Of a DNA stretch of 64,000 nucleotides, positions 1 to 64,000 are shown in pieces (position 1 is the first letter of the stretch; each line of letters opens with the position of its first letter). The stretch comes from Solimonas soli DSM 21787 (GTDB taxonomy: Bacteria; Pseudomonadota; Gammaproteobacteria; Nevskiales; Nevskiaceae): the NCBI RefSeq assembly GCF_000474945.1, contig NZ_KI440838.1, positions 1-64,000 on the forward strand. Reading direction: 5' to 3'. The position numbers were made by a program, and so were the translations under genes. The notes below the pieces were generated by a model. That model worked only from the letters and a program-made list of their open reading frames with translations, made no database searches and was not told the origin of the DNA.

Positions 1-1
1 G

Positions 2-337
2 GTGCTCTTGATCATGCTGATCATCACGATCCCGGTGCAGACGCACGCGGTGAAGCTGGACATGCCGCAGGCGACGCCGCCGGCGACGGACGCACCGCCG
101 CCGCCGTCCGTGGAACTGGAGATCGACTTCGACGGCACGTACATCTGGAACGGCGAGGCGATCAGCCGCGACGTGATGAAGTACCGCTTCCAGCAGGCGG
201 CCAAGGAAGATCAGCAGCCGGAGTTTCACATCCGGCCGAACCGGCTGGTCGAGTACAAGTACGTCGCCGCGGCGCTCGCCGACGCACAGCGTCTCGGCGT
301 CACCAACATCGGCATCGTCGGCAACGAACAGCTGTGA
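2..337 (+). CDS. ExbD/TolR-family biopolymer transport protein, 5'-truncated by the window edge
   Basis: ExbD-type proteins are inner-membrane partners of ExbB that use the proton gradient to energise TonB. The reading frame is open from the first bases, so the true start lies outside the window. What remains is the end of the single membrane span (LLIMLIITIPVQ), a proline-rich linker, and a periplasmic domain that ends in LGVTNIGIVGNEQL, the usual ExbD close. The stop overlaps the first possible GTG of the next frame, and a TPR gene follows in the same direction, suggesting one operon. TolR is an alternative; the adjoining genes do not look like a tol-pal cluster. Confidence 0.85.
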   Translation: MLLIMLIITIPVQTHAVKLDMPQATPPATDAPPPPSVELEIDFDGTYIWNGEAISRDVMKYRFQQAAKEDQQPEFHIRPNRLVEYKYVAAALADAQRLGVTNIGIVGNEQL

Positions 338-369
338 ACACGCCGGCGAACGAGAAAGGAGAGCCCAGG

Positions 370-1623
370 ATGGCACATCGCACCCCGAAAACCAGGCGCA
401 TGAGCACACAAAGCACCCATCTGGCCGCTGCGGCGATCCTGCTGCTTGCGGCACAAGGGCCGGTACAAGCTGCAAGCAAAACGGTCCGTCCGGAAATCGG
501 CCAGTCACTGCAGGGTGCGCAGAAGGCCCTGCAGGCCAAGCAATTTCAGGAAGCGCGCGCCCAGATCGCCAAAGCGGAGAACGCCGGAAAACTGACGCCA
601 TACGAAAGTTACCTCGTCGCGCGCCTCAAGGCATCCGCAGCCATCGGTCTCGGAGACTATAGAGCTGCGCTTTCGGCTTACGAACAGGTCGTCGATTCCT
701 CGGAGTTGCCGGCCGAGGAGAAGCTCCAAGTTCTCGATTCCTTCGTGAAGCTGGCTTACACGGCCAAGGACTACGGTCGAGCTGCCGCTGCAGTGCAAAA
801 ATACCGCGCCGCCGGCGGCAACGATGCGCAGACGCTCGGACTCTATGCTCAGTCATTGTATCTGGCAGGAAGATATGCTGAGGCGGGCAATGCGGTCGCC
901 GATGAGATCCGAGAACTCGAGGCATCCGGCCGCCGGCCAACGGATTCCCAGTTGCAGCTGCTCGGCAGTTGCGCGTTAAAGCGCAACGATATGAAGGCCT
1001 ATATCGCGGCGCTCGAAAAAATTGTCGTTTATACGCCTAAGCCGCAGTACTGGATCGACCTCATCCTCCGAACAGCAGGCCAGCCAGGCTTTTCCGACAG
1101 GCTCGATCTAGACGTCTACCGGCTTCGCAAAGCTACGGGCACGATGGAAAAGGCGGGGGACTACATGGAGGCCACACAGCTTGCCCTACAAGCAGGCTTT
1201 CCGGGCGAGGCGCAGGGCTTCGTCGAGGAAGGTTTCCAACGCAAGCTGCTCGGAACAGGGCCGGACACCGCAAGGGACGAACGCCTGAAGGCTCTCGTCG
1301 CCAAGAAACTTGCCGACGATCAAGCGACACTCGCCGAAGGCGAGAAAGCCGCTGCCGCGCAGCCGACGGGAGATGCGCTCGTCGCCACTGGCTTCAACCT
1401 TGTGACCTACGGCCAAGCCGACAAGGGGCTGAGCCTAATGCAGCAGGGCATTGCGAAAGGCGGTCTCAAGTTCCCGGATCAGGCGCGCCTGCACCTCGGC
1501 TATGCGCAATTGCTCGCTGGGAAAAAAGGTGAAGCAGCCAAAGTCCTAGCCAGTGTCAAGGGCTCGGATGGAAGTGCTAGCCTCGCCCGGCTCTGGGCGA
1601 TCAAGCTGCGTGCCGGGACGTAG
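370..1623 (+). CDS. TPR-repeat periplasmic protein
   Basis: The start is the ATG preceded by AGGAGAG with 6 bases between; an upstream in-frame GTG at 334 has no such site. Residues 1 to about 35 form a signal peptide with a twin-arginine-like basic start, a LAAAAILLLAA core and an AXA-type cleavage region. The rest (418 aa in total) is helical, alanine-rich and reads as degenerate tetratricopeptide repeats, for example LQAKQFQEARAQIAKAE and AYTAKDYGRAAAAVQKY. TPR proteins are common next to ExbB/ExbD genes, where they may couple the motor to a receptor; that role is inferred only. Codon use is less GC3-biased than in the housekeeping genes further right. Confidence 0.75.
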   Translation: MAHRTPKTRRMSTQSTHLAAAAILLLAAQGPVQAASKTVRPEIGQSLQGAQKALQAKQFQEARAQIAKAENAGKLTPYESYLVARLKASAAIGLGDYRAALSAYEQVVDSSELPAEEKLQVLDSFVKLAYTAKDYGRAAAAVQKYRAAGGNDAQTLGLYAQSLYLAGRYAEAGNAVADEIRELEASGRRPTDSQLQLLGSCALKRNDMKAYIAALEKIVVYTPKPQYWIDLILRTAGQPGFSDRLDLDVYRLRKATGTMEKAGDYMEATQLALQAGFPGEAQGFVEEGFQRKLLGTGPDTARDERLKALVAKKLADDQATLAEGEKAAAAQPTGDALVATGFNLVTYGQADKGLSLMQQGIAKGGLKFPDQARLHLGYAQLLAGKKGEAAKVLASVKGSDGSASLARLWAIKLRAGT

Positions 1624-1641
1624 TAGCAAAGAGGAATCGAC

Positions 1642-2481
1642 ATGAACATGATGAACACGCACTACGATCGCAGCAGGGGTTTCGAACTCAAGTCGGAGGG
1701 CGATAGGACGAAGTACATCGTGCTTGCTGCCATTGCGCTGGCATTTGCGGTAGGCGTGTATTTCGCTGCCGGCGGCAGCAGCAAGAAGGAGACATCCAAG
1801 GCGAAGCCTGCAGCGCAAGCCGTGGCGCAGAAGAGTGCGGCTCCCACGGTCGCTGAATCCGTCGCGTCCGAACCGGCTCCGGCCACGACTGGCATCGCGA
1901 CGAGCACATCGTCGCTTGCGACAACCGAGTCGGCTCAGGTCAATACCCATCCGAACGTGGCAGCACAGGCGATGCCGAGCCCGACACCGGCTGAATCCCT
2001 CGACGATCTGACGGCGCATCCGGAAAGCGGTGCGTATGCCGCGACCGAAGATGTCGCTGCGGAGCCGGCAGCGGCCGCTGAAGTCGCCGACGCGCCTGTT
2101 GCAACGAAGCGATCTGCGCCTGCCAAGATGTTGCGGGAATTGCCTCCTCCGGCTTCGGTCGCGCTCAATCCTTGGTGGAACGCGAAATCAGGCAGTGCCT
2201 TCAAAGTCGAGTACGTCGGGCAGGCTGCACAGCAAGCGGCGCTCGTCATCCGATTCTCAAAGAGTTTGGCTGCGCCTGAGGACGCTGCGCGGTACATCCA
2301 GCTCGTCGGTCAGGATGGCGCCTCGATCAGCAGCGGCTGGCAGCCTGCTGGGAACGGGTTCGTACTCGTAAGCACGGGTCTCGCACCCGGCCGCTATACC
2401 GTGCGAATCGATCCCACCCTCCGTAGCTCCGGCGGTGAGTCGCTCGCGACTCCCCTCAGCGGGCCCATCTATATCGAGTAA
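1642..2481 (+). CDS. Single-span membrane protein with Ala/Pro-rich linker and Ig-like C-terminal domain
   Basis: This 279-aa protein has one membrane segment near residues 28-46 (YIVLAAIALAFAVGVYFAA). A low-complexity Ala/Pro/Glu/Thr stretch follows to about residue 165, then a compact domain of about 110 residues that looks beta-rich (ALVIRFSKSLAAPEDAARY, GRYTVRIDP). The C-terminal part resembles bacterial Ig-like domains that describe calculated limits in surface proteins, but no family can be named with certainty. An AGAGGA ribosome site precedes the ATG. It lies 18 bp after the TPR gene and probably shares its operon with the ExbD gene. Confidence 0.6.
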   Translation: MNMMNTHYDRSRGFELKSEGDRTKYIVLAAIALAFAVGVYFAAGGSSKKETSKAKPAAQAVAQKSAAPTVAESVASEPAPATTGIATSTSSLATTESAQVNTHPNVAAQAMPSPTPAESLDDLTAHPESGAYAATEDVAAEPAAAAEVADAPVATKRSAPAKMLRELPPPASVALNPWWNAKSGSAFKVEYVGQAAQQAALVIRFSKSLAAPEDAARYIQLVGQDGASISSGWQPAGNGFVLVSTGLAPGRYTVRIDPTLRSSGGESLATPLSGPIYIE

Positions 2482-2507
2482 GCTGATCTTCTCGTAGCAA
2501 GCGGTTC

Positions 2508-2861
2508 GTGATCGCCCCCGACGTCGGGGACATTCCGCACCCGTCGTTCGATCCTGCGAGCGGCCGCGAGATGAAGGGCGATCATTTCTGTATTGTCCTG
2601 ACGCACCGGGCTTTCAATGAATGCTCGGGTCTGGCATGGACCTGCCCGATCGCGACGGGCAAGCAGGAAGTCGCAGGCGGGCTGACGGCGGTCACGCTCA
2701 TGGGCACCGGCCTGAAGGTGTCGGGAATTGTGCTCTGCCACCCGATCAAGGCACTGGATTGGTCCGCCAGCAAGGCAAGCCGCGTCGACCGGCTCGAGGG
2801 TTCGGCGCTCGATCAGATTCTGGACGTCTGCACGGCAATCATCGACCCGGCCCGCCGATGA
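2508..2861 (+). CDS. MazF/PemK (ChpB)-type endoribonuclease toxin without a visible antitoxin
   Basis: The 117-aa protein has the PemK-fold layout: GDIPHPSFDPASGRE near the start, a central strand FCIVLTHRAFN, the CPIATGK motif at residues 46-52, and a late SGIVLCHPIKALDW strand that matches the usual VxxDQxRSLDW segment. Members cleave mRNA. The usual arginine-proline pair before the central strand is replaced by Asp-His, so activity is uncertain. GTG at 2508 is the only possible start because a TGA lies in frame at 2484, and no strong ribosome site is seen. Neither the gene upstream nor the 230 bp downstream encodes a recognisable antitoxin. Confidence 0.75.
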   Translation: MIAPDVGDIPHPSFDPASGREMKGDHFCIVLTHRAFNECSGLAWTCPIATGKQEVAGGLTAVTLMGTGLKVSGIVLCHPIKALDWSASKASRVDRLEGSALDQILDVCTAIIDPARR

Positions 2862-3093
2862 CGACGGGGTTCTGTCGGGCAGCTTGAAGCCGAATTTGAC
2901 GGCAGCCCAACGGCTGCGACCAGCGATGAGCAACGGCAGGCACGCTGCGCGCTGGAACGCCGATCGGTGTGCTGCCGTCGGGTGCACGCCGGCTGTCGGA
3001 CGATGACAAGCCGCAGTCCCCAAATGACAAGTGCGGGCCTCGGCCCGTCGCGATCATGGTCTGGCGCATTCGCGTCGGAACGAGGGGACAGAC

Positions 3094-3567
3094 ATGAACT
3101 ACGAAAACATCAACACCGGCTGCATCGATGTCGAGGCGCTGCCCTGGGTGCCGTTTACGCCGTACAGCCCCGACGTGCTGCTGAAGTACATCAAGCTCGA
3201 TCCGGTGCGCGGCGAGATGATCGTGCTGCTCAAGGCGCCGGGCGACATGCAGATGCCGCGCCATCACCACACCGGCACGGTGATCGTCTACACGATCTCG
3301 GGCAAGTGGAAGTACGTCGAGCACGACTGGGTCGCCGGCCCTGGCAGCGTCGTCTTCGAAACGGCTTCGACCGAGCACACGCCGCAGGCACTCGCCGACG
3401 GCGGCGAGGTGCAGGTCCTCAACATCATCGTCGGCGAGCTGGTCTATCTCGACGCCGGCAACAAGGTCATCGCCATCGAGAACTGGAAGACCGGCATGCA
3501 GCGCTATCTCGCGCACTGCGAGGCGCACGGCATCGCGCCGGTCGATATCACTTCGTTCAAGGCCTGA
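3094..3567 (+). CDS. Cupin protein of the 2,4'-dihydroxyacetophenone dioxygenase-like family
   Basis: The 157-aa protein is a single-domain cupin. The first cupin motif holds PRHHHTGTVIVYTISG, giving the His ligands, and a later TEHTP supplies the third His. Members of this family are Fe(II)-dependent C-C cleaving dioxygenases acting on aromatic ketones or anti-sigma-like cupins; the exact substrate cannot be read from sequence. The start is the ATG at 3094 behind a GAGGGG site. The gene converges on the AraC-type regulator gene, and the two coding regions overlap by 11 bp at their ends. Confidence 0.75.
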   Translation: MNYENINTGCIDVEALPWVPFTPYSPDVLLKYIKLDPVRGEMIVLLKAPGDMQMPRHHHTGTVIVYTISGKWKYVEHDWVAGPGSVVFETASTEHTPQALADGGEVQVLNIIVGELVYLDAGNKVIAIENWKTGMQRYLAHCEAHGIAPVDITSFKA

Positions 3568-4648
3568 GGCGCGCGCCCGGGCCTGTCGGCGCGGTCGTCC
3601 CCGCCGTGTCGGTCGCCGCCGGCGCCGCGCCGCGCGCCTGATACTCGGACGGGCTCATGCCGCTGTCGCGCTTGAAGGCGCGCGTGAAGTTGCTGACGTC
3701 GCGGTAGCCGAGCTGCAGCGCCACCTGGGTGACGCTCAGGCGCCGGCGGCCGAGCAGATCGAAGGCGCGCTCCAGGCGCACGCGCTTCGACATCTCCTGG
3801 AACTGCCGGCCTTCCTTGCGCAGGCGGCGGTCGAGCGTGCGCGAGCTGATGTGCAGGATGTGCGCCAGTTCCTCGATCGTCGGCATGCCGTCGCGCGCCT
3901 CGCGCAGCATCATCAGCACCCAGGCCGCCAGACCCTCCTCGCGACCGACGCGCTCGAGCAGCGCTGCGCAGCGCGCCTCCGCCAATTCCAGCGCCATGCG
4001 ATCGGACATCGCCGGCGTGCGGTCCATGAGCGCGGCATCGAGGGCGACGCGGATGCCCGGTGTCGCCTGCGCCTCGAAATGCCAGCGCGCCGGCGCCGTC
4101 TCGCGGTAGCGCTGGTGATAGGCGGGCTGCGGCAGCGAGATGTAGTAGTCGTAAGCCGGGATCGAGCCGCCGAGCAGCACGCGCAGCTGATCGTGCACCG
4201 ACACGGCGATGCCTTCGAGATGGAAGCGCAGGGTCTGCGGCTGCATCGGCATGATCGGGTTGAACTCCATCTCGCCGGTCTGCGCGTCGCGGCGATAGCG
4301 CATGCGGAAGGTCGGTGTCATCAGCCGGTAGAAGCGCACCGCGAGCCGCACCGCGTAGTCGAGCGAGGGGCTGCTGAGCAGCGCGTAGCCGAGGATGTCG
4401 TGCGAGCCGACGCGGATCATGCGGCCGAAGTCGAAGCCGAGGTCGGCACGTCCGCTCATCGCCAAGCTTTGCGCGATCAGCGCGTCGACCTGCTCGAGAC
4501 GCAGCAGCGCCTCCGGCCCCGCCAGCTCGGCCGGCGCGATGCGCGCGGCGCGCAGCAGTGCGTCGACATCGACGCCGATCGTTTTCAGCCACGCGCAGTA
4601 CTGCGCGTAGTAGCGCGCCGGCAGTGTCGGCCTGTCGCCCGTGGTCAT
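3557..4648 (-). CDS. AraC-family transcriptional regulator (arabinose-binding-like N-terminal domain)
   Basis: The 363-aa protein begins MTTGDRPTLPARYYAQYCAW with a GGAGG site 10 bases upstream. The first 200 residues match the N-terminal ligand domain found in OruR/ArgR-like AraC members (LALSSPSLDYAV-like segment, then a long basic/hydrophobic region). The C-terminal 100 residues hold the two helix-turn-helix units: IEELAHILHISSRTLDRRL and VTQVALQLGYRDVSNFTRAF. It probably senses a small molecule and controls a nearby catabolic gene; the convergent cupin gene is the nearest candidate target. The frame stays open far upstream but that part reads as non-coding or as decayed TetR sequence. Confidence 0.9.
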   Translation of the reverse strand: MTTGDRPTLPARYYAQYCAWLKTIGVDVDALLRAARIAPAELAGPEALLRLEQVDALIAQSLAMSGRADLGFDFGRMIRVGSHDILGYALLSSPSLDYAVRLAVRFYRLMTPTFRMRYRRDAQTGEMEFNPIMPMQPQTLRFHLEGIAVSVHDQLRVLLGGSIPAYDYYISLPQPAYHQRYRETAPARWHFEAQATPGIRVALDAALMDRTPAMSDRMALELAEARCAALLERVGREEGLAAWVLMMLREARDGMPTIEELAHILHISSRTLDRRLRKEGRQFQEMSKRVRLERAFDLLGRRRLSVTQVALQLGYRDVSNFTRAFKRDSGMSPSEYQARGAAPAATDTAGTTAPTGPGARLRP

Positions 4649-4769
4649 CGCCCCGCCGCCTCCCGTGTGCCTGTCCGTAGATGACACCACAAAGAGGGTA
4701 AACGACAAATCCCGGCAGCGACGAAGCGTCGCGCCTGCCGGCGTGGCTGCCTTGATCGTGGCCGGCGCG

Positions 4770-5085
4770 CGCACGGCCGGCTCGATGACCATGATGGCGA
4801 GGAGCTTCGCGGCCTCGCGTATCGGCATCGTTCTTCCAGCTCCAGCCACCACGAAAGCACTTCGATCGTGCCGCCGACGATCAGGCGTGTGCTGACTCCG
4901 GCGAGCCGCCAGTGATCGGGCGGCGCGGCTGGTCGCCTCGCGCGGGGCGAGGCGGCAGCTCGGCGCGCAGGGCCGGCGCGGCGCCGCCGTTGAGGAGCGT
5001 CGACCGCGCGGTGCGGCGCGCATCGACGTAGCTGAACAGGGCCAGGCAGCCGGCGATCGCGCTCTTGGCTCCTCGACCGCCCGGC
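4770..5085 (-). pseudogene. Remnant of a TetR-family regulator (C-terminal ligand domain only, two frameshifts)
   Basis: Reading the minus strand in three frames in turn gives a recognisable TetR C-terminal domain. The first piece (about 5050-4905) reads ALFSYVDARRTARSTLLNGG and APALRAELP. The second (about 4883-4836) reads LIVGGTIEVLSWWLEL. The third (about 4828-4787) reads MPIREAAKLLAIMV. In intact TetR proteins these follow one another in one frame, so at least two frameshifts are present. No helix-turn-helix is visible upstream. The interval 4649-5167 otherwise shows no intact gene. Confidence 0.6.
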
Positions 5086-5167
5086 GCTGCGCAATCGTTC
5101 GCCGGAAACTGACGCCGCGCGCTGCGTCGCCGTCGTGCAGCACCGCGGCGGCGCCTGATGCGCCTGA

Positions 5168-5707
5168 TCATCCTCGCAGGTTGGCGGTCGACTCGTGCGG
5201 GGTGCGCGCGCGCTCGAAATGGAGCAGACGGGCCTTGGCGGCGAGGCCGCCCGCGAACCCGGTCAGGGTGCCGTCGCTGCCGACCACGCGATGGCAGGGC
5301 GCGATGATCGACAGCGGATTGCGGCCGTTGGCGGCGCCGACGGCGCGCGCGGCGTTCGGTGCGCCGAGCATCGCCGCGACCTGCGCGTAGCTGCGCGTTT
5401 CGCCGAACGGAATCCGCAGCAGCGCCTGCCAGACGCGCTGCTGGAAGGCGGTGCCGCGAAAATCGAGCGGCAGCGCGAAGGTCTTGCGCACGCCGGCGAA
5501 ATATTCACGCAGCTGCGTGTCCGCGTCGCGCAGCAGCGGCTCCTCGGTACATTCGTCGCCGAGCGTCAGCGGCACGCGATGCGGGCCGTCCTGTTCCCAG
5601 AGCACGGCGACGAGACCGCGCGCGCCGGCCACCAGACGCAGGCGGCCGACCGGGCTGTCGAGCCAGCGGTAGGCGAGGGCTTCGGTGTGCGGTGATTTGC
5701 GGTTCAT
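5168..5707 (-). CDS. ogt: Methylated-DNA--[protein]-cysteine S-methyltransferase
   Basis: This suicide enzyme moves the methyl group from O6-methylguanine (and O4-methylthymine) in DNA to its own cysteine. The 179-aa protein has the usual Ogt length, with the conserved FQQRVWQALLRIPFGET and SYAQVAAMLGAPNAARAVG segments. The active-site PCHRVVGSDG carries the acceptor cysteine at residue 138. The start is the ATG at 5707. It is intact although it sits between two decayed genes, and it has no operon partner. Confidence 0.95.
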   Translation of the reverse strand: MNRKSPHTEALAYRWLDSPVGRLRLVAGARGLVAVLWEQDGPHRVPLTLGDECTEEPLLRDADTQLREYFAGVRKTFALPLDFRGTAFQQRVWQALLRIPFGETRSYAQVAAMLGAPNAARAVGAANGRNPLSIIAPCHRVVGSDGTLTGFAGGLAAKARLLHFERARTPHESTANLRG

Positions 5708-5744
5708 GGCTGCGGCGCCTGCGGTCCAGCTGCTGATTGTGCCC

Positions 5745-6240
5745 CGCGTCCGCGCCGCCGTCCGCGCGGCGCTGGCGGCAAGTGCCAAGATGCCGCGGTG
5801 CGCTGTAGTCCGGATCGAGAATGTCGATCGTGTTGCTGTCGGCCGGGAAGTCGCCCGCCGCGGTCGAGCAAGGCGGTGCGGCTCCGGCGGTAGTCGATGC
5901 CGCCGAGCACCGTGTGCTGCAGCGGGCCGGTCGCGATCTTCCAGTTCAGGCGGCTGTCGACCGCGAAGTCGCGGTCGTGCTCGCCGAACGGGCCGTAGAC
6001 GTGGCGCGACGGGATGTGGCCCGGCTGTACGCCGTCGACGATCAGGCTGTCGGCGAAGCCGGCGGCGAACAGCCAATGGCGCGCGAGCATGGTCAGCGTC
6101 GTGCCTTGCCGCATTTTTTCAGCTCAGCGCCGGTGCGATGTAGACGCGCTGCCGGTCGGAAAACTTCACGAAGTCGTCGCTCTCGCGCGGCACCGGATTG
6201 ACGCGGCCGAGCAGATCGCCGGATTTCGTCAGGGGCGCAT
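5745..6240 (-). pseudogene. Remnant of a TonB-dependent siderophore receptor (internal part, frameshifted)
   Basis: On the minus strand, 6240-6119 encodes GDLLGRVNPVPRESDDF then FSDRQRVYIAPAL, which matches the plug-to-barrel region of siderophore receptors, and then meets a stop. After it, 6110-5850 encodes RDFAVDSRLNWKIATGPLQ and HTVLGGIDYRRSRTAL, the typical barrel segment. A change of frame is needed to continue into FPADSNTIDILDPDYSA near 5830-5780. Both ends are missing: no signal peptide, TonB box, or C-terminal aromatic strand. It is therefore an internal fragment of a gene normally over 2 kb long. Confidence 0.7.
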
Positions 6241-6470
6241 TCGCAGGGCGGCCTGCCTCGCCGGGCTCGGCCTCGTGCAGATGCCGTCGGCCGGCAAGCA
6301 GGCGCTGTTCGACGCAGGCTGCCTCGTCGAAGTGCTGGCCGGCTGTCACGCCGGGCCGATGCCGGAGACGCTGCTGTATGCGCATCGCCGCCATCTGGCC
6401 CAGCGCGTGCGCGTGTTCATGGACTGGGTCGCCGAACTGCTGCGGCCGCCTTTGCTCGGCCTGCTTGAAC
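6232..6470 (+). pseudogene. Remnant of a LysR-family regulator (C-terminal end only)
   Basis: The plus strand encodes AACLAGLGLVQMPSAGKQAL, then LVEVLAGCHAGPMPETLLY and HLAQRVRVFMDWVAELLRP. This is the very end of the LysR substrate-binding domain, where the last helix before the stop typically reads RVRVFIDWLAE. The upstream 200 residues with the DNA-binding domain are absent. The fragment starts within a few bases of the point where the opposite-strand receptor remnant begins, so the two fragments meet at a deletion or recombination joint near 6235-6245. Confidence 0.7.
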
Positions 6471-6585
6471 CTCATCGCGCGCCACAGCGTCGCGAGGCTT
6501 GCGCCTTTGTGTGGCACCGGGCTTGCATGAGCGGCCTCATTTGCGAGAATCGTCCTACACCTCCCCCAAGACCCGATGAAGCCTC

Positions 6586-7494
6586 ATGCTCCGTTCTCCG
6601 CTGCTCCGGCGAGCCGTGCCCCTGGCCATGGCCCTGTGGTCCGTGCTGCCGGCCTTCGCTGATGACTCCTGCGACGTCTGCATGCAATGGAACGAGCCGG
6701 TCGATCCGTTCCGCATCTACGGCAATACCTTCTACGTCGGCGCCAAGGGGCTGAGCAGCCTGCTCGTCACCTCGCCGCAGGGTCACATCCTGATCGACGG
6801 CGGCCTGCCGGAATCGGCGCCGCTGATCGCGCAGAACATCGTCGCGCTGGGCTTCAAGTTCGAGGACGTGAAACTGATCCTCAACTCGCATGCGCACTTC
6901 GATCATGCCGGCGGCCTCGCGGAACTGGCGCGCGAGAGCGGCGCGCAGGTGGTGACGAGCCCCTGGAGCGCCATGGTGCTGCGCAGCGGCGGCAAGTTCG
7001 ACGCGGGCGATCCGCAGGCCGGCACGCTGAAGCGTTTCCCCATGTGGACGCACCCGCAGACCGTCGAGGACGGCCAGTCGGTGAGCGTCGGCGGCACGCA
7101 GATCACCGCGCACTACACCGGCGGGCACACGCCGGGCGGCCTGAGCTGGACCTGGCAGTCGTGCGACAACAACAATCACTGCCTCAACATGGTGTACGCC
7201 GACAGCCTCACGCCGGTGGCCGCGCCGAAGTTCCGCTTCAGCAAGAACAAGACGTACAGCAATGTGCTCGCCGACTTCGAGCACAGCTTCCAGCTGATCG
7301 ACGCGCTGCCCTGCGACATCCTGATCACGCCCCATCCCGATGCATCGGCACTGTGGGCGCGCCGCGAAGCACAGGAAGAGGGCGACACGACCAATCCCTA
7401 CGTCGATCCGCAGGCCTGCCACAACTATGTGGCGATCGCGCGGCTGGCCTTGCAGAAGCGTCTCGCGGAAGAGCAGGCCGGCACCGTCAAATAG
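6586..7494 (+). CDS. Subclass B3 metallo-beta-lactamase
   Basis: This periplasmic zinc hydrolase opens beta-lactam rings. The 302-aa protein has a signal peptide ending near residue 25 (LWSVLPAFA). All B3 zinc ligands can be seen: H102, H104, D106 and H107 in SHAHFDHAGG, H181 in GGHTPGG, and H250 in LITPHPDASALW. The length and motif order match chromosomal B3 enzymes of environmental bacteria. It follows a LysR remnant in the same direction rather than an intact divergent AmpR-type regulator, so no dedicated regulator is visible. Hydrolysis of specific drugs cannot be read from the sequence. Confidence 0.92.
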   Translation: MLRSPLLRRAVPLAMALWSVLPAFADDSCDVCMQWNEPVDPFRIYGNTFYVGAKGLSSLLVTSPQGHILIDGGLPESAPLIAQNIVALGFKFEDVKLILNSHAHFDHAGGLAELARESGAQVVTSPWSAMVLRSGGKFDAGDPQAGTLKRFPMWTHPQTVEDGQSVSVGGTQITAHYTGGHTPGGLSWTWQSCDNNNHCLNMVYADSLTPVAAPKFRFSKNKTYSNVLADFEHSFQLIDALPCDILITPHPDASALWARREAQEEGDTTNPYVDPQACHNYVAIARLALQKRLAEEQAGTVK

Positions 7495-7574
7495 CGACAA
7501 GTGCTTGATGCGGCGGCGGCCGGCGTGCGGCAGGGCGGCGACGCGGCCCCGGCTTGCGCAGCCGCGGCGATGGA

Positions 7575-7590
7575 TGGCATGGTGCTTGCG
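7575..7590 (+). promoter_or_regulatory. Sigma-54 promoter of the guanidine operon
   Basis: TGGCATGGTGCTTGC matches the sigma-54 consensus TGGCAYG-N4-TTGC at every fixed position, with GG at 7576-7577 and GC at 7588-7589 exactly 10 bases apart. Transcription would start about 12 bases later, near 7601, immediately before the riboswitch. No convincing NtrC-type enhancer pair was found in the 180 bp upstream. Confidence 0.7.
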
Positions 7591-7605
7591 GTAGTCATTT
7601 CAGAG

Positions 7606-7712
7606 TTGGTGGCTAGGGTTCCGGTGCGCCGCGGTGGCGCATGACTGGTCCGAGAGCTGCCGCCCGGGACGAAAAAACCGGAGCACGGCGGGATAAAAGC
7701 CCGGGAGACCTC
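7606..7712 (+). promoter_or_regulatory. Guanidine-I riboswitch (ykkC-yxkD type 1 aptamer)
   Basis: The conserved blocks of the ykkC aptamer appear in order and with normal spacing: CTAGGGTTCCGG at 7613, ACTGGTCCGAGAG at 7643, and GCACGGCGGGATAAAAGC followed by CCGGGAGA near 7683-7708. These form the guanidinium pocket in the type 1 class. The downstream genes are the known guanidine-degradation set, which argues against the ppGpp and PRPP variants. No U-tract terminator is seen in the 95 bases between aptamer and start codon, so the expression platform may act on translation or by an unrecognised hairpin. Confidence 0.93.
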
Positions 7713-7807
7713 GACGGCCAGAATCTGGTGATCGTTCGAGTGCTTTCTTCGCCCGTACTCTCACCCGATCCTCGCCGACCTATCGGCTCATCTTCTGAGG
7801 ATCGCAA

Positions 7808-8881
7808 ATGAAACGGTTCAACTCCATTGCCAGGGTCGCGCTCGCCGCGGCCGTGCTGACCGCGTCGGTCATGGCGCCGGCGCAGGCCCAGCCCAAGAAG
7901 GAATTCGACATCGCCTGGTCGATCTATGTCGGCTGGATGCCGTGGCCGTATGCCGAGCAGGCCGGCATCGTCAAGAAGTGGGCCGACAAGTACGGCATCA
8001 AGATCAAGATCACGCAGATCAACGACTACGTCGAGTCGATCAACCAGTACACCGCCGGCAAGTTCGACGGCGTGACCGTCACCAACATGGACGCGCTGAC
8101 CATTCCGGCCGCCGGCGGCGTCGACACCACGGCGCTGATCGTCGGCGATTACTCCAACGGCAATGACGGCATCGTGCTCAAGCAGGGCAAGACGCTGGCC
8201 GACATCAAGGGCCAGAAGGTCAATCTGGTCGAGCTGTCGGTTTCGCACTATCTGCTGGCGCGCGCGCTGTCGACGATCGGCCTCGGCGAGAAGGACATCA
8301 AGACCGTCAATACCTCGGATGCCGACATCGTCTCCGCGTATCAAGCCAAAGACACGACCTCGGTGGTGACATGGAATCCGCAGCTGGCGACCATCAAGGC
8401 CATGCCCGGCGCGGCACTGGTGTTCGATTCGTCGAAGATTCCCGGCGAGATCATCGACACGCTGTCGGTCAACACGCAGACGCTGCAGGACAACCCGGCG
8501 CTCGGCAAGGCGCTGGTCGGCATCTGGTACGAGACGCTCGCGCTGCTGCAGGACCCGGGTCCGAAAGGTGTGGCGGCGCGCACCGCAATGGCCAAGCTGT
8601 CCGGCGCGTCGCTCGAAAGCTTCGAGTCGCAGCTGAAGACGACCAGGATGTTCTACACGCCGGCCGAGACGGTCGCCTTCGTCAACGATGCCAAGCTGCA
8701 GAAGACCATGGATCTGGTGCGCACCTTCTCGTTCGATCATGGCCTGCTCGGCGCCGATGCCGCGACCAAGGATTTCGTCGGCATCGGCTTCGCGTCCGGC
8801 GCGACGCTCGGCAATCCGAAGAACGTGAAGCTGCGCTTCGATCCGAGTTATCTGGCGCTGGCGGCAGCCGGCAAGCTCTGA
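7808..8881 (+). CDS. ABC transporter substrate-binding protein of the guanidine operon
   Basis: The 357-aa protein has a signal peptide (ALAAAVLTASVMAPAQAQ, cleaved near residue 27) and an SsuA/ThiY-like periplasmic binding fold starting FDIAWSIYVGWMPWPYAEQ. A GAGGATC site precedes the ATG. It is the first gene after the guanidine-I riboswitch, and permease and ATPase genes follow, so it probably captures guanidine or a guanidino compound for import. Database entries often call this family a urea or nitrate/taurine transporter; the operon context favours guanidine. The ligand is inferred, not shown. Confidence 0.85.
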   Translation: MKRFNSIARVALAAAVLTASVMAPAQAQPKKEFDIAWSIYVGWMPWPYAEQAGIVKKWADKYGIKIKITQINDYVESINQYTAGKFDGVTVTNMDALTIPAAGGVDTTALIVGDYSNGNDGIVLKQGKTLADIKGQKVNLVELSVSHYLLARALSTIGLGEKDIKTVNTSDADIVSAYQAKDTTSVVTWNPQLATIKAMPGAALVFDSSKIPGEIIDTLSVNTQTLQDNPALGKALVGIWYETLALLQDPGPKGVAARTAMAKLSGASLESFESQLKTTRMFYTPAETVAFVNDAKLQKTMDLVRTFSFDHGLLGADAATKDFVGIGFASGATLGNPKNVKLRFDPSYLALAAAGKL

Positions 8882-8981
8882 ACGAGGCGGCGATCGCGGC
8901 GCTGCTGCCGCCGCGATCGCCCTGCGAGCCGATGAAGACGACGATGAAACGCGCTGTCGTGAGCCGTGCCGGGAGCCCACC

Positions 8982-9800
8982 GTGCGCCGCGTGATGAACG
9001 TGGCGCCCGGCCGCGGCAGCCGCTGGCTGCTCGCCTTGCTGCCGTTCGTGCTGATCGCGCTCGCCTACAACTTCGCCTCGGCGCAGCGCCATGCGGCGAA
9101 CCCGGACGACAAGGTGCTGCCGACGGCGTCGGCGATGGTCGACGCCATGCAGCGCGCGACGCAACCGGATCGCCGCAGCGGCGAGCGCGTGTTCTGGAGC
9201 GATACCGCGATCAGCCTCAAGCGCCTCGGCCTCGGACTGGCGATCTCGATCGTCATCGGCCTGGTGCTCGGCATGCTGATCGGCCTGCTGCCGGTCGCCG
9301 GCGCGACGCTGTCGCCGCTGATGGCGGTGGTCTCGATGATTCCGCCGATGGCGATCCTGCCGATCCTGTTCATCGCCTTCGGTCTCGATGAGCTGTCGAA
9401 GGTGGTGCTGATCGTCATCGGCGTCGCGCCCTGCCTGGTGCGCGATCTGGCGCTGAAGATCGGGCAGTTGCCGAGCGAGCAGCTGATCAAGGCGCAGACG
9501 CTCGGCGCATCGACCTGGCAGGTGATGCTGCGCGTCGCGCTGCCGCAGGCGATGCCGCGCCTGATCGAATCGCTGCGCCTGATGCTCGGCCCGGCCTTCC
9601 TGTTCCTGATCTCCGCCGAGGCGATCTCCGCCGACGCCGGGCTTGGCTATCGCATCTTCCTGGTGCGCCGCTACCTGGCGATGGACACCATCCTGCCGTA
9701 CGTCGCCTGGATCACCTTGCTCGCCTTCGTCGCCGACCTGCTGCTCGTGCAGCTGTCGCGGCGCGCCTTTCCGTGGGCGCACCTGGAGCGCCGGGCATGA
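8982..9800 (+). CDS. ABC transporter permease of the guanidine operon
   Basis: The 272-aa protein has about six membrane spans and the BPD-type EAA region (QTLGASTWQVMLRVALPQA) that docks to the ATPase. The start is taken as the GTG at 8982 because GGGAG lies 6 bases before it; the ATG at 8994 would leave this site too far away. A 100-bp spacer separates it from the binding protein gene. Its last codon overlaps the start of the ATPase gene (ATGA), indicating coupled translation. It belongs with SsuC/TauC-like permeases. Confidence 0.9.
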   Translation: MRRVMNVAPGRGSRWLLALLPFVLIALAYNFASAQRHAANPDDKVLPTASAMVDAMQRATQPDRRSGERVFWSDTAISLKRLGLGLAISIVIGLVLGMLIGLLPVAGATLSPLMAVVSMIPPMAILPILFIAFGLDELSKVVLIVIGVAPCLVRDLALKIGQLPSEQLIKAQTLGASTWQVMLRVALPQAMPRLIESLRLMLGPAFLFLISAEAISADAGLGYRIFLVRRYLAMDTILPYVAWITLLAFVADLLLVQLSRRAFPWAHLERRA

Positions 9801-10618
9801 GCGCGATCCGCGTCCGCAAGGTCTGGGTCGAGTACGGCGCGCAAATCGTGCTCGAGAAACTCCATCTCGACATCGCGGCGGGCGACTTCGTCGCCATCGT
9901 CGGTCCGTCCGGCTGCGGCAAGACCACGTTCCTGCGCCTGCTGCTCGGCCAGGAGCGGCCGACGCGCGGCGCGCTGCTGCTTGACGGCGAAGCCATGCCG
10001 AACGAGCCGGACGCCGACCGCGGCATCGTCTTCCAGCGCTACTCGGTGTTCCCGCATCTGACCGTGCTCGGCAATGTGCTGCTCGGCAGCGAACTGCAGG
10101 GCGCGCCCCTGCTGGCACGCCTGTTCGGTGCCAGGCGCCGCGAGCGGATCGCCGCGGCGCGGGCACTGCTCGAGGAAGTCGGCCTCGGCGAGCACCTGCA
10201 CAAATATCCTTCGCAGCTGTCCGGCGGCATGCAGCAGCGTCTCGCGCTCGCGCAGGCGCTGATCACGCGGCCGAAAGTGCTGCTGCTCGACGAGCCGTTC
10301 GGCGCGCTCGATCCCGGCATCCGCGCCGAGATCCACGTCGTGCTCAAGCGGCTGTGGAAGGAAACCGGCGTGACGATCGTGATGGTCACGCACGATCTGC
10401 GCGAGGCGTTTTCGCTCGCCACGCGCGTCGTCGTCTTCGATCGCTACCGCAAGCGCAAGGAAGAACGCACGCGCTACGGCGCGACGATCACACAGAACAT
10501 CGAGGTGCGCAAACGCGACACGGGCGCGAGCCTCGATGCCCAGAACCAGCTCGGCCGGGACGACCCGGCCACCGGGGAGCGACTCGGCCGGGACGACCTG
10601 GCATCCGCACAGCAATAA
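9797..10618 (+). CDS. ABC transporter ATPase of the guanidine operon
   Basis: This cytoplasmic subunit powers the importer. The 273-aa protein shows Walker A GPSGCGKTT at residues 36-44, the signature LSGGMQQR from residue 141, and Walker B LLLDEPFGALD from residue 162, followed by the switch histidine in VTHDLREA. It resembles SsuB/TauB proteins. The C-terminus carries an extra tail with an 11-residue near repeat (LGRDDPATGER then LGRDDLASA) that is not part of the ATPase fold. AAAGGAG for the next gene overlaps its stop. Confidence 0.93.
   Translation: MSAIRVRKVWVEYGAQIVLEKLHLDIAAGDFVAIVGPSGCGKTTFLRLLLGQERPTRGALLLDGEAMPNEPDADRGIVFQRYSVFPHLTVLGNVLLGSELQGAPLLARLFGARRRERIAAARALLEEVGLGEHLHKYPSQLSGGMQQRLALAQALITRPKVLLLDEPFGALDPGIRAEIHVVLKRLWKETGVTIVMVTHDLREAFSLATRVVVFDRYRKRKEERTRYGATITQNIEVRKRDTGASLDAQNQLGRDDPATGERLGRDDLASAQQ
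10550..10597 (+). repeat. Direct repeat in the ABC ATPase tail
   Basis: The 15-base unit CTCGGCCGGGACGAC occurs at 10550-10564 and again at 10583-10597, 33 bases apart. The spacing is a whole number of codons, so it encodes an 11-residue repeat at the protein's C-terminus and keeps the frame. It looks like a recent tandem duplication. Confidence 0.8.
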
Positions 10619-10628
10619 AGGAGTCGTC

Positions 10629-11459
10629 ATGGCGGAGTCTGCCGAGGTGGGCGCGATGATCGCGGCCAACCGTGAACGCTACATGCAACTGAAGGCGGCC
10701 GCGCAGGGCGGCAAGCTGCCGCTGCCGCCGCCGACGGCGCGTGACGCCGCGCCCCTCGATGCGTCGCGCCTGCTGCATCGCGAAGTGATTCCGGGCGGCT
10801 GGTACTGGACCACGCGGCTCGCGCGCGGCCAGGTTCTGCGCCTGCTCAATGCGCAGGCGACGCCCGGCGTGTCGTTCTTCGCCTGGAACGCCGACGACAC
10901 CAGCGAACGCTATAACGCCGGCGACACCGTGAAGGTGCAATGGACCGCCGCGCTCGCCAAGGGCCGCGTGCTGTTTTCCGACATGGGCCGCGTGCTGGCC
11001 TCGATCGTCGAGGACAGCTGCGCCGCGCACGACACCCTGCTCGGTGGCAGCACGGCGGCCAGCAACCGCGAGAAATACGGCGTCGAGCTGCTGCGCAACA
11101 CGCGCGACAACCTGGTGCTCGCCGCAGGCAAGCACGGCCTGACGCGCCGCGATCTGGCGCCGTGCATCACCTTCTTCGCGCCGGTCGCGACCGATGGCGA
11201 GGGTCGCTTCCACTGGCGCGACGGTGCGGTGCAGCCCGGCGACTTCGTCGATCTGCGCGCCGAGATGAATCTGCTCGTCGCGGTGTCGAACTGTCCGCAT
11301 CCGCTCGCACCCGGCGCCTACGCGCCGCAGCCGATCGAAGCCATCGTCAGCCGCGGCGTGCCGATCGCCGCCGGCGATCTTTGCCGCACGGCGACCGCCG
11401 AGGCGCGGCGCGGCTTCGACAACACCGATCCGCTGTTCGCCCACGCCGCGGAACTTTGA
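10629..11459 (+). CDS. Carboxyguanidine deiminase subunit (urea carboxylase-associated protein 1)
   Basis: This 276-aa protein belongs to the DUF1989 family, long labelled urea carboxylase-associated protein. Family members in this operon type act as a two-subunit deiminase that removes ammonia from carboxyguanidine to give allophanate. The protein pairs with the next gene, with which it shares the core pattern RxGQVLRLLNAQA, ERYNAGDTVKVQW, SCAAHDTLLGGS and ISNCPHPLAPG-like ending; the Cys and His residues in these are probable active or metal-site residues. AAAGGAG precedes the ATG. The literature symbols cgdA/cgdB apply to the pair, but which subunit is which is not certain here. Confidence 0.88.
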   Translation: MAESAEVGAMIAANRERYMQLKAAAQGGKLPLPPPTARDAAPLDASRLLHREVIPGGWYWTTRLARGQVLRLLNAQATPGVSFFAWNADDTSERYNAGDTVKVQWTAALAKGRVLFSDMGRVLASIVEDSCAAHDTLLGGSTAASNREKYGVELLRNTRDNLVLAAGKHGLTRRDLAPCITFFAPVATDGEGRFHWRDGAVQPGDFVDLRAEMNLLVAVSNCPHPLAPGAYAPQPIEAIVSRGVPIAAGDLCRTATAEARRGFDNTDPLFAHAAEL

Positions 11460-11469
11460 GGAGCGCGCG

Positions 11470-12108
11470 ATGAACGATCTCAGCAAGGCGCTCCGCGATC
11501 CGGCGCGCGCCGTCTACGACTTCACCATTCCGGCAACGCAGCCCTGGTCCGGGTCTCTGCGCCGCGGCCAGGTCCTGCGCATCGTCGACCTCGAAGGCCA
11601 GCAGGCGGTCGACACCCTGTTCTACAACGCCGCCGATTTCTCCGAGCGCTACAGCGCGCAGGACACGCTGTGCGCGCAGAACGGCGCCTACGTGACGACC
11701 GGCACGAGAATTCTCTCGAACGAAGGCCGCACGATGCTGACCGTGATCGGCGATACCTGCGGCGCGCACGACACCTCGGCCGGCGCCTGTTCCTGCGAAG
11801 CCAACACGGTGCGCTTCGGCCACCACACGCGCTACATGCACGCCTGCCGCGAGAACTTCCTGGTCGAAGTGGCGAAGCACGGCATGGGCAAGCGCGACAT
11901 CGTCGGCAACATCAACTTCTTCATGAACGTGCCGGTCGAGCCGGACGGCCGCCTGGCGATCGTCGACGGTGTGTCGAAGCCCGGCGATTACGTCGAGCTG
12001 CGCGCCGAGATGGACGTGCTGTGCGTGATCTCCAACTGCCCGCAGATCAACAATCCCTGCAATGGTTTCAACCCGACGCCGGTGCGCGTGCTGATCTGGG
12101 ACGCCTGA
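11470..12108 (+). CDS. Carboxyguanidine deiminase subunit (urea carboxylase-associated protein 2)
   Basis: The 212-aa partner of the preceding gene also belongs to DUF1989. Shared features are RRGQVLRIVDLEGQQAVDT, ERYSAQDTLCAQ, GDTCGAHDTSAGACSCEAN, and a closing CNGFNPTPVRVLIWD. The cluster of cysteines and the GAHD motif probably bind metal and substrate. Together the two subunits would turn the carboxylase product carboxyguanidine into allophanate and ammonia. A GAGGAG site precedes the ATG, 10 bp after the previous stop, so the two genes are likely made in step. Confidence 0.88.
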   Translation: MNDLSKALRDPARAVYDFTIPATQPWSGSLRRGQVLRIVDLEGQQAVDTLFYNAADFSERYSAQDTLCAQNGAYVTTGTRILSNEGRTMLTVIGDTCGAHDTSAGACSCEANTVRFGHHTRYMHACRENFLVEVAKHGMGKRDIVGNINFFMNVPVEPDGRLAIVDGVSKPGDYVELRAEMDVLCVISNCPQINNPCNGFNPTPVRVLIWDA

Positions 12109-12111
12109 GCC

Positions 12112-15100
12112 ATGTTCGACAAGGTCTTGATCGCCAACCGTGGCGAGATCGCCGGCCGCGTCGGGCGCACGCTGCGCGAGATGGGCATCCGCGCGGTCGC
12201 CGTCTATTCCGACGCCGATCGCTACACGGCGCCGGTGCTTGCCGCCGATGAAGCGGTGCGCGTCGGCAGCAACGCGGCGCGCGACAGCTATCTCAACGTC
12301 GACGCGATCATCGCCGCGTGCCTTGCGAGCGGCGCGCAAGCCGTACATCCCGGCTACGGCTTTCTCAGCGAGAACGCGGCGTTCGCCGAACGTCTCGCCG
12401 AGCATGGCGTCCGCTTCATCGGCCCGCGGCCCGAGCATCTGCGCGGCTTCGGCCTCAAGCACACGGCGCGCGAACTGGCGCAGCGCAGCGGCGTGCCGCT
12501 GCTGCCGGGCAGCGAGCTGCTCGCCGATGTCGGGCATGCGCTGCGCGAAGCCGAGCGCATCGGCTATCCGGTGATGCTGAAGAGCACCGCCGGCGGCGGC
12601 GGCATCGGCATGCAGCTCTGTTATGGCGCCGAGGACTTGCGCAGCCGCTTCGAAGCGGTGCAGCGCATGGCGAGGGCGAGCTTCGGCGATGCACGCGTCT
12701 ATCTGGAGCGCTATGTCGAAACCGCGCGCCATGTCGAAGTGCAGATTTTCGGCGACGGCCGTGGCCGCGTCGTCTCGCTCGGCGAGCGCGACTGCTCGCT
12801 GCAGCGGCGCAACCAGAAAGTCGTCGAGGAAACGCCGGCGCCGGGCTTGTCGGCGGCGCTGCGCGCGCGCCTGCACGCGGCGGCACGTGCGCTCGGCGAG
12901 GCGGTGCAGTACGAATCGGCTGGCACCGTCGAGTTCATCTACGACGTCGCGCGCGACGATTTCTATTTCCTCGAAGTGAACACGCGGCTGCAGGTCGAGC
13001 ATCCGGTCACCGAAAGCGTCTACGGCATCGATCTCGTCGAGTGGATGCTGCGGCAGGCGGCCGGCGAGTTCGCCCTGCCGGCGCAGGAGGCGCTCGTGCC
13101 GCGCGGCGCGGCGATCGAAGTGCGGCTCTACGCCGAGAATCCGCAGCTCGATTTCCGGCCCTCGGCCGGCCTGCTGACCGAAGTGAGCTACCCCGACGGC
13201 GTGCGCGTCGACGGCTGGATCGAGACCGGCAGCGAGGTGACGCCGTACTACGATCCGATGCTCGCCAAGCTGATCGTGCACGCCGAGACGCGCGAGGCGG
13301 CCATCGCGAAGCTCGCTGCGGCGCTGCGGGAGACGGCGATCCACGGCATCGAGACCAATCTCGATTATCTGCGCCAGATCGTCGCCGGCGGGGCTTTCAG
13401 CAGCGGCGCGGTGGCGACGCGCGTGCTCAAGGCATTCGCCTACCGCCCGCGCAGCATCGAAGTGCTGGCGCCCGGCGCGCAGAGCAGCGTGCAGGATCAT
13501 CCGGGCCGTCTCGGGTACTGGGATGTCGGCATTCCGCCGTCCGGACCGATGGATGCGCGCTCGTTCGCGCTGGCCAATCGCGCCGTCGGCAATGCGCCGG
13601 GCACGGCGGCGCTCGAATGCACGGTCAACGGTCCGCGCCTGCGCTTTCACGGCGATGCGCTGATCGCGCTGGCCGGTGCCGAAATGCCGGCGACGCTCGA
13701 TGACGTCGCCGTGCCGTATTACGAGCCGATCGCAGTGCGGGCCGGGCAGGTGCTCGCGCTCGGCACGATCGCCGGCGCCGGGCAACGCAGCTATCTCGCC
13801 GTGCGCGGCGGCCTCGATGCGCCGCTCTATCTCGGATCGCGTTCGACGTTCTCGCTCGGCGGCTTCGGCGGTCATGCGAGCGGCGTGCTGAGGGCCGGCG
13901 ACACGCTGCAGCTGGCCGACGATACGACGGCGATCGTCGGCGATGCCGTGGCGATCGCCGCCGACGAGCGCCCGCGGCTGGCGCGCGAATGGCAGCTCGA
14001 GGTGCTGTACGGCCCGCATGGCGCGCCGGATTTCTTCCAGCCGGACGACATCGCGACGCTGTTCAGCGCCGAATACCAAGTCCACTTCAACAGTGCGCGC
14101 ACCGGCGTGCGCCTGATCGGCCCGCGGCCGGCCTGGGCGCGCGCCGACGGCGGCGAGGCCGGCCTGCATCCGTCGAACATCCATGACAATGCCTACGCGA
14201 TCGGCGCCATCGACTTCACCGGCGACATGCCGATCATTCTCGGCCCCGATGGCCCGAGCCTCGGCGGCTTCGTCTGCCCGGCGGTCGTGACGCGCGACGA
14301 TCTGTGGAAGCTCGGCCAGCTGAAGCCCGGCGACAAGCTGCGCTTCGTGCCGAAGCTGGAGATCGCCGAGGCGACGGCGAGCGCGACGCCTTACGGTTCC
14401 GCGATCTTCGCGACGCGCGACGACGGCCCGGTGCCGGTCGTCTATCGCCGCGCCGGCGATGATTACCTGCTCGTCGAATACGGGCCGATGGCGCTCGACA
14501 TCGCGCTGCGCCTGCGCGTGCATCTGCTGATGCAGGCGGTGCGCGCCGCGAAGCTGCCCGGTCTGATCGACCTGACGCCGGGCATCCGCTCGCTGCAGAT
14601 CCACTACGACAGCCGCGTGCTGAAGCGCGCGAAACTGCTGGCCGCGCTCGCCCGGATCGAACGCCATCTGCCGGCGGCCGAAGACGTCGTCGTGCCGAGC
14701 CGCATCGTGCATCTGCCGCTGTCGTGGAACGATCCGTCGGTGCAGCTGGCGATGCGCAAGTACCAGGAGCTGGTGCGCCCGAACGCGCCATGGTGTCCGG
14801 ACAACATCGAGTTCATCCGCCGCATCAACGGTCTCGCCTCGCGTGACGACGTGCAGCGTACCGTGCTCGACGCGAGCTATCTGGTCATGGGCCTCGGTGA
14901 TGTCTATCTCGGCGCGCCGGTCGCGACGCCCGTCGATCCGCGCCATCGCCTCGTCACCACCAAGTACAACCCGGCGCGCACCTGGACGCCGGAGAACGCG
15001 GTCGGCATCGGTGGCGCGTACCTGTGCGTCTACGGCATGGAAGGGCCGGGCGGCTACCAGCTGTTCGGCCGCACCCTGCAGATGTGGAACCGCTGGAAGA

Positions 15101-15639
15101 AGACCGCGGCCTTCGAGCGGCCCTGGCTGCTGCGCTTCTTCGATCAGATCCGCTTCCATCGGGTCAGCGACGCCGAACTCGCCGAGGCACGCGAGGCGTT
15201 CCCGCACGGCCGCTATCCGCTGCGCATCGAGGAGACGACGTTCTCGTACGCCGCGTATGCACGCTTCCTCGCCGACCACGCGGCGAGCATCACGGCGTTC
15301 AAGGCGAAGCAGCAGGCGGCGTTCGAGGCCGAACGCGCCGACTGGAAGGCGCGTGGTCTCGACACCTTCGCGGTCGACGACGGCGCGATCGTCGCCGGCG
15401 ACGACAGCCTGCCGCAGGGCTGCGTCGGCGTCGCTTCGCACGTCACCGGCAGCGTCTGGAAGATTCTCGCCGATGCCGGCCAGACGATCGAAGCCGGGCA
15501 GCCGCTGCTGGTCGTCGAGTCGATGAAAATGGAAATGGAGATCTGTGCGCAGCAGGGGGGCCGCGTGCGCGAGCTGCGCTGCCAGCCGGGGCGCACCGTG
15601 CAGTCGGGCCAGCTGGTCGCCGTGATCGAGGCCGCCTGA
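12112..15639 (+). CDS. Biotin-dependent guanidine (urea-type) carboxylase
   Basis: This 1175-aa cytoplasmic enzyme carboxylates guanidine using ATP, bicarbonate and bound biotin. Domain order is as in urea carboxylase. Biotin carboxylase covers residues 1 to about 450 (KVLIANRGEIAGRV, STAGGGGIGMQLCYG, FLEVNTRLQVEHPVTE). The carboxyltransferase follows as KipA-like then KipI-like halves (from IEVLAPGAQSSVQDHPGRLG to about 980). The biotinyl domain closes the protein with VESMKMEME, and the biotinylated lysine is K1139. The fused allophanate hydrolase of yeast urea amidolyase is absent and is encoded next door. Guanidine rather than urea is inferred from the riboswitch and the deiminase genes. 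Confidence 0.93.
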   Translation: MFDKVLIANRGEIAGRVGRTLREMGIRAVAVYSDADRYTAPVLAADEAVRVGSNAARDSYLNVDAIIAACLASGAQAVHPGYGFLSENAAFAERLAEHGVRFIGPRPEHLRGFGLKHTARELAQRSGVPLLPGSELLADVGHALREAERIGYPVMLKSTAGGGGIGMQLCYGAEDLRSRFEAVQRMARASFGDARVYLERYVETARHVEVQIFGDGRGRVVSLGERDCSLQRRNQKVVEETPAPGLSAALRARLHAAARALGEAVQYESAGTVEFIYDVARDDFYFLEVNTRLQVEHPVTESVYGIDLVEWMLRQAAGEFALPAQEALVPRGAAIEVRLYAENPQLDFRPSAGLLTEVSYPDGVRVDGWIETGSEVTPYYDPMLAKLIVHAETREAAIAKLAAALRETAIHGIETNLDYLRQIVAGGAFSSGAVATRVLKAFAYRPRSIEVLAPGAQSSVQDHPGRLGYWDVGIPPSGPMDARSFALANRAVGNAPGTAALECTVNGPRLRFHGDALIALAGAEMPATLDDVAVPYYEPIAVRAGQVLALGTIAGAGQRSYLAVRGGLDAPLYLGSRSTFSLGGFGGHASGVLRAGDTLQLADDTTAIVGDAVAIAADERPRLAREWQLEVLYGPHGAPDFFQPDDIATLFSAEYQVHFNSARTGVRLIGPRPAWARADGGEAGLHPSNIHDNAYAIGAIDFTGDMPIILGPDGPSLGGFVCPAVVTRDDLWKLGQLKPGDKLRFVPKLEIAEATASATPYGSAIFATRDDGPVPVVYRRAGDDYLLVEYGPMALDIALRLRVHLLMQAVRAAKLPGLIDLTPGIRSLQIHYDSRVLKRAKLLAALARIERHLPAAEDVVVPSRIVHLPLSWNDPSVQLAMRKYQELVRPNAPWCPDNIEFIRRINGLASRDDVQRTVLDASYLVMGLGDVYLGAPVATPVDPRHRLVTTKYNPARTWTPENAVGIGGAYLCVYGMEGPGGYQLFGRTLQMWNRWKKTAAFERPWLLRFFDQIRFHRVSDAELAEAREAFPHGRYPLRIEETTFSYAAYARFLADHAASITAFKAKQQAAFEAERADWKARGLDTFAVDDGAIVAGDDSLPQGCVGVASHVTGSVWKILADAGQTIEAGQPLLVVESMKMEMEICAQQGGRVRELRCQPGRTVQSGQLVAVIEAA

Positions 15640-15640
15640 G

Positions 15641-17437
15641 ATGAGCCTGATGGCCTTCCCGAAGAAGCTCGACCTGGCGACGCTGCAGGCGCTGTATGCG
15701 AGCGGCCGCGCGACGCCGCTCGATGTCGTCGACGAAGTGCTGCGTCGCTGCGATGCGTATGCGGCGCTCGATCCGGCGGTGTGGATCGGCCGCGCCGACG
15801 CCGACGCGCTGCGCGACGAGGCACGCGCGCTGATCGTCGCCGGCCGCCGTGCCGACCAGCCGCTGTGGGGCGTGCCGTTCGCGGCCAAGGACAACATCGA
15901 TTGCCGCGGCATTGACACGACCGCGGCATGTCCGGAGTTCGCGTATCGTCCGAGCGACGATGCGACGGTGGTCGCGCGCCTGCGTGCGGCCGGTGCGCTG
16001 CTCGTCGGCAAGACCAATCTCGATCAGTTCGCGACCGGCCTCAACGGCACGCGCTCGCCCTACGGCGCGCCGCGCTCGGTCTACAGCCGCGAGCACGTGT
16101 CCGGCGGCTCGAGTTCCGGCTCGGCGGTCGCCGTCGCGGCAGGGCTCGTGGCGTTCTCGCTGGGCACCGACACCGCCGGGTCGGGGCGCGTGCCGGCGGC
16201 CTTCAACGGCCTCGTCGGCCTCAAGCCGACGCGCGGCTGGCTCAGCACGCGCGGCGTGGTGCCGGCCTGTCGCAGTCTCGATTGCGTGTCGGTGTTCGCG
16301 AACAGCGTGACGGACGCCGAGCGGATCGCGGATGTCGCCGGCGCCTATGACGCCGGCGATGCGTACTCGCGGCGCGCGCCGGCGGCGCCCGCGGCGCGCT
16401 TGCCGCGTCGCTTCGGTGTTCCGGCGGCGCCGCGCTTCTTCGGCGACGCGCAGGCCGAACAGGCCTGGCAGCGCGTTTGCGCGCAAGCGCGCGAAGGCGG
16501 CGCCGAACTGCTGCCGCTCGATTTCGAGGTGCTGCACGACATCGCGGCGCTGCTCTATGACGGCCCCTGGGTCGCCGAGCGCCTGGCGGCGACCGAGGAT
16601 TTCCTGCGCGAACACGCCGACGCGATGCATCCGGTCGTGCGCGCGATCGTCGAGCAGGGGCGCAAGTACTCGGCCGTCGACGCATTCCGTGCCGAGTACC
16701 GGCTGCGTGAACTGAAGCCGCGCGCCGAGGCGCTGATGGCGTCGGTCGATGCGCTGCTGGTGCCGACCGCGCCGTCGATGCCGACCGTCGCGCAACTGCT
16801 CGCCGACCCGGTCCAGCCGAACAGCGAACTCGGTACCTATACCAACTTCGTCAATCTGCTCGACTGGTCGGCGCTCGCGGTGCCGGCCGGCCTGCGTGAT
16901 GACGGCCTGCCGTTCGGCATCACCCTGATCGGCCCGGCCTGGGCCGACCGCGCGCTGGCCGCGTTCGGCCGGCGCTGGCTGCGCGAAAGTCCTGAACAAG
17001 CCGCTGGAGCAAAACCGATGTCCGTGCATGAACCCGCCGCCGATCATGTCCGTCTCGCCGTCGTCGGCGCGCATCTGCGCGGCATGCCGCTCAATCGCGA
17101 ACTCGGCGAGCGCGACGCGATCTTCGTCGAGACCACGCACACTTCCAGCGACTATCGTCTCTACGCACTCGCCAACACCCAGCCGCCGAAGCCGGGCCTC
17201 GCGAAAACCGGCGACGGCGCGCCGATCGAAGTCGAGCTGTGGGACGTGCCGCTGAGCGCGTTCGGCTCGTTCGTCGCCGGCGTGCCGGCGCCGCTCGGCA
17301 TCGGCACGCTGACGCTCGCCGACGGCCGCACGGTGAAGGGCTTCATCTGCGAAGGCTGGGCGCTGGCCGACGCGCTCGACATCACCGCGCACGGCGGCTG
17401 GCGCGCATACCGCGCCTCGCTCGCGCCGCCGGCCTGA
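15641..17437 (+). CDS. atzF: Allophanate hydrolase
   Basis: Allophanate hydrolase splits allophanate into ammonia and carbon dioxide, the last step of guanidine use. The 598-aa protein is of the usual length. Residues 1-450 form the amidase-signature domain with K83 (AAKDN), the serine loop SGGSSSGS at residues 154-161, and the nucleophile S181 in DTAGSGRVP. Residues from about 465 (MSVHEPAADHVRLAVVGAHL) form the small C-terminal domain typical of AtzF that decarboxylates the intermediate. It starts 1 bp after the carboxylase stop and closes the operon. Confidence 0.95.
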   Translation: MSLMAFPKKLDLATLQALYASGRATPLDVVDEVLRRCDAYAALDPAVWIGRADADALRDEARALIVAGRRADQPLWGVPFAAKDNIDCRGIDTTAACPEFAYRPSDDATVVARLRAAGALLVGKTNLDQFATGLNGTRSPYGAPRSVYSREHVSGGSSSGSAVAVAAGLVAFSLGTDTAGSGRVPAAFNGLVGLKPTRGWLSTRGVVPACRSLDCVSVFANSVTDAERIADVAGAYDAGDAYSRRAPAAPAARLPRRFGVPAAPRFFGDAQAEQAWQRVCAQAREGGAELLPLDFEVLHDIAALLYDGPWVAERLAATEDFLREHADAMHPVVRAIVEQGRKYSAVDAFRAEYRLRELKPRAEALMASVDALLVPTAPSMPTVAQLLADPVQPNSELGTYTNFVNLLDWSALAVPAGLRDDGLPFGITLIGPAWADRALAAFGRRWLRESPEQAAGAKPMSVHEPAADHVRLAVVGAHLRGMPLNRELGERDAIFVETTHTSSDYRLYALANTQPPKPGLAKTGDGAPIEVELWDVPLSAFGSFVAGVPAPLGIGTLTLADGRTVKGFICEGWALADALDITAHGGWRAYRASLAPPA

Positions 17438-17448
17438 TCGCGGTGCGC

Positions 17449-17479
17449 AAAAAAGCCGCCGCGCGTGAGCGGGCGGGCT
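17449..17479 (-). terminator. Probable rho-independent terminator for the DUF1993 gene
   Basis: On the minus strand an AGCC-GCC / GGCGG-CT stem with one bulged base is followed by six T residues. It ends about 20 bp beyond the stop of the minus-strand gene at 17499. It may also mark the end of the convergent guanidine operon, though that strand lacks a U-tract. Confidence 0.5.
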
Positions 17480-17498
17480 CATGCATCGATGCGCCGCT

Positions 17499-18005
17499 TC
17501 AATCGCGGCCGAGGAAGTCCGGCTTGCCGATCTCGACGCCGTTGTGGCGCAGCAGGTTGTACGCCGTCGTGACGTGAAAATAGAAGTTCGGCAGCACGAA
17601 GTGCAGCAGGTAGCCGAGGCCCTCGAAATTCCGCGTGCCGCCGCGCATCTGCAGAGTGATCGTGCGCGACTCGCTGCCGTCGATCTGCTCGGGCTTGAAG
17701 CTCTGCAAGAAGGCGATCGTCTTGTCGACGCGTGCGATCAGCTCGGTCAGCGTGCGCTCGTGGTCCTCGAACTTCGGCGGCTCGGTGCCGGCCAGCCGCG
17801 CGACGCCGCCCTTGGCCATGTCGGTGGCGATCTGCACCTGGCGCGACAGCGGGAACATGTCGGGGAACAGGCGGCTGTCGGCGAGGACTGTCGCGTCGAA
17901 CTTGCGGGCTTCCGCATGCGCGCTGCCCTTCTCGAGCAGTCCCTTGAGATTGCCGAGCATGCGCACCAGCACCGGCACCGAGGCTTGATACATGGAAATC
18001 GTCAT
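17499..18005 (-). CDS. DUF1993 family protein
   Basis: The 168-aa protein matches the DUF1993 family, a helical four-helix-bundle group related to DinB. Landmarks are SMYQASVPVLVRMLGNL at the start, FPLSRQVQIATDMAKGG, a central TLTELIARVDKTIAFLQSF, and the closing HFVLPNFYFHVTTAYNLLR, which holds the family's His and Tyr residues. Its function is unknown. It is a single gene convergent with the guanidine operon, with no sign of a functional link. Confidence 0.85.
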   Translation of the reverse strand: MTISMYQASVPVLVRMLGNLKGLLEKGSAHAEARKFDATVLADSRLFPDMFPLSRQVQIATDMAKGGVARLAGTEPPKFEDHERTLTELIARVDKTIAFLQSFKPEQIDGSESRTITLQMRGGTRNFEGLGYLLHFVLPNFYFHVTTAYNLLRHNGVEIGKPDFLGRD

Positions 18006-18152
18006 CGCAAATCCGTGGCGGAGAAGAGGTGGCGCATTCTAGCGGCGCGCGGAACGAAGGCTGTGCGCCCGGCCGTGGCATGAAATCTGCTTGATCGACA
18101 GTACGGCGCATCTGCGGATGCGCGGGTGCGGGAAGTCGCGGATCGGCCGGGG

Positions 18153-18200
18153 AATTCGTCCGAACGAATTATTGACCTTCTAGTCAGTCGACTTTATACT
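18153..18200 (+). promoter_or_regulatory. Strong sigma-70 promoter with an upstream dyad
   Basis: TTGACC at 18172-18177 and TATACT at 18195-18200 are 17 bases apart, close to the full consensus. One base before the -35 box lies a perfect inverted repeat, AATTCGT-CCGA-ACGAATT (18153-18170), which is a probable regulator site. The start of transcription is expected near 18208. No protein gene follows in a convincing way, which points to an RNA gene. Confidence 0.75.
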
Positions 18201-18207
18201 GCACCGC

Positions 18208-18332
18208 AACATGGGCCAGTAATGAAAAACCCGGTAAGGCCGGGAGCATTACCGGGTCAGACCAGTCTCCTCCAGAAAGGCCAAGCGCCTTTCTCGCACC
18301 TTGCCCTCCGGATCACCGGGGGGCTTCTTTTT
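18208..18332 (+). ncRNA. Candidate small regulatory RNA, about 125 nt, three hairpins
   Basis: The RNA would run from the strong promoter to a terminator. Three stems can be drawn. The first is ACCCGGTAA (18229-18237) with TTACCGGGT (18249-18257), a perfect 9-bp stem. The second is AGAAAGGC (18274-18281) with GCCTTTCT (18287-18294), a perfect 8-bp stem with a 5-base loop. The third is the terminator. Between stems one and two lies CUCCUCC (18267-18273), which is complementary to Shine-Dalgarno sequences and appears unpaired. I do not recognise the family. A short frame from the ATG at 18222 runs through the terminator and is not favoured. Confidence 0.6.
18303..18332 (+). terminator. Rho-independent terminator of the candidate small RNA
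   Basis: GCCCTCCGG (18303-18311) pairs with CCGGGGGGC (18316-18324) around an ATCA loop, with a single G-U pair, and is followed by TTCTTTTT. It is a strong terminator on the plus strand with no plus-strand gene upstream other than the small RNA. Confidence 0.85.
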
Positions 18333-18542
18333 GTCGCCACACCGCAATGCCGGGGCCGCTATGCGTGTCTCCCGGCGTTCTCTCCCCAGAAAAGCCGACG
18401 GCACGCAAACAGGGCGCCGAAGGCCTGCAAGTCCATAACGATAGACTGATTGTGTAACAGTTGTCAGCTTGATTACAAGCGCCGCGACCCGCGAAGGCAC
18501 GGTCGCGATGCGGCTCCGCGCGCTTTCGGCGCGGCGCGAGCC

Positions 18543-20264
18543 TCAATGAGGCAGGCGCAGGCCGATCTGCGTGGGGCGGTCGCCATCGATCGCCTTGACC
18601 ACCAGCTGGATGTCGCCGATGCGCAGGCGATCGCCGACCACGGGATGCGGCAGGTGCTGGCTCAGCAGTTGCGCGACGGTCTTGCCCTCGGCATGGGCCG
18701 GCATCGGCAGGCCGTAGCTCTCGCACAGCGCCGCGACCTGCGCGTCGGCGTGCACCGTGAAATCGCCGAAGTACTGGCGCGCCTTCGGCACGGACGGCTC
18801 GCGCACCGACTCGAAGACGCGATCGAGCGTGTCGAGCTGGCTCTGCGCCGCGAGCAGCGACACGTAATCGTGCGCGCGTAGCTCACCCCACTCGCGGTAA
18901 TGCAGCAGGCGGCCATCGCGGGCGATGCAGATGACGCGCGAGACGTCGGGGATCGGCAGATCCTTGTGCCGCATGCCGATCAAGGCGCTGTTCGGCTGGA
19001 TGCGATAGCTGACGACTTCGTAGCCGCGCTGGCCCGGCAGATCGATGTCGACGCGATGCACGCGCACCGCGCGCTGTGGCACTTCGAGGCCGAGCAGGCG
19101 CGCCACCGGCGCGACCGTGGTGCCCTGCACCAGCAGTGAGACGAGCACGATGAAGAAGGCGATGTTGAAGAACAGCTGCGCGTTGTCGAGGCCGGCCAGC
19201 CAGGGATAGGTCGCCAGCACGATCGGCACCGAGCCGCGCAGGCCGACCCAGGCGATGTACAGCTGCTCGCGCCACGGAAAGCGGAACGGCGCGAGGCTGG
19301 CGAACACGGCGATCGGCCGGGCGATGAGCAGCAGCGCGGCCGACACCAGGAGACCCGGCACCGCGACGTCGAGCAGCTGATGCGGCGAGGCGAGCAGGCC
19401 GAGGATCACGAACATGCCGATCTGCGCCATCCAGGCCACGCCGTCGTGGAAGCGGCGGATGCTGGCGGCGGCGCGCAGCGAACGATTGCCGAGAAAGATG
19501 CCGGCGAGATAGACGGCGAGGAAGCCGCTGCCGCCGAGCAGGCCGGTCGCGCCGAAGATGGTCAGGCCGCCGAACAGCGCGAGCAGCGGATACATCGAAT
19601 CGCCGAGGCGCAGGCGGTTGAGGCCGCGCATCAGCAGCCAGCCGCCGGCGAGGCCGCAGGCGGCGCCGGCCAGCATCTGCCAGGCGAGCATGCGCAGCGC
19701 ATCGCCCAGCCCGAAGCTGTCCGGCGCCTGCAGATAGGCAATCGTCGCGAGGGTGAGGAAGATCGCCATCGGGTCATTGGTGCCGGACTCGATCTCGAGC
19801 GCCGCGGTGACGCGCTCATTGAGCGCGAGCGCGCTGGTGCCGAGCAGCGAGAACACCGCGGCAGCGTCGGTCGAGGCGACGATGGAGCCGATCAGAAAGC
19901 CTTCGGCGACCGGCAGGCGCAGCAGCCAGTGGCACACCGCCGCCGTGATGCCGGCGGTGAGCAGAACGCCGACAGTGGCCAGCGTCAGCGCCGGCCTGAG
20001 GCCGGTGCGGAAGCTCTCGATCCGGGTACGCAGGCCGCCGTCGAACAGCACGACGGCGAGCGCGGCCGTCGCCGCCAGATTGGCGAGCCCGTAGTTCGCG
20101 AAATGAATGCCGCCGGGCCCGTCCTCGCCGGCGAGCATGCCGACGATGAGGAAGACCAGCAGCAGGGGCACGCCGAGCCGCGGTGTCACGACCGTCGCCA
20201 GAATGCTGACCAGGAACAGCAGCGCCGCGAGGAGAATGAAATGGCTGGACGTATCGAAGCTCAT
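18543..20264 (-). CDS. Potassium/proton antiporter, CPA1 family (CvrA/NhaP2 type)
   Basis: The 573-aa inner-membrane protein has about 12-13 membrane spans in residues 1-390. The ion-path motifs GSIVASTDAAAVFSLLG and EIESGTNDPMAIFLTL carry the acidic residues used in exchange. The C-terminal 170 residues form cytoplasmic domains: a TrkA-C/RCK-like part (SYRIQPNSALIGMRHKDLP) and a CorC/HlyC-like part (FGDFTVHADAQVAALCESYG). This set and length match NhaP2/CvrA, which exports K+ or Na+ for protons during osmotic or alkaline stress. It has no operon partner and is divergent from the cytochrome gene. Confidence 0.9.
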   Translation of the reverse strand: MSFDTSSHFILLAALLFLVSILATVVTPRLGVPLLLVFLIVGMLAGEDGPGGIHFANYGLANLAATAALAVVLFDGGLRTRIESFRTGLRPALTLATVGVLLTAGITAAVCHWLLRLPVAEGFLIGSIVASTDAAAVFSLLGTSALALNERVTAALEIESGTNDPMAIFLTLATIAYLQAPDSFGLGDALRMLAWQMLAGAACGLAGGWLLMRGLNRLRLGDSMYPLLALFGGLTIFGATGLLGGSGFLAVYLAGIFLGNRSLRAAASIRRFHDGVAWMAQIGMFVILGLLASPHQLLDVAVPGLLVSAALLLIARPIAVFASLAPFRFPWREQLYIAWVGLRGSVPIVLATYPWLAGLDNAQLFFNIAFFIVLVSLLVQGTTVAPVARLLGLEVPQRAVRVHRVDIDLPGQRGYEVVSYRIQPNSALIGMRHKDLPIPDVSRVICIARDGRLLHYREWGELRAHDYVSLLAAQSQLDTLDRVFESVREPSVPKARQYFGDFTVHADAQVAALCESYGLPMPAHAEGKTVAQLLSQHLPHPVVGDRLRIGDIQLVVKAIDGDRPTQIGLRLPH

Positions 20265-20404
20265 GCAAGCAAGTGTAAGCAGCGTGCGTGCCTTCGGTCC
20301 GTGCGGCGCGCACGTTTCGGGCAGCGCCGCCGCCGCGCCTAGTCGCTCGATGCGAGTAGCCGCTATACTGCGCGCCCAAAATCCCGGCCGGTCAGGAGTC
20401 GTCA

Positions 20405-20893
20405 GTGGCGCATAAGAACCACGACCAGGTGTTCTTCATCAATTTCGGAATGGTGCTCGGTGTGCTGGTCTTCATCGCGCTCGTCTGCGCGACCGCCGCA
20501 CGCTTCCTCGATTCCGGCGATGAACACGTCGACCCGCAAACGCAGGCGCGGCTTGAAGAGCGCATCAAGCCGATCGGCACGGTGGTCACCGACCCCTCGG
20601 TGCTGGTCAAGCTCGCCGCCGCCGCTCAGGCCGCGCGCGCGCCGATGACCGGCGAGCAGGTCTACGCCAAGATCTGCACCGGCTGCCACGCCGCCGGCGT
20701 GCTCAATGCGCCGAAGGTCGGCGACAAGGCCGCCTGGGGCGAGCGCGCCAAGTCGCAGGGCGGTCTCGACGGCCTGACCAAGAAAGCCATCTCCGGCCTC
20801 AATGCCATGCCGCCGCGCGGCGGTGACGCGTCGCTCAGCGATGACGAGGTCAAGGGCGCGGTCGAGTACATGCTCAAGCAGACCGGCATCTGA
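20405..20893 (+). CDS. Membrane-anchored cytochrome c5-like protein
   Basis: The 162-aa protein carries an N-terminal hydrophobic segment (residues 9-33) that acts as signal anchor, and a C-terminal c-type haem domain. The haem site is C91-x-x-C94-H95 (CTGCH), and the distal Met is probably in NAMPPRGG. This pattern matches small cytochromes c5 that shuttle electrons to terminal oxidases or reductases in the periplasm. The start is a GTG with AGGAG 7 bases before it. A TATACT -10 box lies at 20364-20369, without a clear -35. A terminator follows, so the gene is expressed alone. Confidence 0.88.
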   Translation: MAHKNHDQVFFINFGMVLGVLVFIALVCATAARFLDSGDEHVDPQTQARLEERIKPIGTVVTDPSVLVKLAAAAQAARAPMTGEQVYAKICTGCHAAGVLNAPKVGDKAAWGERAKSQGGLDGLTKKAISGLNAMPPRGGDASLSDDEVKGAVEYMLKQTGI

Positions 20894-20912
20894 AGTCCGC
20901 TGCCCAGCCGAG

Positions 20913-20937
20913 AAAGCCGCCTTCGGGCGGCTTTTTT
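20913..20937 (+). terminator. Rho-independent terminator after the cytochrome gene
   Basis: AAAGCCGCC and GGCGGCTTT pair around a TTCG tetraloop and are followed by a run of T residues. It lies 20 bp after the stop. Confidence 0.92.
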
Positions 20938-20972
20938 ATTGGACGCCGATGCCGCGCCAAGTCGGTGCGACA

Positions 20973-20989
20973 TGCGCCAAAATGGCACA
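20973..20989 (+). promoter_or_regulatory. NtrC-like enhancer site upstream of the outer membrane protein gene
   Basis: TGCGCC-AAAAT-GGCACA matches the NtrC consensus TGCACC-N5-GGTGCA at 9 of 12 positions and shares the AAAAT spacer of classic sites. Its centre is about 155 bp before the predicted sigma-54 transcription start, a normal enhancer distance. Confidence 0.5.
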
Positions 20990-21110
20990 ATTCCTTGCGC
21001 GGCCATATCGTAAACGCCGTTCCGAAGCGCGTGTCTGAGGGGTTTCCCGGTGGCTATGTGAATGTTGCAGTGGGGGAAACAGACAATTGACGCCGGCCTC
21101 GGAACGTGCG

Positions 21111-21126
21111 TGGCATGGGCCTTGCG
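21111..21126 (+). promoter_or_regulatory. Sigma-54 promoter of the TIGR02001-type outer membrane protein gene
   Basis: TGGCATGGGCCTTGCGA fits the sigma-54 consensus fully, with GG at 21112-21113 and GC at 21124-21125 exactly 10 bases apart. The start of transcription would lie near 21137, giving a leader of about 56 nt. Confidence 0.72.
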
Positions 21127-21192
21127 ATGTTCGGCCGGGGCCGTGTGCAACGCTGCACGCGGAGGATCCATCCACTTGGGAAGAGCAAATAC

Positions 21193-21987
21193 ATGGAATT
21201 CAAGCGTTCAGTGGTGAGCGCCGTACTCATCGGCGCGGCGGCGTTCTCGGGCAGCGCGATGGCCGGCGTTACAGGCAACGTCGGAGCTGTCAGCGAGTAT
21301 TTCTTCCGCGGCCTCGCCCAGGACTCGGTGATCACGGGCCGATCGGATGGCAAGCCGGCGATCCAGGGCGGCATTGACTACGCGCACGACTCCGGGTTCT
21401 ACGCAGGCATCTGGGGTTCGAATGTCAGCTGGGGCGCGGGCGGCTCGGAAACCGACCTCTATCTCGGCTATTCCACGAAGATCGCGGACACGTTCGGCAT
21501 TGACGTCGGTGCGATCTATTACGCTTATTTCGACTACAAGGGCGACGCCAACGACGCCGCTGACACCGATCCGAACACGGTCGAAGGGTACATCAAGCTT
21601 TCGTACGGCCCGATTGCGCTGCAGTACTACTACAGCCCGAGCTACTTCGGCACGTCGCCGGCCTATGCGGGATCGAATCCGGCCGACAACGATGAGGTGA
21701 AGAACTCGTACATCGCGCTGATCGGTACGTTCCCGCTCAGCGATTCTCTCAATTTCATCGTGAGCGTTGGCGACACGATCAGCAGCGAAGATGTGTGGAT
21801 CACGAAAAGCGACGGCAGCTACAAGGATTCGTACATCGACTACAACGTTGGTCTTAGCAAGGCCATCGATGAGACACTGAGCGTCGGGTTCTCGATCATT
21901 GGCACGACGTTGAAGCGTGCGGATGATCCGAGCAAGTCGGATGGCCCGAACTTCGTCGTCAGCGCCAAGAAGACCTTCGCGCTCTGA
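21193..21987 (+). CDS. TorF-like (TIGR02001) outer membrane beta-barrel protein
   Basis: The start is the ATG at 21193 (MEFKRSVVSAVLIGAAAF), which gives a clean signal peptide cleaved after AMA near residue 24. The mature part of about 240 residues is rich in Gly, Tyr, Ser and Asp and made of alternating strands (VGAVSEYFFRGLAQDS, YAGIWGSNVSWG, EVKNSYIALIGTFPL), ending in the typical aromatic-Leu close KKTFAL. The family is a proteobacterial outer membrane protein of unknown role, often found near glnK-amtB. Here the sigma-54 promoter and NtrC-like site suggest induction in nitrogen shortage, so a channel for nitrogen compounds is a fair guess. Codon use is less GC3-biased than its neighbours. 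Confidence 0.8.
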   Translation: MEFKRSVVSAVLIGAAAFSGSAMAGVTGNVGAVSEYFFRGLAQDSVITGRSDGKPAIQGGIDYAHDSGFYAGIWGSNVSWGAGGSETDLYLGYSTKIADTFGIDVGAIYYAYFDYKGDANDAADTDPNTVEGYIKLSYGPIALQYYYSPSYFGTSPAYAGSNPADNDEVKNSYIALIGTFPLSDSLNFIVSVGDTISSEDVWITKSDGSYKDSYIDYNVGLSKAIDETLSVGFSIIGTTLKRADDPSKSDGPNFVVSAKKTFAL

Positions 21988-22005
21988 GTTTTTCTAGCCG
22001 TGCAC

Positions 22006-22034
22006 AAAAGGGCCGCCTCGCGCGGCCCTTTTTT
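22006..22034. terminator. Bidirectional rho-independent terminator
   Basis: AAAAGGGCCGC and GCGGCCCTTTTTT form a 7-bp GC stem extended by A-T pairs. It lies between the convergent outer membrane protein gene and comM and has T-tracts on both strands. Confidence 0.92.
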
Positions 22035-22042
22035 GTGGGCGC

Positions 22043-23545
22043 TCAGGCCGGCGCGGCGGAATCGCGGTAGCGCAATGCCTCGGCGACATGCGCGGCCGCG
22101 ACCGCGTCGCTGCCCGCCAGGTCGGCGATCGTGCGCGCGACGCGCAGCACGCGGTGATAGGCGCGCGCCGACAGGGCGAGCTTCTGCATCGCCTGCTGCA
22201 GCAGCGCCAGGCCGGCGCGTTCCGGCATCGCCATGTTCTCCAGTTCGCGCACGCCGAGTCGCGCGTTCGGCTTGCCCTGCCGGCCCAGCTGGCGTTCGCG
22301 CGCGGCGATCACGCGGGCGCGTACCGCGGCGCTCGTTTCGCCCGGCGGCGCGTCGCTGCGCAGCCATTCTTCGCGGTCGACGCGCGGCACGAACAGCTGC
22401 AGGTCGATGCGGTCGAGCAGAGGCCCCGAAATGCGCGAGCGGTAGCGGGCGATCTGATCCGGCGTGCAGCGGCAGTCCGCGCCGCGATCGCCGAGATGTC
22501 CGCACGGGCAGGGGTTCATCGCGGCGATGAGCTGGAAGCGCGCCGGGAACTCGGCCTGGCGCGCGGCGCGCGAGATGGTGATCGTGCCGCTCTCGAGCGG
22601 CTCGCGCAGTACTTCCAGCACGTCGCGTGCGAATTCCGGCAGCTCGTCGAGAAACAGCACGCCGTGATGCGCCAGCGTGATTTCGCCCGGCTTCGGGCTG
22701 CTGCCGCCGCCGACCAGCGCGACGCCGGACGCCGTGTGGTGCGGCGCGCGAAACGGCCGCCGGCCCCACTGCGCGATATCGAAGCCGCGGCCGATCGACG
22801 CGACGGCGGCGACTTCGAGGGCTTCGTCGTCGGACAGCGGCGGCAGGATGCCGGGCAGGCGCTGTGCGAGCATCGACTTGCCGCTGCCCGGCGGGCCGAT
22901 GAGCAGGAGCGAATGCGAGCCGGCGGCGGCGATCTCGAGCGCGCGCTTGGCGAGCGCCTGGCCGCGCACGTCGGTGAGATCGTCGACGACGTGCGTGACG
23001 CGTGGCGACGGCGCGACGGCCGCCGTGCTGAGCGTGCCCTGATGCAGTTCGGCGCAGAGCACGCCGAGCTGTGCGGCGACATGAATGCGCGCGCCCTGGG
23101 CGAGGCAGGCTTCGGCGGCATTGGCCTGCGGGACCAGCAGGGCGCGGCCGGCGGCGGCGGCTTTCAGCGCGGCCGGCAGCGCGCCGCGGATCGGCCGGAT
23201 CTCGCCGGACAGCGACAGCTCGCCGAGCACTTCCAGTTCGCGCAGCGACTCGGCCGGGATCTGCTGCGAGGCGGCGAGGATGCCGAGGGCGATCGCCAGG
23301 TCGAAACGCGAGCCGTCCTTCGGCAGGTCGGCCGGCGCCAGGTTGCAGGTGATGCGCTGCAGCGGAAAGCGGTAGCCGCTGTTGACGATCGCAGCCCGCA
23401 CGCGATCGCGCGCTTCGCGCACCGAAGCTTCCGGCAGACCGACGATCGTCAGCCCGGGCAGACCGGGGGCGAGGTGGACTTCGACGTGGACGGGATCGGC
23501 GGCGAGACCGTTCTGGGCGCGGGCGTGGACCGTGGCGAGCGACAT
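22043..23545 (-). CDS. comM: ComM/YifB Mg-chelatase-like AAA+ ATPase
   Basis: ComM is a hexameric helicase that drives branch migration when single-stranded donor DNA is integrated during natural transformation. The 500-aa protein has the N-terminal Lon-like ChlI domain (PGLPGLTIVGLPEASVREA), Walker A GPPGSGKSML, Walker B GVLFLDELPEF, a Cys-rich NPCPCGHLGDRGADCRC segment, and a C-terminal Mg_chelatase_C part (LSARAYHRVLRVARTIADL). It is full length. It forms a unit with ubiK, 14 bp upstream. The presence of comM alone does not prove competence. Confidence 0.95.
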   Translation of the reverse strand: MSLATVHARAQNGLAADPVHVEVHLAPGLPGLTIVGLPEASVREARDRVRAAIVNSGYRFPLQRITCNLAPADLPKDGSRFDLAIALGILAASQQIPAESLRELEVLGELSLSGEIRPIRGALPAALKAAAAGRALLVPQANAAEACLAQGARIHVAAQLGVLCAELHQGTLSTAAVAPSPRVTHVVDDLTDVRGQALAKRALEIAAAGSHSLLLIGPPGSGKSMLAQRLPGILPPLSDDEALEVAAVASIGRGFDIAQWGRRPFRAPHHTASGVALVGGGSSPKPGEITLAHHGVLFLDELPEFARDVLEVLREPLESGTITISRAARQAEFPARFQLIAAMNPCPCGHLGDRGADCRCTPDQIARYRSRISGPLLDRIDLQLFVPRVDREEWLRSDAPPGETSAAVRARVIAARERQLGRQGKPNARLGVRELENMAMPERAGLALLQQAMQKLALSARAYHRVLRVARTIADLAGSDAVAAAHVAEALRYRDSAAPA

Positions 23546-23559
23546 GCCGCCGATGCTAA

Positions 23560-23826
23560 TCAGGCCGGCGGCTTGCCTTGGTGCGCTGCTTCACGCTGTT
23601 CGAGCGCCTTGATGCGCTTCTCCAGCGCGGCGAGCTTCTTCTGCGTGCGTGCCAGCAGCTCGGCCTGGATGTCGAAGCGCTCGCGCGACACGAGGTCCCA
23701 TTTCTCCAGATTGGCGCGCAGCATGGCGCGGAAGTTCTCTTCGAGTTCGCCGCGCAGGCTGCGCAGTCCGGGCGGCAGGGCGCCGGCGAGCTTGCTGGCG
23801 AGGTCTTCGATGCGGCGGGTGTCCAT
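23560..23826 (-). CDS. ubiK: Ubiquinone biosynthesis accessory factor UbiK (BMFP family)
   Basis: The 88-aa protein has an N-terminal amphipathic helix (TRRIEDLASKLAGALPPGLR) and a C-terminal coiled coil (LLARTQKKLAALEKRIKALE), the pattern of UbiK/YqiC. UbiK binds UbiJ and lipids and supports aerobic ubiquinone synthesis. The start is the ATG at 23826; the frame runs on upstream but loses the family pattern. It is encoded just before comM on the same strand, and divergent from glnK. Confidence 0.9.
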   Translation of the reverse strand: MDTRRIEDLASKLAGALPPGLRSLRGELEENFRAMLRANLEKWDLVSRERFDIQAELLARTQKKLAALEKRIKALEQREAAHQGKPPA

Positions 23827-23891
23827 GGCGGGAGCGGTCGGGGGCGTTTCGCGATTATGCCTCGACGATACGCCGCCGCCCTGCACGGCAA

Positions 23892-23908
23892 TGCACCGAC
23901 ATGGTGCG
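23892..23908 (+). promoter_or_regulatory. NtrC-like enhancer site upstream of glnK
   Basis: TGCACC-GACAT-GGTGCG matches the NtrC consensus TGCACC-N5-GGTGCA at 11 of 12 positions. Its centre lies about 75 bp before the predicted sigma-54 start site, in the gap between ubiK and glnK. Confidence 0.65.
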
Positions 23909-23948
23909 GGACGGCGGGTGAATCGCACTGCCAATGCCCCGAAACGGC

Positions 23949-23964
23949 TGGCATGGTCCATGCT
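23949..23964 (+). promoter_or_regulatory. Sigma-54 promoter of glnK-amtB
   Basis: TGGCATGGTCCATGCT has GG at 23950-23951 and GC at 23962-23963, exactly 10 bases apart, and departs from consensus only in one base of the -12 box (ATGC for TTGC). Expected transcription start is near 23975, with a 63-nt leader to glnK. Confidence 0.7.
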
Positions 23965-23992
23965 TTGAAGGCCGAGGCCGCCGGGGTGATGA

Positions 23993-24376
<384 letters not shown>

Positions 24377-24389
24377 GGGGGATTACGCA

Positions 24390-25925
24390 ATGATGCGCAA
24401 AATTTTGAGCGCCGCGATGCTCGCGGCGGTATTCGGGCTCGCGCCGGCGGCGTGGGCTGATGACAGCGCCGCGCCGGCGCCGGCGGCTTCGACCGTCGCG
24501 GCACCTGCCGCCGATGCGGCGGCTCCAGCGGAGGCTGCGCCGGCCGAAGCGGCGCCGGCCGAAGCGGCCGCTGCCGAGGCTCCGGCGGCCGTGCCGCATT
24601 GCGGCGACAAGGGTTTCGATTGCAACAAGGGCGACACGGCGTGGATGCTGGTGTCGACTGCCTTCGTGCTGTTCATGACGGTGCCGGGCCTCGCGCTGTT
24701 CTACGCCGGCATGGTGCGCTCCAAGAACGCGCTGTCGACGGTGATGCAGAGCTTCGCGATCTTCTGCGTGATCGCCGTGCTCTGGGCCGCCTACGGCTAC
24801 AGCGTCGCCTTCACGGTCGGCAATCCGTTCTTCGGCTCGCTCGACAAGCTGTTCCTGCACGGCGTCGATGCCAGCACGGTCGGCGCGACATTCAGCAAGG
24901 GCCAGTACATCCCGGAGCTCGTCTTCGTCGCCTTCCAGCTGACCTTCGCCGCGATCACCGTCGCGCTGGTCACCGGCGGCTTCGCCGAGCGCATGAAGTT
25001 CTCGGCCGTGATGATCTTCAGCGTCGTCTGGTTCACGATCTCCTACCTGCCGATGGCGCACATGGTGTGGCTGTGGGACGGTCCGGACGCCTACACCAGC
25101 GCTGATGCGGCGACGGCGGCGGGCGAGCACGCCGGCTTCCTGTTCCAGAAGGGCGCCATCGACTTCGCCGGCGGCACGGTCGTGCACATCAATGCCGGTA
25201 TCGCGGCGCTGGTCGCGGCGATCATCGTCGGTCCGCGCAAGGGCCTCGGCAAGTTCCACTTCGCGCCGCACAGCCTGATGATGACGGCGATCGGCACCGG
25301 CATGCTGTGGATGGGCTGGTTCGGCTTCAACGCCGGTTCCAACCTCGAAGCCACCGGCTCGGCGGGCATGGCGTTCTTCAACACCCTGTTCGGCACCGCG
25401 GTCGCCGGCGTTGCCTGGACGGGCGCCGAATGGCTGACGAAGGGCAAGCCGAGCCTGCTCGGCATCTGCTCGGGCATCGTCGCCGGTCTGGTCGCGATCA
25501 CCCCGGCTTGCGGTTTCGTCGGTCCGATGGGCGCATTCTGGATCTGCGCGATCGCCGGTGTGGTGTGCTTCTTCGCGGCGACCAAGCTCAAGGCCCTGCT
25601 CGGCTATGACGACGCGCTCGACGCCTTCGGCGTGCACGCCGTCGGCGGCATCATCGGCGCCATCGGCACGGGCATCTTCGTCAACCCGGCCCTCGGCGGC
25701 TCGGGCGTGTACGACTACGTCGCCAACGCGGTCGGCGCCTACGACATGAAGGCGCAAGTCATCGCGCAGCTCTGGGGCGTCGGCACGGCCATCGTATGGT
25801 CGGGCGTCTCGGCGGCCGTGATCCTGCTGATCCTGAAGTACACGATCGGCGTCCGCTCGAGCGACGAGGCGCAGGAAGAAGGTCTCGACATCGCCGACCA
25901 CGGCGAGAAGGCCTACAACCAGTAA
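24390..25925 (+). CDS. amtB: Ammonium transporter AmtB
   Basis: AmtB conducts ammonium/ammonia across the inner membrane. The 511-aa protein has a cleavable signal (MLAAVFGLAPAAWA, residues 9-22), then a periplasmic Ala/Pro/Glu stretch to about residue 68, then 11 membrane spans. Key parts are TAWMLVSTAFVLFMT-VPGLALFYAG, the phenylalanine gate region, and the twin histidines in VVHINAGIAAL and DAFGVHAVGG. The N-terminal linker contains short PAEAA repeats and is longer than in E. coli AmtB. A GAGGGG site precedes the start, and a strong terminator follows the gene. Confidence 0.96.
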   Translation: MMRKILSAAMLAAVFGLAPAAWADDSAAPAPAASTVAAPAADAAAPAEAAPAEAAPAEAAAAEAPAAVPHCGDKGFDCNKGDTAWMLVSTAFVLFMTVPGLALFYAGMVRSKNALSTVMQSFAIFCVIAVLWAAYGYSVAFTVGNPFFGSLDKLFLHGVDASTVGATFSKGQYIPELVFVAFQLTFAAITVALVTGGFAERMKFSAVMIFSVVWFTISYLPMAHMVWLWDGPDAYTSADAATAAGEHAGFLFQKGAIDFAGGTVVHINAGIAALVAAIIVGPRKGLGKFHFAPHSLMMTAIGTGMLWMGWFGFNAGSNLEATGSAGMAFFNTLFGTAVAGVAWTGAEWLTKGKPSLLGICSGIVAGLVAITPACGFVGPMGAFWICAIAGVVCFFAATKLKALLGYDDALDAFGVHAVGGIIGAIGTGIFVNPALGGSGVYDYVANAVGAYDMKAQVIAQLWGVGTAIVWSGVSAAVILLILKYTIGVRSSDEAQEEGLDIADHGEKAYNQ

Positions 25926-25963
25926 GCAACACGCGGTACCGACCGATTCATCTCCGGTGGGTT

Positions 25964-25995
25964 GGGGCGGGTCCTTAGGGACCCGCCCCTTTTTT
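25964..25995 (+). terminator. Rho-independent terminator after amtB
   Basis: An 11-bp perfect stem, GGGGCGGGTCC with GGACCCGCCCC around a TTAG loop, is followed by TTTTTT. It separates amtB from the second PII gene. Confidence 0.95.
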
Positions 25996-26050
25996 ATTGT
26001 TTTCCGTTTGCCGCCACCGCCTTGCGCACGGTTCTTGCGGAACCGGCTGA

Positions 26051-26449
<399 letters not shown>

Positions 26450-26526
26450 ACCGGCGCGGCGGCCGGCGGCGGCGACGCGCGCGGGACGTCCGGCATCGTT
26501 TCGCGACGCGGCGCGGAGGAGACGAC

Positions 26527-26913
26527 ATGAAGCGGGTCGCGACACTGCTGGCGATGGCATGCCTGAGCGCGGCGGCGAACGCCGGACAGGTCTACAAGTG
26601 GGTCGACAAGTCCGGGCATTTTCATTTCAGCGATACGCCGCAGCCCGGCTGGACGCGCATCGACGCCGGCCGCGCCAATGCGTTGACGGCTGAAGTGCCG
26701 CGCGTCGGCGACGATCCGGGCAGCGAGGCGCAGGCCGCCGAGTGCCAGAAGCGGCGCGACACGCTGGCGAGCTATCGCAACGCGGCGCGCATCGTCGAGC
26801 GCGATGCGCTCGGCAATGAAAAGGAATACGGCCCCGAGCAGAAACAGGCGCTGGTGGCGCGCGCCGAGCAGCAGGTCGCCGAAGCCTGCGGCGAGAACGC
26901 CACGCCGCCCTGA
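26527..26913 (+). CDS. DUF4124 domain-containing periplasmic protein
   Basis: The 128-aa protein has a signal peptide (VATLLAMACLSAAANA, residues 4-19) followed directly by the short DUF4124 domain QVYKWVDKSGHFHFSDTP, typical of small exported proteins in this group. The remaining half is charged and helical with two Cys residues that could form a disulfide. Function is unknown. A GGAGGAG site precedes the ATG, 77 bp after the second PII gene, and a shared terminator follows. Confidence 0.85.
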   Translation: MKRVATLLAMACLSAAANAGQVYKWVDKSGHFHFSDTPQPGWTRIDAGRANALTAEVPRVGDDPGSEAQAAECQKRRDTLASYRNAARIVERDALGNEKEYGPEQKQALVARAEQQVAEACGENATPP

Positions 26914-26930
26914 GCGTCTCCGGAATCGGA

Positions 26931-26966
26931 AAAGGCCGCCATCCGCGAAGATGGCGGCCTTTTTTG
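26931..26966. terminator. Bidirectional rho-independent terminator
   Basis: AAAGGCCGCCATC pairs with GATGGCGGCCTTT around a short loop, with T-tracts on both strands. It lies between the DUF4124 gene and the convergent speE gene. Confidence 0.93.
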
Positions 26967-26976
26967 CGCCGCGGAA

Positions 26977-27828
26977 TCAGCCTTGCAGGGCGCGCCTGAC
27001 GTAGGTCGGCAGCGCGAAGGCGCCGCGATGCGTGTCGGCGTTGTAGAACTGGCAGTCGAGCGCGGCGATCGCGCGCTCGTCGAGGCGCGCGGCCAGCGGC
27101 CCGGCCTTCTTGCAGGCGATCGAGCCCGACCACCAGCCGGACGGGTAGATCACCTGCGGGAAGTGCAGCAGATGCGTCTGCGCGAAGCCGGCCTCGCGCA
27201 TCGCGGCATGCATTTCCTGGATCAGCTCCAGATGCAACAGCGGCGATTCCGACTGCTGCACGAGCATGCCGTCGGGCTTCAGCGCCTTGATGCAGTCGAG
27301 ATAGAAGCGCTTGCCGAACAGGCCCTCGGCCGGCCCGACCGGATCGGTCGAGTCGATGATGATCATGTCGATCGAGCCGGGCGCCGCGTCCTTCATCCAC
27401 TGGATGCCGTCGCCGAAGAACAGTGTCGCGCGCGGATCGCTGTTCCTGTCGCAGAGCTCGGGGAAATACTGCTCGGCAAGACGGGTGACGCGCTCGTCGA
27501 TCTCGACCTGCGTCGCCGACTTCACCTCGGGGTGCTTGAGTACCTCGCGCAGCGTGCCGCAATCGCCGCCGCCGACGATGACGACGTTCTGCGGATCCGG
27601 GTGCGAGTTGAGCGCCGGGTGCGACATCATCTCGTGATAGAGGAAGTTGTCGCGCGTCGACACCATCGTGCAGCCGTCGATGGCCATCAGCCAGCCGAAG
27701 GTCTCGGTCTTCCAGATTTCGATCTTCTGGTACGGCGTCTGTTCTTCGTGGACTTTCTCGCCCTTGAGCGAGAAGGCCGTGCCGGTGGATTCCATCGGCT
27801 CGGTGAACCAGCTGCGATCGAGCGTCAT
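26977..27828 (-). CDS. speE: Polyamine aminopropyltransferase (spermidine synthase)
   Basis: SpeE moves an aminopropyl group from decarboxylated S-adenosylmethionine to putrescine. The 283-aa protein begins with the small beta-hairpin domain (TPYQKIEIWKTETFGWLMAI, YHEMMSHPAL) and continues with the Rossmann-like core: VVIVGGGDCGTLREVLKH, QVEIDERV, and the catalytic segment DSTDPVGPAEGLF. It is divergent from speA, so the two genes of the arginine-to-spermidine route sit back to back. No speD or agmatinase gene is in the window. Confidence 0.95.
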   Translation of the reverse strand: MTLDRSWFTEPMESTGTAFSLKGEKVHEEQTPYQKIEIWKTETFGWLMAIDGCTMVSTRDNFLYHEMMSHPALNSHPDPQNVVIVGGGDCGTLREVLKHPEVKSATQVEIDERVTRLAEQYFPELCDRNSDPRATLFFGDGIQWMKDAAPGSIDMIIIDSTDPVGPAEGLFGKRFYLDCIKALKPDGMLVQQSESPLLHLELIQEMHAAMREAGFAQTHLLHFPQVIYPSGWWSGSIACKKAGPLAARLDERAIAALDCQFYNADTHRGAFALPTYVRRALQG

Positions 27829-27973
27829 GCGGGCCTCGTAGACTTGCGCCGATTCGGCGGCGCGGATCAGGGTTCGGCGGCGAAGCGCGCGGCGGCTACA
27901 ATGCCGGGCTCGCGCCGGAAATTTTCAGGGCGCGAGTATATCGGCAAGACAAGACGGGCGAGTGACGGGCGCG

Positions 27974-29860
27974 ATGACGAACGAAGGCTGGGACGTGGCG
28001 CAGGCGCGCGAGCTGTACAACGTGCCGCAGTGGGGCGAGGGCTACTTCGACGTCGCCGCCGACGGCCATCTGCGCGTGCGGCCGTTCCGCGAGCGTTCCG
28101 CGGTGTCGATCGATCTCTACGAGCTGGCGCGTCGCCTGCCGGCGGAAGGTCTCGAGCTGCCGGTGCTGGTGCGTTTCGTCAACATCCTGCACGATCGCGT
28201 CGACCAGCTGACCGGCGCCTTCGCGTCGGTCATCGACGAGCTCGGTTACGAGGGCCGCTATACCGCCGTCTACCCGATCAAGGTCAACCAGCAGGGCGAC
28301 GTGGTCGAGGAAATCGTCGCGCACGGCGGCGAGCGCGTCGGCATCGAGGCCGGCAGCAAGCCGGAGCTGGCGGCGGTGCTCGGCCTGGCGCGGCCGGGCA
28401 GCGTCATCGTCTGCAACGGCTACAAGGACCGCGCCTACATCCGTCGCGCGCTGATCGGCCAGAAGCTGGGACACCAGGTCTACATCGTCGTCGAGAAACT
28501 GTCCGAGCTGCCGCTGGTGATCGAGGAAGCGCGGGCGCTCGACGTGGCGCCGCTGCTCGGCCTGCGCGTGCGCCTGTCGGCGAACTTCACCAGCACGCAG
28601 CAGAACACCGGCGGCGAGAAGGCCAAGTTCGGCCTGTCGGCACCGCAGATACTCGAAGCGATCGAGCTCCTGCGCGCCGCCGGCCGCCTCGACGCCGTGC
28701 AGATGATCCACTTCCATCTCGGCTCGCAGGTCGCCAACGTGCAGGATATCGCCCGCGGCCTGCGCGAGGCGGCGCGCTTCTACGTCGAGCTGCGCCGGCT
28801 CGGCGCGCCGATCGACGTGGTCGACGTCGGCGGCGGTCTCGGCGTCGACTACGAGGGCACGCGCTCGCGCTCCTTCTGCTCGATGAACTACTCGCTGCGC
28901 GAGTACGCGCGCAACATCCTGCGCACGCTGCAGGAAGTCTGCATCGCCGAAAAGCTGCCGCAGCCGAACGTGATCTCCGAATCCGGCCGTGCGCTGACCG
29001 CGCATCACGCGGTGCTGATCGCCGACGTCGTCGATCACGATGCGGCGCCGACGCAGGCCATCGTCGCGCCGGCCGCCGACGCGCCGCCGGTGCTGCACGA
29101 GCTGTACGCGCTGTTCCGCGAGATCGACGTGCAGGGGCCGATCGAGAGCCTGCACGATGCCGCGCAGTTCTTCGCCGACGCGCGCGACCAGTACGCGCTC
29201 GGTCTGCTCAGCCTGCCGCAGCGTGCCTACGCCGAGGCGGCCTATTACGCGCTGGCCCGCGCCGTGCTGCCGAAGCTCGACCCGACGATCCGCGCGCAGC
29301 GCGAGGCGATCGACGAACTGCGCGACAAGCTGGCGACCAAGTATTTCTGCAACTTCTCGGTGTTCCAGTCGGTGCCGGACGCCTGGGCGATCGATCAGGT
29401 TTTCCCGATCATGCCGATCCATCGCCTCACCGAGCGCCCGGACGTGCGCGCGCGGCTCTGCGACCTGACCTGCGATTCCGACGGCCGCCTCGATCAGTAC
29501 GTCGACCGCGAGGGCCTGATGCCGACGCTGGCGCTGCATCCGCTGCGCGAGGGCGAGCCGTATCTGATCGGCTTCTTCATGGTCGGCGCCTACCAGGAAA
29601 TCCTCGGCGACATGCACAACCTGTTCGGCGACACCAATGCCGTCAACGTCGTGCTCGACGGCCAGGGCGGCTGGAGGCTCGCCGGCGCCGAATCGGGCGA
29701 CCGCACCGACGAGCTGCTGCGCTACGTGCATCTGGAGCCTTCGATGCTGTCCGCCGCCTACCGCGCCAAGCTCGAGGCGTCGGCGCTGCCGGCGGCGCAG
29801 AAGGACGCACTGTACGCCGAGCTCGAGGCCGGGCTGAGCGGCTACACGTATCTGAGCTAG
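27974..29860 (+). CDS. speA: Biosynthetic arginine decarboxylase
   Basis: SpeA turns arginine into agmatine, the first step to putrescine, using pyridoxal phosphate. The 628-aa protein starts MTNEGWDVAQARELYNVPQW, like xanthomonad homologues; a GTG 12 bp upstream is the other option. The PLP lysine lies in YPIKVNQQGDVV, and HFHLGSQVANVQD and VDVGGGLGVDYEG form the cofactor cradle. The barrel domain is followed by the long helical insert and beta domain usual for SpeA. A weak promoter (TTCGGC, 18 bases, TACAAT at 27897-27902) lies in the divergent gap with speE. Confidence 0.95.
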   Translation: MTNEGWDVAQARELYNVPQWGEGYFDVAADGHLRVRPFRERSAVSIDLYELARRLPAEGLELPVLVRFVNILHDRVDQLTGAFASVIDELGYEGRYTAVYPIKVNQQGDVVEEIVAHGGERVGIEAGSKPELAAVLGLARPGSVIVCNGYKDRAYIRRALIGQKLGHQVYIVVEKLSELPLVIEEARALDVAPLLGLRVRLSANFTSTQQNTGGEKAKFGLSAPQILEAIELLRAAGRLDAVQMIHFHLGSQVANVQDIARGLREAARFYVELRRLGAPIDVVDVGGGLGVDYEGTRSRSFCSMNYSLREYARNILRTLQEVCIAEKLPQPNVISESGRALTAHHAVLIADVVDHDAAPTQAIVAPAADAPPVLHELYALFREIDVQGPIESLHDAAQFFADARDQYALGLLSLPQRAYAEAAYYALARAVLPKLDPTIRAQREAIDELRDKLATKYFCNFSVFQSVPDAWAIDQVFPIMPIHRLTERPDVRARLCDLTCDSDGRLDQYVDREGLMPTLALHPLREGEPYLIGFFMVGAYQEILGDMHNLFGDTNAVNVVLDGQGGWRLAGAESGDRTDELLRYVHLEPSMLSAAYRAKLEASALPAAQKDALYAELEAGLSGYTYLS

Positions 29861-29955
29861 CCCGTCAACGCGATGGGCGTCAAGAACGAGCGGCGGATCA
29901 CGGTCCGCCGCCCATCCCTAGCCGCCGCGAACGGCGGCCTATCAAGGAGGCAAGC

Positions 29956-30501
29956 ATGTCTGCATCGCTATACGACATCCCGCTCGCGCGCATCGACGGC
30001 GCGCCCGCCAAGCTCGGCGACTTCCGCGGCAAGGTGCTGCTCGTCGTCAACGTCGCCTCGAAGTGCGGCCTGACGCCGCAGTACAGCGCGCTCGAAGCGC
30101 TGTACCGCGCGAAGAAGGACCGGGGTCTCGAGGTGCTGGGCTTCCCGGCCAACAACTTCAAGGAACAGGAGCCGGGCAGCAACGAGGAAATCCAGTCGTT
30201 CTGCTCGACGAACTACGAGGTCAGCTTCCCGCTGTTCGCGAAGATCAGCGTCAAGGGTGCCGACCAGCATCCCTTGTACGGCGAGCTGACGCGGGCGCAG
30301 AAGGAGGCCGTCGGCGAAGGCCCGATGCGCGAGCGCCTGAAGGGCTACGGCATCGCGACCGGCGAGCCGGGCGAGGTGCTGTGGAACTTCGAGAAATTCC
30401 TGATCGGCCGCGACGGCAAGGTCGTCGGCCGCTTCGCGCCGGATCTCACGCCTGACGATCCGCGTCTGGGCGAGGCGATCGACAAGGCACTCGCCGCCTG
30501 A
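29956..30501 (+). CDS. Glutathione peroxidase
   Basis: This thiol peroxidase reduces hydrogen peroxide and organic peroxides. The 181-aa protein has the peroxidatic cysteine C37 in NVASKCGLTPQY, the glutamine/tryptophan-type active-site parts GFPANNFKEQEPG and LWNFEKFLIGRDG, and the FCSTNY segment whose Cys may be the resolving residue of a thioredoxin-dependent type. It is therefore the Cys form, not selenium. AAGGAGG precedes the ATG. Two GC hairpins without T-tracts occupy the gap after speA (29890-29940). Confidence 0.93.
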   Translation: MSASLYDIPLARIDGAPAKLGDFRGKVLLVVNVASKCGLTPQYSALEALYRAKKDRGLEVLGFPANNFKEQEPGSNEEIQSFCSTNYEVSFPLFAKISVKGADQHPLYGELTRAQKEAVGEGPMRERLKGYGIATGEPGEVLWNFEKFLIGRDGKVVGRFAPDLTPDDPRLGEAIDKALAA

Positions 30502-30544
30502 GGCGCCCGGCGTGGCGGCGGCCGCGGCGCCGCCACGCCGACGC

Positions 30545-32269
30545 TCAGCGCGCGAGCAGCGCGAGCTGCGGCGAGAACGTCCAGTTCTTGAAGCTGGTCA
30601 CCAGCGCCGCGTCTTCGCAGTCTTCGAGCGTGCCGGCGCAGGCCTCGCGCATCGCCGACAGGCCGTCGAACCAGGTGTCGTGGCGCAGACCGGCGACGTC
30701 GGCGACCAGCGACGGCAGCAGGGCGATGTCGAGCAGCGGCGGCGCGGCGAGCGGATCGAGCGGACGGAAGTTGCTGCGCACCTGGTACTGCGTGAGGAAG
30801 TCCGGCTTTGGCAGTTGCCGCAGGTAAGGCGGCTGCTGTTCCTCGAAGTAGGCCTGGTGGTCGCCGAAATAGGCCCACACCGCGCGGCGCTGCTGCTGCG
30901 TGAGATAGCTCTCCAGCACGCCGATGCCGCGGTCGAGCTTGACCAGCTTGTTGCTGTAGTCCGACAGCTTGCCCTTCAGCGACTTGCCCAGCTCGGCCTG
31001 TTGCAGGCCGGCGATCACCGGCGTGTTCTTCGGATACGGCGCGTGCTCGTGGATCGACAGCATGTAGAGGAACAGCGGCCGCGGGTCGCGGGTGTCGGCG
31101 GCGTTGCGCTTGAGCAGCGTGACGGCGGCCTCGGCGAGGCGCTCGCTGTCGGCGATGTCCCACTCGTCGCCGGGGATCTGGTCGTACTCGTGGAAGTCGC
31201 GCAGGGTCAGCACGCGATCGAAGCCGAGACTTTCGTAGGTGCGGCCGGCGCCGTAGAAACGCTTCATGGTCGGCATCAGCACCACGGTGCGGTAGCCGTT
31301 GGCCTCGAAGCGCGCCACGAGGTTGTCCCGCATGTGCGGGGCCACGGCGTTGAACACCGTCGTGCGGCGCGCGCCGAAGTCGTCCGGGACCAGTCCGGTC
31401 AGGACCGAGAACTCTGACAGCCAGGTCTTGCCGCCGTAGGTGTGCACGCGCAGCAGACCCTGCGCGCGCGTCTCCGGGCGCTTGTCGAACATCTTCAGGT
31501 GCGGCCACCGGGCGCCCTTGATCGCGTAGCCGCGCGGGTCGAAGGTCGATTCGTTGAGCCAGACGACGACGTCCGGCTTGGCGCCGCTCGTCGCGACCGG
31601 CGCCGGCCGGTACGAGGACAGCAGGGCCTCGAAGCGCGAGCTGTCGCCGCTCGGCAGCACGGTCGGCATCTCGAACACGCTGTATGAATAGACGAGGCGG
31701 CTCATCACGCCGCAGATTTTCAGCAGGCCGCAGTCGGCGTCGTCGCGGAACACTTCCCAGTTGTGGTGGTGGCGGTTCGCCCAGGCAAAGCTCGACCAGC
31801 CGCCGAGCAGGACGAGGCAGGCCGCGCGCACGCGCCAGCCATGCGCCGGGCCGCGCCGCGCCAGCCGGGCGTGCACGCCGAGCACGAGGCAGGCGACGAC
31901 GAAGCCGGCCAGCGCCCACTGCAGGCGCGGATAGCGGCCGACGATGCTCCAGTTCGCGCCCTCGCCGAGGAAGCTGAAGTCGAGCAGCGCGAGGCGATTG
32001 TCGAAGTAGCGCAGCTTGAACTCGCCGATCGCCCAGAACAGGATCGCGGCCAGCGTCGCGAAGGCGACGGCGTAGCTCCAGCGTCCGGAAATCGCCAGCA
32101 TCAGCAGCAGCGGCACGGCGAACAGACCGGCGTTGATGAGGGCGCAGGTCCCGTCGTCGCTGAACTGCATCGACACCCACAAGGCCCAGACGGTGGCCGC
32201 GGCCTGCAGCAGGCCGAGGCCGAGCAGGGCAAGCGACGGGCGACGCGCGAGGATCGTCGTGGCTGTCAT
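30545..32269 (-). CDS. Sulfatase-fold inner-membrane transferase/hydrolase (LtaS/MdoB/EptA-like)
   Basis: The 574-aa protein has about five membrane spans in residues 1-170 and a periplasmic sulfatase-type domain after that. Metal and catalytic motifs seen are VVVWLNESTFDPRG (first metal site), GGKTWLSEFSVLTGL (probable Thr nucleophile), and YFGDHQAYFEEQ (late Asp-His pair). Such enzymes move phosphoethanolamine or phosphoglycerol to glycans or lipids. The substrate cannot be told from the sequence. A full-length single gene, convergent with gpx. Confidence 0.85.
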   Translation of the reverse strand: MTATTILARRPSLALLGLGLLQAAATVWALWVSMQFSDDGTCALINAGLFAVPLLLMLAISGRWSYAVAFATLAAILFWAIGEFKLRYFDNRLALLDFSFLGEGANWSIVGRYPRLQWALAGFVVACLVLGVHARLARRGPAHGWRVRAACLVLLGGWSSFAWANRHHHNWEVFRDDADCGLLKICGVMSRLVYSYSVFEMPTVLPSGDSSRFEALLSSYRPAPVATSGAKPDVVVWLNESTFDPRGYAIKGARWPHLKMFDKRPETRAQGLLRVHTYGGKTWLSEFSVLTGLVPDDFGARRTTVFNAVAPHMRDNLVARFEANGYRTVVLMPTMKRFYGAGRTYESLGFDRVLTLRDFHEYDQIPGDEWDIADSERLAEAAVTLLKRNAADTRDPRPLFLYMLSIHEHAPYPKNTPVIAGLQQAELGKSLKGKLSDYSNKLVKLDRGIGVLESYLTQQQRRAVWAYFGDHQAYFEEQQPPYLRQLPKPDFLTQYQVRSNFRPLDPLAAPPLLDIALLPSLVADVAGLRHDTWFDGLSAMREACAGTLEDCEDAALVTSFKNWTFSPQLALLAR

Positions 32270-32458
32270 CGAAACGTCATGTTCTGGCGGCGGCGCACTG
32301 TAAGGCCTCGCGCGCGGCGGCGAAAGACCGTTCGACGGATCGCGGCTCGATCACGGCTTCTCGCCCGTTCAGCGACAGGACGGCCGCAATGTGGCCTAGT
32401 TCGCGGTGTGTCGTAGCGGCTTCGCCGACACTGAACCCGTCTCTTCCCTCGCCGCGCC

Positions 32459-32902
32459 ATGATCTCGGTCGCCTGCCACATCCATATCCGCCGTCCGCCG
32501 GACGCCGTCTTCGCGTTCGCGGGCGATTACCGCAACGACCCGCGCTGGCGCCGCGGCGTCATCGACCTGCAGTGCGAGGGCGAACCGCGCATCGGCAGTC
32601 GCACGCGCGAAGTCATCCGCTTCTGCGGCCTGCGCGCCGAGACCATTGCCGAGGTTACGGCCTGGGACGCCGGTCGCCGCACCGCCTTCGAGGCCCTCAG
32701 CGGGCCGGTGCCCTGCGCCGGCCGGCGCCTGTTCGAGGCCGAAGGCGAGGGCACGCGCTTCTCCTATCTCCTGCAGCTGCGCCCGCGGGGACGCTGGCAG
32801 TGGCTGACGCCGCTGCTCGGCCTGCTGTTCCGCTGGCAGGCGGCCGGCGACCTGCGCCGGCTGCGGCGCGTGCTCGAAGCGCCGCTGCTGCAACCGGCCT
32901 GA
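32459..32902 (+). CDS. SRPBCC (START/Bet v1-like) family protein
   Basis: The 147-aa protein matches the polyketide cyclase/dehydrase-like SRPBCC fold: ACHIHIRRPPDAVFAFAGDY at the start, RWRRGVIDLQCEGEPRIGS, VTAWDAGRRTAFEALSG, and GTRFSYLLQLRPRGRW near the end. The fold encloses a hydrophobic pocket and is used for lipid or metabolite binding. No specific role can be assigned. It precedes the DUF72 gene by 38 bp. Confidence 0.78.
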   Translation: MISVACHIHIRRPPDAVFAFAGDYRNDPRWRRGVIDLQCEGEPRIGSRTREVIRFCGLRAETIAEVTAWDAGRRTAFEALSGPVPCAGRRLFEAEGEGTRFSYLLQLRPRGRWQWLTPLLGLLFRWQAAGDLRRLRRVLEAPLLQPA

Positions 32903-32940
32903 GGCTCGCCGCGCGGCGCCGGCGCCGGCACAATCGGCGC

Positions 32941-33975
32941 ATGCAGGATTCCCTGTTCCCCGAGGTCGAGCCCGCGGCCGTGGTCGCCGTGGCACCGCCA
33001 CCGCGCAAGCGCGGCAAGGACGTCGAGCCGGCGGCGCCGTCACCGTCGCTCAGCGCCTTGCGTGCGGCCCTGCCGGCGCGGCTGCGACTCGGCACATCGT
33101 CGTGGAACTACCCCGGCTGGGTCGGCAGCGTGTGGGCGCAGGAATACCCGGAAACGACGCTGTCCAGGAAGGGCCTGCGTGCCTACGCACAGCATCCGCT
33201 GCTGCGCACGGTGAGCCTCGACCGCGCCTTCTACCGCCCGCTCGATGCCGGCCAGTACGCGGCCTACGCGGCGCAGGTGCCGGACGATTTCCGCTTCGTG
33301 GTGAAGGCGCCGAGCGTCGTTGCCGATGCGCTGGTGCGCAGCGAGAACGGCCGCGGCCTCGAACTCAATCCGCGCTTTCTCGATCCGCGCCTGGCCGTGC
33401 ACGCGTCCGCCGAGCCGGCCAGCGAAGGCCTGGGTCACAAGCTCGGCGTGCTGGTCTTCCAGCTGAGCCCGCTGCCCGACGAGATGCTGATGCACGATCG
33501 CGCCGGCCTGCTGCAGCGGCTGGCGGCGATGCTGCAGGGGCTTGCCGAGCTGCGCGCGCAGGTGCCGGACGTGATTGTCGCCGTCGAGGTGCGCAACGCC
33601 GCATGGCTGGGGCCGGATTTCGTCGCCGTGCTGCGCGCGTCGGGCGCGACGTATTGCCTGGGCCTGCACGCGAAGATGCCGGCGATTGGCGAACAGCTGC
33701 CGATCCTGCGCGCGCTGTGGCCGGGGCCGCTGGTCTGTCGCTGGAACCTGCACCGCCGCCACGGCGCCTATGGCTATGAAGAGGCGAAGCGCCTGTACGG
33801 CGCCTTCGATCGCATCGTCGATGCCGATCCCGAGACGCGTGCGGCGCTGGCCCGCGTCATCCGCGGCACGACCGGCGCCGGCTGGCCGGCATACGTGACG
33901 ATCGGCAACAAGGCCGAAGGCTCGGCGCCGCTGACCGCGGCCGCGCTGGCCGAAGCCATCGCCGCCGCGGCCTAG
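32941..33975 (+). CDS. DUF72 family protein
   Basis: The 344-aa protein carries the DUF72 TIM-barrel: [65 protein letters not shown], and [18 protein letters not shown]. The first 50 residues are a Pro/Ala-rich extension. The family has no settled function. The stop codon overlaps that of the convergent argH gene by 3 bp (CTAG), so the two transcripts must overlap. Confidence 0.9.
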
Positions 33976-35360
33976 GCTTCCTTCTTCGCGGCGCGGGCGC
34001 GGGCGATCGCCGCGCGCACCTGCTTCGGGCTGGTCGCGCCGTAGTGGTCGCGCGCGTTCAGCGAGCCTTCGAGCGTGATGCAGGCGTAGACGTCCTCGCC
34101 GATCAGATCGGAGAACTGGCGCAGCTCGGCGAGCGACAGCTCCGCGATGTCGCAGCCCTTCTGCTGCGCGAAAGCGACCGTGCTGCCGACGGCGTGATGC
34201 GCGTCGCGGAACGGCAGGCCCTTCCTGACGAGGTAGTCGGCGAGGTCGGTCGCCGTGGAGAAGCCCTTGGCGGCGGCGGCGCGGCAGTGGTCGCGGCGCA
34301 CTTCGATGGCCGGGATCATCTCGGCGTAGACCGAAAGACAGATCGATACGGTGTCGACGGTGTCGAACAGCGGCGGCTTGTCTTCCTGGTTGTCGCGGTT
34401 GTACGCCAGCGGCTGGCCCTTCATCAGCACCAGCAGCGCATTGAGATTGCCGATCACGCGGCCGGTCTTGCCGCGCACCAGTTCCGGCACGTCCGGGTTC
34501 TTCTTCTGCGGCATGATCGAGCTGCCGGTGCAGAAACGGTCCGGCAGGTTGACGAAGCCGAACATCGGCGTCGACCACAGGATCAGCTCCTCGCTCCAGC
34601 GCGACAGGTGCACGAGGATCAGGCTGGCGGCGGCGCAGAACTCGATCGCGAAATCGCGATCGGACACGGTGTCGAGCGAGTTCTCGGTGACGCCGTCGAA
34701 GCCGAGCAGCTCGGCGACGTAATGGCGGTCGATCGGATACACGGTGCCGGCCAGCGCGGCGGCGCCGAGCGGCAGCAGGTTCAGGCGGCGGCGCGCGTCG
34801 ACGAGCCGCGAGCGGTCGCGCAGCATCTGCTCGCGCCAGGCCAGCATGTGGTGGCCGAAGGTCACCGGCTGGGCGATCTGCAGATGCGTGAAGCCCGGCA
34901 TCACGGTCTCGGCCTCGCGCTCGGCGAGATCGAGCAGGCCGTCGGCGACGCGGTCGATCAGGATCAGCAGCTCGTCGATGACGTCGCGCACATACAGGCG
35001 CAGGTCGGTGGCGACCTGGTCGTTGCGCGAGCGGCCGGTGTGCAGGCGCTTGCCGGCGTCGCCGATGCGCTCGGTCAGCCGCGCCTCGATGTTCATGTGC
35101 ACGTCTTCGAGCTTCTCGCTCCACTCGAACGTGCCGGCCTCGATCTCGGCGAGGATCGCCTCGAGCCCGGCGACGATCTTCTCGACGTCCTGCGCCGACA
35201 GCACGCCGACCTTGCCGAGCATCCTGGCGTGCGCCTGCGAGCCGCGGATGTCCTGGCGATAGAGACGCGCGTCGAAGCTGACCGACTCGGAGAATTGCTC
35301 GACGAGCGCGGAAGTCGATTCGGCGAAACGACCGCCCCACAATTTCTGGTTGCCGGACAT
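33972..35360 (-). CDS. argH: Argininosuccinate lyase
   Basis: ArgH splits argininosuccinate into arginine and fumarate. The 462-aa protein has the superfamily signature [16 protein letters not shown] with the catalytic Ser, plus [20 protein letters not shown] at the start, [17 protein letters not shown], and [20 protein letters not shown]. It is full length. It lies divergent from algZ, the arrangement seen in pseudomonads and related gammaproteobacteria. Confidence 0.97.
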
Positions 35361-35513
35361 GAAAGCGCAGTCTGCGAGGAAAGGGCCGAGATTATAGGCC
35401 CGCCGCCTCGCCGGCACCGCTTGCCGCTGGCGGCCCCGGCGCTGCAAAGTGGCGCCCATCGGAAAGCCGGCGAACCTGGCGGCTTGCGACCCGAGGCATC
35501 GACTCCCGCCCAC

Positions 35514-36599
35514 ATGCAGCAGATTGCGCCCTCCGCCAAGCATCGCCTCGACCTCATCCCCAACTTCTGCGAGTTGCGGCCGGTACTGTCGCTGGCGTTC
35601 ACCATGGCCATGGTCGCTGCCGTGCTGACGCTGACGACGGGCATTTCCGGCGAACGTGCCCTGCAGCGCTGGTTCCTGATCACGCTCTACCTGCAGTGGA
35701 TCGGCCTCTGCGCCGCGGCGATGCTGTGCTGGGCGCGGCGCTGGCTGCGCTACGCGCGGCCCGGCGTGGTGTTCTTCGTCTGCTGGGGATTGCTGGCCGT
35801 CATGGTCATGCTGATTTCCGACGGCGCCTACCGGATCAGCGCCGCCATGCAATGGGATTTCGCGACCCGCGACGAGGCGCGCCTGGCCTTCGTGCTGCGC
35901 CACACCCTGATCGCGGCGATCGTCGCCGTGCTGCTGCTGCGCTACTTCTGGCTGCGCCACCAGTGGACCATGCAGGTGCGCGCCGAGGGCGAGGCGCGCT
36001 ACCAGGCGCTCAACGCGCGCATCCGGCCGCACTTCCTGTTCAACGCGCTCAACAGCCTGGCGGCGCTGATCCAGGTGCGGCCGGACGAGGCGGAGATGAT
36101 GGTCGAGGACCTCTCCGATCTTTTCCGTGCCAGCCTGCAGAAGGGCCAGCAGATCGCGCAGCTGCTCGAGGAGATCGGCCTCTGCCATGCCTATCTGCGC
36201 ATCGAGAAGCTGCGGCTCGGCGACAAGCTGATCGTCGAGTGGGACATTCCCGAGGAGCTGCTCGAGTGGCCGGTGCCGAAGCTGATCCTGCAGCCGCTGA
36301 TCGAGAACGCCATCCACCATGGCATTTCGCGGCTCGCGCAGCCGGGCACCGTGCGCATCGCCGCGCGCGAGATTTTCGGCCGCCTCGTCATCGAGGTCAG
36401 CAATCCGATGCCGCCGCAGGACGAGCCGGTCGTGCACGGCAATCGCGTCGCTACCGACAATATTGCTCAACGCCTCAAGCTGATTTACGGTGGCGGGGCG
36501 CGGTTCGAGTTGGGGCGCGATCTGCGTCTGGAAGGTGGCGTGTTCCGCTCGCGACTGGTGTTGCCGCACATCACGGTGCCGGAACCGGTGCCGGTCTGA
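35514..36599 (+). CDS. algZ: AlgZ/LytS-type sensor histidine kinase
   Basis: The 361-aa protein has four membrane spans (residues about 25-150) and a cytoplasmic His_kinase domain. The phospho-accepting histidine is H173 in [15 protein letters not shown], and [15 protein letters not shown] is the ATP-binding N box; the classic D/F/G2 boxes are reduced as in LytS kinases. It probably signals to AlgR, encoded 41 bp downstream. In pseudomonads this pair controls alginate, motility and other surface traits; targets here are unknown. Confidence 0.92.
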
Positions 36600-36640
36600 A
36601 TTCGAACAAGGAAGCGGGAATCCGGGGAGAGGTGAATGCC

Positions 36641-37384
36641 ATGCGCGTCGTGATCGTGGATGACGAACCCCTGGCGCGCGAGCGCCTGAAGCGGCTGCTG
36701 CAGGAATTTCCGGGCTACGAAGTGGTCGGCGAGGCCGACAACGGCGAGGCCGCGCTCGACGTCATCGATGACGAGGAGCCGGATCTGGTGCTGCTCGACA
36801 TCCGCATGGGCGGCATCGACGGCCTGCAGGTCGGCCGCCAGCTCGCCGAGATGGACGTGCCGCCGGCGGTGATCTTCACCACGGCGTATTCCGAGCACGC
36901 GCTGTCGGCCTTCGACGCCAATGCCTCGGCCTACCTGCTCAAGCCGATCCGCATCGAGAAGCTGCGCGACGCCCTGCAGCGCGTGCGCAAGCCGACGCGC
37001 GCGCACAAGCCGAAGAGCAACGGCAGCGTCGAGGCGGCGCCGCTCAAGCGCGAGTTCATCCTGGCGACCACGCGCGACGGCCTGATCCGCGTGCCGACGC
37101 AGGAAGTCGTCTACTTCCTCGCCGACCAGAAGTACACGACGGTCGCGCATCTGCACGGCGAGGTGCTGATCGAGGAATCGCTGAAGACGCTGGAGGAGGA
37201 CCTGCAGCCGCAGTTCCTGCGCATCCACCGCAAGGCGCTGGTCAACACCAACTTCATCGCCAGCCTCGAGCGCGACCGCCACGGCGAGCAGCACCACTGG
37301 CTGAAGATGAAGCACGCCGCGCAGGCCCTGCCGGTATCGCGGCGCCGGCTGGCCGAGGTGCGACGCTTCCTCACCGAAGCCTGA
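36641..37384 (+). CDS. algR: AlgR-family LytTR response regulator
   Basis: The 247-aa protein has a receiver domain ([20 protein letters not shown]) with the phosphorylated D53 in [13 protein letters not shown] and the switch lysine in YLLKPIR. A basic linker follows, then a LytTR DNA-binding domain from about residue 145 ([40 protein letters not shown]). The ATG at 36641 is favoured by GGAGAGG 8 bases upstream. It is encoded with algZ and followed by the haem genes, as in Pseudomonas. Confidence 0.95.
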
Positions 37385-37385
37385 G

Positions 37386-37411
37386 CGCCGGCGGCCGTCT
37401 CGCCGCCGGCG
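37386..37411 (+). terminator. GC-rich hairpin after algR, without a T-tract
   Basis: CGCCGGCGGC pairs with GCCGCCGGCG around a 6-base loop directly after the algR stop. It lacks a run of T residues, so it may slow rather than end transcription into hemC. Confidence 0.35.
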
Positions 37412-37456
37412 AATCGTGTGAGAATGCGGGCCCCCGCATGATCCACGTCTGAGCCG

Positions 37457-38380
37457 ATGAATCTTCGCATCGCAACGCGCGAGTCGCCGCTCGCGCTGTG
37501 GCAGGCCGAGCACGTCAAGGCCCGCCTCGAAGCCGCGCATCCCGGCCTCGTCGTCGAACTGGTGCCGATGACCACGCGCGGCGACCAGCTGCTCGCCAGT
37601 CCGCTGGCGGCGGTCGGCGGCAAGGGCCTGTTCGTCAAGGAACTCGAGCAGGCGATGCTCGAAGGTCGCGCCGACATCGCCGTGCATTCGATGAAGGACG
37701 TGCCGGTGCAGCAGCCGGACGGCCTCGCGCTGGCCGTGTTTCTCGGCGGCGAGGACCCGCGCGACGCCTTCGTCTCCAACCGCTACGCGGCGCTCGCCGA
37801 GCTGCCGGCCGGCGCCGTCGTCGGCACCTCCAGCCTGCGCCGCCAGGCGCAGCTGCGCGCCGAGCGGCCCGACCTCACGGTGCGTGATCTGCGCGGCAAC
37901 GTCGGCACGCGCCTGCGCAAGCTCGACGAGCAGCAGTACGACGCCATCCTGCTCGCGCACGCTGGCCTCGCGCGCCTCGGTCTCGGCGAACGCATCCGCG
38001 AAAGCTTTGCGGTGACGCGCTTCGTGCCGGCGATCGGCCAGGGCATCATCGGCATCGAATGCCGTGACGGCGATGCGCGCACGCGGGCCTTGCTCGCGCC
38101 GCTCGCCGACGCCGCTTCGGCGGCGCGTCTCGCCGCCGAGCGCGCCATGAACGCGCGGCTCGGCGGTGCCTGCCAGGTGCCGGTCGCCGGCCACGCGGTG
38201 ATCGCGGGTGAGCGTCTGCACCTGAGCGGCCTGGTCGGCGCGCCGGACGGCTCGCAGCTGATCCGCGACACGATCGAGGGTCCGGTCGCCGCCGCCGCCG
38301 CGCTCGGCGGCGCACTCGCGCAAAGCCTGCTCGCCAAGGGCGCGCGGCCCATTCTCGCGGCGCTCGGCGTCGCGGTGTAG
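37457..38380 (+). CDS. hemC: Porphobilinogen deaminase (hydroxymethylbilane synthase)
   Basis: HemC joins four porphobilinogen units into hydroxymethylbilane. The 307-aa protein has the expected landmarks: [68 protein letters not shown], and the cofactor-binding cysteine in [13 protein letters not shown]. The stop is directly followed by the ATG of hemD, and hemX and hemY continue in the same direction. Confidence 0.97.
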
Positions 38381-39136
38381 ATGGAAACCGAGGCTTCGCT
38401 GCGGGGCCTGCGCGTGCTCGTCACGCGGCCGGCCGCGCAGGCCGATGCGCTGTGCCAGATGCTCGCCGCGCGCGGCGCCGACGTGCTGCGCCTGCCCTTG
38501 CAGGCGATCGCGCCGGCGCGCCAGCCGGCCCTGCTGATGCGCGCGCTCGCCGAGGCGCGCAGTGCCGAAGCCTGGATTTTCACCAGTGTCAACGCCGTCG
38601 AGCAGGCGCGCGCGCTGGACGCCGGCGTCTGGCCGCGGGCGATCGCGGTCGGCGCGGCGACGGCCGCCGCGCTGGAGCGGCTCGGCGTCACCGTGGTGGC
38701 GCCGGCGGCGAGCTACAACAGCGAGGGCGTGCTGGCGCTGCCCGAGCTGCAGCAATGCGCCGGGCGTCGCTACGCGCTGATCACCGGCGAGGACGGCCGC
38801 ACGCTGATCGCCGACACCCTGCGCGCGCGCGGCGCCGAGCTGACGACGCTTGCCGTCTACCGCCGCGTCGATCTGCCGTATCCGCCCGCGCAGATCGCCG
38901 AACTGCTCGCCGCGACCGACGTCGCCATCGTCACCAGCGGCGAGGCGCTGGCGCAGCTGGCGCGGCTGCTGCCGGCGGGCGACGCGGGGCTGCTGCGGCG
39001 CCTGCAACTGGTTGTGCCCAGCCAGCGTGTGGTAGAACAGGCGCGGCAGATCGGCGTCCTCGCAGCGCCACTGATGCCCGAGCAGGTGGCCGACGCGTCC
39101 TACGTTCGCTGTCTCGAAGCGTGGCATCGCCGATAA
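38381..39136 (+). CDS. hemD: Uroporphyrinogen-III synthase
   Basis: HemD closes and inverts ring D of hydroxymethylbilane. The 251-aa protein has the loosely conserved two-domain pattern: LRGLRVLVTRPAAQADALCQ, WIFTSVNAVEQARAL, AIAVGAATAAALERLGVTV, YALITGEDGRTLIADTLRAR and IVTSGEALAQLARLL. It directly abuts hemC, so the two enzymes are made together. Confidence 0.94.
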   Translation: METEASLRGLRVLVTRPAAQADALCQMLAARGADVLRLPLQAIAPARQPALLMRALAEARSAEAWIFTSVNAVEQARALDAGVWPRAIAVGAATAAALERLGVTVVAPAASYNSEGVLALPELQQCAGRRYALITGEDGRTLIADTLRARGAELTTLAVYRRVDLPYPPAQIAELLAATDVAIVTSGEALAQLARLLPAGDAGLLRRLQLVVPSQRVVEQARQIGVLAAPLMPEQVADASYVRCLEAWHRR

Positions 39137-39150
39137 AAGCGATAAAGCCC

Positions 39151-40200
39151 ATGACCGAATCCGAAGTCTCGAAGCCGTTTCCCCCCGGACCGGCGCCCGA
39201 CGCGCCCCGTCACTACGTCCGCTGGCTGCTGCTGCTGGTCGCCGCGGCCCTGCTCGCCGGCGGCGGCGCCTGGCTCTACGCGCGCGTCAGCAGCCTCTAT
39301 GCCGAACAGGACGAGCTGCTGCGCCGCACCAGCCGCGACCTCAATGCGCTGGAAGTGCAGGCCGACCGCCTCGAATCGCGCCAGGCCGACCTCAACGCCG
39401 CCGTCCAGCGCAGCGCCGACGATCTCGCCGCCTTCGGCAAGCGCATCGACGCCAACGAGCAGCTGGTCGGCGATCTCAAGGACCAGATCAACGGCGGGCG
39501 CGGCCACTTCCAGCTCGCCGCCGTCGAACAGCTGCTGCTGCTCGCCAACGACCGTCTGCAGCTGGCGCGCGACGTGCCGGCAGCGCTGATCGCCATCGAC
39601 GAGGCCGACGCGCGCCTCGTCGCGCTGCGCGAGCCGCGCCTGTTTCCCGTGCGCCAGGCGCTGGCACAGGAGAAGGCCGCGCTGCAGGCGGTGCCGCTGC
39701 CGGACTACGCCGGCGCGGCGCTGACCCTGTCGAGCCTGATCCAGCGCGCGCCGCGCCTGCCGCTGGTGGCGCGCGTGCCGACGCGCTTCGAGGCGACGCC
39801 CGAGCGGGTGCCGCTGCCGGAGCATGCGCGCTGGTACCAGCGCGCCTGGGCTTCGGTGCGCGAAGCGCTGTCGAGCATCTTCTCGGTCCGCCGCGACAGC
39901 GGCCCGTCGCCGCGCCTGCTCGGCGCCGAGCAGGAAGCGCTGGTCGTGCAGGTGCTGGCGCTCAAGCTCGAAGGCGCGCGCGTCGCGCTGCTGCGCGGCG
40001 ACACGACCAGCTTCCGCGACCTCTGCGAATCGGCGGCGGCCTGGCTCGACACCTACTTCCAGCACGACGATCCGGGCGTCGCCGCGGCGCGCGCCGAACT
40101 CGAACGCCTGCGCCCGCTCGATCTGTCGCCGCCGCTGCCGGACATCGGCCGCAGCCTGAACCTGCTGCGCGCCTTCATGCGGCCGGCCGCCACGCCATGA
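39151..40200 (+). CDS. hemX: HemX-type membrane protein of the haem operon
   Basis: The 349-aa protein has a proline-rich cytoplasmic start, one membrane span (WLLLLVAAALLAGGGAWLY, residues about 26-44), and a periplasmic region that begins with a coiled coil (residues 45-120). This is the proteobacterial HemX family found in hemCDXY operons. It is not a proven methyltransferase, and its role in haem synthesis is unsettled. It overlaps hemY by 4 bp (ATGA). Confidence 0.9.
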   Translation: MTESEVSKPFPPGPAPDAPRHYVRWLLLLVAAALLAGGGAWLYARVSSLYAEQDELLRRTSRDLNALEVQADRLESRQADLNAAVQRSADDLAAFGKRIDANEQLVGDLKDQINGGRGHFQLAAVEQLLLLANDRLQLARDVPAALIAIDEADARLVALREPRLFPVRQALAQEKAALQAVPLPDYAGAALTLSSLIQRAPRLPLVARVPTRFEATPERVPLPEHARWYQRAWASVREALSSIFSVRRDSGPSPRLLGAEQEALVVQVLALKLEGARVALLRGDTTSFRDLCESAAAWLDTYFQHDDPGVAAARAELERLRPLDLSPPLPDIGRSLNLLRAFMRPAATP

Positions 40201-41387
40201 TCCGTCTGCTGCTGATCTCGCTGCTCGTGCTCGCCTGCGGCGCGGCGGTGGCGTTCTATCTGCGCGCCGAAACCGGCTACGTGCTGATCAGCTTCCACCG
40301 CTGGATCGTCGAGACCTCGCTGCTCGGCCTGCTGGTCGGCCTGATCGTCGTGCTCGGCGGCGCCTACCTGCTGGTGCGCCTGCTGATCACCGGCATCAGC
40401 CTGCCGGTCACCGTGCGCCGCATGCTGCAGCGCCGCCGCGAGGAGAAGGCGCAGCAGTCCTTCGAGACCGGCCTGCTGCGCCTGCTCGAAGGCAACTGGA
40501 AGCGCGCCGAGATCGAGCTCGTGCGCCGCGCCGCCGATCATCACGCCGGGCATCTGAACTATCTCGCCGCCGCGCGCGCGGCGCAGCGCATGGGCGCCGG
40601 CGATCGCCGCGACCACTACCTGCGCCTGGCCATGGAGATCGCGCCGGAGATGGAGTTCGCGACGCTGCTGACGCAGACCGAGCTGCAGATCGAGCGCGGC
40701 GAATACGCGGCGGCGCGCGACACCGCGCTCAAGCTGCGCGGCATCAATGCCCAGCATCCGTACGCGATCGAGCTGCTGGCCGCCAGCTACGACGGCCTCA
40801 AGGCCTGGGAATCGCTGCGCCAGCTGCTGCTCGACGCCGAGACGCGCAGCGCGCTCGCCGACGAGCGCTACCGCGCGCTGCTGACGCGCACGCTGGTCGA
40901 ATGCCTGCAGGAAGCGCAGCGCCTGGCGCGACTCGACCGCCTGAAGACGGTGTGGGACGGCGCGCCGAAGGATCTGCGCCGCGTGCCGGAGGTGCGCAAC
41001 GAATACGTGCGCGGCCTGGCGCGGCTCAACGCGCACGCCGAGGCGCTGGCGGTGATCGGCGACGTGCTGGCGAAGAACTGGGACGGCGAGCTCGCCTCGC
41101 TGTACGGCGAACTGCATGCCGTCGATCCGCTGACGCAGCTGGCGGCGATCGAGGCCTGGCTGAACCAGTACGGCGAACGCCCCGAGCTGCTGATCACCGC
41201 CGGCCGCGTCTGCCTGCGCAACAAGCTTTGGGGCAAGGCGCGCAGCTATCTCGACGCGGTGATCCGCGTCGCGCCGACGCCGGCCGCCTACCTGGAACTG
41301 GCGCGACTCTGCGAGCAGACGCAGAACGGCGAGGAAGCGCAGCGCGTTTACAAGCAGGGACTCGAGTTCGCCGGGCAGGCGCTGTAG
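40197..41387 (+). CDS. hemY: HemY-type TPR membrane protein of the haem operon
   Basis: The 396-aa protein has two N-terminal membrane spans (RLLLISLLVLACGAAVAFYL, then LLGLLVGLIVVLGGAYLLV) and a TPR-like helical domain (GNWKRAEIELVRRAADHHAG, AAYLELARLCEQTQNGEEAQ). This is the proteobacterial HemY, which is unrelated to the Bacillus protoporphyrinogen oxidase of the same name. It may organise late haem enzymes at the membrane. Translation is coupled to hemX. Confidence 0.92.
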   Translation: MIRLLLISLLVLACGAAVAFYLRAETGYVLISFHRWIVETSLLGLLVGLIVVLGGAYLLVRLLITGISLPVTVRRMLQRRREEKAQQSFETGLLRLLEGNWKRAEIELVRRAADHHAGHLNYLAAARAAQRMGAGDRRDHYLRLAMEIAPEMEFATLLTQTELQIERGEYAAARDTALKLRGINAQHPYAIELLAASYDGLKAWESLRQLLLDAETRSALADERYRALLTRTLVECLQEAQRLARLDRLKTVWDGAPKDLRRVPEVRNEYVRGLARLNAHAEALAVIGDVLAKNWDGELASLYGELHAVDPLTQLAAIEAWLNQYGERPELLITAGRVCLRNKLWGKARSYLDAVIRVAPTPAAYLELARLCEQTQNGEEAQRVYKQGLEFAGQAL

Positions 41388-41396
41388 CGCCCGGCC

Positions 41397-42428
41397 TCAA
41401 CCCAGCTGTGGCCAGGTCTCGAAGGCGTAGTCGAACGAGTCGTAGTAGAGATCGTCGGCGGACAGGCCGGCGGCGATGAAGGCGTCCTTGCCGGCGCGCA
41501 CCATGACCGGCGGGCCCGAGAGGTAGGCGTCGTGGCCGGCCAGTGAAGGATGCGCGGCGAGCACCGCTTCGTGCACGAGGCCGCGCGCACCGCGCCAGTC
41601 AACGTCGGGCTCCGACAGCACCGGCACGTAGCGGAACTGCGGGTGCGCGTCGGCCCAGGCGCGCAGCTTGGCGTCGAGATAGAGATCGCGCTCGCTGCGC
41701 ACGCCCCAGTAGAGCTCGGTCGGCCGGCTCGGGCTCTTCTCGAGCAGCGCGTCGAGCATCGCGTGGATCGGTGCGATGCCGGTGCCGCCGGCGACCATGA
41801 TGATGGGTCGTGACGAATCCTCGCGGAGATAGAAGGCGCCGAGCGGACCTTCGAGGCGCAGGATCGCGCGCTCGGGCATTTCATGCGCGGCCCAGTTCGC
41901 GAAGCGGCCGTTCGGCGTGACGCGGATGTGCAGTTCGAGCGTCTCGCCGTTCGCCTTGTTGGCGATCGAGAAACTGCGGCGCCGCCCCTCGGCGAGCAGC
42001 AGGTCGACGTACTGGCCGGGCAGGTACTGGAAGCCGTCGCCCTTCGGCAGCTTCAGGGTCAGGCAGAGCACGTCGTGCGCCAGCCATTCCTTCTTCAGCG
42101 CGCGCACCGGCAGCTGGCGCGGCCGCAGGCTGTCGAGCTGCGGCGGCTGGTGCAGGGCGATGGTCAGCGGCGAACGTGCGTGCGCCAGGCACATGAGGAT
42201 GTAGCCGGCCGCCTGCTCGGCGGCCGACAGCGCCGGCGGCGGGAACGGGTAGTCGATGGTGCCGGACACGAGCCGCACGCGGCAGGAGCCGCAGCCGCCC
42301 GACTGGCAACCGAAGGGCAGCGCGAGGCCATGGCGCAGGCCGGCGGCGAGCAGCGTTTCGCTTTCCTCGACCGGGAAGCTGCGCGGCTGATCGGCCCCCC
42401 GCCTGGCAAAGTACACTGGGTGACTCAT
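41397..42428 (-). CDS. Ferredoxin-type NAD(P)H reductase (CDP-6-deoxy-3,4-glucoseen reductase/Fre-like)
   Basis: The 343-aa protein has three domains. Residues 1-90 are a plant-type 2Fe-2S ferredoxin with the cluster motif CQSGGCGSCR and a later MCLAHA cysteine. Then come an FAD-binding barrel (QYLPGQYVDLLL, RRSFSIANKANG) and an NAD(P)-binding domain (IIMVAGGTGIAPIHAMLDAL). Such proteins pass electrons from NAD(P)H to a partner oxygenase or iron-sulfur enzyme; the name ascD/ubiB-like is common but not proven. The start codon overlaps that of the divergent SDR gene. Confidence 0.88.
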   Translation of the reverse strand: MSHPVYFARRGADQPRSFPVEESETLLAAGLRHGLALPFGCQSGGCGSCRVRLVSGTIDYPFPPPALSAAEQAAGYILMCLAHARSPLTIALHQPPQLDSLRPRQLPVRALKKEWLAHDVLCLTLKLPKGDGFQYLPGQYVDLLLAEGRRRSFSIANKANGETLELHIRVTPNGRFANWAAHEMPERAILRLEGPLGAFYLREDSSRPIIMVAGGTGIAPIHAMLDALLEKSPSRPTELYWGVRSERDLYLDAKLRAWADAHPQFRYVPVLSEPDVDWRGARGLVHEAVLAAHPSLAGHDAYLSGPPVMVRAGKDAFIAAGLSADDLYYDSFDYAFETWPQLG

Positions 42429-43335
42429 GAAAACCCTGCAAGAGAGATTGCCGGAGCGCGCGCTGGTCGCCGGCTGCGGTGACATCGGCCAGCGTGTCGC
42501 GCGGCGCCTGCGCGACCTGGGCCGCGAGGTTACGGCAATCGTCCGCGACCGGCAAAAGGCCGACGCGCTGCGCGCACAGGGCATCGCCACGCGCCTCGAG
42601 GATCTCGACGCGCCGCGCGACGCCGGCGAGTGGCCGCTCGTATTCTGGTTCGCACCGCCGTCGACCGGCGATCTGCGCGACGCGCGCCTGCGCGGCTGGC
42701 TCGCCGCGCAGCGCGGGCCTGTCGCGCGCCTCGTCTACATCTCGACGCCGGCGGTGTACGGCGACTGCGGCGGTCGCTGGATCGACGAGGACGAACCGAT
42801 CGCGCCGCGCAGCGAGCGCGGCCGGCGCCGCGCCGATGCCGAGCAGGCCTTGCGCGACTGGCAGGCCGCCGGCCGCGGCGAGGTCGTGATTCTGCGCGTG
42901 CCCGGCATCTACGGCCCCGGCCGTCTGCCGGTGGAGCGTTTGCGCCAGCGCCTGCCCGTGCTGCGCGCCGAGGAATCGCCGTACAGCAACCGCATCCACG
43001 CCGACGATCTCGCCGAAGCGGCGCTGCATGCGGCCGTCCATGGTCGCGCCGGGCGCGCCTATCACATCGCCGACGGCACGCCGACGACGATGGCCGATTA
43101 CTTCACGCGCTGCGCGCGCCTGCTCGGCCTGCCGGAGCCGCCGCAGGTTTCGTATGAGGAGGCACGGCGCGTGCTGACTCCCGCGATGTGGTCCTTTATG
43201 GAAGAATCCAAGCGGCTGCGCGTCGAGCGCATGCGCGGGGAACTGTCGTTCACGCCGCGTTATCCGGATCTGCGCACGGGCCTGCCGGCCTGCCTCGCGA
43301 GTCCAACACCGCATGAAGAAGAAGGAGTGTCGTGA
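42427..43335 (+). CDS. SDR-family NAD(P)-dependent epimerase/dehydratase-like protein
   Basis: The 302-aa protein has an N-terminal Rossmann fold with [19 protein letters not shown], a [13 protein letters not shown] segment in place of the usual Tyr/Lys pattern, and [17 protein letters not shown]. This belongs to the extended/atypical SDR group (YeeZ-like). Its substrate is unknown. Its start ATG shares two bases with the CAT of the divergent reductase gene, and its stop overlaps the mscL start (TGATG), so it is translationally coupled to mscL. Confidence 0.82.
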
Positions 43336-43745
43336 TGAGCATGCTCAAGGAATTCAGGGAATTCGCCATGCGCGGCAACGTCATCGACCTCGCGGTCGGT
43401 GTCGTGATCGGCGCCGCGTTCGGCAAGATCGTGTCGTCGCTGGTCGCCGACGTCATCACGCCGGTGATCGGCGTGCTGGTCGGCGGGGTCGACTTCTCGG
43501 ATCTGGCGATCACCTTGAAGGCGGCTGCCGGCGATACGCCGGCGGTGCTGCTGAATTACGGCAAGTTCCTGCAGTCGATCTTCGACTTCATCATCATCGC
43601 CTTCGCCATCTTCCTGTTCATCAAGGGCGTCAACCGCCTGCACAAGAAGAAGGCCGCCGAGCCGGCGCCGCCGGCGCCGTCCGCGCAGGAAGTGCTGCTG
43701 ACCGAAATCCGCGATCTGCTCAAGCAGCAGCGCAGCGCTCCCTGA
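43335..43745 (+). CDS. mscL: Large-conductance mechanosensitive channel
   Basis: MscL opens under high membrane tension and protects the cell in osmotic downshock. The 136-aa protein has the cytoplasmic start helix [20 protein letters not shown], the pore helix [20 protein letters not shown], a periplasmic loop, the second span [19 protein letters not shown], and a charged C-terminal bundle ([14 protein letters not shown]). AAGGAG lies 7 bases before the ATG at 43335, which is preferred to the GTG 3 bases earlier. Confidence 0.96.
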
Positions 43746-43747
43746 GC

Positions 43748-44626
43748 GTGCGCCTCGGCATGGCGCCGGCGTTTTTGATCGCGGCGCTCGTCGCCACGGC
43801 GAGCGCCGCGGCCGCGACTCCGCCCGTCGCCGATCCGCCGCGCGACGCGGCGCATCCGGCGGCGATGCTGCAGATCGAAATGCCGAACGGCGGCGCGACG
43901 ATGTTCGGCACCTACTACCGCGCGGCCGGCGCCGGCCCGCATCCGACCGTGCTGCTCCTGCACGGCCTGCCCGGCTACGAGGACAACGGTGATCTCGCCC
44001 AGGCCCTGCGTCGCGCCGGTTGGAACGTATTGCGTTTCCACTATCGCGGCGCCTGGGGCAGCGGCGGCACGTTCTCCTTCGCGCACGCGATCGAGGACGC
44101 CCGGATGGCGCTCGCCTATCTGCGCGCGCCGGAACAGGCGGGCCGTCTTGCCGTGGACCCGGCACGCATCGTCGTGATCGGCCACAGCATGGGCGGCTTC
44201 GTCGCCGCGACCGTGGCGTCGCGCGATCCGGCGGTGCGCGGCGTCGCGCTGCTGTCGGCCTGGAATCCCGGCACGCTGGCGAGCAAGGCGAGCGCCGAAC
44301 TCGATCAGGCCATGCTCGCGGAATTCCGCGGCGACGTTGGCCCGCTCGGTGGCGTTTCGCCCGAAGACTTGCTCGCCGAGGCGAAACAGCACGCCCGCGA
44401 GTGGGATCTGCTCGACGACGGCGAGCGCCTGAAGACGCGCCCCGCGCTGGTCGTGGCCTCCGATGATTTCCTGCGCGACGACGATCTGGCGATTGCCGAA
44501 GCCTGGCGCAAGTCCAACCCGCACGGCGTGACCTCGCTGCATCTGCCGACCGATCACTCGTATTCCGATCAACGTCTGGCGCTGCAGGCGGCGGTCATCG
44601 GCTGGCTCGCGCCGCTGGCGCGCTGA
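43748..44626 (+). CDS. Exported alpha/beta hydrolase
   Basis: The 292-aa protein has a signal peptide (FLIAALVATASAAAA) and an alpha/beta hydrolase fold. Seen are the oxyanion region LLLHGLPGYEDNGD, the nucleophile elbow VVIGHSMGGFVAATV, and a late LPTDHSYSDQRLAL that carries the catalytic His. Members include dienelactone hydrolase-like and esterase enzymes. The GTG at 43748 is taken as start; the ATG 12 bp later is possible. Its last 32 bp overlap the end of the convergent SGNH hydrolase gene. Confidence 0.85.
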   Translation: MRLGMAPAFLIAALVATASAAAATPPVADPPRDAAHPAAMLQIEMPNGGATMFGTYYRAAGAGPHPTVLLLHGLPGYEDNGDLAQALRRAGWNVLRFHYRGAWGSGGTFSFAHAIEDARMALAYLRAPEQAGRLAVDPARIVVIGHSMGGFVAATVASRDPAVRGVALLSAWNPGTLASKASAELDQAMLAEFRGDVGPLGGVSPEDLLAEAKQHAREWDLLDDGERLKTRPALVVASDDFLRDDDLAIAEAWRKSNPHGVTSLHLPTDHSYSDQRLALQAAVIGWLAPLAR

Positions 44627-45857
44627 GGGTGGCGCCGAACAGCGTCGCGGCGTCGAGCGCGTCCGCCATCGCGCGATAGCCGGCGTCGCCCGGATGCAGG
44701 TGATCGCCGGAATCGAACCCGGCGCGCAGGCGTGACGGGTGTTGCGGATCGCGCAGCAGCGCGTCGAAATCGACGACGGCATCGAACTCGCCGCTGTCGC
44801 GCACCCAGCGATTGACCGCCTCGCGCAGCGCGTCGCGCTCGGGTCGGTAATAGCCTTCGAGCGGCGTGCCCTGCAGCGCGCCCTCGAACGGCGTCAGCGT
44901 CGCGCCGACGACGCGCACGCCGCGCAGATGGGCGCGCGCGATCAGCTGCCGGTAGGCGCCGATCAGGTCCGCCACGCGCGGCGGCGCCTCCTGCGGCGCG
45001 AACGCGTGACCGGGCCAGGCGATGTCGTTGATACCCATCAACACGATCACGCTGGCGAGGCCGGGCTGCGCGAGCACGTCGCGCTCGAAGCGCGCCAGGG
45101 CGCTGTCGCCCATGCGCGTCTTGAGCAGGCGCGCGCCGGAGATGCCGGCATTGAGCACGACGACGTTCTGCGGCGCGAGGCGCGCGGCGAGGAAATCCGG
45201 CCAGCGATGATCGAGGTCGGGCGTCGACGCGTTGCCGTCGGTGATCGAGTCGCCGAAGGCGACGACCGTGCGCGGCCGCGTCCCGCCGTCGACGAGGATG
45301 TCGCGCACGAACGCGCGCGCCTGCAGGCGCGCGTCGACCTGCATCGCCGGCGCGGCGGTCTGGTCGCCGGCGCCGACGTAAGCCGTCTGGCGCGCGTCCC
45401 AGTGGAAGGTCGACGGCGGCGTCGGCTCGGGCAGATAGAGGCTGACGCTCAGCGTCTCCAGCGCGTTGACGTCGAGTTCGAGCGGATCACTGAGCAGGAT
45501 CGCGCCCGGTGGAACCGTCGCGGCGTGCGCGCCGTCGAAGCGCAGCACGCGGTCACTGCCAGCGGCGACCGAGCCGTCGCGGCCGGCGCGCGCGAGATGC
45601 GCGGCGCCGATGCGCAGGGCCTGCGCGCCGTATTCGTTCGACAGCATGACGCGCACGCGCCGACCGCCGAGCGCGACGCGCATCGACTGGCGCAGCGTCT
45701 GCCGCCAGAAATGATCCGGCACCTGGGTCGACAGCGGAAACTCGCCGCTCCACAAGGGCTGCGGACTCGCGGTCCAGACGACACGCCAGTCGGCGATGGC
45801 CGAGGAGGCGAAGGCGAGCGCCAGGACGGCGGCGAAGGCGGCGGGGCGGCGGCGCAT
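44595..45857 (-). CDS. Exported SGNH/GDSL-type esterase
   Basis: The 420-aa protein starts at MRRRPAAFAAVLALAFASSA, a clear signal peptide; GGAG lies 6 bases before this ATG, itself inside an upstream alternative start. An N-terminal beta-rich region (about 40-190) is followed by the SGNH catalytic domain: VVAFGDSITDGNAS with the Ser, LNAGISGARLL with the Gly, VLMGINDIAWPGH with the Asn, and DHLHPGDAGYRAM with the Asp-x-x-His pair. It is probably a carbohydrate or lipid esterase of the periplasm or exterior. Confidence 0.9.
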   Translation of the reverse strand: MRRRPAAFAAVLALAFASSAIADWRVVWTASPQPLWSGEFPLSTQVPDHFWRQTLRQSMRVALGGRRVRVMLSNEYGAQALRIGAAHLARAGRDGSVAAGSDRVLRFDGAHAATVPPGAILLSDPLELDVNALETLSVSLYLPEPTPPSTFHWDARQTAYVGAGDQTAAPAMQVDARLQARAFVRDILVDGGTRPRTVVAFGDSITDGNASTPDLDHRWPDFLAARLAPQNVVVLNAGISGARLLKTRMGDSALARFERDVLAQPGLASVIVLMGINDIAWPGHAFAPQEAPPRVADLIGAYRQLIARAHLRGVRVVGATLTPFEGALQGTPLEGYYRPERDALREAVNRWVRDSGEFDAVVDFDALLRDPQHPSRLRAGFDSGDHLHPGDAGYRAMADALDAATLFGATLSAPAARASR

Positions 45858-46170
45858 GAAGGACTCCATGACAGGCGGGCGCAGAGTATGTCGGCGCCAT
45901 CCCGCAGCGCCCATGCATCGGCCCGGCACCGCTGTCGTGCCGTCGAATCAGCAATCGCCGTATGCCGGTCGCCGGCCCGCGCGCAGCGCGTCGCGCGCCG
46001 CTTTGATGCGGCTGGCGGCGGCGTGCAGCGTGTCGTCGAGCAAGCGTTTCAGCGACGCGCAACGACCTCGCATTGTCCGATGCCCGCTCGGCATTAGAAT
46101 CAAGCATCGCGACGTCAGCGCTTGTTGGAGCTGGGTCTTGGGCAGCGAGACGGTGATTGACTTGTCGGGC
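45858..46170. other. Intergenic stretch with no supported gene
   Basis: About 310 bp between the SGNH hydrolase gene and the hydrolase pseudogene. A minus-strand frame of about 48 codons (ending near 45948) with an amphipathic KRLLDDTLHAAASRIKAARD segment exists, but it has no ribosome site or family match. I see no clear promoter or repeat. Confidence 0.5.
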
Positions 46171-46847
46171 ATGCGGGCTCGCCTGGAAAGCGACGGCGAG
46201 GGCCCCTGCGCCTTTTCATCCACGGCCAGGGTGGAGACCTTCGAACCTGGGATCGTCTCTGGACGTTTCTGCCCGGAAATCGACGTCTGGTCCGCTATGA
46301 CCTGAGAGGCTTCGGGGGCTCGGTCGCGACGGCCGACCAACGCTACAGGCACAGCGAGGATCTCGTGGAACTGCTTGATGCGCTCTCGATCGAGAAAATC
46401 GATCTGGTCGGCGTATCCATGGGCGGCGGCATCGCGCTCAGCTTTGCTCTCGACCATCCTCTTCGGGTACGCAGCCTGATCCTGATCAGCCCGCAGATCG
46501 CGGGTTGGGAATGGTCCGTGCCGTGGCAGATGCGCTGGCAGTCGATCGTCGAGGCCGCGCGTTCGGGACGAATGGCCCACGCCAAGCGGCTCTGGTGGGA
46601 TCACCCCATGTTCGCATCCACCCGCGATTCGGAAGCGGTTGCTGATCTGCGCGATGAGATCGAGCGCTTCGAGGGCAGGCAGTGGATTGCCGACGGGCAT
46701 GCCCTCGTCATGAGCCTTGGCCGGAAACAGGAAACGGAAAGCCGGTTCGCGCTCCGCAAGGAATGGCCGCGCGCGTCGGGCTGGCGCCGATTCAGACCGC
46801 GGCGCGCAGCTTCGGCTGCGGGTGATGCAGCGCGTACTCGCGCTTGA
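46171..46847 (+). pseudogene. Frameshifted and C-terminally truncated alpha/beta hydrolase
   Basis: From the ATG at 46171 the frame reads MRARLESDGEGP. A shift of frame near 46200-46210, inside a run of C residues, is then needed to reach PLRLFIHGQGGDLRTWDRLW, LVRYDLRGFGGSVAT, and the nucleophile elbow LVGVSMGGGIALSFALDHP. The cap region follows (MFASTRDSEAVADLRDEIER, FEGRQWIADGHALVM). After about 46740 the similarity ends, before the acid and histidine of the triad, and the frame runs antisense into the patatin gene. The usual length is about 265 residues; roughly the last 70 are lost. Confidence 0.75.
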
Positions 46848-48267
46848 GCAGGCGCAGGCAATCCTCAAAGGTGCGCGAGACCTGCGTCTGCAGGCGGATG
46901 CGTTCGAGCTTGGGCCAGGTCGCGCGTTCGCCGTCGCGGATGAACTGCCGGATGTCGTCGGCGCTCGGGTTGCTGAACAGGCGCAGGGCGCGGCGGTGCG
47001 AAGGCGCCGGAAACACGTTGATGTCGCCGGAGTAGCGCTGCTGCAGGATGTTGTCGACCTTGCCGAGCAGGCGGCCGCCGCCGTAGGGATCGAGGTGCTT
47101 GCGGGCCAGCTTGAGCGCGCCGCTGCTGCCCTGCTTGATCAGCTCCCTGGCCAGCGGCGCGAGCCCGCGGCGCTCGAGTTCGGCCTCGGCGAGCAGCGGC
47201 ACGATGTGCGGATTGGTCTGGCTGACGATGTAGTGATTGACGTTGTGCAGGCGCGCGAGGCGCAGCATCGGCAGGTCCGAGGACAGCGTGCCGTCGATCC
47301 AGCGCTTGCTCGGCAGGTAAGGCACGACGCGCTTCTCGTAGTCGCGCGCCTCGAGCTGCACCGGCTCGAACACGCCGGGCACCGCGCAGGAGGCGAGCAC
47401 GGCCTTGCGCATGATCACGTGCGGCGCGGTCAGATAATTGAGCAGGCGGCCCTGCTGATGCGGCTCGGCCGGCGAGACGGTGACGCTGACGATGCGCCGC
47501 GTGCGCTCGAAGGCCTCGACGAAGGTGTACTCGCCGATGTTGGCGCCGACGCAGCGTTCGAGCTGGGCGCCGTCCATCATCGAGCCGGTGCGCAGGCTCT
47601 CGCGCCAGCCTAGCAGGCGGAAGGCGTCGAGATCGAGCCCGCCGGGCTCGAACATCTGCGCGATCTCGGCGTCGTTGCGCACGGCTAACGCGCTGGCGAT
47701 GATCGAGCCCGCCGAAGCGCCGGACAGCACGCGCGGCAGGAGCTTCTCGGCGTGCAGCGCCTTGATCACGCCGAGATGGAACAGGCCCAGGGTGCCGCCG
47801 CCAGACAGCATCAGCGCCGAGCGGCCGAAGGCGGTCGCCGTGCGCTTGAAGAACGGAATCTTGTCGTCGAGGCCGAAATCGGCGAAGTCGCCGGCGCAGA
47901 TGAAATCGAGGCAGCGCGACACTTCGCGCAGGTAGTCCTCGATCAGCCGCTTGGTGCCGATGCGCGCGACGCCGTACAGCGCCGGATTGGAAAGATTGCC
48001 GAGATTGCCGTGCAGGCCTTCGTACAGCTCGAACGCCAGCTGGCGCGCATCGCCCTGGCGGCGCAGCAGGCGCATGCGCTGCAGGCGTTCGCGCAGCAGC
48101 AGGTAGTCGTAGTCGTCACTGGCCTCGTCCGCCTTCCAGGCCTCGCCACCTTCGAGGCGATCGAGATCGGCGGCGATCTCGCGCCAGGCGGCGTAGTGCT
48201 CCGCCTGCGCAAGATCGCGCAGGCGTTCTCGAACGAGGCGGTGAACGAAGCGGGGTGGAGTTCTCAT
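46792..48267 (-). CDS. Patatin-like phospholipase with DUF3336 domain
   Basis: The 491-aa protein has an N-terminal DUF3336 region (residues 1-130, helical) and a patatin domain. The oxyanion motif is LSGGGTLGLFHLG, the nucleophile is in LSGASAGSI, and the catalytic Asp is in WIDGTLSSDLP. This layout matches TGL3/4/5-like bacterial triacylglycerol lipase or phospholipase proteins. The ATG at 48267 is taken as start; a TTG 21 bp upstream is in frame. The C-terminal DNA is adjacent to a decayed hydrolase, but the protein itself looks whole. Confidence 0.88.
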   Translation of the reverse strand: MRTPPRFVHRLVRERLRDLAQAEHYAAWREIAADLDRLEGGEAWKADEASDDYDYLLLRERLQRMRLLRRQGDARQLAFELYEGLHGNLGNLSNPALYGVARIGTKRLIEDYLREVSRCLDFICAGDFADFGLDDKIPFFKRTATAFGRSALMLSGGGTLGLFHLGVIKALHAEKLLPRVLSGASAGSIIASALAVRNDAEIAQMFEPGGLDLDAFRLLGWRESLRTGSMMDGAQLERCVGANIGEYTFVEAFERTRRIVSVTVSPAEPHQQGRLLNYLTAPHVIMRKAVLASCAVPGVFEPVQLEARDYEKRVVPYLPSKRWIDGTLSSDLPMLRLARLHNVNHYIVSQTNPHIVPLLAEAELERRGLAPLARELIKQGSSGALKLARKHLDPYGGGRLLGKVDNILQQRYSGDINVFPAPSHRRALRLFSNPSADDIRQFIRDGERATWPKLERIRLQTQVSRTFEDCLRLLKREYALHHPQPKLRAAV

Positions 48268-48353
48268 GTAAGCTGAGTGTAGGTGCAAAGCCGCGCGCGA
48301 TGCTGACCGCTCGCATGGGAAAATCGTACCGATAAAGGCGTACCGGCGGACTC

Positions 48354-48860
48354 ATGGATGGCGCATTCGTCGACGGCATCTGGTTGTTGCTGGCCTGGGC
48401 ACTGGCGCTCGCGCTGATCGCCGGCGGCCTCGTCGGCACCCTGCTGCCGGTGCTGCCCGGCGCGCCGCTGGTGTTCTTCGGCCTCTGGCTGATCGCCCTC
48501 ATCGACCGCTACCGGCACGTCGGCTGGCCGACGCTGACGCTGCTCGGCGCGATCGTGCTGCTCACCGTGCTCATCGATTTCGCCGCTTCGGCGCTCGGCG
48601 CGAAGAAGGTCGGCGCCAGCCGGCAGGCGGTGAGCGGCGCGCTCATCGGCAGCATCATCGGCGTGTTCTTCGGCATTCCGGGCCTGCTGCTCGGGCCCTT
48701 CGTCGGCGCCGTGATCGGCGAGCTGATGGCGCAGAGCCGCGTCGAGCAGGCGGCGCGCGTCGGCGTCGCCACCTGGCTCGGCCTGCTCGCCGGCAGCATC
48801 GCCAAGCTGGCGCTGTGCCTGACCATGCTGCTGCTGTTCGCCTTCGCCTGGTTCGTCTGA
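48354..48860 (+). CDS. DUF456 family membrane protein
   Basis: The 168-aa protein is almost entirely membrane-spanning, with four to five hydrophobic segments. Family hallmarks are GGLVGTLLPVLPGAPLVFFG near the start and a glycine-rich GSIIGVFFGIPGLLLGPFVG in the middle. The family's role is unknown. It is divergent from the patatin gene and convergent with mltD, with 12 bp between the stops. Confidence 0.87.
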   Translation: MDGAFVDGIWLLLAWALALALIAGGLVGTLLPVLPGAPLVFFGLWLIALIDRYRHVGWPTLTLLGAIVLLTVLIDFAASALGAKKVGASRQAVSGALIGSIIGVFFGIPGLLLGPFVGAVIGELMAQSRVEQAARVGVATWLGLLAGSIAKLALCLTMLLLFAFAWFV

Positions 48861-48872
48861 GGAACCGGGCGC

Positions 48873-50657
48873 TCAGCTGTCGAGCGGCACCTTCAGCTTC
48901 TGGCCCGGGCGGATGTTCGAGCCCTTCAGATGGTTCGCGGCGCGCAGATCGGAAACGCTGACGTTGTAGCGCTGCGCGATGCCGCTGAGCGTCTGCCCGG
49001 ACTGCACCTTGTGCGTGCGGAAGCCGGCTTTCTTCCTCGCCCTGCCGGTCGCGCCCTTGGTGGCCGCCGCGTCGTTGTCGCGCTGCTCTTCCTTGGCCTC
49101 GACGATCTTCTGCTGCAGCGTCTGCTGCGGCGTCGCGTCGCCGACCGCGACCGTGATCGGTCCCGGCCGCGATTCGGTCTTCGGCGGAATCTTCAACACC
49201 GCGCCGACGCGCAGCCTGTGCGCCGACTTGAGATCGTTGACCTTGAGGATGGCGCCCTGCGAGACGCCGTACTGCCGGGCGATCTTGCCGAGGCTGTCGC
49301 CGCGGCCGATGCGGTGCAGCAGGAACAGCGCGCGCTGGCTGTCGAAGCGTTCGTGGCTGCCGAGCTTGGCGTAGCCCACTTCGAACGCGCGCGCGCTGCC
49401 GTACGGCACGCGGATCAGATGCCCCGGCGGCACGTACAGCTTGCCTTCGATGACCTCCGGCCGGTAGGCCGGATTGAGGCGCTGGAAGACCTCGTCGCTG
49501 GCGCCGCACAGGCGGCGCAGCGTGTCGTAGGGCACGTAGTTGCGGGTTTCGACGATCTCGAACTCGAGCGGATTGCTGTTGCGCAGCGCGCCGACGCGCT
49601 CGCGGTAGGCGCGTTCGACGTCGACCGCGGCGAGGAATTCGGCGTAGTAGTTGCGCGAGGCGAAGCCGAAGCGCGGCCCGTCCCAGCGCTCGATCAGGTC
49701 CATCAGCGTCTTGCCGTTGATGGCGTCGAGCGCGCGGGCGATGCCGTTGCGGCCGTGGTTGTAGGCGGTGATCGCCAGCGGCCAGTCCTGCAGGCGCGTG
49801 TAGTCGTCGCGCAGATGGCGCGCGGCGGCGTCGGTCGAGGTCCACGGATCGCGGCGGTCGTCGACCACGTCGTCGAGGCGCATGTAGATGCGCGCCGAGG
49901 AGGGGATGAACTGCCAGATGCCGGCGGCGCCGGACTTCGAATAGGCCTGCAGGTTGAAGCTCGATTCGACCAGCGGCAGGCGCGTCAGCTGCGCCGGCAG
50001 TCCGTAGTTGCGGAACGTCGCTTCCATCGACGGCAGGTAGCGGTTCGAGACCTCGAGCGCGTTCTCGGTGCGTTCCTTGAGGCCGCGCTGCACGCGCGCC
50101 GTGCCGATCTGCTTGCTGAACTTGTCGGCGCCCGGCACGTCGGCGAACAGATCGTAGATGCGCCGCTCCTCGGCGCTCATCGTCTCCGGCGCGTACTGCT
50201 TGGCCTGCACGCGCTTGAGCACGTCGTCGACGTGATCCTTGGCGTCGGCTTCCTCGGCGCGGCGGCGTTTGTCGAGCACGAACTTGTCGGTCGTCGTCGC
50301 GTCGTCGCGATAGTCGAGGACCATGAACACCTTGTTCGGATAGACCGACGAGTGCACCACGCTCTGCAGCTCGGAATACTGGCTGAAGACGCGCGTCCAG
50401 AACGACACCGCCGGCTTCAGCGCGTCGTATCGCGGCAGGTTGGCATTGGTGGCGCCGTTGCTGATGACGTTGGTCAGCGCGTTCGGCAGGGTGGCGCCGG
50501 GCGCCGCCGCCGCGTTGACCGGCGTCTCGCTGCCGCGCAGCGGCGCCGGCGGATCATCGCCCTCGTCGGCGACCGGCGCGGCCTGCGCGAAGACGAGCTG
50601 CGAAGCGCCCGCGGCCGCGAGGCCGAACGCCAGGCACGTCATCCTGAATCTGTGCAC
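48873..50657 (-). CDS. mltD: MltD-like membrane-bound lytic murein transglycosylase with LysM domains
   Basis: This enzyme cuts peptidoglycan glycan strands to give 1,6-anhydro ends. The 594-aa protein has a signal peptide (LAFGLAAAGASQLVFA). The catalytic SLT domain follows a 170-residue N-terminal region: RLPLVESSFNLQAYSKSGAA holds the catalytic Glu, then GIWQFIPSSARIYM and ITAYNHGRNGIARAL. LysM units bind glycan: one near HRIGRGDSLGKIARQYGVSQ and one at the end, HKVQSGQTLSGIAQRYNVSV. The GTG at 50657 with GGAG 5 bases before it is preferred to upstream starts, which lack a signal peptide at the N-terminus. Confidence 0.92.
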   Translation of the reverse strand: MHRFRMTCLAFGLAAAGASQLVFAQAAPVADEGDDPPAPLRGSETPVNAAAAPGATLPNALTNVISNGATNANLPRYDALKPAVSFWTRVFSQYSELQSVVHSSVYPNKVFMVLDYRDDATTTDKFVLDKRRRAEEADAKDHVDDVLKRVQAKQYAPETMSAEERRIYDLFADVPGADKFSKQIGTARVQRGLKERTENALEVSNRYLPSMEATFRNYGLPAQLTRLPLVESSFNLQAYSKSGAAGIWQFIPSSARIYMRLDDVVDDRRDPWTSTDAAARHLRDDYTRLQDWPLAITAYNHGRNGIARALDAINGKTLMDLIERWDGPRFGFASRNYYAEFLAAVDVERAYRERVGALRNSNPLEFEIVETRNYVPYDTLRRLCGASDEVFQRLNPAYRPEVIEGKLYVPPGHLIRVPYGSARAFEVGYAKLGSHERFDSQRALFLLHRIGRGDSLGKIARQYGVSQGAILKVNDLKSAHRLRVGAVLKIPPKTESRPGPITVAVGDATPQQTLQQKIVEAKEEQRDNDAAATKGATGRARKKAGFRTHKVQSGQTLSGIAQRYNVSVSDLRAANHLKGSNIRPGQKLKVPLDS

Positions 50658-50746
50658 CGATACTCCGAGCCTGTTCGGCTGTCTGTCCCGCCCGCGTGGT
50701 GATGGTACTGCCCTGTCTGACATGCATCAATCCGCCGAGACGTTAA

Positions 50747-51739
<993 letters not shown>

Positions 51740-51752
51740 GGACGCGCCGCGC

Positions 51753-53174
51753 ATGACGACCATCGCCATCATCGGCGCCGGCTTCTGCGGCACGACCCTC
51801 GCCGTGCACCTGCTGCGGCGTCCGCCGGTGACGCCGCTCAACGTGGTGCTCATCAACCGCTCCGGCCTGCTGGCGCGCGGCGTCGCCTACGGCACGCGCA
51901 CCGCCAGCCACGTGCTCAACGTGCCGGCCGCGCGCATGGGCGCGCTGCCGGGCGAGGAGGACGGCTTCCTGCAGTTCGCGCGGCGGCAGGACCCGAAGGT
52001 GGGCGGCGCCAGCTTCGTCGCGCGCCGCGCCTATGGCGACTATCTCGAAAGCCTGCTCGCCGACGCGGCGGTGCGCGCCGGCAGCGGCGTGCGCTTTCGC
52101 GCCGTGGTCGGCGACGTCAACCGCATCCTGCCGCTGGCCGGCGGCGGCGCGCGCATCCTGCTCAGCAACGGCGATGCGATCGGCGCCGAGCGCGTCGTGC
52201 TCAGCATGGGCAATTACGCGCCGGGCGATCCGCCGGTCGCCGCCGGACAGCGCAGCTTCTATTCGAGCCCGCGCTACGTCGCCAATCCGTGGCGGCCCGA
52301 TGCGCTGTGGGTGGTCAAGCCCGAGCAGCCGGTGCTGCTGATCGGCACCGGCCTGACCATGCTCGACATCGCGCTCGACCTGCGCGAGCGCGGGCACGCG
52401 GCGCCGATCTACGCGCTGTCGCGCCGCGGCCTCGTGCCGCAGGCGCATCGCGACCTCGAGACGCCGCCGGTTTACGACGAGCAGCTGCCGCGGCGCATGC
52501 TCGCGCAGCCGACCGCGCGCAACTATCTGCGCGCGATGCGCGAGGCCGTGATCGTGCACGAGCGCGCCGGCCGCGACTGGCGCGACGTCATCGGCGCCGT
52601 GCGCGCGGTGACGCCGCAGCTCTGGCAGGCATTGCCGCTGCGCGAGCGCCAGCGCTTCCTGCGCCACGTGCGGCCGTACTGGGAAACGCACCGCCACCGT
52701 TGCGCGCCGGCGCTCGGCCGGCGCCTGCAGGCGGAGATCGACAGCGGCGCGCTGGCGCTGATCGCCGGCCGCATCACCGGCTACGACGAAAGCGTCGAGG
52801 CCTTGCACGTGCGCTTCCGCCGCCGCGGCGGCAAGGCCGAGGAAGCACTCGCGGTCGGCACCGTCATCAACTGCACGGGCCCCGACAACGACACGCGCAA
52901 GCTGCGCGATCCGCTGATCGGCGGGCTGCGCGAGGACGGCCTGCTGCGCGTCGATCGGCTCGGGCTCGGCTTCGAGATCGACGAGCACTACGCGCTGCTC
53001 GATCACGACGGCAGGGCGACGCCGTGGCTGCACTACGTCGGCCCGTTCCTCAAGTACCGCGACTGGGAGGCGACCGCGGTGCCCGAGCTGCGCCGGCACG
53101 TCGCCGCGCTGGCCGCGGTGCTGCATCGCGAGCTCGGCGGCGCGCGCGAGGCGATCGCCGGCTTCGCGTCCTAG
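51753..53174 (+). CDS. FAD/NAD(P)-binding protein (HcaD/NAD_binding_9-like)
   Basis: The 473-aa protein begins with a dinucleotide-binding motif, IAIIGAGFCGTTLAVHLL, and continues with GVAYGTRTASHVLNVPAARM, typical of the FAD-NAD(P)-binding (PF13454-like) family. A second nucleotide-binding site appears as VLLIGTGLTMLDIALDLRER. Members include hydroxyacylglutathione-linked and siderophore-related oxidoreductases, but the substrate is unknown. It probably shares an operon with pip. Confidence 0.85.
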   Translation: MTTIAIIGAGFCGTTLAVHLLRRPPVTPLNVVLINRSGLLARGVAYGTRTASHVLNVPAARMGALPGEEDGFLQFARRQDPKVGGASFVARRAYGDYLESLLADAAVRAGSGVRFRAVVGDVNRILPLAGGGARILLSNGDAIGAERVVLSMGNYAPGDPPVAAGQRSFYSSPRYVANPWRPDALWVVKPEQPVLLIGTGLTMLDIALDLRERGHAAPIYALSRRGLVPQAHRDLETPPVYDEQLPRRMLAQPTARNYLRAMREAVIVHERAGRDWRDVIGAVRAVTPQLWQALPLRERQRFLRHVRPYWETHRHRCAPALGRRLQAEIDSGALALIAGRITGYDESVEALHVRFRRRGGKAEEALAVGTVINCTGPDNDTRKLRDPLIGGLREDGLLRVDRLGLGFEIDEHYALLDHDGRATPWLHYVGPFLKYRDWEATAVPELRRHVAALAAVLHRELGGAREAIAGFAS

Positions 53175-53181
53175 CGGGAGC

Positions 53182-54711
53182 TCAGTCGAGCGCGACGTGC
53201 TCGACCGGCGCCGCCGGATCGGGCTTGGCCTTGCGGAACATCAGCAGCGCCGGCGTCGCCAGCAGCACGCCCCAGGTCATCACCTTGAAGTCGGCGATCG
53301 TCGCCAGCATGCCGGCCTGGCGCTGCACCTCGGCGGCGACGCCGGCGAGGCCGAGCGCGGTTTCGAGGCCGCTGCCGGCGTTGAGGTACTGCGCCAGCGC
53401 CGGCGTGTAGGCGGTGACGTGCTCGGTGAGGTAGGCGTGATTCACCGTCGTCATCCGCGTCTGGTAGGCGAACGCGGCGGCGATGCCGATGCTGCTGCCG
53501 ACATTGCGGATCAGGCTGTACAGCGAGGCGCCGTCGGCGCGGTCGCGCGTCTGCAGGGTCGCCAGCGTGATCGTCGTCAGCGGCACGAACACCAGACCCA
53601 TGCCGACGCCCTGCAGCACGCAGGAGGCGACCAGGCCGGAGACCGGCACGTCGAGGTTGAAGCCGGCCATCATGTACAGCGACTGCGCGGTCAGCAGCAT
53701 GCCGACGAACATCATCCAGCGTGAATCGATGCGATTCCCGAAGCGGCCGATGAGGAGCATCGACGCCATCGTGCCGGCGCCGCGTGGCGCCACCGCGAGC
53801 CCGGTGGTGATGACCGGAAAGCCGCGCAGGTTCTGCAGGAACGGCGGCAGCAGCGCCGAGGTGGCGAAGATCACCACGCCCATCACCGCGATCATGACCA
53901 GGCCGGAGACGAAGTTGGCGTTGGCGAACAGGCGCAAGGGCATGAACGGACTCGGCGTCGTCACCGTGTGCGCGAGGAACAGGTACAGCAGCAGCACCGT
54001 CAGGCCGGCGTAGATGACGATCTCGGTCGACTCGAACCAGGCCTTGGTCTCGCCGCGGTCGAGCATCAGCTGCAGTGTGGCGATCGTCAGCGACAGCAGC
54101 GTGAAGCCGAGCACGTCGAGTTTCGGTGCTGCGGTCCTGGTGTCGGCCGGCAGGCCGGCCGAAAGGCCGAGGAAGGCGAGGATGCCGAACGGCACGTTGA
54201 TGTAGAACACCCAGCGCCAGTTGTAGACCTCGGTCAGCCAGCCGCCGAGCGTCGGCCCGAGGATAGGGCCGAGCATCACGCCCATGCCCCACATCGCCAT
54301 CGCCGAGCCGTGCTTTTCCTTCGGATTGATGTTCAGCAGCACGACCTGCGAGAGCGGCACCAGCGAGGCGCCGCACAGGCCCTGCAGCAGGCGGAAGACC
54401 ACCATCTGCGGCAACGACGCGGCGACGCCGCACAGCATCGAGGTGATGGTGAAGCCGGTGATCGCGGCGAGGAACAGGCGCTTCATGCCGAAGCGCGCGG
54501 CGAGATAGCCGGTCGGCGCCGTGGCGATCGCCGCGGCGACCATGTACGAGGTCAGCACCCACGAGATCTGGTCCGACGCCGCGCCGAGCGAGCCCTGCAT
54601 GTGCGGCAGCGCGACGTTGGCGATCGTCGAGTCGAGCGCCTGCATCAGCGTCGCCGCCATCACCGATACGGTCAGCAGGGCGTGCCGCCCGGCAGGCATG
54701 GTCGTGCTCAT
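53182..54711 (-). CDS. emrB: EmrB-type drug efflux permease (MFS, DHA2)
   Basis: The 509-aa permease has 14 predicted spans. DHA2 motifs are seen: QALDSTIANVALPHMQGSL (motif D1), ARFGMKRLFLAAITGF (motif A), VVFRLLQGLCGASLVPLS, and MLGPILGPTLGGWLTE (motif C, antiport). It works with EmrA and an outer membrane TolC to expel hydrophobic toxins. No TolC gene is next to it. It is the last gene of the marR-emrA-emrB unit, 7 bp after emrA. Confidence 0.93.
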   Translation of the reverse strand: MSTTMPAGRHALLTVSVMAATLMQALDSTIANVALPHMQGSLGAASDQISWVLTSYMVAAAIATAPTGYLAARFGMKRLFLAAITGFTITSMLCGVAASLPQMVVFRLLQGLCGASLVPLSQVVLLNINPKEKHGSAMAMWGMGVMLGPILGPTLGGWLTEVYNWRWVFYINVPFGILAFLGLSAGLPADTRTAAPKLDVLGFTLLSLTIATLQLMLDRGETKAWFESTEIVIYAGLTVLLLYLFLAHTVTTPSPFMPLRLFANANFVSGLVMIAVMGVVIFATSALLPPFLQNLRGFPVITTGLAVAPRGAGTMASMLLIGRFGNRIDSRWMMFVGMLLTAQSLYMMAGFNLDVPVSGLVASCVLQGVGMGLVFVPLTTITLATLQTRDRADGASLYSLIRNVGSSIGIAAAFAYQTRMTTVNHAYLTEHVTAYTPALAQYLNAGSGLETALGLAGVAAEVQRQAGMLATIADFKVMTWGVLLATPALLMFRKAKPDPAAPVEHVALD

Positions 54712-54717
54712 GGCCTG

Positions 54718-55821
54718 CTACCGCGCGGCCGCCTGCGCGTTGCCGCTGCCGGCCGTGCCGTGCGCGCCGTCCGGCGTGCCGTGCGTGTCGTCCGGCGTGC
54801 CGCGCGTGTCGATGCTGATCTCGGTGCTCATGCCGGCGCGCAGCATCGGTTCGTCCGGCTGATGCGTGATGGCGATGCGCACCGGCACGCGCTGCACGAC
54901 CTTCACCCAGTTGCCGCTGGCGTTCTGCGGCGGCAGCAGCGAGAACTCGGCGCCGGTCGCCTGGCCGATGCTCTGCACCGTGCCCTGCCAGCGCGTGTGC
55001 GAATAGGCGTCGACCTCGATCTCGACGCTCTGGCCCGGCCGCACGTGTTCGAGCTGCGATTCCTTGAGGTTCGCCTCGATCCACGGGCCGCGCGCGTCGA
55101 CCACGCTGAGCACCGGCAGGCCCGGCAGCACGTAGCCGCCGACCTCCGGCACCTTGCTGGCGATGCCGGCGATCGGCGTGTGCACCTCGGTGCGCGCGAG
55201 ATCGAGCTTCGCCTTGTCGAGCGCCGCCAGCGCCGCCTTGTACGAGGGATGATCCTCGACGGCGATGTCCGGATCGTCGTCGAGCTGGGCGCGCACTTCG
55301 TCGATCTCGTGCTGCCGGGCCTTGATGTCGCTGCGCGCCACTTCGAGCGCGTTGACGGCGGCGTCGAGCGTCGACTTCGAGCTGGCGCCGAGCTGCTGCA
55401 GCGCCTTGACGCGCTCGTACTCGGTCTGCCGGTAGGTGAGATCGGCCTGCGCCGAGCGCAGCGCCGCCTGCTTCTGCGCGTAGGTCGCCTTCAGCGCCTC
55501 GACTTCGGTGCGCGCCTGCAGCAGCGCGGCCTCGGCCTGCTGCACGGCGACTTCGTAAGGCGCCGGGTCGATGCGGAACAGCGGCGCGCCGGCGGCGACG
55601 AACTGGTTTTCGCGCACGTAGATGCGATCGACCTTGCCGCTGACGTCGGCGCTGACGTTGACCATGTTGGCCTTGACGTAGGCGTTGTCGGTCGACACGT
55701 AGCGGCTGCCGAACACGAAGTAATACAGCGCCGCGACGATGGCCGCGGCGATGCCGGCGCCGAACAGGACGAAGCGCAGTCGCGAGCGGTTCGGCGTGAT
55801 GCCGGGGGAGTCGATGGCCAT
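54718..55821 (-). CDS. emrA: EmrA-type membrane fusion protein (HlyD family)
   Basis: The 367-aa adaptor has one N-terminal membrane anchor (FVLFGAGIAAAIVAALYYFV), a biotinyl-lipoyl-like half (VYVSTDNAYVKANMV-type start, then VREN), a long coiled-coil hairpin (residues about 80-185), and the matching second half (VHTPIAGIASKVPEVGGYVL). The last 30 residues are an unusual Gly-Thr-Pro-Asp repeat described separately. It links the EmrB permease to an outer membrane channel. Confidence 0.92.
   Translation of the reverse strand: MAIDSPGITPNRSRLRFVLFGAGIAAAIVAALYYFVFGSRYVSTDNAYVKANMVNVSADVSGKVDRIYVRENQFVAAGAPLFRIDPAPYEVAVQQAEAALLQARTEVEALKATYAQKQAALRSAQADLTYRQTEYERVKALQQLGASSKSTLDAAVNALEVARSDIKARQHEIDEVRAQLDDDPDIAVEDHPSYKAALAALDKAKLDLARTEVHTPIAGIASKVPEVGGYVLPGLPVLSVVDARGPWIEANLKESQLEHVRPGQSVEIEVDAYSHTRWQGTVQSIGQATGAEFSLLPPQNASGNWVKVVQRVPVRIAITHQPDEPMLRAGMSTEISIDTRGTPDDTHGTPDGAHGTAGSGNAQAAAR
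54754..54815 (-). repeat. 21-bp tandem repeat in the emrA 3' end
   Basis: TCCGGCGTGCCG recurs at 54770 and 54791 with a 21-base period, and a degraded third unit adjoins. It encodes the seven-residue units DTRGTPD, DTHGTPD and GAHGTAG at the C-terminus of EmrA and keeps the reading frame. Confidence 0.8.
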
Positions 55822-55827
55822 GGGGAC

Positions 55828-56283
55828 TTATCCGCGGTCGTCGGCGCCGTCGCCGCCGGCGAGATTGCTCTTGATGCGCAGCAGGAACTGGTCGAGCTGC
55901 TTCTGCTCCGCCGCCGACAGGCCACGCAAGGCGTAGGCCCGCGCTTCGGCGGCGATCTTCCACAGCTCGTCGAGGATCGGCTCCGCCTTGTCGGTCGTCA
56001 GCAGGCGGAAGGCGCGGCGGTCGTCCTTGTGCGTCTCGCGCCGCACCCAGCCGGCGCGCTGCAGGCGGTCGATGAGCTGCGTGACCGTCACCGGATGCAC
56101 TTCCAGCTTCTCGGCGAGGCCGGTCTGCGTGATACCCGGCTGCTTGGCGATCCACGCCAGCGCCATCGACTGCGACTGCGTCAGTTTCAGATGCGCGGCG
56201 CGGCGCTTGAACGCCTCGCGGTGCAGGCGGCCGACTTCGAGCAGCAGCGAAGTCGTGGTGTTGGGCGGCGGTGGCTTGCGCAT
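55828..56283 (-). CDS. MarR-family transcriptional regulator of the emrAB unit
   Basis: The 151-aa protein has a winged helix-turn-helix: LTQSQSMALAWIAKQPGI, TQTGLAEKLEVHPVTVTQL for the recognition helix, and RAGWVRRETHKDDRRAF for the wing. It lies directly before emrA (6 bp) and so most likely represses its own operon and releases it on drug binding. The start codon has no ribosome site; a dyad operator begins 4 bp upstream, so the message may be leaderless or nearly so. Confidence 0.92.
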   Translation of the reverse strand: MRKPPPPNTTTSLLLEVGRLHREAFKRRAAHLKLTQSQSMALAWIAKQPGITQTGLAEKLEVHPVTVTQLIDRLQRAGWVRRETHKDDRRAFRLLTTDKAEPILDELWKIAAEARAYALRGLSAAEQKQLDQFLLRIKSNLAGGDGADDRG

Positions 56284-56286
56284 ATG

Positions 56287-56300
56287 GTTAGTCTACTAAC
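56287..56300. promoter_or_regulatory. Probable MarR operator
   Basis: A perfect dyad, GTTAGT-CT-ACTAAC, lies 4 bp before the marR start codon. It overlaps a TATAGT -10-like box on the minus strand (56304-56299), so a bound regulator would block transcription of marR-emrA-emrB. Confidence 0.65.
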
Positions 56301-56349
56301 TATAAGTGCGCAAATCAACGCGCCGCCCGCGACGGGCGGCGGGCAAGAT

Positions 56350-56817
56350 TCAGGGCAGGCGCACGCCCTCGTCCTTCTTGATCGCCTCGAGCACCAGGCT
56401 CGAACGCACATCCTTTACGCCGGGCAGGCCGATCAGGACTTTCATCGAGAACTCGGCGAAGGCCTGCAGATCGGCGACCGCGACGTGCAGCAGGTAGTCG
56501 AGTTCGCCGGTCATCACGTAGCAGGCGCGCACCTCCGGGCGTTTCTGCACGGCGTCCTGGAAGGCGAGCGTGGTGTCCTTCGACTGCCGTTCGATGTTGA
56601 CGCGCACGAAGGCCTGCACCTGCTGGCCGAGCGCGGCCGGGTCGAGCACGGCGGCATAGCGGGCGATGACGCCGCTGTCCTCGAGCTTGCGCACGCGGCG
56701 CTGGCAGGCGGTCGCCGACAGCGACACGCGCTCGGCGAGTTCGACGATCGGCAGGCGGCCGTCCTTCTGCAGCTCGCGGAGGATGCGCAGGTCGGTGCGA
56801 TCAAGCTCGGCTTGCAT
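56350..56817 (-). CDS. Lrp/AsnC-family regulator divergent from the tyrosine catabolic operon
   Basis: The 155-aa protein starts MQAELDRTDLRILRELQKD, has the helix-turn-helix VELAERVSLSATACQRRVRK, and a RAM ligand domain (VMTGELDYLLHVAVADLQAF, LPGVKDVRSSLVLEAIK). These sense amino acids. Its position facing phhA, with a long dyad between, suggests that it controls the phenylalanine/tyrosine operon and itself. Upstream in-frame codons to 56976 are not favoured, since the family pattern begins at this ATG. Confidence 0.93.
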   Translation of the reverse strand: MQAELDRTDLRILRELQKDGRLPIVELAERVSLSATACQRRVRKLEDSGVIARYAAVLDPAALGQQVQAFVRVNIERQSKDTTLAFQDAVQKRPEVRACYVMTGELDYLLHVAVADLQAFAEFSMKVLIGLPGVKDVRSSLVLEAIKKDEGVRLP

Positions 56818-56819
56818 GA

Positions 56820-56851
56820 AATCACCACGGAAGTTCGAATTCGTGGTGATT
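56820..56851. promoter_or_regulatory. Long inverted repeat between lrp-type gene and phhA
   Basis: AATCACCACG (56820-56829) and CGTGGTGATT (56842-56851) are perfect 10-base arms with a 12-base A/T-richer spacer. One arm abuts the lrp start codon. The size fits an Lrp-type dimer site and it is the likely operator for the divergent pair. Confidence 0.65.
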
Positions 56852-56959
56852 ATGGCAAGCCGCGGCGAAGAAAGACGCACAGATTGCAGCCTTTCACGCC
56901 GGCCGACGGCGTACAGTGGAGCGCACGGCGGGCAGCGAACCGCCGCGAGGAGAACGGCG

Positions 56960-57817
56960 ATGTACAGCGCCAACACCAGCAGCGGTCTGCGTGGCGATTA
57001 CACGAAGGCGCGGGCCGACTTCACCGTCGAGCAGCGCGATCATGTCTACGGCGAGGCCGATCACGCGCTGTGGCGCCGGCTCTACGCGCGCCAGGCGCAG
57101 CTGCTGCAGGACTACGCCTGCCGCGAGTTCCGCGAAGGCCTGGCCCGCACCGACGCCGCCGACGGCGTGCCCGAGCTCGACGCCGTCAACGCGCGCCTCG
57201 CGGCGGCAAGCGGCTGGCGGCTGGTCGCGGTGCCGGGTTTCATTCCCGACGAGCCCTTCTTCCGCCTGCTCGCCGCGCGGCAATTTCCGGTGACCGTCTG
57301 GCTGCGCAAGCCCGAGGAATTCGACTACCTGGTCGAGCCGGACATCTTCCACGACTTTTTCGGCCATGTGCCGATGCTGTTCGACCGCCGCTTCGGCGAT
57401 TACGTGCAGCGCTACGGCGAGCAGGCGCTGCGCCTCGCCCATCTCGGCGCCGTGCCGCTGCTGGCGCGCCTGTACTGGTACACGGTCGAGTTCGGCCTGA
57501 TCGAGAGCGACGAGGGCCTGCGCGCCTACGGCGCCGGCATCCTGTCGTCGGGCGGCGAGACGCCGCACGCCGTCGAGAGCCCGGCGCCCCTGCGCGTGCG
57601 CCTCGAAGCCGCACGCTGCATGGGCACCGCGTATCGCATCGACAGCTTCCAGAAAACTTATTTCGTGATCCGCCGGCTCGACGAACTCGCCGAGCTGATG
57701 ACGCGCGATCTGCCGCCGCTCATCGCCGCCCTGCGCGAGCAGCAAGCCCTGAGCCCCGAGCGCCTGTACGCGGGCGACGAGCCGGTGCCGCCGCGCCGCG
57801 GCCGGCTCGCCGCCTGA
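56960..57817 (+). CDS. phhA: Phenylalanine 4-monooxygenase
   Basis: PhhA hydroxylates phenylalanine to tyrosine using iron and tetrahydropterin. The 285-aa protein is of the usual bacterial length. The iron ligands are H131 and H136 in FHDFFGHVPML and E177 in YWYTVEFGLIE. No pterin carbinolamine dehydratase gene is adjacent. GAGGAG precedes the ATG. It is the first gene of the phhA-hppD-hmgA-fahA-maiA run. Confidence 0.95.
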   Translation: MYSANTSSGLRGDYTKARADFTVEQRDHVYGEADHALWRRLYARQAQLLQDYACREFREGLARTDAADGVPELDAVNARLAAASGWRLVAVPGFIPDEPFFRLLAARQFPVTVWLRKPEEFDYLVEPDIFHDFFGHVPMLFDRRFGDYVQRYGEQALRLAHLGAVPLLARLYWYTVEFGLIESDEGLRAYGAGILSSGGETPHAVESPAPLRVRLEAARCMGTAYRIDSFQKTYFVIRRLDELAELMTRDLPPLIAALREQQALSPERLYAGDEPVPPRRGRLAA

Positions 57818-57846
57818 AAATGCCTTCCATGTTCCGAGGACACGCC

Positions 57847-58914
57847 ATGACCGCCCGCATCGACAATCCGCTCGGCACCGACGGTTTCGAATTCGTCGAA
57901 TTCACCGCGCCCGGCGCCGCCGGCATCGCCCAGCTGCATGCCCTGTTCGAGATGATGGGCTTCACCGCCGTCGCGAAGCACCGGCGCAAGGACGTCACCC
58001 TGTTCCGCCAGGGCGACATCAACTTCCTGGTCAACGCCACGCCCTACACGCATTTCGAGCAGTTCGCGCGCGCGCACGGCCCTTCGGCCTGCGCGATGGG
58101 CTGGCGCGTGAAGGACGCGGTGAGCGCGCACGCCCACGCGCTGGCGCAGGGCGCGGTCGCCTTCGACACCCGGCCCGGCCTCATGGAGCTGAACCTGCCG
58201 GCGGTCTACGGCATCGGCAACAGCGTGCTCTATCTGGTGGACCGCTACGGCGCCGAACATTCGATCTACGACGTCGACTTCCGCTTCTTCGACGGCGTCG
58301 ATCGCGCGCCGAAGGGCGTCGGCCTCACCGCGATCGACCATCTGACGCACAATGTCTCGCGCGGCAACATGGATACCTGGGCCGGCTTCTACGAACGCAT
58401 CGCCAACTTCCGCGAGATCCGCTACTTCGACATCGAGGGCAAGCAGACCGGCCTGGTGTCGCGCGCCATGACCTCGCCCTGCGGCAAGATCCGCATCCCG
58501 ATCAACGAATCGTCGGACGACAAGTCGCAGATCGAGGAATTCATCCGCGAGTATCGCGGCGAGGGCATCCAGCACATCGCGCTGGCCGCCGACGACATCT
58601 ACGCGACGGTCAGCGCGCTGCGCGCGCGCGGCGTGCAGTTCATGGACACGCCGGACACCTACTACGCGCGCGTCGATGCGCGCGTGCCGGGCCACGGCGA
58701 GCCGCTGGCGCGCCTGCGCGAGCTGAGCATCCTGATCGACGGCGCGCCGGTCGAGGGCATCCTGCTGCAGATCTTCACGAGCACGGTGATCGGGCCGATC
58801 TTCTTCGAGATCATCCAGCGCAAGGGCAACGAAGGTTTCGGCGAAGGCAACTTCAAGGCCCTGTTCGAGAGCATCGAGGAAGACCAGATCCGCCGCGGCG
58901 TGCTCGCCGCGTAA
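57847..58914 (+). CDS. hppD: 4-hydroxyphenylpyruvate dioxygenase
   Basis: Hpd turns 4-hydroxyphenylpyruvate into homogentisate with Fe(II) and oxygen. The 355-aa protein has the two-fold vicinal-oxygen-chelate structure. The iron ligands are H165 (AIDHLTHNV), H243 (GIQHIALAA) and E321 (PIFFEIIQR), and the closing helix GNFKALFESIEEDQIRRG is present. The ATG at 57847 is chosen over in-frame ATGs at 57820 and 57829 because GAGGA lies 6 bases before it. No tyrosine aminotransferase gene is in the window. Confidence 0.96.
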   Translation: MTARIDNPLGTDGFEFVEFTAPGAAGIAQLHALFEMMGFTAVAKHRRKDVTLFRQGDINFLVNATPYTHFEQFARAHGPSACAMGWRVKDAVSAHAHALAQGAVAFDTRPGLMELNLPAVYGIGNSVLYLVDRYGAEHSIYDVDFRFFDGVDRAPKGVGLTAIDHLTHNVSRGNMDTWAGFYERIANFREIRYFDIEGKQTGLVSRAMTSPCGKIRIPINESSDDKSQIEEFIREYRGEGIQHIALAADDIYATVSALRARGVQFMDTPDTYYARVDARVPGHGEPLARLRELSILIDGAPVEGILLQIFTSTVIGPIFFEIIQRKGNEGFGEGNFKALFESIEEDQIRRGVLAA

Positions 58915-58925
58915 GGAACGATCGC

Positions 58926-60056
58926 ATGTCCCACAAATGGATCTACCGGCCGGTCGTCGAAGGACTCGCCTCGCGACAGGCGCATGCCGACCTGCCGGCC
59001 GGCCACGTCGAGCGCGAGCTCGGCAAGGAAGGCTTCTTCGGTCCGTCGACACAGATGATCCATCCGCGCCCGCCGACCGGCTGGACGAACTGGGAAGGTC
59101 CGCTGCGGCCGCGCGCCTTCGACCTGGCGAAGCTCGGCGCATCGCCGTCGCCGTGGGACGCAGCCGCGATCCTGCACAACGCCGACGTGCGCCTGCGCTG
59201 GTGGATCTGCGAGCGCTCGATGACCGAGCTGGCGCGCAATGCCGACGGCGACGAGCTGCTGTTCGTGCACGCCGGCACGGCCGAGCTGTTCTGCGACTAC
59301 GGCCACCTGACGATCGCGGCGGGCGACTACGTGGTGCTGCCGCGCGGCACCATGTGGCGCATCGAGGTCGGCGCGCCGGTCGCGCTGCTGCTCATCGAGG
59401 CGACCAACGCGCACTACGCGCTGCCCGACAAGGGGCTGGTCGGCGAGCACGCGATCTTCGATCCGGCGATGCTGGACTACCCGCGCCTCGACGGCGCGTT
59501 CCGCGCTCAGGCCGCGCAGGGCGCCGAGTGGAAGGTGCGCATCAAGCGCCGTCAGCAGATTTCGACGGTGACCTATCCGTACAACCCGCTCGACGCCGTC
59601 GGCTGGCACGGCACGCTGCTGGCGGTGCGCATCAACGTCCGCGACATCCGGCCGCTGATGTCGCACCGCTACCACCTGCCGCCGAGCGCGCACACCACGT
59701 TCGTGTCGCAGCGCTTCGTGGTCTGCACCTTCGTGCCGCGGCCGTTCGAGAGCGATCCGGGCGCGATCAAGGTGCCGTTCTTCCACAACAACGACGACTT
59801 CGACGAAGTGATCTTCTATCACGCCGGCGACTTCTTCTCGCGCGACAACATCCATCCCGGCATGCTCACGCTGCACCCCTGCGGCTTCACGCACGGCCCG
59901 CATCCGAAGGCGCTCGGCAAGATGCTGCAGCAGAGCAAACCGGCGACCGACGAATACGCCGTGATGATCGACGCGCGCGACGCGCTGGACGTGGCGCCGG
60001 CGGCGGAGTCGGTCGAGTGGTCCGACTACCACCGTTCCTGGCAGGTGCAGCCATGA
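58926..60056 (+). CDS. hmgA: Homogentisate 1,2-dioxygenase
   Basis: HmgA opens the homogentisate ring to maleylacetoacetate. The 376-aa protein is shorter than the 430-aa type but of the length found in many gammaproteobacteria. It is cupin-like, and the metal-binding end region includes FFHNNDDFDEVIFYHAGDF and LHPCGFTHGPHP with the ligand His and Glu. The stop overlaps the fahA start (ATGA). Confidence 0.93.
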   Translation: MSHKWIYRPVVEGLASRQAHADLPAGHVERELGKEGFFGPSTQMIHPRPPTGWTNWEGPLRPRAFDLAKLGASPSPWDAAAILHNADVRLRWWICERSMTELARNADGDELLFVHAGTAELFCDYGHLTIAAGDYVVLPRGTMWRIEVGAPVALLLIEATNAHYALPDKGLVGEHAIFDPAMLDYPRLDGAFRAQAAQGAEWKVRIKRRQQISTVTYPYNPLDAVGWHGTLLAVRINVRDIRPLMSHRYHLPPSAHTTFVSQRFVVCTFVPRPFESDPGAIKVPFFHNNDDFDEVIFYHAGDFFSRDNIHPGMLTLHPCGFTHGPHPKALGKMLQQSKPATDEYAVMIDARDALDVAPAAESVEWSDYHRSWQVQP

Positions 60057-61072
60057 AGCTGGCGACGCTGAGGAACGGCACGCGCGACGGACAACTCGTC
60101 GTCGTCTCGCGCGACCTGACGCGCTGCGTGTCCGCCGCCGCGATCGCGCCGACGCTGCAGGCGGCGCTCGACCGCTGGCAGGAGCTGGCCGGCGGCCTCG
60201 CCGAGCTGGGCGACGCGCTGAACGCCGGCGCGCTCGCCGCGCAGGCGCGTCCCTTCGATCCGCGCGCCTGCCACTCGCCGCTGCCGCGCGCCTACCAGTG
60301 GGCGGACGGCTCGGCCTACGTCAATCACGTCGAGCTGGTGCGCAAGGCGCGCGGCGCCGAGATGCCGGCGAGTTTCTGGACCGATCCGCTGATGTACCAG
60401 GGCGGCAGCGACAGCTTCCTCGATCCGACCGGCGACATCGTCGCCGTCAGCGAGGAGCACGGCATCGACTTCGAGGCCGAGATCGCCGTCGTCACCGACG
60501 ACGTGCCGATGGGCGTCACCGCCGGCGCGGCGCGCGCGCGCATCCGTCTCGTGCTGCTGGTCAACGACGTCTCGCTGCGCAACCTGATTCCGAACGAACT
60601 CGCCAAGGGCTTCGGCTTCTTCCAGGCCAAGCCGTCGTCGGCGTTCGCGCCCTGCGCGCTCACCCCGGACGAACTCGGCGCCGCCTGGGACGGCGGCCGC
60701 CTGCACCTGCCGCTGCTGTCCTTCGTCGACGGCGCGCCGTTCGGCAGGCCGGACGCCGGCGTCGACATGACCTTCGACTTCGGCCAGCTCATCGCCCACG
60801 CCGCCGCCACGCGGCCGCTCGCCGCCGGCAGCATCATCGGCTCCGGCACCGTGTCGAACCGCGACGCCGACGGCGGACCGGGCCGGCCGATCGCCGAGGG
60901 CGGCCTCGGCTATTCCTGCATCGCCGAAATGCGCATGGTCGAAACGATCCGCGAGGGCAAGCCGCGCACGCCGTTCCTGAGCTTCGGCCGCCGCCTGAAG
61001 ATCGAGATGCGCGATGCGCACGGCGCATCGCTGTTCGGCGCCATCGAGCAGACCGTCGCGCCCCTCCGCTAA
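60053..61072 (+). CDS. fahA: Fumarylacetoacetate hydrolase
   Basis: This enzyme splits fumarylacetoacetate into fumarate and acetoacetate, the last step of tyrosine breakdown. The 339-aa protein has the family active-site parts: the metal-binding IDFEAEIAVVTDDVPMG, VNDVSLRNLIPNELAKGFG, FFQAKPSSAFAPCAL, and GSIIGSGTVSNRDADGGP. Translation is coupled to hmgA by a 4-bp overlap. Confidence 0.94.
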   Translation: MKLATLRNGTRDGQLVVVSRDLTRCVSAAAIAPTLQAALDRWQELAGGLAELGDALNAGALAAQARPFDPRACHSPLPRAYQWADGSAYVNHVELVRKARGAEMPASFWTDPLMYQGGSDSFLDPTGDIVAVSEEHGIDFEAEIAVVTDDVPMGVTAGAARARIRLVLLVNDVSLRNLIPNELAKGFGFFQAKPSSAFAPCALTPDELGAAWDGGRLHLPLLSFVDGAPFGRPDAGVDMTFDFGQLIAHAAATRPLAAGSIIGSGTVSNRDADGGPGRPIAEGGLGYSCIAEMRMVETIREGKPRTPFLSFGRRLKIEMRDAHGASLFGAIEQTVAPLR

Positions 61073-61101
61073 GCTGCACGCCGTCGCGTTCGGAGATTCG
61101 C

Positions 61102-61749
61102 ATGCTCAAGCTCTACTCCTACTGGCGTTCATCGGCCAGCTACCGCGTGCGCATCGCCCTCGATCTCAAGGGGCTCGACTACGAGATCGTGCCGATCCAT
61201 CTCCTCCGCGACGGCGGCGAGCAGCATTCGGACGCCTACCGCGCGCTGAATCCGCAGCAGCGCGTGCCGTTCCTGATCGACGGCGACGTTCGCCTCGGGC
61301 AGTCGCTGGCGATTCTCGACTACCTCGATGCGCGATATCCGCAGCCGCGCCTGATGCCGGCGGACGCGCGGGCGCGCGTCGAGGTGCTGGCGTTCGCGCA
61401 GGCCATCATCGCCGACGTGCAGCCGCTGCAGAACACGGCGACGCTCGACTACCTGCGCGACGTGCTGAAGATCGACGAGGCGCAGCGCGGCGAATGGCTG
61501 CGGCACTTCATCGATCGCGGCCTGAGCGCGCTGGAGACGGAAACGGCGGCCCGGCCCGGGACGCCGTTCGCCTTCGGCGAGGCGCCGACCCTTGCCGACT
61601 GCGCGCTGGTGCCGCAGATGTTCGCGGCGCAGCGCTTCGGCTGCGACATGCAGCGCTATCCGCGCCTGGTGCGCATCGCCGGGCACTGCAACACGCTGCC
61701 GGCCTTCCAGCGCGCGCATCCGGCGCGGCAGCCGGACGCCGAACGCTGA
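61102..61749 (+). CDS. maiA: Maleylacetoacetate isomerase
   Basis: MaiA, a zeta-class glutathione transferase, turns maleylacetoacetate into fumarylacetoacetate. The 215-aa protein starts LKLYSYWRSSASYRVRIALD, which contains the SSxSYRVRIAL active-site signature, and has LNPQQRVPFLIDGD and LGQSLAILDYLDARYP for glutathione binding. The gene order puts the isomerase last although it acts before fahA. A hairpin covers the stop. Confidence 0.95.
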   Translation: MLKLYSYWRSSASYRVRIALDLKGLDYEIVPIHLLRDGGEQHSDAYRALNPQQRVPFLIDGDVRLGQSLAILDYLDARYPQPRLMPADARARVEVLAFAQAIIADVQPLQNTATLDYLRDVLKIDEAQRGEWLRHFIDRGLSALETETAARPGTPFAFGEAPTLADCALVPQMFAAQRFGCDMQRYPRLVRIAGHCNTLPAFQRAHPARQPDAER

Positions 61750-61764
61750 GCGCTCGGCTCAGCG
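61744..61764. terminator. Hairpin across the convergent stops of maiA and the thioesterase gene
   Basis: CGCTGAGC (61744-61751) pairs with GCTCAGCG (61757-61764) around a 5-base loop. The stem includes both stop codons, TGA of maiA and TCA of the minus-strand gene. There is no T-tract on either side, so its role as a terminator is uncertain. Confidence 0.4.
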
Positions 61765-62307
61765 CTCGGTGTTCGGCAGCTCGCGCACCGGCCGGCCGCC
61801 GCGCAGCTTCTTCAATGTCTCGGCGTGCCGCAGGCGCATCTCGCGGCGCAGCTGCGCCTCCTCGTAGCGGTAGTGCTCGATGTCGGTCAGCGGCTGCAGC
61901 GCCGGCACCGGCCGCGGCTTGCCGGCGCTGTCGACGGCGACGAAGGTCAGATACGCGGAGAGGATGTGCCGGCTGCCGCTGCCGTCGTAGCTGCGCGCGT
62001 CGACCTTGACGCCGACTTCCATCGACGTGGTCCAGGCGCGGTTCACCGAGGCGTTGAAGATCAGCACGTCGCCGCGCCGCGCCGGGGCGATGAAGTGCAC
62101 CGCGTCGACGCTGGCGGTGACGCAGACGCCGCCGGCGTGGCGATCGGCGACGACCGCGGCGAAGCGGTCCATCTGCGCCATGATCAGACCGCCGAACACG
62201 GTGTCGTTGGCGTTGAGATCGTTCGGGAACACCATGTAGACCTGCTCGCGCACCGCCGAGTAATCGACGGTGCGCGGAGTCTGGACGCTTGTGTCGCTGT
62301 CCGCCAT
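61759..62307 (-). CDS. Acyl-CoA thioesterase (YciA/hot-dog fold)
   Basis: The 182-aa protein has the hot-dog layout of hexameric acyl-CoA thioesterases: MVFPNDLNANDTVFGGLIMAQ with the catalytic Asn-Asp pair, VCVTASVDAVHFIAPARRGD, and VDARSYDGSGSRHILSAYLTF. It hydrolyses medium to long acyl-CoA. It is 1 bp downstream of the AhpD-like gene and probably in the same transcript. Confidence 0.9.
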   Translation of the reverse strand: MADSDTSVQTPRTVDYSAVREQVYMVFPNDLNANDTVFGGLIMAQMDRFAAVVADRHAGGVCVTASVDAVHFIAPARRGDVLIFNASVNRAWTTSMEVGVKVDARSYDGSGSRHILSAYLTFVAVDSAGKPRPVPALQPLTDIEHYRYEEAQLRREMRLRHAETLKKLRGGRPVRELPNTER

Positions 62308-62308
62308 C

Positions 62309-62650
62309 TCAGCCCGCCGGCGGTTCGCCGTAGAGCTTCATCGCCATCGCGCCGTGCGTGGCGGCGGCGCCGGCGCGCAGCGCCGCGGCGATGAACGTGG
62401 TCTCCGACAGCTCGGCGGCGCTGGCGCCGGCGCGCTTGGCGGCGCGCGTGTGGACCTCGATGCAGTACGGGCACTGCGTGGTCAGCGCCACGGCGATCGC
62501 CATCAGTTCGCGATACTTGTGCGGGATCGTGCCGTCCTCGCGGCCGACGATCTTGTCGAGGTTGAGCCAGGCCTCGAACTCGGTCGGCGCCAGCTCGTGC
62601 ATGCGCTTCAGATAAGTCAGATCAGCCGGATCGTGATAGTGGCTGCTCAT
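62309..62650 (-). CDS. Carboxymuconolactone decarboxylase/AhpD-like protein
   Basis: The 113-aa protein has the helical AhpD fold with the redox motif CPYCIEVHTRAA, in which the two cysteines and a nearby His form a thiol relay. FIAAALRAGAAATHGAMAM follows. Such proteins have peroxidase-linked or decarboxylase-like roles, and the CxxC form favours thiol peroxidase support. It lies between the WS/DGAT-like gene and the thioesterase gene on the same strand. Confidence 0.9.
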   Translation of the reverse strand: MSSHYHDPADLTYLKRMHELAPTEFEAWLNLDKIVGREDGTIPHKYRELMAIAVALTTQCPYCIEVHTRAAKRAGASAAELSETTFIAAALRAGAAATHGAMAMKLYGEPPAG

Positions 62651-62684
62651 GGTGAGACTCCTGTGAGGATTCCGGCGGTCGGCA

Positions 62685-64000
62685 TCAGCCCTTGCGCGTG
62701 CGCCGTGCGCGCGCCGGCTTGGGGGACTCTTTCCGGGACCGCGCCGGCGCGTCGGCGGCCGGCGGCGGCCCGGCCGGCGGCGTCGGCGCCGCGCCGCTTT
62801 CGCCTTCCAGTTCGGCGAGGCCCTGGTCGAAATACTCGAGCAGGCGCTGCACGCGCGGCAGCGTGCGCCGGCAGGCGATGACGCCGAACTCGACGCGGTC
62901 GACGTAGCTGGTCAGCGTGATGTTGAGGGCCAGGCCGTCGGTGACGATCGACACCGGATACATGCCATCGAGCCTGGCGCCGTTCCAGTACAGCGTGCGC
63001 TTCGGGCCCGGCACGTTGGAGATGATGACGTTGAACGACTGCCAGCGCGGCGCGATGCCGGTGGCGATGTTGAGGCCGGCCGGCGCCATCACCGTCGCCA
63101 CGTAGTTGAGCATCGCCGCCGGACCCATGCGCGAGTAGCGCTGCTTGGCGTCCAGCATCGAGCCCTGGATCACCGCGAGCCGCGCCAGCGGATCGGCGAC
63201 GTGAGTGCCCAGGTTGGCGAGCACCATGGCGATCTGGTTGCCCTCGTCGGAGCCGTCGCGGCGCAGCGACAGCGGCACCATCGCGATCAGCGGCCTGGCC
63301 GGCAGCGCGTCGAGATCGAGCAGATAGCGGCGCAGCGCCGAGGCGCACATGGCCAGCACGACGTCATTGACGGTGACGCGGTGCTGCTTGACGGCGCGGC
63401 GGATCCGCGCGATCGCGTAGGACTGCGCGGCGAAGCGGCGCGAGCCGCTGATGCGCTGGTTGAGGATGCTGCGCGGCGCCTGGAAGGCCGACACGTAGTC
63501 CGGGTTCTCGCGGCCCTCGCGGATCGAGCGGTACAGCTCGCGCGCCACGGCCGGCACCGTCGCGGCCTGCGCGCGCACGTTCGCCAGCGCGTGCGCGAGG
63601 CTGGAGTAGGCGCCGCGCGGCGCCTGCGGCGAGGCTTCGTCGCGCTGCACGCGCGGCGCCATGGTCCACGGCGCGATCGCCGGCACCAGCGGATCCTCGC
63701 TCATCGACTTGCGCAGCAGGCGCATGGCGGCGACGCCGTCGACCATCGCGTGATGAATCTTCGCGTAGATCGCGAAGCGGCCGTCCTCGAGGCCGCTGAT
63801 GATGTAGAACTCCCACAGCGGACGCGCGCGATCGAGCGGTGCGGCGTGCAGCTGCGAGACCAGCGCCAGCAGCTCGCGGACACGGCCCGGCGCCGGCAGC
63901 GCCATGTGGATGAAATGCGCGTCGAGGTCGAAATCCTCGTCCTCGGTCCACAGCCAGCTGCCGAGGCGGCGCACGAGGTGGCGGTTGAACGGCGGCTGCG
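62685..64000 (-). CDS. WS/DGAT-type wax ester synthase/diacylglycerol acyltransferase, 5'-truncated by the window edge
   Basis: The frame is open to the last base of the window (ending QPPFNRHLVRRLG at the edge), so the N-terminus lies outside. The 438 visible residues carry the acyltransferase motif KIHHAMVDGVAAM, PLWEFYIISGLEDGR before it, NDVVLAMCASALRRYLLD, and NVIISNVPGPKRTLYWNG, all hallmarks of bacterial WS/DGAT. It makes wax esters or triacylglycerol as storage lipid. The C-terminal tail is Pro/Ala/Arg-rich and basic. The close thioesterase gene may belong to the same lipid unit. Confidence 0.92.
   Translation of the reverse strand, partial: QPPFNRHLVRRLGSWLWTEDEDFDLDAHFIHMALPAPGRVRELLALVSQLHAAPLDRARPLWEFYIISGLEDGRFAIYAKIHHAMVDGVAAMRLLRKSMSEDPLVPAIAPWTMAPRVQRDEASPQAPRGAYSSLAHALANVRAQAATVPAVARELYRSIREGRENPDYVSAFQAPRSILNQRISGSRRFAAQSYAIARIRRAVKQHRVTVNDVVLAMCASALRRYLLDLDALPARPLIAMVPLSLRRDGSDEGNQIAMVLANLGTHVADPLARLAVIQGSMLDAKQRYSRMGPAAMLNYVATVMAPAGLNIATGIAPRWQSFNVIISNVPGPKRTLYWNGARLDGMYPVSIVTDGLALNITLTSYVDRVEFGVIACRRTLPRVQRLLEYFDQGLAELEGESGAAPTPPAGPPPAADAPARSRKESPKPARARRTRKG

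Follow-up and report, generated by a model that had tools for sequence, protein, structure and literature searches.

We analyzed a window of 64,000 nucleotides (nt) of forward-strand DNA from Solimonas soli DSM 21787 (contig NZ_KI440838.1, positions 1 to 64,000). It holds the gene set of a guanidine carboxylase operon, in which the carboxylase, two DUF1989 subunits, an allophanate hydrolase and an ABC importer stand together (Table 1). The nearest named relatives of the transporter are found in Solimonas flava (85% protein identity) and S. aquatica (78%). For the DUF1989 protein UAAP1, whose open reading frame (ORF) opens at 10536, position 10629 is the likely start. Directly upstream of the operon, an ORF at 6586-7494 matches subclass B3 metallo-beta-lactamases (NF033105, 340 bits).

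Two guanidine sensors lie on the one predicted transcript. The initial annotation had drawn a picture with a single switch, the Guanidine-I (ykkC) aptamer at 7602-7709; to this is added a Guanidine-II riboswitch at 10552-10601, which overlaps the ABC ATPase ORF at its 3' end and is separated by 27 nt from the probable start of the first enzyme gene. The riboswitches suggest that the carboxylase prefers guanidine to urea. At the 3' end of the Guanidine-I aptamer, a conserved hairpin (7704-7746) is a possible expression platform: 92.5% of its cells pair, as against at most 52.5% when it is slid, with no two-sided covariation. A scan of the Guanidine-I leader recognized no intrinsic terminator, and the leader folds no better than its shuffles (z -0.59).

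Table 1. Predicted features of the guanidine operon and its leader, in window coordinates.
Feature	Position	Strand	Support
Sigma-54 promoter core, -24 TGGCATG / -12 TTGCG	7575..7590	+	11/12 consensus letters; core kept in 14/15 family aptamers
Predicted transcription start (+1 ~7601)	7600..7602	+	inferred from spacing, C(-12) = 7589
Guanidine-I riboswitch aptamer (RF00442)	7602..7709	+	81.4 bits, cut-off 63; full length
Conserved hairpin, can pair aptamer 3' GGAG; possible expression platform	7704..7746	+	alignment and pairing
ABC transporter substrate-binding protein (TIGR03427)	7808..8881	+	548.8 bits, cut-off 333.9
ABC permease	8982..9800	+	PF00528
ABC ATP-binding protein	9773..10618	+	PF00005; family match ends ~10445
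Guanidine-II (mini-ykkC) riboswitch (RF01068), inside the operon before the first enzyme gene	10552..10601	+	37.1 bits, cut-off 32
DUF1989 protein UAAP1, likely carboxyguanidine deiminase subunit	10629..11459	+	TIGR03425, 275.9 bits, cut-off 205.95
DUF1989 protein UAAP2, likely second deiminase subunit	11470..12108	+	TIGR03424, 344.1 bits, cut-off 284.7
Urea/guanidine carboxylase (TIGR02712)	12112..15639	+	1861.6 bits, cut-off 1303.85
Allophanate hydrolase (TIGR02713)	15641..17437	+	811.6 bits, cut-off 511.05

A sigma-54 core of the form GG-N10-GC had been proposed before the ykkC aptamer, with transcription starting about 5 bases ahead of the latter, and such a core is indeed found. Scored against the sigma-54 consensus TGGCAYRN4TTGCW, the letters TGGCATGGTGCTTGCG (7575-7590, plus strand) agree at 11 of the 12 specified positions, with GG at 7576-7577, GC at 7588-7589 and a 10-nt spacer between them; the sole mismatch is the final base, a G in place of A/T. 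The predicted +1 (~7601) falls 1 base 5' of Rfam position 1 and 7 bases short of the first aptamer stem, close to the start first suggested.

The bare GG-N10-GC pattern occurs at chance level (1513 found, 1522 expected) and is worthless as evidence alone, and the 15-mer TGGCAYRN4TTGC with at most one mismatch is not enriched in the window (6 sites, 4.1 expected). Exact copies of this 15-mer number 17 in the 4.19-Mb genome versus 2 for the reversed pattern, and two of them, at 7575 and 21111, lie within the window, where cores with at least 11 of 12 letters have a density of 0.0039 per 100 nt of one strand, real cores included. The second exact core (21111-21125) precedes the gene of a TorF-family putative porin (TIGR02001, 138 bits), beyond which lies an ammonium transporter gene (TIGR00836, 430 bits); the region 21106-25925 is possibly another nitrogen-controlled unit.

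The decisive evidence came from the alignment of six loci of the genus or family, in which, ahead of the aptamer, nothing is invariant except TGGC, TTGC and two isolated G columns standing farther upstream. Because the -24 and -12 boxes are conserved in all six, we regard the core directly before the Guanidine-I aptamer as real and, at the level of sequence, confirmed. Its assignment to sigma-54 agrees with the letters of the boxes, with their conservation at promoter position and with the presence of both RpoN and an activator in the genome. A conserved RNA element in place of a promoter was also considered and was rejected on geometry, the distance to the aptamer ranging from 5 to more than 70 nt at constant box spacing.

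We then counted as positive any core with at least 10 of 12 letters within 150 nt upstream of an aptamer; since the scan required GG and GC, those four letters are at 100% by construction. In samples that overlap and share ancestry, and hence are not independent, the core was present at 14/15 aptamers of the family (58 genomes searched, 15 with an aptamer), 22/24 of the order (where one of the two negatives is an aptamer below the cut-off), 33/38 of the class sample (369 genomes, 29 with aptamers) and 45/55 aptamers above the Rfam cut-off in the phylum sample (398 genomes, 43 with aptamers). The ten phylum-sample aptamers without a core are those of loci L078, L082, L198, L205, L213, L217, L222, L226, L228 and L229. 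Below the cut-off, the same sample held three aptamers, of which two were scored, neither with a core; at the third (L232) the profile found no aptamer. Named GTDB loci chosen by their transporter, likewise part of these overlapping samples, had an aptamer by profile in 69 of 80 cases, giving 72 aptamers, 65 with a core.

The pairing also occurs on plasmids. Among nine of 235 plasmid records, hand-picked for variety, five of six aptamers had a core (Pantoea ananatis AJ13355, Serratia proteamaculans, Caballeronia sp. NK8, Rhizobium leguminosarum WSM1325 and R. tropici CIAT 899); the aptamer on the plasmid of Sinorhizobium fredii NGR234 lacked one, and three records contained neither element. 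One genus, presumably Burkholderia, carries two aptamers in each of 31 of its 61 genomes; in the 30 of these 31 that were read, the aptamers stand back to back and all 60 cores match 11/12 letters, at 34 or 39 nt. With the loci pooled and deduplicated and this genus collapsed, the core was found at 164 of 188 aptamers, a count that leaves out the 0/32 of a putative ammonia-oxidizer family described below. By these sequence counts, the pairing of a predicted sigma-54 core with a Guanidine-I aptamer is widespread among Proteobacteria.

Controls were run on the first 59 aptamers, 52 of which were positive within 100 nt. The antisense strand gave 1 hit, regions 700 nt upstream 0/58, regions 300 nt downstream 0/59, and dinucleotide shuffles a mean of 1.45 and a maximum of 5. 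As a weaker control, with 25 of the 30 matches below the Rfam cut-off, TPP riboswitch loci were examined, and a core of 10/12 letters or better lay within 120 nt in 1/30 cases. Named loci without an aptamer had such a core within 400 nt of the transporter match in 2/11 cases, a contrast that is only suggestive since in some of them the transporter lies inside another operon.

Two further arrangements were seen in the course of these searches. In L233-L262, L122, L125, L133 and L224, each stretch contains two opposed Guanidine-I riboswitches, each with its own sigma-54 core, one switch directed at transporter genes and its partner at genes that are carboxylase-associated or belong to the arginase family. 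Within a single genus, the Guanidine-I riboswitch stands before the transporter (L001, L009, L011, L014) or before a DUF1989 gene (L006, L013, L015).

The initial annotation had expected other ykkC operons to carry the core at the same distance. The core recurred in every sample; its distance showed two modes rather than one. Measured from the -12 C to the aptamer, 64 of the 164 positive cases have a gap of 5-16 nt (with a peak of 29 cases at 12 nt), the other 100 have one of at least 33 nt, and no gap of 17-32 nt occurs. Transcripts of the short-gap class would begin at the edge of the aptamer. The labels short, long and none were placed on a quick-method tree of 145 transporter proteins, in which some long branches (L060, L207 and others) are unreliable; they require 12 changes, compared with 57 when shuffled. 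The short-gap operons of Solimonas group with those of Bradyrhizobium, Methylopila and other Alphaproteobacteria; other genera of its family have long-gap operons that group with Pseudomonas and Caballeronia.

As the spacing class follows the transporter tree, promoter, riboswitch and operon would have been inherited and exchanged together, and the first two seem to travel as one cassette. A broader proposal, to which we give somewhat less than even credence, is that the sigma-54 core and the Guanidine-I aptamer form a single heritable regulatory unit in Pseudomonadota, passed between lineages along with the transporter operon. Its geometry would be fixed in one of two forms, with transcription starting either at the edge of the aptamer or at least 20 nt ahead of it and nothing in between, and lineages that use guanidine for energy or have lost rpoN would discard it. 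If this is true, the fixed spacing would imply that a leak-proof promoter is coupled in function to a sensor reading from the first nucleotide, beyond mere adjacency.

The loci without a core bear on the last part of this proposal. rpoN was present in 64 of the 65 genomes with a core (the exception being G391); among 15 genomes without one, it was not found in three and was split over two frames in one. Two of the three, G669 and G769, have an aptamer above the cut-off, and G639 a weak one. In G446, the genome with the split match, the core is missing and the nearest relatives on the tree keep it. Seven of the ten coreless aptamers of the phylum sample sit in genomes with an unsplit rpoN match (weaker in G816); as most coreless genomes keep rpoN, a missing core has other causes besides the loss of sigma-54.

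The core was also absent from all 32 aptamers read in one proteobacterial family (120 genomes; 30 of the 99 positive ones read), 27 of which precede an APC permease, four a carboxylase and one an allophanate hydrolase; G404, the sole genome of the family tested for it, has rpoN. This family may consist of ammonia oxidizers. In the available parts of a study of comammox Nitrospira, Guanidine-I precedes an APC permease, a Guanidine-I operon of the ammonia oxidizer Nitrosospira multiformis is also named, and N. inopinata uses ammonium and guanidine together (PMC11410670). Organisms that draw energy from guanidine would have no reason to await nitrogen starvation, and the prediction is that assimilators carry the sigma-54 core and energy users do not. 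Sub-cut-off aptamers before EamA-type permeases were coreless as well (L027, recognized by Pfam; L230 and L231, by eye).

As for the activator, the genome of S. soli has three rpoN matches (L016-L018) and an NtrC of 710.8 bits (cut-off 558.6). Upstream of the operon, it had been noted that no clear NtrC site is visible, and this holds for the window: within 300-400 nt of the core, the best 17-mer matches 9 of 13 letters when read forward or 10 in reverse, and it sits in the upstream coding sequence. The relatives add what the window lacks. Palindromes of the form GCAC-N7-GTGC lie upstream in 19 of 121 non-redundant regions (two-aptamer genus removed, similar regions thinned) where about 1.2 would be expected, namely 14 of 75 in the long-gap class (0.92 after shuffling) and 5 of 46 in the short-gap class (0.28); 16 of the 19 are centered 61-140 nt above the -24 box, and six other palindrome spacers gave 0-3 regions. 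One such palindrome belongs to a locus of the same genus and one to a locus of the same family (L011, L012). A first count of 36/167 regions (2.4 expected) was set aside, as it was inflated by near relatives from one genus and by palindromes shared between divergent pairs.

Published RNA-seq data point the same way. An ntrC mutant of Burkholderia cenocepacia H111 under nitrogen limitation shows a log2 change of -6.0 for a 'urea carboxylase' transcript; for two neighbors labeled 'urea carboxylase-related', an ABC transporter periplasmic protein and an aminomethyltransferase, the entry reads na(m). Of the top 150 genes affected by NtrC, 95% are under sigma-54 regulation as well (PMC5491218). Judged by name, these 'urea carboxylase' genes look like the counterpart of the guanidine operon and may likewise follow a Guanidine-I riboswitch.

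The control that we propose joins these elements. A polymerase with sigma-54 opens DNA only with the help of an activated enhancer-binding protein, and its promoter is silent otherwise. Under nitrogen limitation, phosphorylated NtrC would remodel the polymerase and transcription would begin at the edge of the Guanidine-I aptamer, so that the nascent RNA could fold the aptamer at once; elongation into the operon would follow only when guanidine is bound. Given that sigma-54 needs an activator and that the aptamer is transcribed first, expression of the operon would require both a shortage of nitrogen and the presence of guanidine. That the guanidine operon is such an AND gate of sigma-54/NtrC-sensed nitrogen limitation and a guanidine riboswitch is, in our judgment, likely; a two-input gate acting in series had been suggested from the window, and the co-occurrence of core and aptamer in the family, order, class and phylum samples lends it support. 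For S. soli itself, we infer the use of the promoter, the role of NtrC as its activator and the direction in which the riboswitch acts. The Guanidine-II switch would then probably gate translation of the enzymes, a mode of control proposed for Vreelandella boliviensis (PMC12508155).

Other readings of the locus were weighed against this one. Chance alone, in a genome rich in GC, might be invoked to explain the core, given the chance-level frequency of the bare motif and the unremarkable number of near matches in the window, but conservation across the phylum and the antisense, displaced and shuffled controls leave this reading with hardly any credibility. The promoter could also be real and yet answer, in this genus, to another enhancer-binding protein, in which case the first input would not be nitrogen status. 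Candidates are 13 further matches in the genome that score 246 to 411 bits, strong over the central part of the NtrC model and short of its cut-off, and the window has no clear NtrC site. We nevertheless consider this unlikely in view of the NtrC-type palindromes enriched upstream of the relatives' operons, including L011 and L012, of the ntrC dependence of the presumed B. cenocepacia counterpart (PMC5491218, as far as available), and of the cargo itself, which is a nitrogen substrate.

About as improbable is an arrangement of two promoters, in which a sigma-70 promoter elsewhere yields the main guanidine-responsive transcript and sigma-54 adds to it only under starvation. Some aptamers in rpoN-containing genomes have no core and hence must be transcribed otherwise; at the locus, however, a simple consensus scan of 7200-7830 revealed no sigma-70-like site, and in the short-gap class the sigma-54 start would be fixed at the aptamer edge. 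The AND gate stays our preferred reading.

It is usual to regard guanidine riboswitches as all that controls the use of guanidine. Should most proteobacterial guanidine-assimilation operons also be shut by nitrogen sufficiency, the riboswitch would be the second of two locks, experiments in ammonium-rich medium would under-report induction by guanidine, and the view of guanidine as a nitrogen source, as opposed to a poison for export, would gain an independent genomic argument.

The initial annotation knew of no description of this pairing. That part stands, insofar as we found no paper that states it in open-licence full texts, titles and abstracts, where the matches that came up concerned a fish pathogen's transcriptome and c-di-GMP, and no text joined ykkC with NtrC; parts of it, however, were already printed without being recognized (PMC12316311 and PMC5491218). 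Word searches found no NtrC, sigma, RpoN or nitrogen limitation in a 2025 review (PMC12186494), no match for these genes in PMC5748707, and no NtrC or RpoN in a Herbaspirillum paper with two ykkC leaders (PMC7011215). For these genes, PMC12421884 yielded nothing beyond an unrelated mention of a ppGpp reporter, and a Mycobacterium paper (PMC4222082) nothing beyond passages on GlnR.

Among known systems, the guanidine carboxylase operon of V. boliviensis is the closest in layout, with a similar gene set, Guanidine-I in front and Guanidine-II within, before the carboxylase; the available text of that paper contains no NtrC or sigma factor by word search (PMC12508155), whereas here a sigma-54 promoter is seen as a regular partner. 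The NtrC/sigma-54 regulon of nitrogen-scavenging genes in B. cenocepacia H111 shares with our proposal the sigma-54 control of 'urea carboxylase' genes (PMC5491218), and a sigma-54 survey predicts such control for COG3665 (102 genes, 59% named urea carboxylase; PMC12316311). In the searchable portions of both, 'guanid' does not occur, and 'riboswitch' is absent from the first and confined to a reference title in the second. In comammox Nitrospira, as here, Guanidine-I gates genes for guanidine use; the available passages discuss the riboswitch as an on/off control, with ammonium and guanidine used together (PMC11410670). As far as the literature search reached, the pieces are in print and their pairing is not.

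Placing a protein regulator and a riboswitch in series is not in itself new. PurR with the guanine riboswitch, PhoP with the mgtA leader and NtcA with the glutamine riboswitch are reportedly cases in which, as proposed here, promoter control and leader control multiply. To our knowledge, none of them uses sigma-54 with its obligatory activator, and the combination of sigma-54 with Guanidine-I would thus represent a new and widespread form of this known principle.
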